Assembly: GCA_019321725.1 (NCBI GenBank)
Contig: CM033108.1
Span: 20,411,799-20,475,798 of the forward strand
DNA: 64,000 nt
From: Paulownia fortunei
Lineage: Eukaryota; Streptophyta; Magnoliopsida; Lamiales; Paulowniaceae
Reading direction: 5' to 3'
The notes below the pieces were generated by a model, which was given only the letters and a program-made list of their open reading frames with translations, was not told the origin of the DNA and searched no databases. This document shows, one piece after another, positions 1-64,000 of this stretch (position 1 is the first letter of the stretch; each line of letters starts with the position of its first letter). A program made the position numbers and the translations under genes.

Positions 1-1837
1 TCCTCTCCAATTTTAGATGTAAAATATCTTGTAATATTACCCAACATCAAGCGCCATTCCCAATTTGGCAAGTTAAAAGCATAAAATATCATACTAAGAC
101 CTTAAACACCAAGCTATCTAGGTAACAATCATGCTTTCACAAACTAAAACCCAATCTAGTCCCTCAATTGCCTTAATTCCTCATATTAGATACATGTGAA
201 AATCATATAATTGAAGTAATATAACTCTAATATCATGTACCTAATTGTTACCACTCAATAGCAACATGTCTAGGTTGAAATATGCTAAGTTATAAAATGG
301 GACAGATTCATATTTTCATATTTTCTAGCTATCCAATTTAGTTGTATGATAATTTTAGCATCCGTAAGCATATCCAATCACTCCCAAATTTTTACCACAC
401 TTATATAACATCAAAAATAATGTAAACATGTCATATAATTACTAAAACCCATGGATATAGCTTCCCAAGTTCAGCTCTCTTCACAACATACTGAAATAAA
501 TTATTTTCCTACCGTGACAGTTTTGCACACTTCATGACATTAAGGGTTTTGGCACCCTTAAGTATATTGAATCACTCCCAAATTTTCACCATACTTATAT
601 AACACATATAAAGAGACAACCAGGTTAAATTACTACCAAAACTAATGGATTTATTGATGTAAAACCAGCACTATTCACATAGGACAGAATCTGAATTTCA
701 AAGAAGATAGTTTTGAGTACCTCTTTAATTATCACACTCTATTATAATTTATAACCTCTCTAAACTTACATACATCACCTAGACTCATATATAAATACAT
801 ATATGGTGAAATACACAGGTTTTAATCAAGTTATTATACATATAAAAAGCATAAATATAAAAAATCAGCAAGTATACAGTTTCTGTCCCTAGTGATTTTT
901 ATTGTGATTTTGCAACTAAAAATCATTCTTTTGTAAATTATAAGACCACAAATAACATCCTAACATGATTATAATGAATAATAGAATCTTTAAAAATTAT
1001 AAACCCTCAAACAATTCAAGAACTTAAATAAAAAACATGAGTTAAAGCTCACCTAAGCACAAATTTTAGTTTCGACTTTCTCCTCCTTACTTCTCTTTGC
1101 TTGGAATTACTTGAGAGAAATTTATAAAATTCCATATGAAGGTTTGGGATGTGAAATAGCTTATAAAATAGTTTATGGTCGTGTTCAATGATAGAAATAA
1201 AAAAAGGTTGAGGTGGAAGCTTGAAGTGGCAAGGTTGAGGTGTCAAGTGGTGGTTCAAATCTGATATTTTTTCACACCTTATACAGCCTTAATCTAGTGT
1301 TTCTCATTACTTATTTATCTATGTACATCTCCATATGATCGGATAATACATTATGCCCTAATTTCTTAATCGTTCATTCGATCTCCAAACTGATCGACAT
1401 CCAATTCTTAAATGATTGTCTAGTTTTCATTTTCTAAAATTACATGCACATATGAACCTTGTTTTATGACACTTAATTCACATTATATCATGTCCGATAT
1501 CCAAAGTATGTTAATCTATGGATGTATACCTTTAAAACACCTTGATCTAATTGAATCGAATCATATAAGCTTACTAGTGACACCTTTAATACTTCTAAAA
1601 TTATAACATATAACCTATGAATATCTAATATATTGACCAATCTATTCTTTTTCTTATCTACATATAGAATTACTTAATTAAGTTATAGGATCTCAACCAT
1701 TAACATCAAGTAATAGCATTAGAATTAAGAATGCTATATAAGATGCCATGTAGATATTAATGCAAATTAGCATATAAGTAGCATGTAGTGCATGAATCAT
1801 ATTGACTAAGTGAGTAGTGTGAGGCTTGGGTATTATA
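1..1837 (-). mobile_element. Partial Gypsy LTR, reverse-oriented, cut by the window edge
   Basis: Read on the minus strand, this stretch aligns with the first part of the long LTR at 27822-30636: the end near 1837 mirrors the TGTGATACCC start, and the shared text continues through several hundred bases, including the stretch near 540-560 that mirrors 29150-29200. Divergence from the other copies is substantial, so it is an independent, old insertion of the same family. The right border abuts the decayed Sirevirus-like sequence and apparently truncates it. The terminal CA has mutated to TA. Whether this is a solo LTR or the 5' end of a complete element cannot be told, because the other end lies outside the window. 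The reading frame at 1049-1258 inside it is not convincing as a gene. Confidence 0.7.
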
Positions 1838-2136
1838 CTATTATATATGGGCAGACTTTTGTGATAATATTTTTTCAGCACTAATTTTTACAGCCGTTTT
1901 TTTATTATTTTTCTTATTTCTTTCACCCCTGCTTTGCTTTTGGTTTATGTTTCTCTTCTAAACCAACAAGAATTGAAATGGTGAGAACTAGAGGATCATT
2001 ATGGGAAATAGAAAAATGAGAATGAACATCACAAAAAAGATGAAGCAAGGCTTCATATTCTGGTGCAACCTCTTCAACCACATCCAAATGCATTCGGGAA
2101 GGAAGCATTGAACCTGCTTGCCCTACTCCTTTTACC

Positions 2137-3548
2137 ATGGTTCCTGCTAATACTGTACTGTATGAGAGAGAAGAATCCACTGAGTCTAGACAACTGGTCA
2201 TGAGTGTTTTAGAGGATACCATTACTGAACCACAACCAGAAAGTTTTAAAGGAGCAAGTGAGATACCAGCAAATAAAGACGTAAGAGTTCATAAGGAACC
2301 TATAGTAGACATCATAGAATTTTTACTGATGGGGCCATCTACCACCCTAACTATTGCAATAGAAGAAGTTGTCCTTACCACTGCTGCAATAGTTGTTGAT
2401 TTGGAGCCTAGTCCAATAGAAGGGTCCAATCAACCTCCTCCAAAAATTGAGTCTCAAGAACAAATGGGGCACCACATGCCTATCCATCCTGGTTCGCAAG
2501 TTTTTCCCATTGGGTTTGTTGTACCTAATATTGACAAAGGAAAGAAAAATGTGGTAGAAGATGATCCAACATATGATCCAAAGAAAGATCTGCCTAATAC
2601 CACTCTACGGAGATCTACAAGATTGCATAGGAGAGTACAAATGGTTGAGAGCATAGAATAAGAATCTAAAGATTCAGAGTTGGCCAAAGGTGATGAAAAT
2701 AACTCTGTGCATGAAAATGATGATTTTGGTTCTGAATCCACTTGTACGATAAGTCATGTCTTTTTTTTAAGTTCTATGCTACTAAAAATAAGAGTTTGTG
2801 GAATACTATGCCCAAAAAAAATTATATTCTGAACATTTTATTCACTGGTCACAATATAAAAAATTGGGCATAGTTGAACTATTGAAACAAAGGAGTTTAT
2901 TTGGGACTGTAACAAAGGCTACACATTTTGAAACAACTGTTGTATATGAATTCTATTCTAATCTATATAAAAGCATCAATTTGATTGAGTTTGACAGATT
3001 TGAATAGGTGTTTGTTAGGACAAGGTTTATAAATTTCGACCAACTTTTATCAGTGAGTTCTATGAGTCTCATAACCATGAGTATGTCACACACATGGATG
3101 ATTTTAGAGTCATTATCACTAAATTAACTAGTGGGAAGCTTTCCTAATGGCCTGATTTTTCTGTCTTTCCTGCTACATCTCTACCTGTTCGTTATGCTAT
3201 TTTTCATGAGATAGGAATCACAAATTGGGCTCATACTGCAAATTAGATAGCAATCAGTAAGGCTCAAGCCACTGTGTTGTTATGTATTAGGACTAGTCAT
3301 CTACTAAATATTGGGAGGTTAATTTTGATATTGTTATCAAGCAAGCTGAAAATACCTCCACTTATGGTGTTTTGCCTTTGCCATATTTGATTTACAAGTT
3401 CCTAGTTTCTCAAGCACACAAGAAGTAGTCCAATAAGGTACTTGAGCCTTTAAGAAAACAATCACCATTTCCAAAAAGCTGCTTGATGAACACCATGTGG
3501 ATAATTTAAAGTAGAAAGACAAAATGAAGGCTCCAATCTATTCTACCT
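2137..3548 (+). pseudogene. Env-like third ORF of Sirevirus-like element, left copy
   Basis: The longest open piece is 2137-2661 (174 codons), starting MVPANTVLYE and ending in a basic stretch (RRSTRLHRR). A second piece at 2798-3007 contains a Tyr-rich segment followed by a phrase matching the right copy at 9898-10116 (VYEFYSNL). Further matching text runs in broken frames to about 3545, where colinearity with the right copy stops. The family resembles proteins annotated in plants as putative plant transposon proteins, which lie downstream of pol in some Sireviruses and have been called env-like. I see no clear signal peptide or membrane segment, so the env label describes position only. Stops at 2659 and 3005 and frameshifts make it non-functional. 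Confidence 0.55.
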
Positions 3549-3946
3549 GGAAGTAATTAAAACCAAATAAATACTTTAATACATTCCCAACATTTCAAAA
3601 ATAACAAGAAATTATTTAGTTATCAACATCAGAGTCATCATTCTCTCTAGTAGTAGTTTTTTCAACTTTAGTGTCATCACCAGATTGTTCCTTCTCGGTA
3701 TCATCCTCATTAGTTGTTGCAACAACTGATCCAGATGCAGAAGTTCCAATAGTATCTACTCTCCCCTTTTTGACCAAACTTTGCCAAAGCAGCCTCAACA
3801 TCATCATCATCACAGCTAGAGGTTAGAGTAGGTGCTTTCAAGGTATCCAGTAGTTCCTTTATCTTTTTCTCTTTAATGGAAAGAAAGCATTTAAGGCACC
3901 CTACATCTTGCAAATCCAATTCAAGATAAGCTTGAAGAAGTTTGTT
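3549..3946 (-). repeat. Inverted segment of the env-like ORF end
   Basis: Read on the minus strand this block matches the plus strand of the right copy at roughly 10600-11020, including the coding phrases LELDLQDV and KEKKIKELLD, an Asp-rich run, and the first polypurine motif after the ORF. In the right copy the same text is colinear with its neighbours; here it is flipped while both flanks stay in plus orientation. The frames at 3616-3813 and 3710-3919 on the minus strand are this inverted ORF end, not separate genes. A GGAAG/CTTCC inverted pair lies near the left breakpoint. Confidence 0.8.
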
Positions 3947-4019
3947 TTGATAAGATTTAAACTCTAGTTTACATTTAGTTTATTCTATTTTTGATATTTT
4001 GAATATCTATATCTCATCT

Positions 4020-4152
4020 ACAGGGGAGTTTTTTACTATTTCAACAGTCATGTATCTGTTCTGACAAATTTTGACTAATTAACAGTTTTTACAGATTTGA
4101 TGCATTCAGAGGGCATTATTGGCTTTTGACCAAACAATGCCAAAGGGAAGAT
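4020..4152 (+). other. Polypurine-tract cluster before the central LTR
   Basis: Three purine-rich motifs precede the LTR start: around 4020 (CAGGGGAG), around 4108 (CAGAGGGC, degraded) and 4140-4150 (CAAAGGGAAGA). Repeated polypurine motifs upstream of the 3' LTR are a known Sirevirus trait. The right copy at 11092-11228 has the same arrangement, better preserved. Confidence 0.5.
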
Positions 4153-5020
4153 TGTTAAGTCTAAAATTGGCATTGTTGGTAACCCCAAGTTCATTTCATA
4201 ATTTAGTATTGTGAGTTTTAGAAAGTTATTGACTTATTAAAATTACAATCTTATGTTTTCTGATTTTATTGATAATGTATTTGAGAACTTTTATTGGTTA
4301 TGTACAGATTTGATAAGTATGGAAAGATATTTCCAAGATATTTATTGGAGATATTCAAAAAAATATATTGTGGGATTTAGAATGATACAATAAATATAAG
4401 GAAAGATCTTCTTGACATGGGAAGGATCTTCGAAGATCATGGAAGTCCAAATATAGCATATCTAGACACTTTGAAATGGAGATTGACTCTAATTGATGAT
4501 GTATAAAATAAAAACTTAAAGCAAAGAAGATTGAGCTTGGCTATTCATGTTCACTCAAGATTCAAAGCTTTAAACACGTGCCTTATCACACAATTCACTC
4601 TTTAGGAGAAAATGTGAGATATTCAGAGATTGGCATAATTCTTCGAGAGAAGGTCGTTCTACCCTCTGAAGGGAATTCAATATTGAAGGAAGTTCAACAA
4701 TGTAGACTTAAAAGTTGAGGGCATGTCGTTGGACATTCACTAGTTGATTAAGTTTAAGAACAGTGTCATTTATAAAGAGGGAGTCTCTATATTATGAATA
4801 AGTCATATTATTATAAATGTATAATCTGAATTAGTGAAATATTTATTGCAAGTGGTAGCCCCGTGCATGTCAGGTACATTTGCATTTGAACAAGTAAAAA
4901 ATCCTTTGTGTCGATTTTTTACTTTCTGTATTTTTGTTCAGTGTTGCAATAATTATTCACATTGTTACAACAATCAAATCTGGATTCATTAATTAAAATG
5001 GGTAATAATACTAAAACAGG
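4153..5020 (+). repeat. Central LTR of the Sirevirus-like tract
   Basis: It starts TGTTAAGTCT directly after a polypurine motif and matches 11229-11937 over its first 700 or so bases, with frequent substitutions. It ends shortly before a primer-site-like sequence near 5029; the exact 3' end is uncertain. The tail (AGTGGTAGCCCCGTG near 4851) resembles the 3' part of other plant Copia LTRs. In this tract it serves both as 3' LTR of the left unit and 5' LTR of the right unit. Confidence 0.65.
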
Positions 5021-5027
5021 TCTTTTA

Positions 5028-5042
5028 ATTGGCATCAAGTAC
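5028..5042 (+). other. Probable primer binding site
   Basis: The sequence TTGGCATCAAGTAC lies just after the central LTR and resembles the initiator-Met tRNA primer site of plant Copia elements (TTGGTATCAGAGC) with several mismatches. The gag reading frame begins about 70 bases downstream, as expected. Confidence 0.4.
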
Positions 5043-5111
5043 TAGTCACTAGATATACATAGTGACATTTTGGGAAGTGATCTATTTGATGTGCAGGAAT
5101 AGACCATCTTC

Positions 5112-7990
5112 ATGAAGGAGGATCAATTACTCGACCTCCACTATTGGTAAGATCGAATTACTCATATTGGAAGGCTAAGATATGAGTCTTCATTAAATCT
5201 GTGGATGGACAAGCTTGGCATGCTGTTATAATAGGTTGGAAACATCCTCTGATGCCAAATGAATAGAAAACGGAGGTTCTTAAGTCAGTAGATCAATGGA
5301 ACACTGAGGATGATAAAGTTGCAGATTACAACTCAAAAGCCCTAAATGCAATTTTAGTTGATGTTAACTAATTCAAATTGATTGCAACATGTGAGATTGC
5401 AAAAAGGCTTGGGAAATTCTCCAAACAGCCTATGAAGGAACAACAGCTGTGCGAATGTCAAAATTCCAAATTTTGGTTTCAAGATTTAAAAATCTTAGAA
5501 TGGAGGGGAATGAGACAATGGCCACATTCAATCAAAGCTATGTAACACAACAAATGAAGCTCAAGCACTTGGCGAAAAATATTCAGACTTTAAACTTGTG
5601 CGAAAAGCCTTAATATCACTACTAGAAAAATTTGTGTACAATGTCACCACCATTGAAGAAGCCCATGATTTTCAAAAATCAAATTGGATAAGTTGATGGC
5701 CTCATTACAAACATTTGAATTGAATCTCAATCACAACATGAGAGATAAATGAAAAAATATTGTTTTCCAAGCTGAAGTTCTAAAATCAATATCTGAATCA
5801 GAGGACAATGATGATATATCAAAATCTTTGGCTCTTGTGACAAAAAAATTTGAGAAATTTCTCAAAATGATGAATGAAAACTCAAACAAGTCAAGGTCTG
5901 GTAAGCCTTTCAATTCACAAATGGATAAAACTATTTCTAATTCTTCTAATGACAGAAAAACCAAAAGGATTCAATGTCGTTAATATGAAGGGTTTGGACA
6001 TATCCAAACAAAATATGTCAATACTCTCAAATAGATGGGCAAGTCTTTGATTACAACCTTGAGTGATGAGGAATCTGAAGAAAGCCAGGAAAATGATTAG
6101 GAAGAACATGTGAGCGATTATATGGCATTCAACTCTAAGATGATTATCATTATGAACATATTGCAATAATTCAAAGGTCTGTTCCAACAGTTAAGTATAA
6201 TGCAACGTGCCTGACTTTATCTATTGCAACAGTTGAGAAGAATGTGCAGAATTTAGATTCAAAAACTAATAGTGATAAAGATGAGCTCAGTATTAACAAA
6301 ATTCAGCAAATGCATAACATAATGTTTCAAAAGTGGCTTGATATATGCAAAATCAGCAAGTCACTTAAGGAACAAATTATTGTACTAAACAAGAAAAATA
6401 AATCAATAAAAGTATAAATACTTGAGTTTTCGAACCTTGTTGCTGAAAATGATAGAAAAATCCACAAAATTGAACATTAACTACTTCACACTCAAAAGAT
6501 GATGAAGTTCGACTTTGGTAATTAAAAACTAGATAAAATACTCTCCATTGGAAAACCATGTAGTGATCATCATAGTTTGGAATATACTCGTGAGTTTTCA
6601 AATTCAAAAATATTTTTTTATGGAAAAAAAAACCTATTTAGTCCATCGTTGATAAAAGCAAACAACATGTTTTTCAAAAACCTAAGTCAAAAAAGTTTAT
6701 TCTGATTTGTTATCTCTATAATCTGTCTGAACATATCTGACCAAGATGCTTTAAGTTTAAAAAGGCTTTGAGGAATTGTATGTGTTTTGGTTCACATACT
6801 TTCGCAATATTGCAACAAAAATCTAAATTGTTGCAACAAACTTCTAAGATCAAAATGGACTTGAAAATAAATCTCAAAAAAGAATCTGAATTAGAAAATT
6901 AGATCTCAGATGTTTTGTTGCACACATTACTGTTAAAGCCTGTCCAGATGACACTTGGTATTTTGATAGTGGATGTTCTAGATATATGATAGGTGACAAG
7001 GAAAAACTGAAAGGCTATCAAAGTGTAAACAAATGACATGTTACCTTTGGAGATGGTGAAAAACGATGTGTACTTGGAAAATGAGTACTTAATGTTGAAG
7101 GACGGCTAAAACTCAAGAATATAAGAACAAATGTCAGGTATTTGATGAAACTAATAGGTGCGTGTTAACTAGTTCTCGTTCATCTAATAACTATTATATA
7201 TTACAACAACTTCAGTTATGTTACAACATAAAAGTTGATGAAATTGATTTATGGCATAAATATTATGGCATTTAAATTTCAAGAATTTGACTAAGATTGT
7301 AAATACGAGAGAAGTGTTAGGAGTGGTAAATCTAAAGAAAAAGAATCTAGGAGTGTGTGGTGCATGCAACTTGGAAAAAAAAAGATTAATAGTAGAAGAA
7401 GAAATCCTCAGACTCAGTGAAGCAAAACGAACTGAATAGAATAATGCTCAAGTCACCACTGAGGTTGATGTTGCAACAATCAGGGAAAAATATTACAACA
7501 AAAGAAATGGGGCTGGGGATAAGAAACAATACTGAAACAGTTCAAAAGGATCCTTCAATCAAAGTTTAAAAGAAACATCCTACTGATCAAATCATTGGTT
7601 TGCTTACTAAAGGTGTGCAAAGACCAGCTAAAGATAAGTTACAAATATATGGTAATGTATGTGTTTCACCTCTTTAATTGAACTTAAAAATAAGGCGAAA
7701 ATATTTGTTGAGCAACCAAAAGGTTTGAGGGTCCACACTTTCCTAATCATAGACTCTTTGGCAACTCAAGTGCTATTAACATTTCTAAAAACCTTGTTCA
7801 ACATTCTAGAACCAAGCATATCTATATCCATCACAACTTTATTAGGGAATTGGTGGAAAGAAAAATTATGATAATAGAATGTGTTGTAACTGATAAACAA
7901 CTTGCAGATATCTTTACCAAACCTTTAGATGCACTCAATTTTGATTTCTTGAGAAAGTCTCTAGGAATCTGTGTGTTGGAGGATGCATAA
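5112..7990 (+). pseudogene. Copia gag-pol remnant with internal deletions
   Basis: Near 5117-5240 the frame opens with Copia gag (ITRPPLL, then SNYSYWKAK and VDGQAWHAV), followed by the helical gag core to about 5650. Scraps of a zinc knuckle lie near 5965-6020. The aspartic protease motif (WYFDSGCSRYM) is at about 6958-6990 and the GAG-pre-integrase box (DLWHKYYG) near 7246-7270. The integrase core and most of the reverse transcriptase are missing: the sequence passes to a linker (KKHPTDQIIG, about 7570-7600) and then to the end of RNase H, whose final motif reads KQLADIFTKPLDAL (about 7898-7940). Several stops and frameshifts occur. The shortened length of about 2.9 kb, versus more than 4 kb usual for Copia gag-pol, reflects at least two internal deletions. 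Confidence 0.7.
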
Positions 7991-8983
7991 ACATTCATAT
8001 GTTGTAACAATACTATATGTGTGTTCAAAAATATTGTAACATAATTAGGGTTTGTTAGAACACAATAGTTTGATAGGTATTGTTTGTGTTCGATATTAGG
8101 AATTGCATTAGGCATACTTCACTCATTTATACATTTTATGTTGTGGCAATATTTGAGTCTCAACTTGAAAAGACTGAGTAAAATATAATTGCATTTGTGG
8201 TTGAAAAAGTATTTAAGAAAAGTTCCTTGATATTTTTTTGGAGGCCTTTGATAGAAAAAGCTCCCTACCCTATAGTGTAGAGCTGGCCATGTGATTATCT
8301 AATCCTTTGCTTTCTTCTAATATAAAAAAAAGAAGGAGAAAATGAGGAAAGGATTAACCATATGAAAAGAGCTACCTTACGGATAGAGTGAAAGCTCCTG
8401 ACTAGCTAAATCCTTTTTATGAGAGATGAAAAATTATTTTAAAAGAAAAAAAAAATTTATAAAATCTCTCTCTCTAAATATTTTCAAAATTGGATTTTGA
8501 ATGTTAGGGAACTCTCTTGCAGATAAGTTTGAAAGGATTTTCTATTTTAAGATATTCAATTTTGACTTGCGTATGACATGTTTGTTTTTATTGCAATATT
8601 ATATCTCGATGACTTACATTTATTTATCTCCATTTTTCTAGGCATAAAATAGGAATTTGCATCAGTGTGGGAATGTATCCAAAGAGTTTTGGTTGAGTTG
8701 GAAACAAGTTTGATTTACAATAGGTTCTGTTTTCTTTATTTTCTCTCTAAATCCCCAATCAAAGTGATAAGGATAATCTCTATTTTCATAATCAAGCTTA
8801 ACTGTTCTATTTAAGGTTAGAATCTTTCAAGTAAAACTCTTAAAGTACTTAGGCAGGAAAAAGTGGGCACTATTATATATAGGCAAACTATTGTGACTAT
8901 ATTTTTTCAGCCTTAATTTTTTACAGTCATCTTTTTACAATTTTTCTTATTTCTTTCACCCTTGCTTTACTTCTGGTCTGTGT
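7991..8983 (+). other. Non-coding spacer between pol remnant and env-like ORF
   Basis: No supported coding frame. It belongs to the internal region of the Sirevirus-like element. From about 8870 onward it matches the left copy from 1838, which gives the left limit of the repeated segment. Confidence 0.5.
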
Positions 8984-10800
8984 TTGTCTTCTAAAATCAC
9001 AGGAACCAAAATGCTAAGAACCAGAGAATTATCACATAAAATAGAAAAAAAAGAAAGAACATCACGAAAAAGAGGAAGCAAGGCTTTAGGTTCTGGTACA
9101 ACCTCTTCAACCATATCCAAATGCATTCAAAGAGGAAGTCCTGAACCTGCTTGCCCAACTCCTCTTACCATGGTTCCTGCTGATATTGTACTGCCTGGGA
9201 CAGAAGAATCCATTGAGTCTGGACAACTTGATATGAGTGTTTTGGAGGATACTACTGTTGAACCACAATCATAAAGTTTTGAAGAAGGAAGTGAGATACC
9301 TATAGATCAAGATGAAGGAGTTCATGAGGAACCTATAATGGACATCACAAAATTTATGTTGTTGGGACCACCTACAACCCTAATTGTTGCAACAGAAAAA
9401 GTTATGTTTACCACTGTTGTAATAACTGTTGATTGAGAACTTAGTCCGACAGAAGGGTCCAGTCAACCTACTCTAAAAACTAAGTCTCAAGAAAAACCAA
9501 GGGCACCACATACCTATCCATCCTAGTTCCCAAGTTTTTCCCATCGAATTTTTGTACCCAATATTAACAAAGGAAATGAAAAGGTGGTAGAGGATGATCT
9601 AGCATATGATCTAGAGGAAATCTGCCTAAAACCACTCTACGGAGATCTGCAAGGTTGCATAATAGAGCGCTAACTATTCAGAGCCGAGAATTAGAATCTA
9701 AAGTTTCAGAGTCGACCAAAAATGATGAAATTGACTCTGTGCATGAAAAGAATGATTCTGGTTTTGAATCCCCTTTTAAAATAGGTCATGCCTCATCTCC
9801 TAAGTTCTATTCTACTGAAAATAAGAGTCTATGGAATAATATGTCCAAAAGGAAATTACATTCTGAATGTTTGATTCACTAGTCACAACATAAAAAATTG
9901 GGCATAGTTGAACTATTGCAACAAAGAAGTTTGTTAGGGACTGTAACAAAGGCTGTACCTTTTGAAAGAACTGTTGTGTATGAATTCTATTCTAATCTGT
10001 CTAAATGCATCAATCTGATTGAGTTTGACAGATTTGGAAAGGTGTTTGTTAGGAACAAGGTTTACAGATTTCTACCAACTTTTATCAATGAGTTATATGA
10101 GTCTCCTAACCATTAGTATGTTGTATCCACTAATGATTTTAATGTCATTATCACTGAATTGATTGGTGGGAAGCTTCCCCAATAGCCTGATTTATCTATC
10201 TTTCTTGTTGTATCTCTAAATGTTTGTTGTGCTGTTCTTTATAAGATAAAAATCACAAATTGGGCTCCTACTGCAAATTCCACAGTAATCAGCAAGGATC
10301 AAGCCATTGTGTTGTTATGTATTGGGACTGGTAATCTACTGAATATTAGGAAGGTTAATTTTGATATTGTTGTCAAGCAAGCTGAAAATACCTCCACCTA
10401 TGATGTTTTGCCTTTCCCATCTTTGATTTACAAGTTCCTGGTTTCTCAAAGATACAAGAAGCACCAAATGATGTACTTGAGCCTTTAAGGAAAGCAATCA
10501 CTGTTTCCAGAAAGTTGCTTGATTAACACCTTGTGGTTGATTTTAAGCAGAAAGACAAAGTGAAGGCTCTAGTCCATTCTGCCCGTACTAGAGAAAATAC
10601 TTCCAAGCTTGAGAAACTTTTTTAGACTTATCTTGAATTAGATTTGCAAGATGTACGATGCCTTAAACATTGTCTTTCCCTTAAAGAGAAAAAGATGAAG
10701 GAGCTGTTGGATGCTTTGAAAGCACCTACTCTATCCTCTAATAATGATGATGATGATACTGAGATGCTTTGCCAAAGTTTGGTCAAAGAGGGGGAGTAGA
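8984..10800 (+). pseudogene. Env-like third ORF of Sirevirus-like element, right copy
   Basis: Open pieces at 8984-9274, 9655-9882 and 9898-10116 follow one another in the same order as the left copy and together cover the N-terminal Glu/Ser/Thr-rich part, a basic patch, and a conserved core containing VYEFYSNLSK and the phrase RFLPTFINE. The core recalls the putative plant transposon protein family. Broken frames continue through a phrase ending VLPFPSLIYKFLVS (about 10405-10450) to a coiled-coil-like, Lys/Glu-rich end (KEKKMKELLDALK, about 10688-10725), an Asp run and the first GGGGGAG motif. This copy retains the native orientation of its 3' end, unlike the left copy. Function unknown. Confidence 0.55.
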
Positions 10801-11228
10801 TACTGCTGGAACTTCTATTGTTGTTGCAATAATTGGATACGTTGTTACAATAACTGATGAGGATGATACTGAGAAAGAACAATCTCGTGATGACACTGAA
10901 GCAAAAGAACCAACTACTAGAGAGGATGATGACTCTAATGCTAATGACTTAATAATTTCTTGTTATTTTTTACTTATTGGTGATGTATTAAAGTAATTAT
11001 TTAGTTTTAATTGCTTTCGTTGAATATTTATCTGTCAATGTTTTGATATGATTTAAACTCTAGTTTACATTTAGTACATTATGTTCTCATCTGCAGAGGG
11101 AGTCTTGTTATTGTTGCAACAGTGACGTATTTGTTCCAACAAATTTTGACTGATTAACAGTTTCTACAGATTTGATGTATTCAGGGGGAGTTGTTGGCTT
11201 TTGACCAAACAATGTCAAAAGGAAAGAT
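10786..11228 (+). other. Multiple polypurine motifs upstream of 3' LTR
   Basis: Purine-rich motifs appear at about 10786-10797 (AGAGGGGGAGTA), 11092-11101 (AGAGGGAGTC), 11181-11192 (CAGGGGGAGTTG) and 11216-11227 (AAAGGAAAGA). The last lies immediately before the LTR start TGTTAAGTCT. Repeated polypurine motifs in this position are characteristic of Sireviruses. Confidence 0.6.
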
Positions 11229-11937
11229 TGTTAAGTCTAAAATTAGCATTGTTGGAAACCCCAAATTTATTGCACAATTTAGTATTACAAGTTTTGGAAA
11301 GTTATTCACTTATTAAAATTGCAATCTTATAGCTGTTGATTTTATTATTAATGTATCTAACAATTTTTGTTGGTTATGTACAGATTTGATAAACATTAAA
11401 AGATATTTCCAAGATTTGATTGGAGATATTCAAAAAAATATCTTGTGGGGTTTAGATTGATACAATAAAGATAAGGAAAGATCTTGATATGGGAAGGATT
11501 TTTGAAGATCATGAAAGTTCAAATATAGTGTATCTGGATACTTTGAAGTGGAGAATGACTCTAATTGATAATGTATAAAATGAAGACTTGAAGCAAAGAA
11601 GATTGAGCTTCGCTATTCACATTCACTCAAGATTCGAAATTTTAAGCACGTGCTTTTTCGCACAATTCACTCTTTGAAATAAGAGGGTGATCCTTTCGGA
11701 GATTGGCGCAATTCTTCGGGAGAAGAATTTGAAAATCTTAGGAAGAAGGCCAGTCTACTATCTAAAGGGATTTCAATATTGAAAAGAGTTTAATAGTGCA
11801 AACTTAAAAGTCAAAGGGATCTCGTTAGATATTCACTAATTGATTAAGTTCAAAAACGACGTCATTTGTAAATAATGAATTATTATATTATGAATAACTC
11901 CTATTATTATAAATGTACAATCTAAATTAGTGAAGTG
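11229..11937 (+). repeat. 3' LTR of Sirevirus-like element, 3' end missing
   Basis: Matches the central LTR from its TGTTAAGTCT start to about position 785 of that copy, then colinearity stops in the phrase TTAGTGAA. The last 80 to 170 bases, including the conserved tail, are absent, so this LTR was truncated by deletion or by an unrecognised insertion. Confidence 0.6.
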
Positions 11938-12598
11938 AACTTCGTATAAAACTAAGTCTTGGCCCCAAGAAAACTCAAGAGTTAAAAAGTACAAGAAAAA
12001 AAAAAGGCTGATAAAAGTGGAGCACCCAAAAACCAAAAATGGACTCCTAATCATCTCCAATTCTCTCACACAGCAATCACCTTGCAAATACAGTGCCTTC
12101 CACAACCAGAAAGTATATATCCTATCATGTAACCTTGTCGAATCCAGCATCAACCAGTGAAGCTTACGACATCTTTACGCATTCCTTGCAGGCCATTTGC
12201 AGCCCCACTTTTCGTATACACAAATGGAGAACAATATATACTCTCTTATACTGTCCATAACAAATATGTAGCTAGTCTGTACGTACGTAAGTATGCAACG
12301 TATATATGCAAATGAATATATGGTAAACTTCCCCATTTGGATCGAATAGAAAAAGAAAGCAGCAAGAAGATATAGCCTGATATATATGGTTGAACCATAC
12401 GGCTGATCAGCTATGGATATGCTGAAAGTAGGTTAAAAAATGATGAAACAGTGAGGAAAAAGCAAAGGGGAAGCAAAAGGTACAATGCATGAATGATGTG
12501 TTTCTTTCAGTGTCTATATATTCATCATCTTGTTTTCTGTTTGTCCGCTGATTCATGCACTCCTCTCTCTCCCTCTCTTTCCCTAACTCCCTCTTTTT

Positions 12599-12622
12599 AT
12601 ATATATATATATATATATATAT
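12599..12622. repeat. (TA)n microsatellite
   Basis: About twelve TA dinucleotides, directly preceded by a CT-rich tract. A likely polymorphic simple repeat; no TATA-box function can be claimed. Confidence 0.95.
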
Positions 12623-12718
12623 TCGTTTTAAAAGGAAAGAGACTGATTCCTAACTTCTTTTCAAATGGCTCGAATCTATTACCAATTAGATTGTAAGTGC
12701 AAAATGTTTAGTCATATG

Positions 12719-12721
<3 letters not shown>

Positions 12722-12749
<28 letters not shown>
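12722..12749. repeat. (AT)n microsatellite
   Basis: About fourteen AT dinucleotides, roughly 100 bases after the first TA run. Confidence 0.95.
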
Positions 12750-14784
12750 TGACATTCCTAGCTCTTGTGGGTTGTCAAGAGGGCAATGAGGTTACAAATA
12801 TTTTCTCATTTATTTGATGATCATTTCAAATTCAAGATAGATTCAATAAAATATCCACAAGATCTTTTATTAATTTAATTAAGCACGTCACAGTAGGATT
12901 AATTAACAGTGTGATCGTATTAGAAGTTTTTTTTGGAAGATGGAAAATCTGGTATTGGAGCTATATTTTTCTTTTTTTTTCTTTTTTAAGACTACTATTA
13001 AAATAAATTTAACGCTCACACTTTTTTTGGTTTTGGTGGAATTTGAGTACAAAATCTTATAGTTAATGACCTCAATTTCTCCGGTTGGACAAGGTTTTAT
13101 TTGTGCATTCAAACGCTATTTTCTGATTCTATGTAACAGAACATAATAAAAACATAGATGTTGGATGTCTTGGGATAAGACGAGATTAAACGTTAGAGGA
13201 TTAAAAATCTGGAATCTATTATCTTGGGGTATTAATTTTCAGTGTGTTTGGTTGGCAAAAACATGGGATTTGAATATGATAATCAATTTGCCGATGAGTT
13301 AATTTTTTTAGGCTGTGAAGGTTGAGATTTTAAAATTTGCTAAAAATATTAGATTTTACGTTCAAATTGTCAAAAAAAAAAAAAGAAAAAAAAGAAAAAA
13401 CTCGAATCTATCTCACTGTATGGTGTGAGCATTGTTATTGATATACTGATATAACAATATAATTAATCACTTCTCTAAAAAACCCAAAAAAAAAAAAAAA
13501 TCTCAGATTAGATTTGAAAATCCATTGATTTCAAAACCCAAATCTATTCTACTTTTTTTTTCTTTTAGGGTGACGACAATTTTTGAGTAATTTAAAAATA
13601 TGCTTTAATATTGATAAAGAAATGAAATATGAAAATATAATCTAGATTTAGAATCATACTACTATACTAGACTTAGTAACATAGTAAAGAGTTCTAGAAG
13701 GGATAGTGATGGAATTAGAATCCGACAATATTTGATTAACTTTTCCAAATTCCAAATGCCCAACTCCATTTATTTCGACGGATTCTATAAGTCTTCTAAT
13801 AAGTCTAACCAAAATCCACTTATATTCCCCCACAATCAAAATTCCATTTTTCACTACATCCATTGATTATATTAAAGAAAAAAAAAAAGAGATAAGTGCA
13901 GTTGTCAATTACTAGTTTTATAATAGTTTCCCATATTAAATATATGTAGTGTGTGTTATCACAGACTTTTTAATTTACTTAATTAATCTTTAATATATCA
14001 AGAAGTTGTTGATTGTATTAAAAAAGTGATTCTCTAAATTGCCCAACATTTGAATGAAAACAAAAAATAAATGTATATTTAATGGGGTGCTTCCTTCTGC
14101 CCATGATTCCATCACAAAGAGGATAAAATAATTTGCTAAGAGATAAATAATCTTATTTCTTCAGTAAATTACTAAATTACTTGCAAAAATTAAACTAATT
14201 GAAGCTGAATTTCTCTTATTCATTAATGGATTTATTTATTTTTCTCTCTTTTTGGGGGAGGTGTTGGGTGCTGGTCCATCTCTATCATTTATTAATTCCA
14301 TAGTTATCAATTCAAGTGCGGGAGTTGCCACAAAGGTTATACCCTTAACATGCATATTTAAAGCACAATTTTTACATAAAAGCAATGTTTTCAAAACAGG
14401 TTCAATTGGTTCGACCATTAATTCGCCCGTCGGTGTGATTCGATTATTCTTAAATAATTATTTTTGTTCAATTGGTCAAATTATTTTTTTATTTTTTATT
14501 TTTTGAGGATGCTTAAAGCTTTATACTTGATATTTTATTATATAAATGTAATTATTTGAATTTTGAATTTTGTTAAAAAAATTTATAATTTTTTTTTTTT
14601 ACCTTTAAAATATATTATATAAGAATTAGTCTATTACATTATTATTTTACATAATATCATTTTTCATTATTATGAATTCAACCTCTAACGATTTGTTCTT
14701 ATCCCGATAACCATCAAATCCTCGACAATCAAAAAATCACCACCTCAAAATCCATACTTGTATAGCGGTTTTAGTAATGACATA

Positions 14785-15530
14785 TGTAGACATGTAAAAT
14801 TTGCAGTCAATTATGTATTGACATGTGTAATATATGTTTATTTTATCAAATGTATATTATATTTATTTTTGGAATATCATTCCAAAATTAAATAAGATAT
14901 TTAATTGATAAATATAAAAATTACCATATGTCAAATTATTATATTTTGGCAATAAAGATCGTATCTTGGAAATTATAGAAGTGAATACCAATTTTCTGGT
15001 AATTCAAATCACATCTTGTGATTAACGCAATAAATGTCCATCAAATTATGAAGAACTAATAAAATCCTCTCTTGTCATCAAGTAAAAATGGTAAGAATCT
15101 AAATTTTACAAGTATAAATAGGGATCATCTCCAATATATTAAACACAAGTGGAGAAGAAGAAGAAGTCCAAATAAGAAAGGTGGTGAAGGAAGTTCTCTA
15201 AACCCAAGTCCATCAAATTCAAGGAAATCTATAGTGTTCAAGACAAAAATCAAGGCGTTCATTATAGAGCTCATCAAATTATAATATTTAATTCAAGATT
15301 AAATTATTAAACCCTTGAATTAACATTATTAAAAATCAAGTCAACATTAGAGGAGATCAGAGGATCGATTCTGTCAAAAAGTTACCAAATCCACAAAGTC
15401 AAGTTCTTGAAAAGAAGAATCAGATGATCCATGGAAATTGTACCTATATATTTTCATCAAATTTAATAAAACTTTATTTATACTATTTTTCTTATTTGTA
15501 ATTTTTGCAAACAACGAAATTTGTGTTACA
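14785..15530 (+). repeat. 5' LTR of TR-GAG element
   Basis: Starts TGTAGACATG and ends TGTGTTACA. It aligns along its whole length with 17942-18685. A TATA box (TATAAATA) lies at 15113-15120, and a GAAGAAGAAG run about 40 bases further on lies in the presumed transcribed leader. Confidence 0.88.
15113..15120 (+). promoter_or_regulatory. LTR TATA box
   Basis: TATAAATA within the 5' LTR, conserved at 18268-18275 in the 3' LTR. The position about 330 bases into the LTR suits the U3/R border. Transcription start is inferred, not shown. Confidence 0.6.
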
Positions 15531-15532
15531 AA

Positions 15533-15554
15533 TTTCTGGTATGCCCAATGGGAC
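15533..15554 (+). other. Primer binding site region of TR-GAG
   Basis: The sequence TTCTGGTATGCCCAATGGGA follows the 5' LTR within a few bases. The phrase recalls primer regions (TTCTGGCACGCCC-type) seen after LTRs of several plant Gypsy elements. The matching tRNA was not identified. Confidence 0.45.
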
Positions 15555-15607
15555 AATCTCTACGTCTCATCTCTTTTTTTCAAATCAAGTCTAAAGTTTA
15601 AATAGAA

Positions 15608-16090
15608 ATGAAGGACAACCACTCCAACTTCACAAATATCAAATTTCTTATGTTGAGATATGAGGGGGCAAAAGAAGATGATATATTGTTAAGTTCTAAA
15701 GCCACCACTCCAAAACAAAAGCACGAGATGACAAAAGAAGATGATGTTTTGTCAAGCCATGAAGCAACCACTCCAAAATACAAGCATAAAGGGACAAGAC
15801 AAGATGTTATGTTGTCGAATCATGAATCCACTACTCCAAAATAGAAACATGAGGGGGCAAAAGAAGATGGTGTTTTGTCGAACCATGAATTTAACACTCT
15901 AAAATACAAGTATGAGGGGGAAAAAGAAGATGGTATTTTGGCGAGTCATGAAGTCACAACTCCAAAACACAAGCATAAGAGGGTAAGACAAGATGGTGTG
16001 TTCTCGAGCCATGAAGTTGCCACTCAAAAATTCAAGCATGAGGTGACAAGAGAATATTATATTTTGACGTTGCAATCAAATTTCCGCTGA
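15608..16090 (+). pseudogene. Tandem 21-residue repeat ORF of the TR-GAG element
   Basis: One frame with six complete 21-residue (63-bp) repeats and a seventh partial, starting at about 15659, 15722, 15785, 15848, 15911, 15974 and 16037. The repeat reads like KHEGAKEDGVLSSHEATTPK: charged, with alternating acidic and basic turns and a TTPK end. A single TAG at 15842-15844 stands where the other repeats have a Tyr or aromatic codon, so it is a point mutation. The frame closes at 16088-16090. It lies upstream of gag and was probably the N-terminal extension of the Gag polyprotein. No function is known to me. Repeat copies differ mostly at single positions, suggesting expansion by slippage followed by drift. 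Confidence 0.7.
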
Positions 16091-16131
16091 AGTAGGGGGC
16101 AAAGCACGAAATAGAAGTTGCAGAGAAAGAG

Positions 16132-17167
16132 TTGTTGAATCCAACTGTGATGCTCGAATTTGTTACAAGCTCAAATTTTGAAGTCGTAACAGTTATGGTG
16201 GTCCAAACTACTTCACTAAAAGAGCAAATTGCAAACTTGATAAGGGCTGTTGAGGAACTCACGAAGTATATTCAAGAGCAAGACTCTCAAATCATGAAGT
16301 TGATGAACAAAGTGGATAATGTTGATACTAGTTACGTAATGGGCAAATAAATTAAAGCTCATGACAAAACTGAGATGTCCATTAAGCAACAATCAAGTGA
16401 AAAAAGAGAATATTCTAAAGAATTGCATGTTTCATCTAATGGGTTGATTCCTATTGACCAACTGAAGGAGTTTATCATGGATACTATTAATGACAAATTC
16501 GATGAAAGCTTCAAATCATCTTTAACTTATGCCAAACCATATTCTAAGAGAATTGACAATTTGAAGATGTCAGTTGGCTACCAACCTCCAAAATTTCAGC
16601 AATTTGATGGTAAAGAAAACCCAAAGCAACACGTGACTCATTTTATTGAGACGTGCAACAATGCTGGAATATATGGGGTTTGTCTGGTTAAGCAATTTGT
16701 TTATTCATTGATGGAAAATGCATTTGATTGGTACACCGACCTGGAGACAAACTCAATTGATAGTTGGGAGCAATTGGAACAAGAATTTCTCAATCACTTT
16801 TACAGCACTCGTTGTACTATTAGTTTGGTTGAGCTTGCTAAATTAAGACAAAAAGAAGATGAGTCTATACTTGAATATATCAATAATTGGAGAAATTCAT
16901 TTTTGAATTGTAAAAATACTTTGTCAGAATTTCTGCGATTGAGATATGCATACAAAGAATGCATTGAGGTCTCTGCTTCATACTTCAAGGAATCAAACCA
17001 AAAACTTTTGAAGAATTAGCAACTCGTGCACATACCATTAAGATAAGCATGAATTTTGACAAACAAGAATGCCCAAGTGATGTCAATGATGATGAAGATA
17101 AAAAAGATACGGTATCATATGTAACAATTGCTAATTTTGACTTTCCAATACTCTTAAATACGAGCAT
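16132..17167 (+). pseudogene. Gypsy-type Gag (retrotransposon gag domain)
   Basis: An open frame from 16132 is broken by TAA at 16348-16350 and continues from 16375 to 17019 in the same frame. The N-terminal part is coiled-coil-like (LKEQIANLIRAVEEL). The retrotransposon gag domain lies in the second piece, with the features FQQFDGKENPKQHVTHFIET, an FDWYTDLE segment, the SWEQLEQEFLNHFYSTR signature, and KEDESILEYINNWRN. Near 16985 a frameshift occurs: the usual continuation (GIKPKTFEELATRAH) is read in another frame up to about 17140. Gag forms the virus-like particle for retrotransposition. No zinc knuckle or pol follows, which sets the element apart from autonomous Gypsy copies. Confidence 0.82.
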
Positions 17168-17890
17168 AAACTATTTAAAATTTTTAAATTGAAGTTTTCC
17201 CAAGTGCTCCTTGATAAGAGTATAAACTGTCAGTAAAACTCCTTGATATGAGCATAAAATGTCTACAAATCAAATCAAATGAAGCACTCCTTGACAAGAG
17301 TATAAAAGGTCTATAAATCAAATTTAAATAAAGACTCCATGATATGAGTATAAACTATTTACAAATTCAAATTCAAATGAAGTACTCCTTGACATGAGTA
17401 TAAAAGGTCTATAAGTCAAATCAAATGAAGCACTACTTGGCATGAGTATAAAATGTCTAAAAGTCAAATTCAAATGAAGACTCCTTCATACGAGTATAAA
17501 ATATATAACAAATCCAAATTCAAATGAAGACTCTTTGAAACGAGTATAAACTATCTAACAAATTCAAATTCAAGACTTTACGAGTATAAATTATCTAATA
17601 AATTTCAAATTCAAATTGGGACTCTATGATACGAGTATAAACTATCTATAAATTTCAAATAAATTCAAGTCAATAACTCCTTAATATGAGTATAAACTAT
17701 CTACAAATTCCAAATAAATTCAAGTGAAGAACTCCTTGATACGAGAATAAATTATAAACAAAGTTCAATAAAGTCAAGAACTCATTGATACGAGAATAAA
17801 CTATCTATAAAGTCAAATCAAACCAAGAACCCCTCGATATAAGGATAAACTATCAACCAGTTTAAATCAATTCAAAAACTTCGAGACTTA
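17150..17890 (+). repeat. Tandem repeat of about 50 bp after gag in TR-GAG
   Basis: About fourteen imperfect units of 45 to 55 bases with the core CTCCTTGATATGAGTATAAA, followed by a variable ACTATCTACAAATTCAAAT-like tail. Nearly every unit keeps GAGTATAAA. The block occupies the place where pol would lie in an autonomous element and ends before the polypurine tract. It has no open frame through the array. Confidence 0.88.
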
Positions 17891-17928
17891 TTCACTTTTC
17901 ACACCCGCTGGATGCATGTGAACAAGTT

Positions 17929-17941
17929 TCGAGGGGGCATT
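17929..17941 (+). other. Polypurine tract of TR-GAG
   Basis: CGAGGGGGCATT lies immediately before the 3' LTR start TGTAGACATG, the expected priming site for plus-strand DNA synthesis. Confidence 0.75.
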
Positions 17942-18685
17942 TGTAGACATGGAAAATTTACAATAAATTATGCATTGGCATGTGTAATTTATTTTTATTT
18001 TATCAAATTTAATTTTATATTTATTATTGGAATATCATTCCAAAATTAAATAAGGTATTTAACTGATAAATATAAAAATTACCATATGTCAAATTATCAT
18101 TTGGGCAATAAATATCGTATCTTGGAGATTATAGAAGTGAATACCAATATTCTGGTAATTCAAATCACATCTTATGATTAACGCAATAAATGTCCATCAA
18201 ATTATGAAGAACCAATAAAATCCTCTATTGTCATCAAGTAAAATGGCAAGAGTCTCATTCCTACAAGTATAAATAGGGTTCATCTCCAACATATTAAACA
18301 CAAATGGAGAAGAAGAAGAAGTCCAAATAAGAAAGGTGGTAGAAGAATTTCTCTCAACCCAAGTCCATCAAATTCAATGAGATCCACGGTGTTCAAGATC
18401 AAAATCTAGGCGTTCGTCGTAGAGCTCATCAAATTATAATGTCTAATTCAAGATTAAGTTATTAAACTATCGGATTAATATTATTAAAAAATCCAATTAA
18501 CATTGGAGGAGATCTGAGGATTAGTTCCATCAAAAAGTTACGAAATCCACAAAGTTAAGTTCTTGAAGAGAAGAATAAGAGAATGAATAGAGATTGTATC
18601 TACATATTTCATCAAATTCAATAAACATTTATTTATACTATTTTTTTTATTTATAATTTTTGCAAATAACGAAATTTGTATTATA
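17942..18685 (+). repeat. 3' LTR of TR-GAG element
   Basis: Aligns end to end with 14785-15530; the terminal CA has become TA. It keeps the TATAAATA box at 18268-18275. It is followed by the ACATC target-site copy. Confidence 0.88.
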
Positions 18686-18790
18686 ACATCAACAATAGCC
18701 AACATAGTTTACCTTTCCAAATGGCACAAATCCTGTTGACATTAACAAGTTCTTTAACTCAATCCTTATCGAGCTAAAGGAGCAAAGGTT
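18686..18790 (+). other. Short stretch between two elements, possibly coding-like
   Basis: About 100 bases separate the TR-GAG and Copia elements. One plus-strand frame is open from about 18707 into the Copia LTR and reads like protein (NGTNPVDINKFFNSILIEL). No match is recognised and the stretch is too short to call a gene. Confidence 0.25.
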
Positions 18791-19053
18791 TGAAGGTAAG
18801 AAAAATTGGATAATATGGAGAGATATAATCTAAAAATTTTATTCACTTATGGTCTTATTTATGCATATCATTTGATATAGGAATTAACAAACATTAAAGT
18901 GACACCAAAAAACAAGATGACTTTTTGAACAACTTAGTCAAACAATGACTCCTCAAACTACTTATTCAAACTTTGGAATTCTATGTGACTCTTGACTAAA
19001 TTTATAGATGAATTAATGGAAAATTAGTGGTCTAAATTCGGTTTATTCCAATA
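18791..19053 (-). repeat. 3' LTR of the reverse Copia element
   Basis: Aligns with 23021-23300, with a short segment missing near 18860. On the minus strand it starts TATTGGAATAAACC (the TG start has mutated) directly after the purine-rich GGGAGGCAT. Confidence 0.8.
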
Positions 19054-19707
19054 ATGCCTCCCATAAATCTAATTTACTTTTGACTTCCAAGCTGCAACAT
19101 TTCTTGAAAAGATAGGTCCTCCAAGGGATTTTTGTAAAAGCATCAGCAAGTTGTTCTTCACTTCTGCAATACTCAATGTCGATTTCGCCTTCATTAACAA
19201 GTTCCCTTAGGAAATGAAAACAAAGACGGGTGTGCATTGTTCTTTCATGTAAAACTGAATATTTTGAAATAGAGATGACTGAACTATTATCATAATATAA
19301 TATTATGGATCGTTTTGCTTGAATTTTAGACTTTCTAAAACTCCTCTTAACCACATAATTTGACATCTAACTGAAGAAGTTGCTATATATTCTGCCTCGG
19401 TGGTAGAAAGTGCCACAATTGGTTGCTTCTTTAAACTCTAAGAAATTATTCCACTTTCAAGATTGAAAACATAGCTAGAATTACTTCGAGAATTATCAAT
19501 GCTTCTTCCAAGATCACTATCAATATAACCGACAAGTTTGATGGGAACATATGCTTCATAGAAAATACCATAATCAATGGTTCCTTTGACATATCTTAAA
19601 ATTATTTTTGCTGCCTTCCAATGATTTGAGAAAAGTTTCTCTATAAACCTACTAATCAAACTTACTGCGAATATAATATCGGGTCTAGTGGTAGTAAGAT
19701 ATATCAA
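19043..19707 (-). pseudogene. Copia RNase H end of pol
   Basis: The minus-strand frame at 19438-19707 carries the conserved link between reverse transcriptase and RNase H (YLTTTRPDIIFAVS, then HWKAAKIILRYVKGTIDYG and a GYIDSDLG motif in which the usual Asp-Trp-Ala has changed). The frame at 19043-19366 carries the end of RNase H with YYDNSSVISISK and the closing motif EEQLADAFTK. The text between them (about 19370-19437) also aligns but is frameshifted. RNase H would degrade the RNA strand during reverse transcription; here it is dead. Confidence 0.85.
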
Positions 19708-19811
19708 ATTTCAATTAAGCTTCAAAACATAGTTGGATTCACAAACTTTTCTTCACCTTTCTTGCTTAATTACACACCCGTAATGCATGGAGTTGTTACT
19801 AGATTTGCATG

Positions 19812-20676
19812 CTATATCTTGATTTTTTTCAAAATGTGAGTTGTACATTTCTCTTGAGAAATAAAGGTTCCCACCTTTGATTGTTGAACATTGATCCCAA
19901 GAAAATGATACAACTCGCCTAAATCAATCATTTCAAATTCATTAATCATAGAAATTTTGAAGTCTAACAACATCTCTAAATCATCTTCTATGAAAATAAG
20001 ATCATCGACATAGAGGCTTACAACCATGAAACTGTCTTTAATATTCCTTTTGATATAAAGTGTGTGCTCTAAAGGACATCTTTCAAAATTGAATTTTATA
20101 AAATAATCATTAATTTAGCCATACCATGCACGAGGTGATTGCTTCAACCCGTATAATGCATTTTTGAGTTTTTACAATTTATCTTCCTCGCCTTTTCTAA
20201 AATATTCAGGTGGCTACTCAAGATAGATTTCTTCTTGAATAAAACCATTCAAAAAAATTGATTTCACATCCATTTAAAATAATTTCCAATCATTTTTGGC
20301 AGCAAGTGAAATAATCAACAGAATTATATCAAGTCTAGAAATGGGAGCAAATACATCATTGAAGTCTTCACCTTTATTTTGCTTGTATCCCTTTACAACC
20401 AATCTTATTTTGAATTTACTAATGAAACCATCTGGATTGGTCTTTGTTTTTAACACCCATGTCACACTAATCGGAGATTTATGCGGAGGGGAAAATAGTG
20501 AGCACCCATGTACTATTCTTTTTAATAGAATGGACCTCTTCATTCATTGCTTGAATCCACTTTTCTTCTTTTGTTGCTTCTTCATGTGTAATTGGATCTT
20601 CACCTACAAAAAAAAAAAAAAGGAATATTTGATTTGCCGCATCCACCTCTTCAATTTCATCATAAATATTTCTCAA
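19812..20676 (-). pseudogene. Copia reverse transcriptase
   Basis: Three minus-strand pieces. The first, 20479-20676, has EEKWIQAMNEEVHSIKKNST. The second, 20274-20543, has VTWVLKTKTNPDGFISKFK and VKGYKQNKGEDFNDVFAPI. The third, 19812-20027, has the catalytic box VSLYVDDLIFI and then LGELYHFLGI. These are the standard Copia reverse-transcriptase landmarks in order, with the YVDD aspartates kept. Stops and frame changes between the pieces, and a poly-T-encoded Phe run at about 20608-20620, show decay. The plus-strand frame at 20296-20709 is only its shadow. Confidence 0.88.
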
Positions 20677-21060
20677 ACTTCTTGTCCTTATTCACAACGT
20701 CGATGGTGAATTTTGAGGGAATTCATTTTTTTCACCATCATCAGGTTGCAATGGTTGAAATTCACTTTCTCCAAAATCAAAACAAACATTCCCGCTAATC
20801 ACAATTTTATTTATCTTCAGATTGTAAAGCTTTTAAGCTTTAGTCCTTTCAATATGTCCAATGAAGATGCATTTTTCAGATTTATCATCAAGTTTAGTTC
20901 TCAAAGGATCTGGAATATATGAGAAAGCCAGACAACCAAATGTTTTCAGGTGATTAACATTTGGTTTCTTTCCATACCAAGCCTCAATTGGAGTAGAATT
21001 TTGCAATCTTTTTGTAGGTGATTGGTTGATTAAATAAATGGCACATGAAACTGCTTCAGC

Positions 21061-21818
21061 CTAAAATTCAGCTAGCATATTTTCCTTCTTCAACATACAT
21101 CTAGCCATGTCCATGATCGTTCTGTTTTTCGGCTCTGCGACACCATTTTGTTGTGGTGAATGTCGAGCAGTCAATTCATGTCTAATGCCATGATTTTGAC
21201 AATTTTTTTCAAATAAGATAAACAAATACTCTACTCCACGATCACTTCTCAATTTTTTATTTGATAACCCGAAATTTTTTCAACTTAGAATTTTTAACTC
21301 CTTGAAATAGAAAAGAGTTTTCGGATTTTTCTGTAACAAAATAAACCCAAACTTTTCTGATTTAATTATCAACAAATATTAAGAAATACCAATTATCTCC
21401 TAGTGATGGAACTCGAATGGGTCCGCAAAGATCAGTGTGAATAAGCTTTAATGGTGAATGTGATTCTCAATTTGATTTTAGATGGAAATGACTCTCGATG
21501 TTATTTCCCCAACTTACATTTTTCTCAAACTTCACTTTTGACATCAATTTATAGCAACCCTTGAACAAAAGTTTTGCTTGATAACTCCTTCAAACTTTGA
21601 AAATTGAGATGTCCAAATCTATCATACCACAACTTGAAAATTTCTTCATTAGCAATAAGATAATAAATGGCATTTAAAACATCAAGTTTGAGAGAAAACA
21701 AATTATTTGAGCCCAAGCCAATGTTTGCAACAAACTGGTTTTTCTTCTTCATAATGTTAAAATTATCAACAAAGTTAATATTAAAATCTTTCTTCATTAG
21801 GTGACTAACACTTAACAA
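21061..21818 (-). pseudogene. Copia GAG-pre-integrase and integrase core
   Basis: The frame at 21549-21818 has the pre-integrase box (LWYDRFGHLNFQSLKEL). The frame at 21061-21252 has the integrase end with SDRG and the signature RHSPQQNGVAE; the catalytic Glu is kept but the following Arg of AERKNRT is Pro here. The connecting segment (about 21253-21548) aligns in broken frames and includes the second catalytic region. Integrase would join the DNA copy to the genome. Confidence 0.85.
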
Positions 21819-21849
21819 ACTACTTTACAGTCTAGGTACATAATATACC

Positions 21850-22140
21850 TCAAGACATCTTCTCAATCTTCCCGGTCTTTGTTTTGAAAGTAATTTTTCC
21901 AACACCTTGAATTTTGTAGGACTTAGCATCTCCAATTGTCACCTGCCCATGGTTAGCTTCTATAAGTGATGAAACAAATTTTTTTTTTAGCCATATGTCT
22001 GCCTGCTCCACTATCCAATACCAAATATTACCAACATTTCCATTTGTAGCAAGCAATAAAGTTATAGAATTTTTAACTTTATTTTGATGTACCAAGCCTG
22101 CTTCATGTCTTTTTTCTGGATATTTTTTCCCAACAATCAC
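21850..22140 (-). pseudogene. Copia aspartic protease region
   Basis: The minus-strand frame holds the protease region: WYWIVEQADIWL is a frameshifted form of the usual WYLDSG box, followed by the well-preserved GDAKSYKIQGVGKITFKT flap region. The catalytic Asp-Ser-Gly is therefore lost in this frame. The upstream end carries a scrap of the zinc-knuckle linker. Confidence 0.78.
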
Positions 22141-22309
22141 TTATTCTGTGCCCTGTTTTATGACAATAATAACATTCAATATAGAATTTTTTACCTTTGT
22201 AAGTACCACGTCCTCTTCCTCTTTGAGAAATATGAAAGAATTATTTCTCCTATTCTGCTTTTAACTCTTCGTTTCCTTTGGCTTGTGTATGTTGATCGTA
22301 AGAATGTCT

Positions 22310-22995
22310 TCAACCTCTTTCTTGTCCGCGACCTCTTCCTCGTCCATGATGAGAACCACGGCCAGATTTTAAAGCTTGAGCCTGAGAAGAAGGAATTTGA
22401 TGATTTCTTTGAAGAATTATAGTTTCATGAGTTTCCATTCTTCGTTGCAAGCTCTCCAAAGACATTGATGAAAGATCTTGTGACTCTTCAATAACCACAA
22501 CCATATAATCAAATTTACTTGGTAAAAAAAATTCGACAACCCTTTGGGTCTCCATAACTCTCCATTTGATGCCAACTGATTTACAATAGAAGTGGCTGCT
22601 GTAAAATATTTTGAGATTTTTTCATTCTCTCATCTCCAATTTCACAAATTATGCTCGCAAGGATTGCAAGCGAACCTTCTTTACTTGATCTTGGCTGGAA
22701 TAAGTTATCTCAATAATTTTTCAAGCCTCTTGAGAACTATTTGCTTGGATATCCTCTCATAAACTGAAATTTCAATTGCTTGGTAAATCTGGAAAAATGA
22801 TATTTTATCTTTTTATTTTTTGCTTGTTAAGAAGGTTCGTTGTGCTTCGGTCAATTGGGTATCATCCTCTGGTGGATTTACTCCTTCAACAACACTCCAT
22901 AAATCTTGAGATTCAAGGCATAACTTCATTAGATTACTCCAATAATCAATTTTTTCTCTATTGAAACAAGGCAAAAGAAAAACAAGATTGGACAT
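22310..22995 (-). pseudogene. Copia gag
   Basis: Starts at 22995 with a typical Copia gag opening (MSNLVFLLPCFNREK, then DYWSNLMKLCLESQDLW). The middle part is broken by stops and frameshifts. The C-terminal piece at 22310-22555 has SMSLESLQRRMETHE and a Gly-Arg-rich RNA-binding tail (HHGRGRGRGQERG). Gag would form the particle. The start lies just inside the primer site at 23004-23020. Confidence 0.82.
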
Positions 22996-23003
22996 TTTTG
23001 TGA

Positions 23004-23020
23004 GATTCTAGATACCAATT
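23004..23020 (-). other. Primer binding site of the reverse Copia element
   Basis: On the minus strand this reads ATTGGTATCTAGAATCT, close to the Met-tRNA primer site TGGTATCAGAGC, directly after the 5' LTR. Confidence 0.75.
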
Positions 23021-23300
23021 CAAAGGCAAGATAATTTGGATAATATAGAGAGATATAATCTAAAAAATGTATTCACTTGATTGCCTTACAAAATATACCA
23101 ACATACGATCCTATTGTACATATTATTTAACATAGGAATTAACAAACATTAAAATGGCACACCAAAAAATAAGATGACTCTTTGAACAACTTAGTCAAAC
23201 AATGACTCATCAAACTACTAATTCAAACTTTAGAATTCTATGAGACTCTTGACTAAATTTAATAGAAAATGTGATGGTCCGAATTCTGTTTAATCCAACA
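23021..23300 (-). repeat. 5' LTR of the reverse Copia element
   Basis: On the minus strand it begins TGTTGGATTAAAC and ends at the primer site. It aligns with 18791-19053. Confidence 0.82.
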
Positions 23301-23541
23301 AGCATTGGTGGCATCTACTCTATATCATAGCTTGATAGTCCCCAGCACATTAACATGCTGCATTTGGTGAAGGAAAGTAAGTCAAGTAGTGAATCAGAGG
23401 CTAAGGTGTCCCAGAGTTGTCTCCAGCTGGTATTAAGAAGCCATTGAATTGGAAGGAACATTTTTTTAGATGGTAGATATGTACTTGTGTGTTCAAACAT
23501 ATCCCTTTGCTGATCTTATGTTTACTCAATCGTAAAACAAG

Positions 23542-23673
23542 GATGAACTGGAATTAGATAAGGACTCGGCAGACTTCCCTCAACTCTGCAGCACAGGTAC
23601 GGTACTGCCCCTAGAACAATTCTCCCCGCAGAAGAAATTCAAGGTTGGACCAGTTCACTATGGCAATCCCTAA
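23542..23673 (+). pseudogene. Possible degenerate host exon
   Basis: A GC-richer pocket in an AT-rich window. One frame is open for 43 codons (opens DELELDKDSADF, closes KVGPVHYGNP) to a TAA at 23671, with an AG dinucleotide just before 23542 that could be a splice acceptor. A second open scrap (HINMLHLVKESKSSSESEA) lies at about 23343-23400. I do not recognise the protein, and it may be chance. Confidence 0.25.
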
Positions 23674-24509
23674 GGAGTCAAATGACAGTGGAATTAGATA
23701 GCCTTTGGGAGGCATGGCGCTAATGTATTTATTTATTTTTTCCTTTAAATGAAGGATATTGATTAGTTCTCCAACTATCCTCCTAAATTATACTAAGGCA
23801 ACTGTCTAAGAGGCATAACCAATTGGTGTCATTAGTTCATTACTACATATAAATAGACTATACGGTCACTGCCTAATTAATTTGTATGTTAACTTCTTTC
23901 TTGAGATTAGCACTAGGACTATGCTTTTAGCTTGGCTCAAATCCAAAATGGAGAATTATCCTGCTACATTACAATTTCTTGCTCTTCTTGGCTTAATATT
24001 TTATATATCGTAGACAACATATTTTATTTATTTATAATGATCCTCCAAACAAGCTCAAACTTATCACCATGTAGAACATTTAGTTGGAAAATGTTAAGAC
24101 AAGAACCTAATAAGAAAAGCAAAAGTTACTAAGCAACTAGCTTTTCCGGCTTAAACAACTTTCTAGCTTCTTGAAAATGATCTTTTGTGGTTACTTAATT
24201 GTATATTTTCTAATAGTTAAAGTAAGAAACTTTCAAAAACTCTTACCTTAATTTCCACTCCGGCTGATGTGGGGATTGAAACGATTCAAATCGTTATCCC
24301 TGCATGAAAGTATTTTCATGTTTTTCAATTCAAAACCCTTTTGATTGAAATATGATTCGCTTCTAAAATTCCAAATGTTATCCCTCTAACAATATCTACA
24401 TATTGGATGCCCACTCACGACCGAATCCTATACTAGTAGTTTTCAATTCAATAATTTCAACCCAAAATGATTTTATTTGGAACAAAAACACACTAACAAT
24501 GAGTGTTTT
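23674..24509. other. Non-coding stretch
   Basis: No supported gene on either strand; the short frame at 23932-24132 lacks any recognisable motif. The segment 24480-24509 has the flank text of the insertion described next. Confidence 0.4.
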
Positions 24510-26213
24510 AGGTGTTTAATTTAATTTTTAATTCAACAATTGAATCAAGAAATAAATTAGATAAAAGATTAGTGAACTTTTGGAGATTAAAAAGGAAAGG
24601 AGGGACATATTTTTGGAGATGAAGATAACTATTTTTCTTCAAGAGAGAGGGGTTGTTTCTACATTTTTTCGTCACAAAAATCTAAAATAAAATCCCCATA
24701 AAAAACGTGCAAGAAGATTGTCAAGAAAGGCTACCACAAGTCCTTTCCATGTAGAACTCTTCTTCCGTTCTTATTTCCAACTCTTTTATTAAGTTTATCC
24801 CATAAGAACTTTCCTTTTTTCCTTATTACCTCTTTGAAATTGAATTTTCAATTCAACTTCCTCTGGGAATTGGATTCTCAATCCAATTTCCTAATGGGCT
24901 TCCTACAAGCCCACACTTAGTGGGCCTAAACTTAAGTAATTAATTAGACCCTACTTTAATTGATCCAATCAATTAATTCATTTAATTAATTAGGCACATT
25001 TTAATTAATTGATTCAATTAATTAATTAAATATTCCAATTGGGCTCCCTAATCCAATTAGGTCCAATTAATTAATCTAATTAATTAATTGAATTAATTTA
25101 ACTCCTATTAATTAATCACATTAATTAATTTAATCCAATATTTGGATTAATTTCTAAGTTAGAAATGAACTTATCCAAGTTTTGTCTGTGACCCCTTAGG
25201 TTCACTTTAAACTAGCCGTTGGCTCACAACTTTTGTGACTTAGTTGAACAATTAGTTATTTTAATTAATTAATTCTATTAAAATTAACTCATTAATTCCA
25301 AGAACCCATAAGACATGGGAAACACCTAACAATGCATCATGACTCCTAGTCTAAGGTGAATGTGTGGACTTATTCCAATTACGAATACCATGCAAGTACG
25401 ATTCATCCGTTATCATATATCCCAATTGAACCCAGGGCATGGATGTTAAGTCAAAACCCCATTAGCTCAATAACTATATTTTCATTCCTAGTAGTTTGAG
25501 TCGATGATGAACAATTAGAAAACCCCACACTTAATTTCTATCCAACCTTTGCCAAGGATCTTAGAGTCAAGTATAGTGAAACATATAGGAGATTCACCTG
25601 TTCATCTAGATAGGTGATGGATCCTTTGTTGGCCACTCATTAATCTTCATATATGAAGATGTTACACCTAATATAAACCCCTTGTGACTGTCATGCAATC
25701 GAAAAATACATCAAAATACAACATGTCATGCACAAATTTACTATGGTGCCTCAAGTCCAAGGACTAATTCTTGCACTATCGTAACGAGAAAATTCCTATT
25801 CGATAATAAAATATTTTCAATTGAAAATTTTCAGGTGGGGTAGTTCGATATACTTGTTCCCAATAAGCACTTGCATACATACACTAGTGTGTCTACACCG
25901 CTGCCTATGGAACGAGATATCCTCCTTTTGAGTCTACATCGTATGTGAAAGTCTCAACAGGATCATTGATATCTCGTCTAATTGATCCTTGACTTGTAAC
26001 GTTTTAAGATCACAGTCTTAAAGGCATATTTCACGATCACCATCATATGCGCAACCACGCCCCATAACTATGTATGACCTAAGAACTTTATCTAATTCTT
26101 ATGATGAATTTAAGATAAAAATTGTTATTTAAATAATATTAATATAAATAAGAATAATTCGCAAAAGTAAAAGAACGGTCAGAATAATGGACACATCGGT
26201 GACTACTCTAACA
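24510..26213 (-). mobile_element. Putative solo LTR, reverse-oriented
   Basis: On the minus strand it begins TGTTAGAGTAGTCACC. It is flanked by GTTTT on both sides (24505-24509 and 26214-26218). The interior is rich in ATTAATT-type palindromic runs (about 24930-25300) and has long stretches of text that look like a plant LTR, with no coding frame. The left terminus (AGGTG) does not show the canonical TG...CA pair, so either the border is off by some bases or the end has mutated. No primer site or polypurine tract flanks it, hence solo. Confidence 0.45.
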
Positions 26214-26224
26214 GTTTTCTCAAT

Positions 26225-26500
26225 CCTACACAATAAGCACCCACAACTATCCACTAACTCTTATTGATATATTTTTATGATTATTGACATCATTAATATG
26301 GAACCCATAGCTATTCACTAATTTTTATTAATATATTTTTATTATCATATATATCAATAATATGAGACCCACAATTACCCAATACATCTCATTAATATAT
26401 TTTTATTACTAACTGCATTATTAATATGGAACCCACCACCTAAAATTTATTATAATAAAATATCTAACTCATATAAAATATTAATTATGGAGCCCACCAT
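26225..26500. repeat. Minisatellite of about 68 bp
   Basis: Three to four imperfect units share CATTAATATGGAACCCA-like and TTATTGATATATTTTTAT-like blocks, spaced by about 68 bases. No coding frame. Confidence 0.7.
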
Positions 26501-26892
26501 TACCAAATCACTTGATATTATATACATATATTTTGAAAATAATTTTATTAAAAATAATAAACTAAACATAATTTCATTTTCAAACCTATAAATTTTATAT
26601 GTGAATATAATTATCCAAACATAATTTCAATTTACACAAAAACTAATAAAACTCCAAAATAAATGTTGGAATGAAAATCTCAATGGAAAGAAAATCAAAC
26701 TATGCCTTGTGGCCAAGTCATACAACATACAAAAGGGATATCCATGTATATTTAGGGCCTTTAGACCTTTTTCGGTTACTCGTTTCTATGATTTTTTTGT
26801 AGAAAGTAGAAAGTCATTTCTGAATCATAGAAGGAATTAAATTTTATGAGAAAAAATTGAATTGGAATTAGTGTTTTTTATTTTTCACCTTG

Positions 26893-27025
26893 TAGAGTTA
26901 GGGTTTTTTTGGTGAGGTGAGTGCTGGTGGTCCAATGCACTTTCTTACCAAAATTGCCATGTCACAAAAGCTCTCAAGGGCTCACTGTTCCATGATTCTA
27001 ATTTAGGTGTAGGATCAAATACAAC
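26893..27025 (+). repeat. Left part of 0.55-kb tandem unit, interrupted by hAT
   Basis: GAGTTAGGGTTTTTT through GGATCAAATACAAC matches the corresponding part of the units at 54121, 54668 and 55244. The unit is split here by the hAT element and resumes at 53720. To its left (26500-26892) there is no match to the other units, so the array is truncated on that side. Confidence 0.82.
27018..27025 (+). other. hAT target-site duplication, left copy
   Basis: AATACAAC here and AGTGCAAC at 53720-53727 agree at 6 of 8 bases. The intact array units carry AGTGCAAC once (54251, 54798, 55375). An 8-bp duplication is diagnostic for hAT elements. Confidence 0.82.
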
Positions 27026-27340
27026 TAGGGTTGTAATCGAACCGAACAGAAAGAAGCTCGAGCTCAGCTCATTTAAATTTTTCATAGGCTCGAACTCGAT
27101 TCTAGCTTTTACAATTAAGTTTGAGTTCAGTTTGTTTAAAAATTATTAAGCTCGTAAATGGATCGAGGTTGGTTTGAAAATGACTCATTTAGTATGTTAA
27201 ACGTGTTTAGTTCTAGCTCGACCCATTAAATGATTAGAAAGCTCGAGCTCGTTAAGCACAAAATTGAGCTCGAGCTGGAGCTCATTTTTGAGCTCGTTAA
27301 GTATAAAATCGAGCTCAAGTTCGAGCTTATTAAGCATAAC
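27026..27340 (+). repeat. Left terminal and subterminal region of hAT
   Basis: The terminal inverted repeat (about 22 bases) is followed by roughly 300 bases with many GAGCTC, GCTCGAG and GCTCGTTAA motifs. Such clustered subterminal motifs are the usual transposase-binding sites in hAT elements. A counterpart lies at 53340-53719. Confidence 0.8.
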
Positions 27341-27821
27341 ACATTTCATTTCAAAAAATAGAAAACAACACCTGCAAAAACCAAATCAATCACTTAAAAC
27401 TAAAATCAAATGCATAAGAAAGTTAGATAAATGTATGCTGCTGAAAAAAGCTAAAAGAAAATGATATCATAACAAAATGAACTACAGAGGAGACCTCAAT
27501 ACAAGTTGGTAGAAACTTAAATCTAAACACAAAATGTTATAAAACAAGAAGCAAAAAAATCTACTTTCAAATATAGTTTACATCAAATACATCCAGTTTT
27601 GTGCAATAACAACATTCTCAAATTTATCCCTCCAATAAGGCGATAAGAATTGCAAGACCCACCATGAATCTCATCTGATAACAACTGCAAGACCCACCAT
27701 GATCTCATATAATAACAAACATCCTACAAAATCCAACACAATACCCCAATTAAGAAAAAATGAGGACTTAACAATCAACAAGCATATAATAAGTACTATA
27801 TAAATTTTCAAAGTAACCAAC
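27341..27821. other. hAT interior, non-coding
   Basis: No gene is supported. Two copies of a TGCAAGACCCACCATGA phrase lie near 27651 and 27690. The segment ends at the CCAAC target-site copy of the nested Gypsy element; the hAT interior resumes at 48886. Confidence 0.5.
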
Positions 27822-30636
27822 TGTGATACCCAAATCTCTCATAACTCACTTGGCTAATGTGATTCATGCATTACATACTACTTATATGCTAATTTGCATT
27901 AACATTTACATGGCATCTTATATAGCATTCTTAATCGTTACACCTCTAATGCTATCACATGATATAAGTGGTTGAAATCTTACAACCTAATTAAGAAATT
28001 CTATATTTAAATAAGAAAAAAAATAGATTGGTCGATACATTAGATATTCATAGGTTATATGTTATAATTTTGAAAATATTAAAGGTGTTACTAGTAAGTT
28101 TATATGATTCGATTTAATTAGATCAAGGTGTTTTAAAAGTATACATCCATAAATTAACATACATGGAATATTGAACATGATATAATGTGATTTAAGTATT
28201 ATAATACAAGTTCCATATGTGCATATTATTTTAGAAATGAAAACTAGACAATCATTTAAGAATTGAATGTCAATCAATTTGGAGATCGAATGAACGGATA
28301 TAGGAATTACATATGGAAATGAATGGTGACTAAGATAGGTTGCAACCAAATAAGAATATATGAGACACACAAGATTAGGGCTCCAAGATAAGGGAGAAAA
28401 TAAGATTATACCATTACATGTCACCTCAAGCTTTGCCACCTCATACTTTCTTATTTAGCTTAAGCTAACATCTCAAACTAACACCTCAAACCCTTCACCC
28501 TTAAGCCACGACCAGACCTTCATTTTAGCCATTTTCATCTTCCAAACACACACCTTAAGGTATCCAAGTGCTACAAATTGATTCCAAGTTCAAATAAAAG
28601 CAAGAAAAGCAAAGGAGAAGTGATTACCATCAAGTTTAACCTCAAAATCTACATAAGTAACACTTATCTACGATTTTGCCTTTGGTTTTTATATTATTAT
28701 GAATGGTTTTATTGTTTAATAATCTTTCAATATCCCTTATAACAGTGTTAAGAAGTTTTTAGTTAGACTTTGGTACGCAAAGAAAGGGTTTTTGATGACA
28801 AACACTTAATAGGAAATACTTGTGGCATAAACTGTCACCCTCCTATTTTCGTGTGTTTTAGGCTTCCAAAGTGTATGGTATGTTGAATAAAACCTATAAT
28901 TATTATCATATACATGTTTATATATGGGTTAAGAGTATTGGAATAAATTTTCATCTGTTAGAAATTGAAATAGGGCATGATATTGAAGAGATGCTCAAAA
29001 TTGTCACCATCAAATTTCAGATTCTGTCCTATATGAAGTGGACTAGTTTTACAGTATTAAATTCCTTAGTTTTGGAAGGATATGACCTTGTTGTCTCTTT
29101 TTATATATTATATAAGTGTGGTGAAAATTTGGGAGTGATTGAATATACTTAAAAGTGCCAAAACCATTAATATCATGAAGTGCGTAAAACTATCACGGTA
29201 GGAAAAATCTATTTCAGTATGTTGTGAAAGGAGCTAAACTTGGGAAGCTATATCCGTGATTTTAGCCATTCTATGACATGGTTACATTGTTTTTTATGTT
29301 AGCTAAGTGTGATAAAAATTTGAGAGTGAATGAATATATCTAAGGGTGTCAAAATCATCATATAAATTAATGTGGCAGCAAGAAAATGTGAAGTGGTGAA
29401 TTTATCCCATTTAGTTCATTAACATATTCCAGCATAGATGTGGTGCATTTGATCCCTAACATTTAGGAAAATATTGTAAGATTTATAATACATCAATTAA
29501 GTGAGGTTAGTATATATTTAAGATGTGGAACAAAGGTACGTAGAAGGTTGTATTCGATTATAGTTTATAAGTGGTAAAGTTGTTTAGTTAAATTGAGATT
29601 CAAGATCTTTATACTATATTAGGTATAATGAACTTGTTAATTGAGGATGGTGATTGATATCTTGTATTTTTACAGATTGTTTCATATCTGGGGTTGGGGA
29701 GTAATACTTAAAAAACCTATAAGTAACACATAATCGATCAAAGGTAAGTAAAGATTCATTTGCAACTACAATGCATAGACATAGTAAATGTGTGATTTAT
29801 ATGTAATACCATAGATCATATATGCATAGCAGAGGGCATGCATTACTGTCATTCATGTCCATTGAGCATACATACAAGGGCATTGGCATATGCATGCATC
29901 ATATACAAACATTATGATAAATCTTGCATTGCACAGCATGGGTCTAAGAAAGGAAAATATTTTACTGATCACTACTAGTGCACCAAAGCATGCATGAATT
30001 TGCATGGTTGTATGCATGGATTTGCAGGTTTGCGTGTATGGATTTGCATGTGTACGAGTGTGCATGGATTTGCATGCTTTTATGATATTTGGCCGTTGGA
30101 TTATGACGATGTACACAGCTCTTTTCTGGTGCATGGGATAGTAGCATTGGTCAGGGGCCCAAGAAAGAAATGATCTTGAGAGAAATATTTTGATGCATGG
30201 AATTGCATTGTGGGCATAGCATTTTGAGATGCATGACTTGATATTGTGGATTATTCTTTAACATGCATAATCTTTACTTGCTAAGTGTTAGCTCATATAG
30301 TTTATGCATTATAGGTGAGTCTGGTGATACTTAATACCATGGATTTAGTGAGCAAGTTGTTGGGGTTCCTACAAGTTTTGAAGATCAGTGTACATGGATG
30401 ACGACCTGTTGGGTTGTGTTGTGGGCATATTCTAATTTTTATATTTATTATTATTATGTAAATTGCTGACTATATATAAATAGTGATTTTTCTATATACA
30501 GAGTTATATGTGAGAAAACAATTTACTGTTTCTCAAAGTGCTACATTTGACAAAAAAAAAATATATATATATATATAAACACATATGCACACACATGTGC
30601 TACCTTGTCAAAATTATTGTTATTTCAATATCTATA
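27822..30636 (+). repeat. LTR A of the nested Gypsy element
   Basis: Starts TGTGATACCC and ends in the phrase ATATCTATA. A block at about 29975-30085 has CATGCA/TGCATGGATTTGCATG motifs repeated every 20 to 25 bases. The minus-strand frames at 28062-28439 and 29853-30134 have counterparts in LTR B (34275-34514, 48108-48389) simply because the LTRs are duplicates; I do not call them genes. Confidence 0.85.
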
Positions 30637-30661
30637 TTCAGTATTGGGGGGTGTTATAGAG

Positions 30662-30673
30662 TGGTATCAGAGC
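30662..30673 (+). other. Primer binding site of the nested Gypsy element
   Basis: TGGTATCAGAGC, the initiator-Met tRNA primer site, 25 bases after LTR A and preceded by GGGGGGTGTTATAGAG, a setting seen in plant chromoviruses. Confidence 0.8.
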
Positions 30674-31689
30674 CCAGTTTGTGGTTATGTAGACTGTCTA
30701 TGTACATGACCTTTGAAACTAGTAGAGCACAACCATGCCAGTAAGTTTTATTTGTTGTATAATTCATTTTGTATTTAATGAATAATATTAGCCATATGTT
30801 TTAAGATTTTGTATAAAATAATGTTGAGGCAGATTCATTAGTAGTAACAGGTACAAAATTTATGGTTGATATTCTATCTTTAGAGCTACATATTCTCTAT
30901 TATCTACTACGTATGTAATAAGACTGGATAGGGTACTTGATATATATATGAGGCCAATTACAATATTTTAATTCCTTCTAGAGGTTCAAGATTAATTAAT
31001 TAGATTTTAAGAGCTCTAGGTTAATTTTGTTATATTGGCTAGGATTATGATATAACCTTTTGTGTTGATTGATTTATTGAGAATTATGCATGGTGGGTTA
31101 TTTCAGGATTATTAAGACTTTAAATTCTAGGTGATGAAAATTTAGAAATTTTATGGAGGCCATAGAAGGAAAATGTTTACTATTTGTAGAAAATTGTCAA
31201 ATTATAACTTTATACCGTGAAAGAGAGTTGTAAGAAAGAGTTATTATCAATCTTTGGGTTGTGTTAGAATTTTTAGAAATGATGAAGTTTACTAAAAGTT
31301 CATTTGTGTGATCTCAGATCTTTTGATACATGTTGAAAAGAAGTTTTCGAGCATACTATTGACTAACCAATTGATTTTATCCTGAATATAGTTGTAAGAA
31401 CAAATCCAATATCTCTTTTAGTTTATCATATACACCTATTGGAATTAGATGAACCTTAAGTGATATTGTTATAATATTAGGCAAGACATTAAGGTTTAGT
31501 TATTCTCCTAAACAAGCTCCACTTCATATTCACCTACAAGAAAGATGAATCTTGAGGTTATGCATTTTTTTTATTGCAACTGAATTGAGTAATAATTTGA
31601 ATAAGTACAGATTTTCATATTAAGGTTTATTTGATAAATTAAAATGAGCTACTGTGATTTTGAGGAATGATTTTAAGTTTGAATTAATT
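30674..31689 (+). other. Internal region of nested Gypsy, gag not recognisable
   Basis: Gag and protease should lie here, but neither strand shows a supported frame. The short distance from primer site to RT implies deletion as well as decay. Confidence 0.45.
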
Positions 31690-33830
31690 ATGAATTTCTT
31701 CTTATGACATTGGGTTGACTAATGCCCTAATTATTTTGATATACATTATGAATAATGTGTTTGATGATTCTATATGGGTATGTTTGGGGTGATATTCATT
31801 GATGATATCTTAGTGTATAATGAGGAGAAATATGATTGACCTTTCAATATGATCTTAGAAACTTTAAGAAAGTAGAAATTATTTGTTCAATTTAGTAAAT
31901 GCAATCTTTCATTTATGTAATACAATATTTATTTTGGTACTAGTAATTTTCTTAAGAAGGTGTCCTTGTAACTATTCAAAATTTCGAAGTTGTACTGAAA
32001 TAGAGAATATCAATAAATGTGATAGAAATAAGAAATATTTTCTGGGTTAGTGATATTATTGGGTATTCAGTCAAAAATTTCTCCTCAGTTGTTATTGCTT
32101 TATTTCATTATACATATTGGTATATGAAATATGAATGGTTCACTAAGTGGGAAGAAATTTATAATTACTTAAAGAGAATTGAATTGAGGTTCAGTAGTGA
32201 CTCCAACTTTAGATATAAGTTATTTATTGTGTATAGTGGTTTATCTCATTGTGTTTTGGTATATATTTGATATAATATAGAAAAGTTACTTGACACTCTT
32301 TGAGTTAATTAGATTATTTATATAATACTACATGTAACATTACAAAATCAAAGTACTTAAAATATCTATATACTTAAAAGGAGTTGAACCTGAAGAAAGG
32401 ATATATATTATTAGTAATTGAATATATTGTATGATCCATATAACAACAGATATCATTGGAATGAAATATCTCAATAGACTAATATTCAAACAAACTTTAC
32501 AGCATAAACTATTATAGGAGTTGAGGGTTGTATAGAGGATGAATTAGAGTATGTGGTGAATTATTTATTTATTAATATTTTGGTAAGACTAATTTTATTT
32601 GATCCAATTTCAAATGCTCAAAATAAGGTCGATGACAGGTTAGGATTAAAATGAAAGGTAGAAAAGTCATTTAAATAGATTTTTGTGATAAGTGATTATA
32701 ATCACTTATTAAGAGATAGGTGCGAAAATGAGGGATATGAAATAACAAGACTAAGTTTTAGGTGATGATCATGTACATTTTTATTTGTTTTATTTAGTGG
32801 TATGAATGATGTTTATGATCTCAAGAAAATGTACAGATATCGGATACTGGACAAGTTATTATGGAATATATCATTAATATTTTGGTTTGCCACAAAAAAA
32901 GGGATATATGTAAAAGTTCATATGTTGGAATGAATTAGTTCTGCTTTTATTTTCAAGTGGAAATGGGAAGGCATTCAAAAATTTTGTACATAATAATAGA
33001 ATTGGGTTATTATTCATAGGTTATCTGAATATGCTCATTCTTTCTCAATTTACCTTAGGTATTCCATGGAAATCTATGGAAAGACAAATGTATAGGAAGT
33101 AGTTAGACTTTATGGTTTATTAGTGTCTATTAGTTCTGATGTAGATTTAAGGTCTTTGTCCACTTCCTACAAGATCTTACATCAGGTATTGAGAACAAAA
33201 TTATATTTTAGTATTGTGATCATCCATGCATCAATGGACAACCAAGACAAATAAATTAAACTTTGCAAGATATGCTTAGAGATTGTGCATTAGATTATTG
33301 ATGTCAATTGAGAAAATTATTTCTTGGGAGGAATTTCTTATCATAATAGTGATAAGGTTACTTAGGATAGTTCTCTATGAGGCATTGTATGATAAAAAAT
33401 TTAGGTCATCATTTTATTGAAATGAAATTGGTGTTCTTTTAGGTTGAATATGGTTTGGAAAATGATAGAAGTGGTAGAACAAATTGCTAATGTATGGAAA
33501 CTAGTTAGAGGTGACCCTAGAGTTACGCAAATTAAAGAGAAATATCATTGCAATTTATGATAGGGGATCAATTTTTGTAGGTGTCCCCAATGAAATGAAT
33601 TATGCGGCTTGGGCAAAAAAAAATTTGGGGATGTTACACACAAACTTGATCCTAGGTACATTGATTTATTTTGCATAACTAAGATAATTGGGAAGATTGT
33701 CTGTAAACTCGACCTCTTTGCATCAACGCCTCGAGTTCACAATGTGTTTCATGTGTTTATTTTAAGGAAGTATATCATGAATCTATATCATCTATTGAAA
33801 AGGGACTAATAGAACTAAATTGAGGTCGGA
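31690..33830 (+). pseudogene. Decayed Gypsy pol (RT, RNase H, integrase end)
   Basis: Weak but ordered traces on the plus strand. At about 31700-31930 the reverse-transcriptase palm is recognisable (LGLTNAP-like text, then DDI near 31800 and a FSKC-like segment). At 32019-32270 the frame corresponds to the RT-RNase H link (IRNIFWVSDIIGYSVKNFSS, then KYEWFTKWEE and FIVYSGLSHCVL). At about 33100-33400 integrase text appears (GLLVSISSDVDLRSL, KLYFS). At 33609-33809 the C-terminal end reads KLDPRYIDLF and VHNVFHVFILRKY, the integrase tail that precedes the chromodomain in chromoviruses. No convincing chromodomain follows. Dense stops show long decay. Confidence 0.7.
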
Positions 33831-34034
33831 GATATGAATAAAGACCTATAGAGATTCTAGTAAGGGATGCAAAGTAACTTCAAAATGAGAATATCTCATT
33901 AGTTAAAGTACAGAGTAGAAGTCAATCAACAGAATAAGCTATTGGGGAAATAGAGAATGAAATGAGAACTAAGTAGCCTGGACTTTTTCGGTAAGAGAAA
34001 TTTTGGGGATGAAATTTTTATAAGAAAGCGAGGA

Positions 34035-35535
34035 TGTGATACCCGAACCTCTCACAACTCACTTGACTAATGTGATTCATACATTACATGCTACTTATAT
34101 GCTAATTTGCATTAATATTGACATGGCATCTTTATATAGCATTCTTAATCGTTAGACCTCTAACGCTATCACATGATATAAGTGGTTGTGATCTTACAAC
34201 CTAATTAAGAAATTCTATATTTAATAAGAAAAATAATAGATTGGTCGATATATTGGATATTCATAGGTTATATGTTATAATTTTGAAAATATTAAAGGTG
34301 TTACTAGTAAGTTTATATGATTCGATTTAATTAGATCGAGGTGTTTTAAAAGTATACATCCATGGATTAACATACTTGGGATATTGAACATGATATAATG
34401 TGATTTAAGTGTCATAATACAAGGTCCATATGTGAATATTATTTTAGAAATGCAAACTAAACAATCATTTAAAAATCGAATGCCAATCAATTTGGAGATC
34501 AAATGAACGGACATAGGAATTACCTATGGGGATGAATGGTGACTAAGATAGGTTGCAACCAAATAAGAATATATGAGACATACAAGATTAGGATTGCAGG
34601 ATAAGGGAGAAAATTAGATTATACCATTACATGCCATCTCAAGCTTTGCCACCTCATGCTTTCTTATTAAGGTTAAGCTAACACCTCAAACCCTTCACCC
34701 TTAAGCCATGACCAGACCTTCATTTTAGCTATTTTCATCTTTCAAACACACACCTTAAGGTATCCAAGTGCTCTAAATTGATTCCAAGTTGAAATAAAAG
34801 CAAGAAAAGCAAAGGAGAAGAGATTACCATCAAGTTTAACTTCAAAATCTGCATAGGTAACACTTATCTATGGTTTTGTCTTTGGTTTTCATATTATTAT
34901 GAATGGTTTTATTTTTTAATAAGATTTAAATATCTTTATAAAAGTGTTAGAAAGTTTTTAGTTAGACTTTGGTGCACAAAGAAAGGGTTTTTTATGACAA
35001 ACACTTAATAGAAAATACTTGAGGCAGAAATTGTCACCCTACTGTTTTTTTGTGTTTTAGGCTTCCAAAGTGTATGGTATATTGAATAAAACCTGTAATT
35101 ATCATTATATACATGTTTATATATGGGTTAAGAGTATTGGAATAAATTTTCATCGGTTAGAAATTGAAATAAGGCATGATATTGAAGAGTTGCTCAAAAC
35201 TGTCAGCATCGAATTTCAGATTTTGTCCTATGTGAAGTGAACTAGTTTTATAGTAGTAAATTCCTTTGTTTTGGGAAGGATATGACCTTGTTGTCTCTTT
35301 TTATATGTTATATAAGTGTGATGAAAATTTGGGAGTGATTGAATATACTTAAGGGTGCCAAAACTATTAATGTTATGAAGTACATAAAACTATTACGGTA
35401 GGAAAAATCTGTTTCAGTATGCTGTGAAAGGAGCTAAACTTGGGAAGCTATATCCATGAGTTTTAGCCATTCTATGATATGGATACATTGTTTTTTATGT
35501 TAGCTAAGTGTGATAAAAATTTGGGAGTGAATGAA
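34035..35535 (+). repeat. LTR B of nested Gypsy, left portion
   Basis: Aligns with LTR A from TGTGATACCC (27822) to about 29330, then is interrupted by the Athila-like element. It ends with the ATGAA target-site copy (35531-35535). Confidence 0.85.
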
Positions 35536-37154
35536 TGATAAGTGCATATTTTGACATATTTTTATATCAAATCCTTTATACTTTTCTTACTTTATTCTTG
35601 TTAATATTTTTATTTTATTAATGTTTTGTGTTAGGGAATAAATGGAAGCATGTTTTCAAACTTGTGCAGTTTTTATAATTTGAGCATAACTTCATGATCA
35701 AAAGCTCTATGGACCTGAAGCTTGTTTCATTTGAAAGCCAAGAGATAGAGGTACAACTTTTATGTTGGAGGATCAGCCCAATTCAGTCTTGATAATAGCA
35801 TAAAATTCGTCCAAGTAATTACACAAAATGGATCACCAAAATTCAGATTAGAGTTCAGCCCAGTATTGACTTATTTTACCAATTCGGTTATATATCTTGA
35901 GCCCAAATTTATTTTGGTCTGAAATTCGGATATGTTATATCCAAGAGGTAAATAAACAAGTTTACTGAAGACAAGATGGTGTGAAAATGTGTCGAAATGG
36001 TAAAACCATAGGCTGCAAGTTGCTGCTGATGTTACAGGGCGGCTCTTGGACATGACTCGGTAATTTGACCATATCTCCTTCATCCGATCACCAAATTTGA
36101 TAAAAGATATATGAAAATATATCAGTGTTGAAAGATATACAATTTTTATTCTTTACGTATCTTCAAACTCTGGCTGTATCTGACCAAAAAATATAATTTA
36201 ATTCAGTGGATGAGAAATTTGTGTAACAACTTATCAACTCTTGGCAACTAGCATACCACTTGATTAACCCCTCCATTATTTGTTTGGCCTCTAGCTTACT
36301 CCAAGTACTATAAATAGGCCATGTATTCAGCTTGTAAGAGGGGGGAGGGGGGTAGAGGGTTTCTTTAGGCTAAGTTATCTAGTTTGTATGTTTTCTAGTA
36401 TTGTAAGTTTTCTAGTAGTAATAGAAATGCATTCTCTAGTTTCTCTTATATTTTTAGTCTTTGTTACTTTTATTATGTCTTTCTAAATTTCATTTTACTG
36501 AGGAAAAAGGGTGAATCTCTTGATGGAGGAAGAGAAATGGTTATAAGGGTAGAAATTGTTTAAGTATGTTGTATTATTATTATTATTTTTGATCTAAACC
36601 CTACTTATTTTTGTGGTGATTCTTGATTTATGTATCTCCAATGGCACAACAAATACTTGGGTTCATTTAGCTTATTGTACGGTTTTACCCCACCGACTGC
36701 TAATGTGAAACCTTGATTTATTGTTGACGAAGGAGTATATAAATGCTTGATCCCATAAATAAGTGTTGGCGTTAAGAGATAATTTGCAATAGTAAGACAA
36801 TATCATGATTACCTTATTGCATGAGTTACTTGATAATATCTTCCCATTGGAACCTTCATTATGTATGGATTCCAATTGTGGCAATTAATAGAGGTAAAAA
36901 GAATAAATAACCATTTATCTATCCAAAACTCAAGAGTGGATCCCTAATCCTCAGTACTTTTATTACTTCGGTTTTTTCTTTAGCTACATCATACATTAAT
37001 TGTTCATATATTTTTGATTCACATAAATTCCATCTTTTTATAAATATAAACTTGAATTCTTCAAACAACTTCCCTGTGGATCGACCTCGGACTCACGAGA
37101 AATTTATTACTTACTACAACCTGCACTTGGGTTTGCAACCTTAAAGTTGTAGCA
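35536..37154 (+). repeat. 5' LTR of the Athila-like element
   Basis: Runs from TGATAAGTGC to GTTGTAGCA. A TATA box (CTATAAATAGG) lies at 36308-36318, followed within 20 to 30 bases by a G-rich run (GAGGGGGGAGGGGGG) in the presumed early transcript. It matches 45972-47585 with only scattered differences. Confidence 0.92.
36308..36318 (+). promoter_or_regulatory. TATA box of Athila-like LTR
   Basis: CTATAAATAGG, repeated in the 3' LTR near 46745. The position, about 770 bases into the LTR, fits the U3/R border. Confidence 0.65.
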
Positions 37155-37160
37155 AGTTTT

Positions 37161-37178
37161 TGGCGCCGTTGCCGGGGA
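37161..37178 (+). other. Primer binding site of the Athila-like element
   Basis: TGGCGCCGTTGCCGGGGA, seven bases after the 5' LTR. This 18-base site is a known hallmark of Athila-type Gypsy elements (Asp-tRNA type). Confidence 0.9.
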
Positions 37179-37252
37179 AGGCAAGGTAAGTATTTAGCTT
37201 TGTTAATATTTTTCCTTTGTAAATATAGTTTGTTTATTTTCTTTATGGATAT

Positions 37253-39033
37253 ATGGTTATATGGTATCGTAGTCATAATTCTCGACGTTTAGTAAGAAAT
37301 AATTTCAAAACTTTGTTTGGAAATTTGTTTGAATCATCTCCACACACTTCCACCATGGCTGAAAATGAAAGTGTCCAGGATGAAAATGAGAATCAACAGG
37401 TGCGTACCATGCGTTATTACTTGCAACCTCCTCGAAATTCTTCTCCTTCTTGTTTCATTTTTCCTCTAAATGCAAATAATTTTCGATTCAAGTCAGGTAT
37501 GATCCCTTTACTTCCTAATTTCCATGGTTTAGACTCTAAAAGTCCTTACTTGCATTTAAAAGAATTTGATGAAGTATGTGCCACTTTTGATGATCAAACT
37601 TGCACAAATGAGATTGTTAAGCTCAAATTATTTCCTTTCTCTTTAAAAGATAAAGCAAAAAATTGGCTTAATTCTTTAAAACCTAGGTCAATTGGTACTT
37701 GGCGAGAAATGCAAGCTGAATTCTTGAAAAAATTCTTTCCAACTCATAAAACTAATGCTTTGAAAAGACAAATTCAAAATTTTTCTCAAAATTCGAATGA
37801 AGTTTTCTTTCAATGTTGGGAAAGATTTAAAGATTTGTTGAATTCATGCCCACATCATGGTTTTGAAAAATGGCGCTTAATTAGTTTCTGTTATGAAGGT
37901 TTAACTCCTGAAACAAAATAATTTGTTGAAACAATGTGTAATGGTGAGTTTCTTGATAAGGAACTTGATGAAGCCCTAGAATACCTAGATTATTTGGCAG
38001 AACACTCTCAATCATGGCATAGTGTTAATTCTTCCGAAGGTTCTATTAGATCTAATCTTGCTAATAGTAATAAAGGAAAATATTACCTTAGTCAAGAAGA
38101 TGATCTAAATGCTAGACTTGCTAGTTTAACAAGAAAAGTTGAAGCCATGGAACTTAAGAAAGTAAAGGAAATCAAATCTGTGCAAGAGGAAGAAGTTTGT
38201 AGCAATTGTGAACTTTTGGGGCACTCCACCAATGAATGTCCAAACCTTCTAGTACAAGCAAATTTTATGAACACATTCAAAAAGCCTTTCCATTCTCCAT
38301 ATTCTGAAACTTACAATCCACAATAGAGAAATCATCCCAATTTCAGTTAGCGAGATGATAACCGTGCCCAACCACCGCATTCACAAAAATCACAAAACTT
38401 TCATTCTTATCCACCTCCACATACAAAATCCATTGAGGAGACTTTGCAAGCATTTATGCATGAACAAACAAACATCAATAATCAAACTTCACAAGCAATC
38501 AATGAGATTAGAAACACACTTTCAACACTGACAACTTCTTTGCGTACTCATGAAAAAGGTAAATTCCTGCTCAACCTCAACCTAATCCTTCTACTCAGTG
38601 TAATGTTTCTTCTTCAGGTGAAAATGCAGTCAAGGAGGCTAATTCAGTTACAACTCTTCGGAATGGAAAAGTTGTTGACAAGACTATTCATCCCAAGGTG
38701 AAAGTTTCTAATTCACCTCCAGAAATGAAAAATGGAAATAGTCTTGACGATGAAGGTAAGTTTGAAGAAGGTAAGTGTGAAAATGAAGAAAAAGAAAAAT
38801 ATTTACCTCCAGCACCCTTTTCTCAAAGATTGCAAGCAACTCAGAAATTGAACTCAAATGCTGAAATTTTTGAAATTTTTAAACAAGTCAAGATTAATAT
38901 TCCATTATTGGATGCAATCAAGCAAGTTCCACCTTATGCCAAATTTTTGAAAGATTTGTGTACAATCAAAAGAAAACATCATGTACAAAAGAAGGCATTT
39001 TTAACTGAAAGTGTTAGTTCAATCATTCAATAA
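37253..39033 (+). pseudogene. Athila-like Gag polyprotein
   Basis: The gag domain is in the first piece (37253-37921): FHGLDSKSPYLHLKEFDEVC, then LKDKAKNWLNSLKPRSIGTW and the basic EFLKKFFPTHKT. TAA at 37919-37921 stands where a Gln codon is expected, and the same frame resumes at 37934. A CCHC zinc knuckle (CSNCELLGHSTNEC) lies at about 38198-38240. A TAG at 38324-38326 and a frameshift near 38570 break the downstream linker, which continues to 39033 (QRLQATQKLNSNAEIFEIFK). The likely start is an ATG near 37355 in the same frame (MAENESVQDE). Gag would assemble the particle and bind genomic RNA. Confidence 0.88.
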
Positions 39034-39825
39034 TTCACTCCACCCAAGTACAAAGATCCAGGTTGTCCAACCATTTCATGTATCATAGGAAACACTAGAA
39101 TAGAGCGTGCTTTGCTTGATCTTGTGCTAGTAATAAATCTTCTACCTTTCTCAGTTTATGAACAGTTAGGTTTGGGAGAACTTAAAACAACTTCTGTTGT
39201 ACTCCAATTAGCTGACCGTTCGATTAAAGTTCCAAAGAGAATAGTAGAAGATTGTGTTGGTACAAATTGATAAGTTTTACTTTCTAGTTGATTTCATTGT
39301 TTTGGACACAGAGCCTGTTGCACAAACACACACACAATTCCTATCATTTTGGGTCGTCCTTTTCTTGCAACTTCAAATGCTTTGATCAATTGTAGAAATG
39401 GTATTTTGAAGTTATCATTTGGAAATATGACTTTGGAACTAAATGTGTTTAATGTTTGTATGCAACCTGCAGAAGATGTCGAAGTACATGAAGTGGATTC
39501 AATTGAGGAACTTGTTCATGAATACTTTACTACTACTAACTCTTCAGATTCTTTGGAGACTTGTTTTGAAAGTGAAAGTATTTATAAAAAGGAACACACT
39601 AATACTATCTTTGAATTTTTGCAGGTACAAGAAAAATATTTTTGGAAGCCAAGGTTCGAAGAACTTTCATCATCAACAGTAAAATCTATTCCATCAAGTA
39701 TTAAAGCTCCCGTGGTTGAATTGAAACCTTTGCCAGTTAATTTGAAATACTCTTTCTTGGGTGAAAATGAAACTTTTCCAGTAATAATTTCTTCAAACTC
39801 GATGCATATCAAGAAGGTAAGTTGA
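39034..39825 (+). pseudogene. Athila-like protease region
   Basis: After the gag stop at 39031 the same frame continues through YKDPGCPTISCIIGN and ALLDLVLVINLLPFSVY. The last phrase corresponds to the usual ALLDLGASVN active site, but the Gly-Ala after the Asp is changed, so the protease is probably inactive. A frameshift near 39270 follows, and the frame from 39349 reads GRPFLATSNALINCRNGILK, the conserved end of the retropepsin fold, and then the linker to reverse transcriptase. Confidence 0.8.
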
Positions 39826-41106
39826 TCGAAACTCTGAAAATGCATAAGAATGCTTTAGGATGGACCATTGCTGATATTAAAGGTATTAATCCTTTCATTT
39901 GCACACATAACATCTATTTAGAGAAAAATGCTAAACCATCTAGAGAAATGCAACGAAGGCTAAATCCTAATATGAAAGAAGTAGTAAGAAATGAAGTCAT
40001 TAAACTCTTAGATAATGGAATCATTTATTCTATTTCTGATAGCAAATGGGTAAGTCCGACTCAAGTTGTACCTAAGAAATCAGGAGTTACTGTAGTCAAG
40101 AATGAGAATGATGAATTAATTCCAACCAGGACTGTTACTGGTTGGTGAATGTGCATTGACTATTAGAAAACTCAACTCAGTTACTAGAAAATATCATTTT
40201 CCATTATCTTTCATGGATCAAATTTTAGAAAGAGTTGCGGGCCATAAATTTTATTGCTTTTTAGATGGATATTCTGGGTATAATCAAATTGTACTTGCAC
40301 TTGAAGATCAAGAGAAAACAACTTTTACATGTCCTTTTGGTACTTTTGCATATCGAAGAATGCCTTTTGGATTATGTAATGCACCAGCTACATTCCAACG
40401 ATGCATGCTTAGTATTTTTAGTGACATGGTTGAACGTTTTCTTGAAGTCTTCATGGATGATTTTTCTGTTTTTGGTAATTCATTTGATGATTGCTTATCT
40501 AATTTAGAAAAGGTTTTGATCAGGTGTGAAGAAAAGAATCTTGTGCTCAATTGGGAGAAATGTCACTTCATGGTAACAACTGGTATTGTTCTTGGACACA
40601 TTATATCATCAGAAGGTATTGAGGTTGATAAATCTAAAATTGAGTTAATTGCCAATTTGCCAACACCAAAGACTGTGAAGGAGATTAGATCATTTTTAGG
40701 ACATGCTGGTTTTTATAGAAAATTTATCAAAGATTTTAGTATAATATCTAAACCTTTGTGTAATCTTCTAACAAAAGACACTATTTTTGAATGGACTGAA
40801 AACTGTGAAAATGCTTTTGTTAAGCTTAAAAGCATGCTTACGTCTGCTCCAATCATGCAGCCTCCAGATTGGACTTTAAATTTTGAAATAATGTGTGATA
40901 CTAGTGATTATGCTGTTGTAGCTGTCTTGGGACAAAGAAAAGATAAAAAATCATATGTTATTTACTATGCAAGTAAAACTTTAAATGGTGCTCAATTGAT
41001 TTATACAACAACTGAAAAAGAATTACTTGCTATAGTTTTTGCATTGGATAAATTTTGATCTTATCTTGTTGGCTCACCAATTGTTGTTTTCAGTGATCAT
41101 GCACCT
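39822..41106 (+). pseudogene. Athila-like reverse transcriptase and RNase H
   Basis: The piece 39822-40148 has the RT N-terminus (GWTIADIKGINPFICTHNI and KWVSPTQVVPKKSG). It ends at a TGA in the GW-R motif, and a one-base insertion shortly after shifts the frame. The piece 40156-41058 carries the palm: DQILERVAGHKFYCFLDGYS, TFQRCMLSIFSDMVE and the catalytic box VFMDDFSVFG, then the link SFLGHAGFYRKFIKDFS and the RNase H start with CDTSDYAVVAVLGQR. TGA at 41056-41058, in KF-R-SYLVGS, interrupts RNase H. Both palm aspartates are present. Confidence 0.9.
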
Positions 41107-42612
41107 TTGAAATATCTTTTGTCAAAAAAAGATGCTAAACCAAGACTGATTAGGTGGATTCTCTTACTCCAGGAATTTAATATTACTATTCGAGATAAAA
41201 AGGGAGTAGAGAATGTAGTGGCTGATCATTTGTCGAGACTTGTTTGTGATGATTCATTTCAAACCACACCTATTAATGACACTTTTCCTGATGAACAATT
41301 ATTTAACGTTTCTATTTTACCTTGGTTTGCTGACATTGTTAATTTTCTTGTAATAGGAAAGATGCCATCACATTGGAACTCTCAAGATAAAAAGAAGTTT
41401 TTGACTGAGGTTAAAAAATTTTATTGGGATGATCCATACCTATTCAAATATTGTCCGGATCAAATCTTTCGAAGATGTGTGCCTGACAATGAGATAGGTA
41501 ATATTGTCAAATTTTGTCATTCAGAAGCATGTGGTGGTCATTTTTCTGTAAAGAAAACTAATGCAAAAATCTTGCAATGTGGATTTTATTGGCCAACTCT
41601 TTTCAAAGATACTTACACTTTCTGCAAAAGTTGTGAAAATTGTCAAAAGTTAGGGTCCCTTTCAAAAAGAAATATGATGCCCCTACACCCTATTCTAGTG
41701 ATTGAAATCTTTGACTGTTGGGGTATTGATTTTATGGGGCCATTTCCATTATCATTTGGTTTTCTTTACATATTGGTTGCCATAGATTATGTTTCAAAAT
41801 GGATCGAGGCAATTCCTTGTCGAAACAATGATCACAAAATAGTGATAAAATTTTTGAAAGAAAATATTTTAAGTCGATTTGGAATTCCTAGATCTATTAT
41901 CAGTGATGAGGGAAAACATCTTTGTAACAAAATTTTCGAAACTTTAATGAAGAAATATGGAATCATACATAAAGTTGCAACCCCTTATCACCCTCAGACA
42001 AATGGACAAGTTGAACTTGCAAATAGGGAGATAAAACAAATTTTGGAGAAAATAGTTAACCCAAACCGTAAAAATTGGTCTCTTAGACTTACCGATACAC
42101 TTTGGGCATATAGAACTGCTTTCAAAACATCATTAGGCATGTCTCCTTATAGGATAGTTTATGGAAAACCTTGTCATTTACCTGTTGAACTTGAACATAA
42201 AGCTTATTGGACAATCAAAATATTTAACTTCAACCTTGATGAATCTTCAAAATTGCACAAATTACAAATCAATGAACTTGAAGAACTGAGAAATGATGCA
42301 TATGAGAATTCTAAAATTTATAAAGCAAGAATCAAAGATTTTCATGATAATAAAATTTCAAGAAAAATATTTGAGGTTGGTCAAAAGGTTTTTCTTTATA
42401 ATTCTCGATTGCATTTGTTTCCTGGAAAATTGAGATCAAGGTGGAGTGGTCCTTTTGTTGTAAAAAAAGTATATCCTTATGGGGCGATTGACATTGAAAA
42501 TCCTAGAAATGGTAACATATTCAAAGTAAATGGACAAAGAGTTAAACCATTTCTAGAAAATCAATTTTCACAAGAGGAAATTCTTTTTCTTTCTAACCCT
42601 TGTTATGATTAG
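41107..42612 (+). CDS. Athila-like RNase H end and integrase
   Basis: An open frame of 501 codons in the same frame as the piece ending at 41058. It begins in the RNase H tail ([20 protein letters not shown], then VVADHLSRL). The integrase zinc-binding domain follows, with an HSEACGGHF motif and CKSCENC for the cysteines. The catalytic core has [10 protein letters not shown] for the first Asp, ISDEGKHLC for the second, and [16 protein letters not shown] for the Glu. The C-terminal end ([15 protein letters not shown]) has the SH3-like fold typical of Gypsy integrases. There is no chromodomain, as in Athila and related non-chromoviruses. This part looks intact, but it has no start of its own: it would be made as part of the interrupted polyprotein. 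Confidence 0.9.
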
Positions 42613-42813
42613 TGTTGTATATATTTTTTTTATCTGACATTATTTTTTCTTCTCTTCTTCTTCTTTTATTTTTTATTTTTTCTTTTCCCGATTAAATGGC
42701 GGATAACGGTACTCCGTGGCTATAAAAGTCGGACTTGTCAGTTTCCCAAACAACTGAAATCTTTGTACAAATTTTTTTTGTTTTTCTCATTCTCTTTTCT
42801 TGTTATTTTCAAA
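42613..42813 (+). promoter_or_regulatory. Possible internal promoter with TATA box
   Basis: After the pol stop there is a CT/T-rich tract, then a GC-richer patch with GGCTATAAAAG (TATAAAA at 42721-42727). The next ATG in the ORF frame follows at 42814, 87 bases downstream. The spacing resembles a plant promoter and leader, and could start a subgenomic transcript for the two downstream ORFs. This is inference from sequence only. Confidence 0.45.
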
Positions 42814-43371
42814 ATGGGTGACATATTTCTAACTCTCAAGAAGTGATTTCATTTTCTTCCTAAAAATGCAATTTTGAAAATTTATAAAATAAGGATTGAA
42901 AGATTGAGGATGCTTATGCACAAGGGCATTCCGGAGGACATACGATGGTTAATTGAAGCAAAGGTAAGAGCAGGTGAGTTTTCACATGAGTTTCCAGATT
43001 TGCTTACTAGATACATGTCTGGTTTTGGTAAAAGCACATATTCAAAAAAACGAAGGGCGAAAAAAATGAAAGTTTGTCATATTTGTACTAGATGGACTTG
43101 CAACACAAAGTGTCGTTCTTTAGGAATGGTCTCTAAAAATCGAGAAGATAAACTTAAATTCATTATGGATGGACTGAGTAAGGAGTCTTTAGATCACATT
43201 ATATTGACTCTTGAGACGCATTCATGTGGATTGGTACAACGTGCAATTCTTGATTTATGGGATCGTTTTCGAAATGAATATGAGCTTTATAGTCTTGGGA
43301 ATCTAACATTAAAAGATCCTGTTTGCCAGTTTATAAGAAAACTGGATGGGAAGCATATCCTCGACCCATAG
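42814..43371 (+). pseudogene. Unknown basic Cys-rich ORF downstream of pol
   Basis: An ATG at 42814 (MGDIFLTLKK) is in frame with the long open part but meets a TGA at 42844-42846; the frame is then open to 43371. The uninterrupted length would be 185 codons. The protein is basic, with a nuclear-signal-like KKRRAKKMK directly before a cysteine cluster CHICTRWTCNTKC (spacing C-x2-C-x4-C-x3-C), which suggests a small metal-binding, nucleic-acid-binding module. An alpha-helical Leu-rich C-terminal half follows (HIILTLETHSCGLVQRAI). The layout recalls the small cysteine-rich nucleic-acid-binding proteins of some plant RNA viruses, but that is only an analogy. It lies in the place where Athila elements carry an env-like ORF. 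Confidence 0.6.
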
Positions 43372-43609
43372 AGGGCGTTTAAGCCATTACTGGACGTAAA
43401 ATCAAAGGAAGATGTGAGCCACAATCACAACTACATGTACATACACGTGGTAGTAGGTAATTTTTAAATTTCGTATGTGTCCTTATTTTCAACCTTTTTG
43501 ACAAAAAAAAAGACATGCAATAAATGTATTCCCTGTTCACACCTCAATAAATATCACCGTACTCACTCTATTTTTGCACAACTTATTTTCAAAAAAAAAA
43601 GAAAAAAAA
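43372..43609 (+). other. Spacer between the Cys-rich ORF and LOG
   Basis: Non-coding, 238 bases, ending with two A-rich runs just before the LOG start codon. It has no clear TATA box of its own; CAATAAATATC near 43550 is a weak candidate. Confidence 0.5.
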
Positions 43610-44263
43610 ATGGAAGTTTCTTCAACTCGCAAATTTAATTCCATTTATGTTTTTTGTGGATCCAATCTAGGAAAAAATGGTGAGTTTATAGGGGCAGCCA
43701 ATAATCTTGGTAGAACTTTAGCAGAAAGAAAAATTCATTTAGTGTATGGGGGAGGCAGTTTGGGGTTAATGGGGAGTGTTGCCATTTCTGCTTATGTAGG
43801 AGGTGTCAAAGTTCTGGGAGTTATCCCAAAATGTTTAACAGTACAGAATATCACAAGTATGACCATTGGAGATGAGCTGAAAGTGTCACACATTCAGGAC
43901 AGAATGCCTAATATGTTAAACAATGCGGATGCATTCATCATTCTACCTGGCGGTTTTGGTACACTGGAAGAATTATTCCAAATTGTCTCTTGGGCACAAC
44001 TCAACATTCACCAAAAACCTATAAGTATTCTTAATGTTAATGGTTTTTATGATGGTTTGCTATCTTTTGTAGATCATGCTGCGAAAAAAGGGTTTATTTC
44101 AACTTCTGCGAGAAGAATCATCATTTCTGCTCCAACACCTGACCAGCTGATTGATCAACTTCTAGCATATGTGCCAAAACCTGATCCAGTCTTGGCCAAT
44201 GTGGATTGGTCCAATAGGAACAATGGTCGAAAATACAAATTGAAATTGACTCTCAGTCTGTGA
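43610..44263 (+). CDS. LOG: LOG cytokinin riboside 5'-monophosphate phosphoribohydrolase
   Basis: An intact 217-codon, intronless ORF. LOG enzymes cut cytokinin nucleotides directly to the active free base plus ribose 5-phosphate. The Rossmann-like fold motifs are in order: FCGSNLGK (residues 15-22), the nucleotide-binding YGGGSLGLMG (46-55), VLGVIPK (68-74), and the signature PGGFGTLEE (113-121). Arg98 and Glu121, the catalytic pair in this numbering, are both present, though the usual MHQRKAEM context around the Arg reads IQDRMPNM. The length is normal for plant LOGs (about 210-220). An upstream in-frame ATG at 43574 would add 12 Lys-rich residues; the ATG at 43610 matches family starts better. 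Host LOG genes have several introns, so this is probably a captured cDNA. It sits between pol and the 3' LTR, in sense orientation, inside LTR borders. Confidence 0.93.
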   Translation: MEVSSTRKFNSIYVFCGSNLGKNGEFIGAANNLGRTLAERKIHLVYGGGSLGLMGSVAISAYVGGVKVLGVIPKCLTVQNITSMTIGDELKVSHIQDRMPNMLNNADAFIILPGGFGTLEELFQIVSWAQLNIHQKPISILNVNGFYDGLLSFVDHAAKKGFISTSARRIIISAPTPDQLIDQLLAYVPKPDPVLANVDWSNRNNGRKYKLKLTLSL

Positions 44264-45971
44264 TACTTATTGTTAATGATTTTATCTAATAGTATGTGTG
44301 TTTTTTTTATTGTTTCAGCTTTATTAGCCGCATTTCAGGTGATATCTTTCAAACTTTACTTTCCTATCTATTTTTGACATTGGGAACAATGTCTCGATTA
44401 GGTTGGGGGGAGGGATAATTGATATCATGACTTGTATATTCAATGTGTGTTTTTTTTAGTATTTAAAAAAAAAAAAAAATAAAATCAAGTGTGTTTTTTT
44501 TGCTGGGTCCGTTGAAAGCATGAAAAAAAAGGTGGCTGAGTAAAGGGTAATTGTAACACTCTTGAGACGCATCCCTATTTTTTGCATAATATGGCAGGTT
44601 TGTAAAGTTTTTAACAAGTGTTTGTGAATTACCAATATTTTTTTTGAGTTGTATAGGTTATTCCAACTTCAATGATTAAAATTAAGCATGAATAATATGG
44701 TTTAATTGATGATGGGTGTTGTTTTGGACTTTGATGTTGTTATTTGGTTAATATATTTTTGCGATAATTATACTCAAATTTTATTTTGCACAAATAGTTA
44801 TGTTATTTAGTGTGAAGACAATCATGTCAAAATATATAGTTCTTATGCCCTTACTCTAATCATCACTTGAATCTTCAACATGTAGGGGTTGAGTATTAGA
44901 ACTTTTACTTTTGGTCTGTCGAGGTGAACGACTGATAGTGCACCACTAGAAAAATGATTAAGGCATTAGGCTTTCTAGCACCATTTCTAAATCAGCTTAT
45001 TCCCTATATGATATTTAAAGAAAACATCCCCCTAGTAAACCACTTTGAGCCTTACAATAAATAAATATATTTTTTTTGTAACCATATCTTTTTACCTAGT
45101 CTAAATACACTATTATCCAACCCTTATTCTAAAAATGATTGGAGTTTAAGAGACATTCAATTGAAAGCTTGGACTTACAAAAGAAATTTAGGTTGGGATA
45201 GAAGATAAGTGTGGGGGAGTTTCTCTAGTTAAAAAAAAAAGAAAAAAAAATAATATAAAAAAAAAGTTGCAACTAAAAATGAGATGTTGCAAGATGAATA
45301 AGAGGGGTCCAATTCAATAACAATAGACTCCAGTGTGAAATTTGTGGAGTTGGAGAATTTTTCATCGATAAATTTTATGTCTCTGATTCCATGAAGTTTT
45401 TAGAACCTTTGTTGCATCCTATCCTTTTATTTTTTAGCTACATCACCACCCTTTGGCCCCATTACAACCTTTGTTAAAGATACTTTGATTTCGTGTGGTG
45501 CCTTCAGTGTAGTGGAGATTTGCACCAAAGGAAGAGCCTATGATGTTTAATTTTTCTGTTAGAGATTGGGTGATGGTTTTGTAAGGTTTTATGAGAATTC
45601 ACTTATTTGAAACATGCATAGTTTCATCACTATTGACATTAACTATCCACACACACACTTGAGTATGATTATTGTGGAAATGTATTGATTTTTGAATAAC
45701 TAAGAGTTAAACTCAACACTTGTTTGATTTTATTTCCATATTACTTTGTTGCTTCATGAGAATAAAAGTTGGAAGATAGTTATTATAGGTGTTTGTAGGT
45801 ATCACTGCTGGAAACCTTCACGAGACTATAACTCGTCCTCTATGGGCCACCTAGGGGTTTAAAGGCTTGTTGCATATGCTAAATGCAATCGTGATTTCCT
45901 ACGAAAGTGGATTAGTTTATGTTTGTTTTAAGCTTGCTCGAGGACAAGCAAGGGTTAAGTGTGGGGGAATT
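44264..45971 (+). other. 3' untranslated region with polypurine motifs
   Basis: No coding frame over 1.7 kb. G-rich motifs are spaced through it: GGTTGGGGGGAGGG near 44401, GTGTGGGGGAGTTTC near 45209 and GTGTGGGGGAATTT at 45959-45972, the last immediately before the 3' LTR. The phrase CTCGAGGACAAGCAAGGG just before it is familiar from other plant Athila-like 3' ends. Confidence 0.65.
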
Positions 45972-47585
45972 TTATAAGTGCATATTTTGACATATTTTTA
46001 TATCAAATCCTTTATACTTTTCTTGCTTTATTCTTGTTAATATTTTTGTTTTATTAATGTTTTGTGTTAGGGAATAAATGGAAGCATATTTTCAGACTTG
46101 TGTAGTTTTTGTAATTTGAGCATAACTTTATGATCAAAAGCTCTATGGACCTGAAGCTTGTTTCATTTGAAAGCCAAGAGATAGAGGTACAACTTTTATG
46201 TTGGAGGATCAGCCCAATTCAGTCTTGATGATAGCAGAAAATTCGTCCAAGTAATTACACAAAATGGATCACCAAAATTCAGATTAGAGTTCAGCCCAGT
46301 ATTGACTTATTTTACCAATTCGGTTATATATCTTGAGCCCAAATTTATTTTGGTTTGAAATTCGGATATGTTATACCCAAGAGGTAAATAAACAAGTTTA
46401 CTGAAGACAAGATGGTGTGAAAATGTGTCGAAAAGGTAAAATCATAGGCTGCAAGTTGCTGCTGATGTTACAGGGCGGCTCTTGGACATGACTCGGTAAT
46501 TTGACCATATCTCCTTCATCCGATCACCAAATTTGACAAAAGATATATGAAAATATATCAGCGTTGAAAGATATACAATTTTTATTCTTTACGTATCTTC
46601 AAACTGTGGCTGTATCTGACCAAAAAATGTAATTCAATTCAGTGGATGAGAAATTTGTGTAACAACTTATCAACTCTTGGCAACTAGCATACCACTTGAT
46701 TAACCTCTCCATTATTTGTTTGGCCTCTAGCTTACTCCAAGTACTATAAATAGGCCATGTATTCAGCTTGTAAGAGGGGGGGGTATAGGGTTTCTTTAGG
46801 CTAAGTTATCTAGTTTGTATGTTTTCTAGTATTGTAAGTTTTCTAGTAGTAATAGAAATGCATTCTCTAGTTTCTCTTATATTTTTAGTCTTTGTTACTT
46901 TTATTATGTCTTTCTAAATTTCATTTTACTGAGGAAAAAGGGTGAATCTCTTGATGGAGGAAGAGAAATGGTTATAAGGGTAGAAATTGTTTAAGTATGT
47001 TGTATTATTATTATTATTTTTGATCTAAACCCTACTTATTTTTGTGGTGATTCTTGATTTATGTATCTCCAATGGCACAACAAATACTTGGGTTCATTTA
47101 GCTTATTGTACGGTTTTACCCCACCGACTGCTAATGTGAAACCTTGATTTGTTGTTGACGAAGGAGTATATAAATGCTTGATCCCATAAATAAGTGTTGG
47201 CGTTAAGAGATAATTTGCAATAGTAAGACAATATCATGATTACCTTATTGCATGAGTTACTTGATAATATCTTCCCATTGGAACCTTCATTATGTATGGA
47301 TTCCAATTGTGGCAATTAATAGAGGTAAAAAGAATAAATAACCATTTATCTATCCAAAACTCAAGAGTGGATCTCTAATCCTCAGTACTTTTATTACTTC
47401 GGTTTTTTCTTTAGCTACATCATACATTAATTGTTCATATATTTTTGATTCACATAAACTCCATCTTTTTATAAATATAAACTTGAATTCTTCAAACAAC
47501 TTCCCTGTGGATCGACCTCGGACTCACGAGAAATTTATTACTTACTACAACCTGCACTTGGGTTTGCAACCTTAAAGTTGTAGCA
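45972..47585 (+). repeat. 3' LTR of the Athila-like element
   Basis: Matches 35536-37154 with few differences; the first bases read TT instead of TG. It ends GTTGTAGCA, followed by the ATGAA target-site copy. Confidence 0.92.
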
Positions 47586-47590
47586 ATGAA

Positions 47591-48885
47591 TATGTCTAAG
47601 GGTGTCAAAATCATCATGCAAATTAATGTGGCAGCAAGAAAATGTGAAGTGGTGAATTTATCCTATTTGATTTATTAATATGTTCCAGCATAGATGTGGT
47701 GCATTTGATCCCCAACATTTAGGAAAATATTGTAAGATTTATAATACATTAATTAAGTAAGGTTGTATACATTTAAGATGTGGAATAAAGGTACGTAAAA
47801 GGTTGTATTCGATTATAGTTTCTAAGTGGTAAGGTTGTTTAGTAAAATTGAGATTCAAGATCTTTATACTATATTAGGTATAATGAACTTGTTAATTAAG
47901 GATGGTGATTGATATCTTATATTTTTATAAATTATTTTACATCAAGGGTTGGGGAGTAATACTTAAGAAACCTAGAAGTAACACACAACCGATCAAAAGT
48001 AAGTAAATATTCATTTGCAACTACAATACATAGACATAGTAAATGTGTGATTTATATGTATTACCATTGATCATATATGCATAGCAGAGGGCATGCATTA
48101 CTGTCATTCATGTCCATTGAGCATACATATATGGGCATTGACACGTGCATGCATCATATACAAGTATTGTGATAAATCTTGCATTGCACGATATGATTCT
48201 CATAAAGGAAAATGTTTTACTGACCACTACTAGTGCACCAAAGCATTCATAGATTTGCATGGTTGTATGCATGGATTTATAGGTTCGCGTGTATGGATTT
48301 GCATTCGTACGAGTGTGCATGGATTTGCTTGCTTTTATGATATTTGGCCATTGGATTATGGCAATGTGCAGAGCTCTTTTCTGGTGCATGGGATAGTAGC
48401 ATTGGTCAGGGGCCCAATAAAGAAATGATTTTGAGAGAAATGTTTCGATGCATGGAATTGCATTGTGGGCATAGCATTTTGATATGTATGACTTGATATT
48501 GTGGATTATTTTTTGACATGCATATTCTTTACTTGCTAAGAGTTAGCTCATATAGTTTATGCATTGTAGATGAGTTTGGTGAACTTGATACTATGGACTT
48601 ACTGAGCAAACTGCTGGGGTTCCTACAGGTTCTGGGGATCAGTGTACATGGATGACGACCTGTTGGGTTGTGTTATGGGCATATTCTAATTTTTACATTC
48701 ATTATTATTATGTAAATTACTGACTATATATAAATAGTGATTTTTCTATATACAGGGTTATATGTGAGAAAATACTTTACTGTTTCTCAAAGTGCTACAT
48801 TTGACAAAAGTAAATATATATATATATATACACATGCACACACATGTGCTACCCTGTCAAAATTATTGTTATTTCAATATCTATA
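47591..48885 (+). repeat. LTR B of nested Gypsy, right portion
   Basis: Continues the alignment with LTR A exactly where 35535 broke off (ATGTCTAAGGGTGTCAAAAT here against ATATCTAAGGGTGTCAAAAT in LTR A). It ends ATATCTATA, followed by CCAAT. Confidence 0.88.
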
Positions 48886-48890
48886 CCAAT

Positions 48891-49061
48891 TCCAAGACAA
48901 CAAACTTGTTTAGAGCTCTTGAAAGGTGATAATAAAGACTTTTAAGTCAAACGAATCTCTTGAATCTCCGGCTTTTCCTTGTACATACAAATACATAAGA
49001 TCAAAATATTAGGCATAAATATAATAGCAATTAGCATGCAAGATATATATTTCACAATTAA
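48891..49061. other. hAT interior downstream of transposase
   Basis: Short non-coding stretch between the nested Gypsy element and the transposase stop; presumably the 3' untranslated part of the hAT gene. Confidence 0.5.
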
Positions 49062-51217
49062 TTAAGATATTAATTTACTGACTTTTGCTTTTCTTTTGAT
49101 TCCATAATGAGCTCGCAACCAATCTTCTACACAAAGTAAAACTTGAATGGTATCCACTCCCAAAGAGGCACGATGTGGATCAATAACCCTACCACCAGCA
49201 CTAAAAGCTGATTCGGAAGCCACGGTAGTGATTGGAATTGATAGCATATTGAAAGCTATCTTTGACAAGATCCTAAACTTTAAGTTGTTCATCTTCCACC
49301 ATGCTAATGTATCAAATTCATTATATTCACAGAAAACAACTCCTTCCTCCAGATACGCTTCCAGTTCAGATTTTACTTGTTCAACATGTCAACATTCTTA
49401 ATATAGTTAGCAAATTGTGCCTTTACTTTACCTTTTCCTCTTCCACTAACATTATTGATACCACTAAAACTTTCTTTTTCTTTTTGAGTATCACCTTGAA
49501 CATTTTTTTCAACAATATTAGCCTTGTGAGCCTCAACATACTCATTGTAAAATATGCGCAATGTCTCGCAAACTATGGTGATGTGCTCAATTGAATCAAC
49601 TGCAGAATAGATCTCTGAAACACACCATTCAATCAACTTCGTCTTATTTCTTGGATCTAAAACTACTGCTACAAATATTAACAAGTTATAATCTCCCTAA
49701 TATTTATCAAATTTAGACTTCATCCTCTTAACCATATCTGTCATGAAACTACCTTCACCCACATTTGCTTCATTTAACAACTTTTTTATGTTATAAAGTT
49801 TAGTAAGAAACAAGTTTGAAGTTGGATATTCAGTACCTGAAATGAGATGGGTGACTTCATTAAATTCTTCAAGAAATGAACAAAGTAAGAAACAGGTTTG
49901 AAATTAGATATTTAATACCTGAAATGAGGTGGGTGACTTCATTAAATTCTTCAAAAAAAGAACAAACTACACGAACCTTCTCCCAATCTTCCTCACTTGG
50001 CAAAAAATTATAAGAAGTATCCCTTTGTTGATATCTTGAAAATATATCTTTGAACTCTAAAGCAGCCGACAACATGCAATATGTCGCATTCCACCTCGTG
50101 CAATAATCTTACACAAGCTTCTTTGAAGATAATTGCAATTGTTTTGCAATTTCACTAACACATTAATACGAATCTGTAAAGCTACTATGTGCTTCACAGT
50201 TTAACACACATTAAAAATTACATCTTGAATCTCAGATAGCCCGTTTTGCACCAAAAGATTAAAGATATGTGCACAACATCTTACATGAAATAATTTGCCA
50301 CTAAGAGGATGATTGTTTTTATATAAGAGGTTTTCCTTTAACATCCGAACAACTACATCATTATATGCAGCATTATCAACTGTAATTGTCCACTCCTTAT
50401 TCTCAATTCCCCATTCAACCAAACACTTATGTAGCACATCACAAATGACAACACCAGTATAGAGTGGTGGAACATCACAAAAATTTAGATTTCGCTTCTG
50501 CAAATTCCAATTGGAGTCCACATAATGACAAGTGACAACCATATAAGATTTTTTTTGATCCAACTTCCATAAATCAGTAGTCACACTGGCCCTATTCATA
50601 TCCTTTAATGCTGCCATCAATTTTTTCTTCTCCATTTCATAAGTAGCAATGCAATCTTTTTTTATAGTGGCACGACTAATCCTTTGATAATGTGGAGTAG
50701 CAGTCTTCATCAATAAATTGAATATCTCATATTCTGAAAAAAGGAATGGCAGCTCATGAACAATAATCATGTGAAAAAGAATCTCCCTAATCTTTGCATG
50801 ATCATACTTGAAATTCTACACCGAAGTAACAGTTTCCGACTCAGTTAAAGCCGTAGTGAGACTAATATTTTTATATCCTTTCTCACTAATTTGCTTTCTC
50901 ATACAGCCTTTGAGGTGCTTAAGAAAATGCATTGTAATACCACTCTTGTTAATTGTCAGCTGATGTTTACAATGAATACATTCAGCCTTCACTATCCCAT
51001 CTGAAAAAGTAACCTCTTTAAAGTCAATCCATGATTTTGATGTGCGCTTTCTTTTCTTCATAGTATGCGGACTGTTCTCCTCATCTTCAGTGATCTCAAG
51101 TTGATAGATATTATTGCTTTGACTTGCTTCATTGGTATCATTTGTACTTAGTTGAACTCCTTCCATCGCAGGACTTGTGATGGAACCATGAGTTGATAAT
51201 GTGTTTGGAGTTGACAT
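49062..51217 (-). pseudogene. hAT transposase with BED zinc finger (RICESLEEPER-like)
   Basis: Minus-strand pieces in order. 51217-50816: N-terminus with a BED zinc finger (SWIDFKEVTF, CIHCKHQL, then FLKHLKGC). 50770-50201: RNase-H-like core with the first two catalytic Asp residues in TTDLWKLDQKKSY and WTITVDNAAYNDV, and the CCAHIFNLLVQNG motif. 50075-49869: insertion domain (EEDWEKVRVVCSF). 49684-49373: VVLDPRNKTKLIEW. 49292-49062: dimerisation domain (PITTVASESAFSAGGRVIDP), with the probable catalytic Glu in ASES. Breaks: an in-frame TAG at 50816-50818, a stop and frameshift after 50201, and an 82-bp tandem duplication at about 49802-49965 that shifts the frame. Related plant proteins are about 690 residues, which fits the span. 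It is the transposase gene of the surrounding hAT element. Confidence 0.93.
49802..49965. repeat. 82-bp tandem duplication inside the transposase
   Basis: Two successive copies of text starting AGTAAGAAACA(A/G)GTTTGAA at 49802 and 49884, including GGTGACTTCATTAAATTCTT in both. The 82-base period is not a multiple of three, so it disrupts the frame. Copies differ at several sites, so it is not recent. Confidence 0.88.
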
Positions 51218-53339
51218 GTTTGGAGCTATTTTGTATGTTTTATAATCATCATGCAGTCATTATATTCAAATATATTCATACAATAAATAAATTTGATAGC
51301 ATAACGCAAAATCAAGAGAAATACCTTCGACGATGAGAGCAAAAGCTTTATCTTCACGCGGCAGCAGCAGCAGTCCTAGGGCATGGAAATAGTAAAAAGA
51401 AAAACCCTAACTTCTAAAGGGACCGCATAATATTTACACTCTAAAATTTCTCTTTCCCAAATTTGCCACGCCACCTTGAAGAGTAAAGAAAAACCATATT
51501 GCAATTATTAAGTCCTCTTTTGTAATTTCGAAAACCTGAAAATGTTCGCTTTCTTTGGGATTAAGGTTATTGAATTATCATAATTTGGCTGTCCAAATTA
51601 AATTTTGATAACTAAAAATAATTAATTAATATTTGTGGACGATTTTCAGAATTGAATTTTTATAATATAATAATCTATGTTTAATATGTAATCAAGATTT
51701 TGTCTTTAGTAATTCATAATCTTAAAGAAAATCTCTTGATGTGATTCATGTAATAAGAAAAGTATATTGTTAACATAATCATCCACGCAAATAATGCAAC
51801 CAATTTGATTTTCAAATATGGACACTATTTTTTTTTTAATAATTTTATTTGTTTGGGATTCCATGATGTTTTTCCAAGTTGTAAATAATATTTGTTATGA
51901 ATGATGTAAAGTGTAGTTAGTATATAAAATTTTAGTTGACTATTATAGTTTATCATCTTAAAATTTAAAATTGAGTTTTTTTTCTTAATTACTCTAAATT
52001 TATTATTCTCTATTTATATTCTTATTGTTAAATATTTTAAATGTAACAAATTTATTCGATATTTTTAAATTCATTCTATTCCCATATAATTTTATTTTTA
52101 TACACTAATCACTCATTAAGAGCATAGTAAAAAACAACATATGCCAGTATTATTCGGCATTCATAATAATTCGTGATTTGTTGAATGACATTAATTTAGA
52201 GATAGGTATATTTTGTTAAATTAAAATGAACTTAAAATTCTAAATTTAATCTTATTTTAATGAATTATCTTAAGTTGAAATGTAATTATTCATTTTATAT
52301 TTTAATCTATGCTTATAACTTATTATTATTAATTAAAGTTCTTAGTTTATGAATTATTTTAAATATAGTTAATATATAAAATTTTAGTTTATTATTATAG
52401 TTTATCATCCTAATATTTAGAATTGAATTTTAGTTGATTAGACTAAGTATATTATTACATATTTATATTTTTATGGTTTTTAAATTTTAAAGCAATACAA
52501 CTATCTAATCTTCTAACTAATTTTAATCTAAATGTATTATCTTAAAGTATGATATTTGATTAGTTTTAATTTTATTATTTTATATTTGTTTCTTATTTTA
52601 TCTTAATTTTTATTTATTATCTTAAGTTTTACTTTTATTTTTTATTTAATTATTTTGAATCGATGGTTTTATAGTATATTATTAAATTTTATTTATTGCT
52701 CTAAGTTAATTAATCTAAATTTATTATTCTCTATTTATATTCTTATCTTTAAATATTTTAAACATAGGAAAATTTATTAATTTGAAGTAGGTAATACTCT
52801 AGATATTTCCTAAATCATACTAAGATTTGGTTTTATTTAATTAGCCTAATTTTATTAATTATTCTAAATTTATATTCTTATTTTATGAATTATCTTGGTT
52901 ATATATAATTAGTTTATTCTAAATATACCATTATAAGATTTGTATTGATTAATCTAAATTTATTCTCTATTTATATTCTTATTTTTAAATTTTTTAAATG
53001 TACAAAATTTATTAATTTCAAATAGGTCATACTCTAGATGTTTCATAAATCATACTAAGAGTTGGTTTTATTTTATTAGCCTAATTTTATTAATTATTCT
53101 AAATTTATATTCTTATTTTATGAATTATCTTGGTTATACATAATTATTTAATTAATTATTCTAAATATACCATTTAAAAATTTGCATTAAATTTTATTTA
53201 TTGATTATGTTAGTCCTTAAATATATATTAGTATACTTGATTATACAAAAATGTAGTTGGCTCAACGGTGTGAGTTTTTACCTTTTATTCAAAGATTTTG
53301 TGTTCAATTCTATTGAAAAAATTTATATTTAAGATTTTT
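51218..53339. other. hAT interior upstream of transposase, non-coding
   Basis: Extremely AT-rich. A CGGCAGCAGCAGCAG run at 51359-51374 (plus-strand reading) lies just upstream of the transposase start and is probably 5' untranslated or promoter sequence. Recurrent phrases (TCTAAATTTAT, TATTTATATTCTTA) appear throughout, and a clear 235-bp tandem duplication lies at the right end. No gene seen. Confidence 0.5.
52712..53181. repeat. 235-bp tandem duplication in hAT interior
   Basis: Two adjacent copies share AATTTATTAATTT, CATACTAAGA(T/G)TTGGTTTTA and TATGAATTATCTTGGTTATA at a spacing of about 235 bases (for example AATTTATTAA at 52771 and 53006). The copies differ by scattered substitutions. 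Confidence 0.82.
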
Positions 53340-53719
53340 ATAATTTTATCGAGTTTATTATTGAACTTCTAAACGAGCCGCTCGCGAACATGTTTGTAAA
53401 CTTATCAAACGAATCAAACTTGTGAATAGGTTTGTGAGTATATAAATGAGTCAAGTTTGAACTCGAGCTCGCGAACAGGCTCGCAAGCATATAAACGAGC
53501 AGACTCGCGAACATATAAACGAGTCGAGTTTGAGCTCAAGCTCGCGATAATATAAATGAGCAGGCTCATGAGCTAACGAGCCAAATACTACTAGGCTCGA
53601 AGTCGACTCGAAAAATTTTTCAAGCTCGACTCGTTAAAGTTAACGATCAATTTCGAACGAATTTTTTTCGAACCAAGATCCGAATAGCTCGTGAGCAGTT
53701 TGGTTCGTTTACAGCCCTA
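53340..53719 (-). repeat. Right terminal and subterminal region of hAT
   Basis: Contains repeated GAGCTCGCGA, CTCGCGAACA and AACGAGC(C/A) motifs over 350 bases, ending with the inverted terminal repeat that closes with AGCCCTA. Similar in kind to 27026-27340 and consistent with transposase-binding sites. Confidence 0.8.
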
Positions 53720-55790
53720 AGTGCAACTTGCTAAGCTAACAAATGGATTAAAAGATTTTTAAAACATGATTTTACTGAAAAATCAAAGGCTCATTGTTCG
53801 ATGAAGGAAAATTGAGCGATCAATGCAAGCATTTGCCTTGTCAAAATCATAATGTATACACCATCCTTGAATACAAACTTCCTACTAAAGATCCAACATC
53901 TAAGGAGGTTTTTTCTTTCCCAAAATTGAAAAGCAAAGACAAATAATATTGATAGCAAGCAACCCATAAAAAATCTTGCACAATTGAATCTTTTGGGAAT
54001 CATCTCGTTCAAAAGGCCTAGTGGAATATTCTTTTTTGAAATTTTCTGCTAGAATGGTTCTTTCCAAAGGAGTCACTAGCCATTGAAATAAACCTTGTTT
54101 TAAAGTTGTCATCTCCTTATAGAGTTAGGGTTTTTTAATGAGCTGTTTCGAGTGTTGATGGTCCAAGGTACTTTTGGGCCAATATTGCCATGTTTCAAAG
54201 GCTCTCGAGGCGCTCCTTGTTCCATGAGTTTTGATGGAGGTAAGGGATCAAGTGCAACTAGCTCAAGGAAGTTAACGAATTGATTTAAGGGTTTCTAAAA
54301 TATGACCTTACTGAAAAATCAAACGCTCACTTTTCGTGTCAAGGAAAATTAAGCGATCAATGAAAGCTTCTACCTACTCAAAATCAGAGTCTTCACTCCA
54401 TCCCTGCATGCAAACTTCCTTCTATAGATCCAACATCTAAGATTCTCTTTCCCAAAAATTAAAAAGTAAAGACAAAATAATGCTTATAGCGAGCTTTAGT
54501 CCAATTCCTTAGATGACTAAAAGTCTTGCATTGATTGAATCTTTTTAAAATCATCTTTAAAAATGCTTAGTGGAAGATCTTTTTTTGGTAATTTTCTACT
54601 ATGGGTTCTTTTCAAAGGAGTCACTAGCCATTGAAATAAACCATTTTAAAAGCTATCATTTCCTTATAGAGTTACAGTGTTTTTGATGAGGGGTTGCGAG
54701 TGTTAGTGGTCCAACGACTTTTGGCCTAATATTGCCATATTACAAAGGCTCTCTACGTGCTCATTGTTCCACGAGTTTTGATGTAGGTGAGGGATCAAGT
54801 GCAACTAGCTCAAGGAAGCTAACGAATGGATTAAAGGGTTTTAAAACATGATACTAATAAATCAAAAAATCACGAATTCGGTCAAGGAAAACTTTGCGAT
54901 CAATGCAAGTGTCTGTCTAATCAAATTCAGAGTGATTACACCAGCCCTGCATACAAACTTCCCACTAAAGGTCCAACATCTAAGATGGTTTTTTCTTTCC
55001 CAGAATTGAAAAGCAAACACAAACTAATGCTTACAATAAGCTACCCATACATCAAATCTTTGCTTTGCGTTCTTTTAGTCCAATTCCTTTAAATACAAAA
55101 ATTGAATTTTTTTAGAATCATCTCCTTCATAAGGCTTAGTGGAAGATTTTTTTGTTGTGATTTTCTACTAAAAGGGTTCTTTTCAAAGAAGTCCCTGGCC
55201 ATTGAAATAAACCACTTTTTAAAGCTATCATCACCTTAGAGAGAGTTAGGGTTTTTTTAGGTAAGGTGTTATGAGTGTTGGTGGTCCAAGGTACTTTTTC
55301 GCCCAACATTACCATGTCAGATTGGCTCTCAAGGTGCTTGGTTTTTTACAAGTTTTAATGGAGGTGGGGGATCTAGTGCAACTAGCTCAAAGAAGCTAAC
55401 GAACAGATTAAAGGGTTTCTGTAACATGAAAAATCAAAGTCTCACTTGTCCGATTAAGGAAAAATGAGCTACCTAGTTAAAATCATAGTGTTTACACCAT
55501 CCCGGCATACAAACTTCCTACTAAAGATCCAAAATCTAAGAAGGTTTTTTCTTTCCCTAAATTGAAAAACGAAAACAAAATAATGCTTATTGCAAGCTAC
55601 CCATACATCTTTGCTTTACTTCCTTTAGTCCAATTCCTTTTTACTTCAAATAATCTTGTATTGATTGAATCTTTTAAGAATCATCTCCTTCAAAAGGCTC
55701 AGTGGAAGATTCTCTTTTGTAATTTTCTACTGAAAGGCTTCTTTCAAAAGGAGTCACTAGCCATTGAAAAAAACCCCACATTTTAAAGCT
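53720..55790 (+). repeat. 0.55-kb tandem array, units 1 (rest) to 4
   Basis: Unit starts (GAGTTAGGG-like) lie near 54121, 54668 and 55244; the interrupted first unit is 26893-27025 plus 53720-54120. Shared landmarks per unit include GGATCAAGTGCAACTAGCTC, AAAAATCAAA followed by TCACTT, CCAACATCTAAGA and GGAGTCACTAGCCATTGAAA. The landmark AGTGCAAC occurs at 54251, 54798 and 55375, giving periods of 547 and 577. Minus-strand translation of parts of the units looks protein-like (LELVALDP) but is broken in every unit; I do not recognise it. Confidence 0.85.
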
Positions 55791-56023
55791 ATAACTTTTG
55801 GTTCTTCAAATCCTGTGCATGGGGAAAGCACAAGTTGTTTGCAAGCTCTCTAACTAAAGTGATGCTATAAGTAATCACAATCTACAAACAGGATATATAA
55901 GTTTATTGAACAGTGTTAAAACAATACCATTATGTGTTATTGGTGTAGAGGCCAGAGAAAATGCAGTTGCCTTTTCATGAAAAGTGAAGCTTGCGTTTTC
56001 ATACTTTTCAATACATCACCCCG
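55791..56023. other. Non-coding flank of the array
   Basis: No gene. Array similarity ends near 55790. Confidence 0.4.
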
Positions 56024-56043
56024 CCCCCCCCCCCCCCCCCCCC
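56024..56043. repeat. Poly-C run (20 bases)
   Basis: Twenty consecutive C, preceded by CCCCG. In a window this AT-rich it stands out. The complementary G strand could form a quadruplex; the length is also prone to sequencing error. Confidence 0.95.
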
Positions 56044-59000
56044 AATCAAGTTCAAAGTTAATGTCCCATGACCATAAAAGTCACCAACATTTTTTTATTT
56101 TTGTTTTTGTTTTTTTTTAACAAAAATTGGACCCTCCTAATAATGCAGTACTCATCATGGTTAGGGCACTGCTATAACGTAAGAGAGAAAAATATATGTC
56201 ACAGATCAATGCAAAGTTAGGTCCTGCGGTCACTTCTTGACTTGATTAGTAAGGACTTCTTGACTTCATTAGTAAGGCCAGCTACATCGCACAGAATTCT
56301 ACATGGAACATTAATAAAAGCGACTAATTCTTGATAAAATTGAAAATTACATTTTAAAAGTCAAAAAATAAAGAAAATTCTTCAAAGCTGTTCAAAAAAA
56401 GTAAATGTTAATTGATAATCGACATCCTTTTTACCAAAAACTAATATAGACAAAACTTAGAAACCTGACAAATACGTTAAAAGTTATAAAATAACCTAAA
56501 CATATCATTAAGTTATAGCTCCAATTGAGCCCAAAAGACAACGAATCAGAAAAATGAAAATACACGAATCATTATTAGGAAGCATAAAACAATGGACAAT
56601 GGCCTAAATTAGTTTTTTGTCACAAAAAAAAAAAAAAGAAAAAAGAAAAAAGAGTTGTTCCAAACTTAATCAATCTATGTTGTGAAAACATTGATTAACA
56701 TTAATTGATTATTTTAAATAAAATTTGAAAGTATCATTTTGAGGTTCACTATAGAACAAATAGATTTTTGGAATCTATTACAAATTAGCAATTGGCATTG
56801 GACTGTAAAACTAACCAGTGGAGTCCCAAAATACATTGTTCATTGCTTACGAAAAATAATGAATGATGTAGTGTTGTCGTAATTTTTATAACACTAATAT
56901 CAATGCCTATACATATTTAATTGTTTAGAAAACAAACTGATTTGGTTAAGGATTAAATATCATAGGTTAAAATAGTAGTTGAAGTAAGCTTTATTTATAT
57001 TGTTTGTAGTAAAACCTACTATATCACCATTTTCTTGATACATTTTTATGATATGTTTGTGTAAACACGAGTCTTTTCCTTGTATTTTGGAGATAAATAA
57101 GTTTTACAACCTTATTTAAGCACAATTAGGGTAACTAGCTTGTGAGATGATAATATGGTTGCTCCGCTCATCATATCTGTGCGTCTGCTTTTTTTTTTTT
57201 TTACTATGAGGATGAGGATATGATCAACGGTTAGAACTAAAGAAAATGTGGGCAAAATTAATTAATCTCCATTAGCGATTGATAATAACATCTAATAATA
57301 ATCAAATAAAAGCAAGAAAGAATCCCAAACCCCCTCTCCATATATGTGAGTGGATTACACATAATTCGCCACCATTCATTTTACTTAGCATTGAAGAATG
57401 ATAGGATTATCACTTTAATGCTTGGAAAAATTATGATTATGTACACTCTAAAAGCCTTGCTTAACGCCGGCCCATCGCCACTTTTCACCAATGATGAGTG
57501 TCTTAGTCTTTCTCAAACTAAAACTAAAGTTTCTAGTGGCAGAAATAAAGGTGGGTTTTATCCATAATTTCAAGAAATTGAGATGATTACTTTTGATTAG
57601 CACTTGTAATTATTTACTGTCAAACATCATTCCTCATGGCTCCGATTCTTCATCCATTGGATAAAAATGTAATCTGCCCAAATCTCCACAAGTGAAGTCA
57701 CCACATTCTAAATACAAAAGAAGATGGTGAAATGTTGTTCCCTCCATTGTACAAAATACCAATTAGGTCGAGCATGAGATATACTAGTTCCAATCACAAC
57801 CTTGCCAACTTCATAGAATCGGTTTTACAGATTTCTTTTCTTTTTTTTTTTTTTGTTTGTAAAATCCTAATTTTAGCGTAGATTACATATTTTTGACTAG
57901 ACCTGAGAAGTGGATTAGCCGAGGTGCTTGTTGTTATTTGAAGATCATTTTGAGAATTTCAAATACCTTTAGCCCCATTTGTATTGATGGTCTGAAATTA
58001 GGAATTTCAAATATATAATAATAAATTTATTAAACTTGTTTGAATAATTTCATAATATAATGGGTTTCAAATCCTTAAACTCTTATTTTGAGTTATTTTT
58101 TAAATTATTATGATGAATTTCAAATCCTTCTTATAATGAGTTATTTGAAATCATTCCCTCAAATTTTATTATTAAATCCAAATATTTTAATCCATATGCA
58201 AACTTAAGATAATCCCCTCTGATAAAAGATGAGATATGACAAAATATGTCAAAATAAAAAATGTAGGAGTACTATTTTATAAATAGTTTCATACACTATT
58301 AGATATTCTTGGGACACGTACTATTTCAATATAAGAATATTATTGATAGCTAATAATGTCTAAGTTTAAGTGGCAAAGTTGAGAATGATTTTAGGTATAT
58401 TTCCCACCCAAAGTGTTGGTATGCTACTTCAATTCCAAAATCATGAAGTTTTAGGTATTTTCTACTTTCATATTATTGTAGTATAAGTTGATTATTGATT
58501 GATAATTATTAATTTTTTTTATTTTTTTAACTCTATCTCCACGCTCTCCAACGTTTCCAAAATATAAATTAAATGAGTCAAACGTATCAGTATATTTTAT
58601 ATTATCATATCAATGTTGTATATTTTAAAATTCAATTAGATATTGAATGTTTGGTTGAAGTTTCAAAACTCTAAGTTAAAAGATTTTGAATTCGAGACAC
58701 ATATATGTATGGATATTAGTTTGCTTTAATAATAACAGATTAATTAATTATAAACTATTGTTTTAATAATAACAGATTAATTAATTATAAACAACTGGTT
58801 GTAGTTGTTATAGACTGATTATTCATTGTTAAGTATAAATACAACCGATTTACTTAAATAAATAAATAAATTGTACAAATCAAGGGGATGAGGAAACCCA
58901 ATCTATATATGACCCGGACGTTGTATAATTATATTTTATCCATTTTTTTTACATCATGCCCTCAACAGTTACTGTTCTTTTGGCCATGGCAGCTTTCTTT

Positions 59001-59593
59001 GCATTGCAATTAAAATATTGAATTCATGTAATATGAATTGCTATTAAGTGTATTTTTATTCTCAATTGCAGTTGCATCATTGGAGGTGGAATTTTGTTTT
59101 GGGCTTTCTGTTTGAAATTTCTAAAACCCCAATTAAAAACTAAACCACGAATGTATTTAGGCTGTTAGTCACGAAGCCTTTGCCATTGGATATCCCAATG
59201 AGATAACTGGGCATCATAAAGTGCTGGGCTTGCATTAGTTCTGGATCAATAGTTGGTTAGTCCCAACAAACCCAGCAAAAGTTGGGCTTCGTTTCTGTTA
59301 TTGCTTTTGGAATCTAATTTCCACCAATGAAAGTTACCCCATGTGTCTCATTTAAATGTGACATTTTTCACTTATATGGAGCTTTAGATTTGAGCTATTA
59401 AAATAAACGCCTGGGCTATCTTTATAGTTTTGGGTATAAAAGATGCTATATTCGATGATATTTATTAAATATACCTCTCGTAATATTTTTTATACACATT
59501 CATATGTACGTGTGTGAATGTGTGTAAATGTATAATGAGATGTATACCCCAATGCATATCATCGAATGTACCATTTATAAAATCGTTTTACAC
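56044..59593. other. Non-coding AT-rich stretch
   Basis: No supported gene on either strand; the frames at 55932-56120 and 57346-57567 have no recognisable motif. It holds poly-A/T runs (56620-56650, 57189-57203, 57838-57855) and a 31-bp direct repeat at 58725-58755 and 58762-58792 (TTTAATAATAACAGATTAAT start). Confidence 0.5.
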
Positions 59594-59986
59594 TTAGAGG
59601 ATGTTTGGTTGAACTTATAAGTTTTTCAAAACATCTTATAAACTGTTGAAAAGCTTATAAATTGTCAAAAAATATTTAATAATTTATTTTTGAAAGAATA
59701 AAATTAAAAAAAGTTGTTTTAGAGCTTATAAACTCCTAAAATAAATATCTTCATCCCAATTTATTTTTAAAATAAAATCTTATTTTAAAAAAAAAACTCC
59801 TTTAATTTTAACAGTTTTAATTATAAAAATGTCATTACTACCATTTTAAAAATTTCATAATCTTATTTTATTCAAACACTTCAACAACTTATTTTTAAAA
59901 TAAAATTTAATATCTTATAATTTCCAAAAAGATCTTATAAAATGTAAGAACTTATAATATTTTTAAATAAATTTAGCCAATCACCC
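59594..59986. mobile_element. MITE, probably hAT-like
   Basis: A 393-bp non-coding AT-rich element flanked on both sides by TTTTACAC (59586-59593 and 59987-59994). Imperfect inverted ends: GGATGTTTGGTTGAACTTAT on the left, and GGGTGATTGGCTAAATTTAT when the right end is reverse-complemented. An 8-bp duplication suggests a hAT relative. The interior has several AACTTATAA-like and CTTATAAA-like motifs. Confidence 0.65.
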
Positions 59987-60241
59987 TTTTACACAAGTCA
60001 AAGAATAATTGATGGTGTTACATTATTATTCTATATATGAATAAAGAAGATCAAACGCTATCTGTGGACGTTCCAAAAAGGAAATTTGAACACTTAATTA
60101 GGACAGATAAATATTGATATAAGTAATTACTTATTCCAATCACGGATAGATTGATGATTACATGTTAAAAATTATGTTATAGCTAAACCCCATATTCAAA
60201 TTAAGCTTGTGGTATTTTATCAACATCATATCACTAATTTA

Positions 60242-60330
60242 AGCTATCTGTTTTTTTAAAATAAAACTAGAGTCATATGTGAGAAAGCTGTCTGTTTTTT
60301 TAAAATAAAATTAGAGTCATCTGTGAGAAA
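60242..60330. repeat. 44-bp tandem duplication
   Basis: Two adjacent copies of AGCT(A/G)TCTGTTTTTTTAAAA followed by TAAAA(C/T)TAGAGTCAT and GTGAGAAA. Confidence 0.88.
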
Positions 60331-60599
60331 TTTGTACATGCATTTAACTTTTTAGTGCATAGAGTACTGCATTGTGGAGATATTAGATAAACAAACGAGC
60401 TAATATCTGTAATGACATTAAGTGCTCCTACTAGGGGCATCTTCTCCCCTTCGTCACATCGTTTTAGAATGATGATACGATAATGGATCGATTTTAGGTG
60501 GTTTTATTAAAATCTAAAATCTGAATCGTCAAAGTTTTCATGGACTTCAGACTCAACCCTCCTTGAATTCGGTTGTGAAATTTGTAAATGTAAGTTTAC

Positions 60600-62155
60600 G
60601 TTATCGTAGACGAGTAATAAAATAAAAAATGAGTATTGTTCTCACGATAATTATTGAATTATTAAGTATTGAAATTAGGTAGACTCTAACTTTATTTGAA
60701 CAAACAAACAAAAAATTTATGTCGATGAATATTCAATAAATTAAAATATCACTAACTAAAATTTGAAAGCAAATAAAATTTAACTTTTTATGACTTAAAA
60801 CCTAGGGTTTATGATTTCACTATAATCAATCAGATTTAAATACTCAGTCGTATCAATTTCAATTTTATTTTTTGATAGTCGAGAATCCCTCAATTATTCA
60901 ATGGCCTCTCCCAATGTCAAATGAAAATTTTATCAATTTTCAATCCATTATATTTTTATGTAAATTAAACAATCAACAAAATCATTGAACTCAATGGATG
61001 TCAATCAATACTACATAAATCATACAAGTATATTCCTATCTTACATGCAAGTTATGATTTTGTACATATAGAACTATACACATACATCATCTCCTAGATC
61101 TTTACGATTATCAAATCATCCAATTAGTGGTCAATTAATTGGAAACATCAAACCATATAAAAAACTCAACTAAGAAAAATAAATATTCAATTGAATTGAT
61201 AGAAAAATTCAAATTATCCTAATTAGATTACATCAAAACCCTAATAAAAAAAATAGCCATAACCATAACTATTGAATCCACAGACAAATTCATTGTCCAA
61301 GGTATAGGAAAAAGAAAAGAGACAAAGGAAAAAAGAAACTTTAAAAATCTAGGAAGATGGAATCCTCTTCTTGATTCTTCAAAGCTTTTGCCCTTCTCTC
61401 ATATTCTCCAACCAAAAAACGTCTCTCTATTTGTGAATGATGTTGGATTTTATGGCCCTCCAAAAAGAAGTTTTAAAATCAAGTTAAAAATTATATTTTT
61501 ATTTTTTCGCTGATTGGAGTAGCGGGTCAAAAATATAGGGCCGCAACACGAAATAGTCTGAAACAGCTTGTGAAATATAGTCGCGATACGAAATAGTTTG
61601 TCTTCAAAACTATCAATTAGGACCGCGTGTTGTGTTTTGTCTATCATTTTTCAATTAATGTTTGGCCTTTTTATTGACACATTAGCTTTTGGTATCTTAT
61701 ATTGACTTTCTATAGTCACTTAAATCAACTCAATATCAATTTTGTGGGAGAGTTATGCCAAAAGTACAGAGATGTGCCTCATCTGAAAGTTTCAGTCTAA
61801 TATTGACACTTTAACCCGATTTTTTTATTGCATTTGACAGAATTAGAATAAGTGGCCAACATAAAAGTTGTATTTCTATTACTTAATTTTCCAGTGGGTT
61901 AAGAATCAGATCAATAGAATTTTTGGGCAAATAGTTATGCTTAAAATACAAACACTACTATCAGTAGCTTCACGAAGTGGATTCTTCAAAATTGTCAACA
62001 AATTTTTGTTTCTTTTTCATTTTCTGCATCCTTTTGATATTACCTACAAGATTGCAAATTAAACACATAAAAAGCAACATAAATGCTTGAAAATAAACTA
62101 AATATTAAGCAAAAAGCATGTGAATAGTTGGTATATAACTAACTCAATAAATACT
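60600..62155 (-). mobile_element. Probable Gypsy (Athila/Tat-like) LTR, reverse-oriented
   Basis: Read on the minus strand, the text GCTTGAGGACAAGATAATG just outside the right border parallels GCTCGAGGACAAGCAAGGG, which precedes the 3' LTR of the Athila-like element at 45940. Inside, ACAACTTTTATGTTGG is shared with the Athila-like LTR. No coding frame. The borders are approximate and no second LTR is visible; if an internal region exists it runs right, past the window edge. Confidence 0.4.
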
Positions 62156-64000
62156 CCTAAACTTAAACATTATCTTGTCCTCAAGCAAAATACAGAAAAT
62201 AATAAATATGAAAATACCACCTAACACTGAATTTAGCCATAACTATCATTGAACCATCATCCAACCTCAAATATTACTAAATGTAATAACCCAAAGATAA
62301 TTTCAAAAATGTGTTTAGGTCTAGAGTGTCAACTTGCATGCTAATTTCTGATTACATCTTTGATATTGTGTGTGTGTGTGTAGCCCTTACGTCAAGTCAA
62401 GTTCATCGCCAGGATAGGTTTATAAAGTCAAGTAGATTCTAAAAGATCCATTTTGATTTTGATTTAATGATTTTTCCCAACTCCATGGACTTACTTTTTA
62501 CACTAATCTCCACTAATATAGATGGATATAACATCAAATATCAAAATAACTTTCAAAGTTTGTAATGCATAGTTTGGGTTATGGTAGGTTATTTGGACAA
62601 CAAATTGGCTCAGAATCACCCCAATGACACAATCGTTCAAGAATTGAAGTGGCTAGAACTAGCCTCTTACATTATACCCAACTCCATTTTTCTTCTTTTG
62701 ATTCGTCGATTAACACCCCTTATTTCTTTCTATTTTCATCTCCCACCTTTCTTCATATTTTTCACAAGAATTTTTACATCCCCAAACTTATGTTATTCAC
62801 TTTGATAACATTGGGGTATTATTCTTCTTCACATGTTTCTTGTCATTCTCACTTTTTTTTTCTTTTTCTAATGGGAGAATATTTGAAATATTTTTCAACA
62901 ACTCAGTATCTGCACATTGTTGAAATTCATATCATGTTCTCTAATGAATGTGTGCAGAGTGAAGGGTGAAAATATAGGAGACAAAAATTTGATGGCTAGG
63001 AATATTTTGTGAGGTGTCAAGAAAAAGGCTTAATTAAGCTCAATAGGGACACTAGGGATAAATCATGATAGTAGGCTTGAAAGACTCAAACATACCAAAG
63101 ATGGTCTAAATCAATTCCCTAATGCTATGTCATATAGGATATCACCTCGACTAATGACCAAACAAGTTCTAGAGTTAATGGAATCTTTCAGAAAATAACT
63201 ATTCCTCATAAACTGACTCTAAATACTCCAAACATGACTCAACAAACGACAATATGCTCAATTAAAATAAGAATCACAAGTCAAGCCAAAACCAACATAT
63301 AAGATCAACACAAAGCCACAATAATAATCAAGTCCTTATCATTGACAATAGACAATTCATCAAAAATACAACTCAGTTGTCATATTTTTTTTTTCGACAT
63401 AAGAAAACAAAATAAATCCTACACAATAATAAATATGAAAAAAGAACTAAGAATTAAGAAAACTAAAGGAAAAAACATAAGTACCCCAAACTTAGACATT
63501 CTACATATTGTTCTCAATATAAAATAAAATAATAAATTTAGAGGACTTCATCATCCTACAAAACAAAAAAAAAAAGAAAAAAGAGAAAAAATATTCGATT
63601 AAACATAACTTAACTACATAATGATTCAACTTAAACTAAATTGATAAGCTAGCACAAATGAAAATGATTGAAAAGAAAATTCTATGAAAGCAAGAAAAAA
63701 AAAAACTTGAGTTGCATTTCAAAAAATGTTTGTTTTATAGTCTTTAGCCTGACTTTCTCTGAAAGACTTCACCTTGGGTCCAGTAAAATGTTTATAGAAG
63801 CTTGGAAGTTCTCATCACCGTGAAGGTTTCTTTCAAATTATTTTTCAATCACTTGATTCACCCACTCTATAGTTTTCAGGGTGTTCTTTGTTAGAAAATC
63901 CAACTGAACAAATTTTTAAAAGTTCAAATGATTGTTTTGCTTGAACAATTAATTTGAAACATTCAGAAACAATGTCTAACTCACAATAACTTCTACTCCA
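62156..64000. other. Non-coding stretch to window end
   Basis: May be the 3' internal region of the reverse-oriented element above. It contains a GT repeat at 62370-62383 and poly-A and poly-T runs. A second TACCCCAAACTTAGACATT phrase near 63482 recalls the 3' untranslated parts of Athila/Tat elements read in reverse. No gene supported. Confidence 0.35.

What the first reader, a model, noticed from the sequence alone, without database searches (positions are those of the whole stretch)
43610..44263. Intact LOG cytokinin-activating gene captured inside an Athila-like retrotransposon
The sequence shows an open, intronless LOG ORF of normal length with PGGFGTLEE, Arg98 and Glu121, lying in sense between pol and the 3' LTR, well within LTR and target-duplication borders. 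Known: plant LOG genes have introns and release active cytokinin. Inference: a spliced LOG mRNA was captured, and the ORF has stayed open while gag-pol of the same copy has gained stops, so it may be under selection or recently acquired. A mobile element that carries a hormone-activating enzyme would be an unusual host-manipulating cargo.
Basis: partly seen in the sequence, partly recalled or inferred. Interest (0 to 1): 0.95.

Follow-up and report, generated by a model that had tools for sequence, protein, structure and literature searches.

The report
Cytokinin-activating gene in plant retrotransposon family
A family of plant jumping genes has long carried its own version of the enzyme that switches on the growth hormone cytokinin, next to a gene resembling a plant-virus protein, which suggests that it may steer its host's cells.

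Summary
An intact, intronless 217-codon LOG gene lies in sense after integrase in an Athila-type Ty3/gypsy element (35536-47585; LTR K2P 0.015) of a genome that is very probably Paulownia fortunei. It is no one-off: of 39 copies picked by non-coding DNA, 36 carry LOG there. The sampled element-type LOGs, from rosids and asterids, form one clade apart from the sampled host LOGs (100/99), so capture looks old. LOG domains in Ty3/gypsy elements are already in print for Citrus and Populus (PMC9289625). Two features seem new. (1) A C-terminal LxLxL (EAR-type) tail: 87 of 121 element-type proteins, 0 of 120 listed host LOGs. (2) The gene before LOG encodes a zinc-finger protein matching Pfam's carlavirus nucleic-acid-binding families (14 and 13 of 17); one such viral protein is a weak silencing suppressor and induces hyperplasia. 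Raw dN/dS fails its wrong-frame control. A private-versus-shared test gives modest support for purifying selection (OR 2.37, p=0.010, 87 copies; p=0.055 in the unbiased set alone). Cytokinin activation, TOPLESS binding and benefit to the element are inferences.

The parts
35531..35535 (.). Target-site duplication, left (ATGAA)
35536..37154 (+). 5' LTR
   Evidence: K2P 0.0151 to the 3' LTR
37155..37180 (+). Primer-binding site region; complementary to the 3' end of tRNA-Asp (recalled, no tRNA compared)
   Evidence: sequence
37253..38326 (+). gag, with a stop at 37919-37921
   Evidence: PF03732 5.7e-26 in the first piece; second piece only a weak zinc-knuckle match (0.018)
40123..41055 (+). Reverse transcriptase and first part of RNase H; stop at 41056
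   Evidence: PF00078 5.2e-25, PF17919 9.4e-28
41059..42612 (+). End of RNase H, integrase
   Evidence: PF17917 2.7e-8, PF17921 9.5e-13, PF00665 2.6e-16; no chromodomain or second RNase H in the pieces scanned
42690..42775 (+). Non-coding stretch before the zinc-finger gene, similar to the same place in L029; the window also has TATAAAAG
   Evidence: by eye, two sequences
42814..43371 (+). Zinc-finger gene like carlavirus nucleic-acid-binding protein; this copy has a premature stop at 42844-42846
43610..44263 (+). LOG (cytokinin riboside 5'-monophosphate phosphoribohydrolase type) ORF, 217 aa, intact
44246..44260 (+). Codons of the C-terminal LTLSL, an LxLxL (EAR-type) motif
45972..47585 (+). 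3' LTR (begins TT, not TG)
47586..47590 (.). Target-site duplication, right (ATGAA)

Best explanation
SHOWN: this is one copy of an Athila-type LTR retrotransposon family whose internal region after pol holds two accessory genes in sense, a zinc-finger gene resembling carlavirus nucleic-acid-binding proteins and then an intronless LOG gene. LOG is a standing gene of the family, not a passenger of one copy. The sampled element-type LOGs are one clade, mostly with the PGGxGTxxE active site and, in most of them, a C-terminal LxLxL tail that the sampled host LOGs lack. INFERRED: an ancestor captured a spliced plant LOG mRNA, gained the tail, and the gene has since been kept because it helps the element. 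In cells where the element is expressed, the enzyme would release free cytokinin from its nucleotide precursor and push those cells towards division or meristem identity, where new insertions can be inherited. The LxLxL tail would bring the enzyme into contact with TOPLESS-type corepressors in the nucleus and damp host responses. The zinc-finger protein would weaken RNA silencing or act as a transcription factor. Together they would form a small host-reprogramming cassette.
For: Copies: 36 of 39 chosen by 3' non-coding DNA hold LOG. In 54 of 60 copies chosen from the LOG list, integrase, zinc finger and LOG are collinear with 206-253 bp between the last two. Enzyme: PDB matches to plant LOGs; AlphaFold2 model pLDDT 82.5, Foldseek best match 2a33_B with TM 0.94 by target and rmsd 1.3; PGGxGTxxE in 40 of 45 representatives (103 of 121 listed; host 108 of 120), Arg98 in 40 of the 41 representatives where it could be read. 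Clade: 100/99 with the tail columns left out. Tail: 87 of 121 against 0 of 120 listed host LOGs; LxLxL elsewhere in the same proteins at 3 of 25168 positions; 33 of 45 representatives end in LxLxL and one in DLNLTP; the state needs 4 changes on the tail-free tree, which fits one early gain and later losses; the model gives the tail low confidence and no secondary structure. LxLxL and DLNxxP are the two EAR consensus forms (abstract starts of PMC6283911 and PMC9956375). Zinc finger: Carla_C4 in 14 and Viral_NABP in 13 of 17, best 1.1e-8. Chrysanthemum virus B CRP is described as a weak silencing suppressor and a transcription factor inducing hyperplasia (PMC12172455, passages). Selection: N/S 82/21 among private against 56/34 among shared variants in 87 distinct copies, OR 2.37, p=0.010; wrong frames OR 1.18 (p=0.72) and 1.51 (p=0.30).
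Against: No expression, enzyme or binding data. Pairwise dN/dS of LOG (0.52) does not differ clearly from its wrong frames (0.59, 0.62). In the sample chosen without regard to LOG the selection test is only p=0.055. In the first set wrong frames also reached p=0.035 (LOG +2, OR 2.17) and p=0.023 (integrase +1, OR 1.98), so the test is not clean. The Orobanche lineage has lost the strict LxLxL form (DAFLSL and the like), and two Reevesia-type representatives have lost one leucine. The window's own tail (RKYKLKLTLSL) does not meet the basic-cluster pattern that 28 of 45 representatives meet. That relatives in other species lie in elements rests on copy number, on contigs of equal length and on print, not on DNA read here. 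Host LOGs sampled are LOG3-like plus one LOG8-type, so the donor and the origin of the tail are not settled; some of the 120 host models have odd C-termini. The zinc-finger gene shows no selection signal within Paulownia, and L029 has it without LOG in the roughly 1 kb that follows.
Confidence: 0.55

Rival explanations
1. Neutral passenger: LOG was captured once and is copied along with the element without benefit; intact copies are simply young.
For: Most Paulownia copies are broken: 7 of 33 full-length copies in the unbiased sample are open. Naive dN/dS is close to wrong-frame values. Unbiased-sample test p=0.055.
Against: Between plant families the listed proteins are 57-68% identical with the active site mostly kept and the length nearly constant (the list is ranked by similarity); a free passenger would hardly keep this. 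Shared variants carry relatively fewer amino-acid changes than private ones, and 1 of 91 shared variants in the merged set is a stop change.
Confidence: 0.15
2. Tail-first function: the LOG fold serves mainly as a stable carrier of an EAR motif that recruits or titrates TOPLESS; cytokinin activation is secondary or lost.
For: The alternating leucines are kept while the residues between vary: -5 L 36, -3 L 39, -1 L 42 of 43. The tail has low model confidence and no secondary structure. One relative ends in the other EAR form (P0031).
Against: Catalytic residues are mostly kept as well. The Orobanche clade keeps the enzyme but not the strict motif.
Confidence: 0.15
3. The tail is not an EAR motif but serves oligomer contacts, stability or another short-motif partner.
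For: EAR calls by pattern alone have false positives; no binding was tested.
Against: A terminal leucine alternation, often after a basic cluster, is the usual look of C-terminal EAR motifs (recalled); 0 of 120 listed host LOGs have it.
Confidence: 0.2
4. First reader's recent one-off capture of a spliced host LOG mRNA by this element.
For: The ORF is intronless; no intronless canonical-type LOG was among the 150 scored matches of each of two canonical queries in this genome (best identity 52%).
Against: LOG is present across the family at the same place and the clade is wide; the window LOG is only 47% identical to a canonical asterid LOG.
Confidence: 0.01

Closest known systems
YgdH/LOG-domain Ty3/gypsy elements of Citrus and Populus (Alvarado-Marchena et al. 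2022, PMC9289625: passages and section 12 read; cites Steinbauerova et al. 2011, not held, abstract recalled: two Athila-like elements with similarity to LOGL4)
   Same: LOG-type domain as an extra domain of plant Ty3/gypsy elements; perhaps the same lineage (not compared here)
   Different: Section 12 does not speak of the LxLxL tail, the zinc-finger neighbour, one clade across rosids and asterids, or selection; no Lamiales are named there for this domain
Plant LOG family (At2g37210 and At5g11950 solved)
   Same: Fold, PGGxGTxxE, Arg98, length
   Different: Separate clade, intronless, in a mobile element, C-terminal LxLxL
Orchid Ty3/gypsy elements with an m6A RNA demethylase (PMC9289625, passages)
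   Same: A host enzyme captured by a plant Ty3/gypsy element and kept over many copies
   Different: That enzyme acts on RNA and was shown active; here the substrate would be a hormone precursor and nothing was assayed
Carlavirus/allexivirus-type cysteine-rich nucleic-acid-binding proteins (Pfam PF01623, PF05515)
   Same: Basic stretch followed by a cysteine finger; curated Pfam cut-off passed by the window protein
   Different: The element protein is mostly about 182 aa with its own conserved C-terminal half, and is encoded by a retrotransposon
Pathogen effectors that bind TOPLESS, HaRxL21 and Jsi1 (listing with abstract starts; details recalled)
   Same: A non-host protein with an EAR motif directed at TOPLESS
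   Different: From an oomycete and a fungus; here encoded by a genomic parasite, and TOPLESS binding untested

Membership tests
LOG (type I, TIGR00730/PF03641) | Family profile above curated cut-off | tested here: met
   128.8 against 27 bits; TIGR00730 169 against 96.35; the equivalog NF058542 is below its cut-off, 112.9 against 300
LOG (type I, TIGR00730/PF03641) | PGGxGTxxE and catalytic Arg/Glu | tested here: met
LOG (type I, TIGR00730/PF03641) | Fold | tested here: met
   2a33_B, TM 0.94 by target
LOG (type I, TIGR00730/PF03641) | Phosphoribohydrolase activity on cytokinin monophosphates | not testable with these tools
   needs assay
Athila lineage of plant Ty3/gypsy | RT-RNase H-INT order, no chromodomain | tested here: met
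   pieces of the + strand of 120 codons or more
Athila lineage of plant Ty3/gypsy | No second (archaeal-type) RNase H, which marks Tat (PMC6317226, passages) | tested here: met
   only PF17917/PF17919 in the pieces scanned; shorter broken pieces were not scanned
Athila lineage of plant Ty3/gypsy | Place in an RT/INT tree with named Athila elements | not tested
   no named reference elements were at hand
Athila lineage of plant Ty3/gypsy | Athila ORF-1 domain (PF03078): not defining, present in only 16% of Athila elements (PMC6317226, passages) | tested here: not met
   not among the matches
Carlavirus-type nucleic-acid-binding protein | Pfam profile above curated cut-off | tested here: met
   window 24.9 against 20.9 bits; 14 and 13 of 17 relatives at E<=0.001
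Carlavirus-type nucleic-acid-binding protein | Same fold as the viral proteins | not tested
   structure job never accepted
EAR-motif repressor | LxLxL or DLNxxP | tested here: met
EAR-motif repressor | Leucine-dependent corepressor binding and repression | not testable with these tools
   needs assay

The most novel reading that the evidence does not exclude
A plant retrotransposon lineage has carried, since before or near the rosid-asterid split, a host-reprogramming cassette: a silencing-suppressor or transcription-factor-like zinc finger shared with plant RNA viruses, and a cytokinin-releasing enzyme that a new EAR tail links to TOPLESS. It behaves like a pathogen's effector set working from inside the genome, so as to enlarge the dividing cell lines that pass on new copies.
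Probability: 0.25. Interest if true: 0.9.

Novelty: new variant of a known kind. Interest (0 to 1): 0.62.

Why it matters
Whether genomic parasites manipulate host development, rather than only evade silencing, is open. An old, widespread hormone-activating enzyme with a likely corepressor-binding tail, next to a gene shared with RNA viruses, makes this directly testable with a simple enzyme assay and a yeast two-hybrid test. It also warns annotators: multi-copy 'LOG' genes in Orobanche, Reevesia, Rehmannia and Paulownia gene sets are probably element genes, not host gene expansions.

Tried and rejected
Raw pairwise dN/dS: LOG 0.52, but wrong frames 0.59 and 0.62; zinc finger 0.585 against 0.45 and 0.58; integrase 0.68 against 0.46 and 0.62. 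Rejected as evidence; the fall of the ratio with dS in the bins is also built in by binning on dS. Replaced by the private-versus-shared count, which has its own limits: copies are related, tests are uncorrected, wrong frames reached p=0.035 and p=0.023, and 60 of the copies were picked by me down the LOG-ranked list of 150, mostly stop-free rows (50 of 58 ungapped ones).

Viral-contig scans: zinc-finger alignment, 16 stretches matched and none was a relative; LOG alignment, 28 loci at 25-52% identity, none near and none opened. Genome-contig scan with the zinc finger: one locus, L029, read as a plant contig in a bacterial bin, with integrase and zinc finger but no LOG in the last ~1 kb. RNA folding of the integrase/zinc-finger spacer: not clearly better than shuffles, z -1.20 and -0.45. 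Host LOG exon search to show introns directly: not completed. Second structure job (zinc finger): never accepted. Own-genome search with the zinc-finger protein: one try, busy, not repeated.

Dropped before the tree: 4 of the 121 element-type proteins outside 195-232 aa (P0014, P0015, P0044, P0056); the rest were collapsed at 88% identity to 45. Two representatives with aberrant ends (P0047, P0079) were left out of the tail counts of 43 and of the state count.

Considered and dropped: assembly artefact (many copies); bacterial or fungal origin (best matches are plant LOGs).

Full report
What is there. The ORF at 43610-44263 is real, open and intronless. It belongs to the LOG family by Pfam, NCBIfam and solved structures, and an AlphaFold2 model (19-row alignment, pLDDT 82.5) overlays Arabidopsis At2g37210 with rmsd 1.3 over 178 alignment columns. 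The element around it runs from 35536 to 47585: LTRs of 1619 and 1614 bp with K2P 0.0151 (about 0.6-1.1 My at recalled rates), target duplication ATGAA, and a primer-binding site that by recall fits tRNA-Asp. It sits inside a repeat of another element: 27822-30636 recurs as 34035-35540 plus 47585-48885 at about 91.5%. Pfam finds gag, RT, RNase H and integrase, and neither a chromodomain nor a second RNase H in the pieces scanned. That fits Athila and speaks against Tat and chromoviruses by the criteria of PMC6317226 (passages), but no tree with named elements was made.

The host. The search placed the window in a 509-Mb assembly. Three of its contig lengths (27090522, 24664501, 25024) equal those of Paulownia fortunei proteins P0002-P0004, so the plant is very probably P. 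fortunei.

LOG is a gene of the family. The own-genome search scored 150 of 4312 candidates, and all 150 matched. I fetched 60 of these. In 54 of 60, integrase, zinc-finger gene and LOG lie in that order on one strand, with 206-253 bp between the last two; in the other 6 no integrase match was found in the stretch fetched, and 4 of them lacked the zinc-finger match too. Because that list was ranked by LOG, I drew a second set by 3' non-coding DNA (40 scored of 2393 candidates, one being the window) and read the LOG place of the other 39: 36 carry LOG, 33 of them over the full length, and 7 of those 33 have ATG, no stop and no frameshift, one of the 7 read only to base 649 of 651.

Selection. 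Pairwise dN/dS is useless here: LOG 0.52 in frame but 0.59 and 0.62 out of frame. I take this to mean that most changes are post-insertion decay with a strong transition bias. Comparing private with shared (three or more copies) variants keeps the mutation spectrum. In 61 copies N/S is 81/19 private and 51/32 shared (OR 2.67, p=0.005). In the same call integrase (OR 0.54, p=0.07) and zinc finger (OR 0.81, p=0.67) show no such drop, but two wrong frames do (LOG +2 OR 2.17, p=0.035; integrase +1 OR 1.98, p=0.023). In the second set alone OR is 2.25, p=0.055; in 87 distinct copies merged OR is 2.37, p=0.010, wrong frames 1.18 and 1.51, p=0.72 and 0.30. Shared stop changes in the first set: LOG 1 of 84, integrase 7 of 83, zinc finger 4 of 47. 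I read this as modest support for purifying selection on LOG between rounds of copying, perhaps with pol supplied by other copies.

Relatives elsewhere. The best 120 of 3514 homologues include high-copy sets: one 90% cluster of 244 member sequences in Orobanche hederae (P0083) and one of 328 in O. minor (P0111), and many loci named from different chromosomes of Reevesia pubescens, besides proteins of Rehmannia, Xanthoceras, Populus and Diplodiscus. LOG protein P0092 and zinc-finger protein P0128 both list 8723 bp as longest contig, and P0113 and P0167 both 2128 bp, as if on the same contigs (not verified; P0006/P0235 and P0013/P0174 also share short lengths, 1161 and 1386, and the last pair looks unrelated, so short coincidences mean little). 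Canonical LOGs, by contrast, are 74-98% identical to At2g37210 among the best 120 of 7992, Cryptomeria included. A tree of 45 element-type representatives, 20 LOG3-like host proteins, At5g11950 and two bacterial LOGs puts the element type in one clade: SH-aLRT 99, and 100/99 with the tail columns removed. Both sets were picked by similarity, and host paralogue sampling is narrow, so 'one capture' is the simplest reading, not proof. Orobanche gracilis and Diplodiscus have proteins of both types, on opposite sides of the split (P0048 and P0354; P0073 and P0323).

The tail. 87 of the 121 element-type proteins (window included) have LxLxL in the last 8 residues, against 0 of 120 host LOGs listed, some of which have odd C-termini; elsewhere in the element-type proteins the pattern occurs at 3 of 25168 positions. 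Of 45 representatives 33 end exactly in LxLxL; P0031 ends in DLNLTP, the other EAR form; seven of the Orobanche kind end in DAFLSL or similar; P0081 and P0086 have lost one leucine; two have aberrant ends. A basic cluster by pattern lies in the last 16 residues of 28 of 45 against 1 of 120; the window's own tail is basic but does not meet that pattern. The tail state needs 4 changes on the tail-free tree. In Paulownia 83 of 87 copies keep it. EAR consensus forms are taken from abstract starts; TOPLESS binding is untested.

The zinc-finger neighbour. Frame 42814-43371 has a premature stop at codon 11 in this copy. Its relatives are mostly about 182 aa (391 homologues, best 120 listed), with three invariant cysteines and a nearly invariant fourth after a basic stretch in 17 aligned. 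Carla_C4 matches 14 and Viral_NABP 13 of 17 members. PMC12172455 (passages) says that chrysanthemum virus B CRP is a weak silencing suppressor and a transcription factor that induces hyperplasia. The listings of searches showed no paper on such a gene in a retrotransposon; of the papers listed I opened only PMC12596083 (passages, unrelated) and PMC9289625. Direction of transfer between viruses and elements, or convergence of a short finger, cannot be told.

Prior print. PMC9289625 (passages and section 12) found the YgdH/LOG domain in Ty3/gypsy consensuses of two Citrus species, and in Populus without its filter, citing Steinbauerova et al. 2011 (not held). PMC7264820 (passages) does not mention LOG. 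The listings of searches showed no further paper on LOG in retrotransposons, and search 41 none on an EAR tail there; the other papers listed were not opened. Hence: known kind, new variant.

Mechanism. The steps shown are anatomy, family-wide presence, conserved active site and conserved tail. The steps inferred are enzyme activity, nuclear or TOPLESS contact, silencing suppression by the neighbour, and benefit to the element.

Noticed in passing
window 37755-37863, minus strand: Rfam snoR71 match (42.6 bits, cut-off 40) inside the gag region, antisense to it; possibly chance or a snoRNA-derived stretch.
   Followed up: no
window 42690-42775 and L029 1670-1745: Non-coding stretch between integrase and the zinc-finger gene looks much alike in window and L029 (by eye) and can form small hairpins, though folding is not clearly better than shuffles. 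The window also has TATAAAAG there, kept in 38 of the 40 copies whose form was shown, of 54 covered. Could be an internal promoter.
   Followed up: partly
window 43480-43519 and 43540-43589: Stretches just before the LOG start differ little among 60 copies (though parts of integrase differ as little), with AATAAATATC kept in all 51 copies whose form was shown, then an A-rich leader: possible LOG promoter and leader.
   Followed up: partly
L029 (contig DAIEQH010000041.1): A contig binned as Candidatus Nomurabacteria holds a Ty3/gypsy-type integrase and the zinc-finger gene: probably plant contamination in a bacterial bin.
   Followed up: partly
window 27822-48885: The LOG element is inserted into the second copy of a ~2.8-kb direct repeat (27822-30636 and 34035-48885) that looks like the LTR pair of another element with a short internal part.
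   Followed up: no
window 53733-55792: Tandem copies with a spacing of about 540-580 bp, 63-88% alike.
   Followed up: no
proteins P0014, P0015, P0044 (Xanthoceras sorbifolium): Gene models with two whole or partial LOG units in one protein, probably models fused over neighbouring copies.
   Followed up: no
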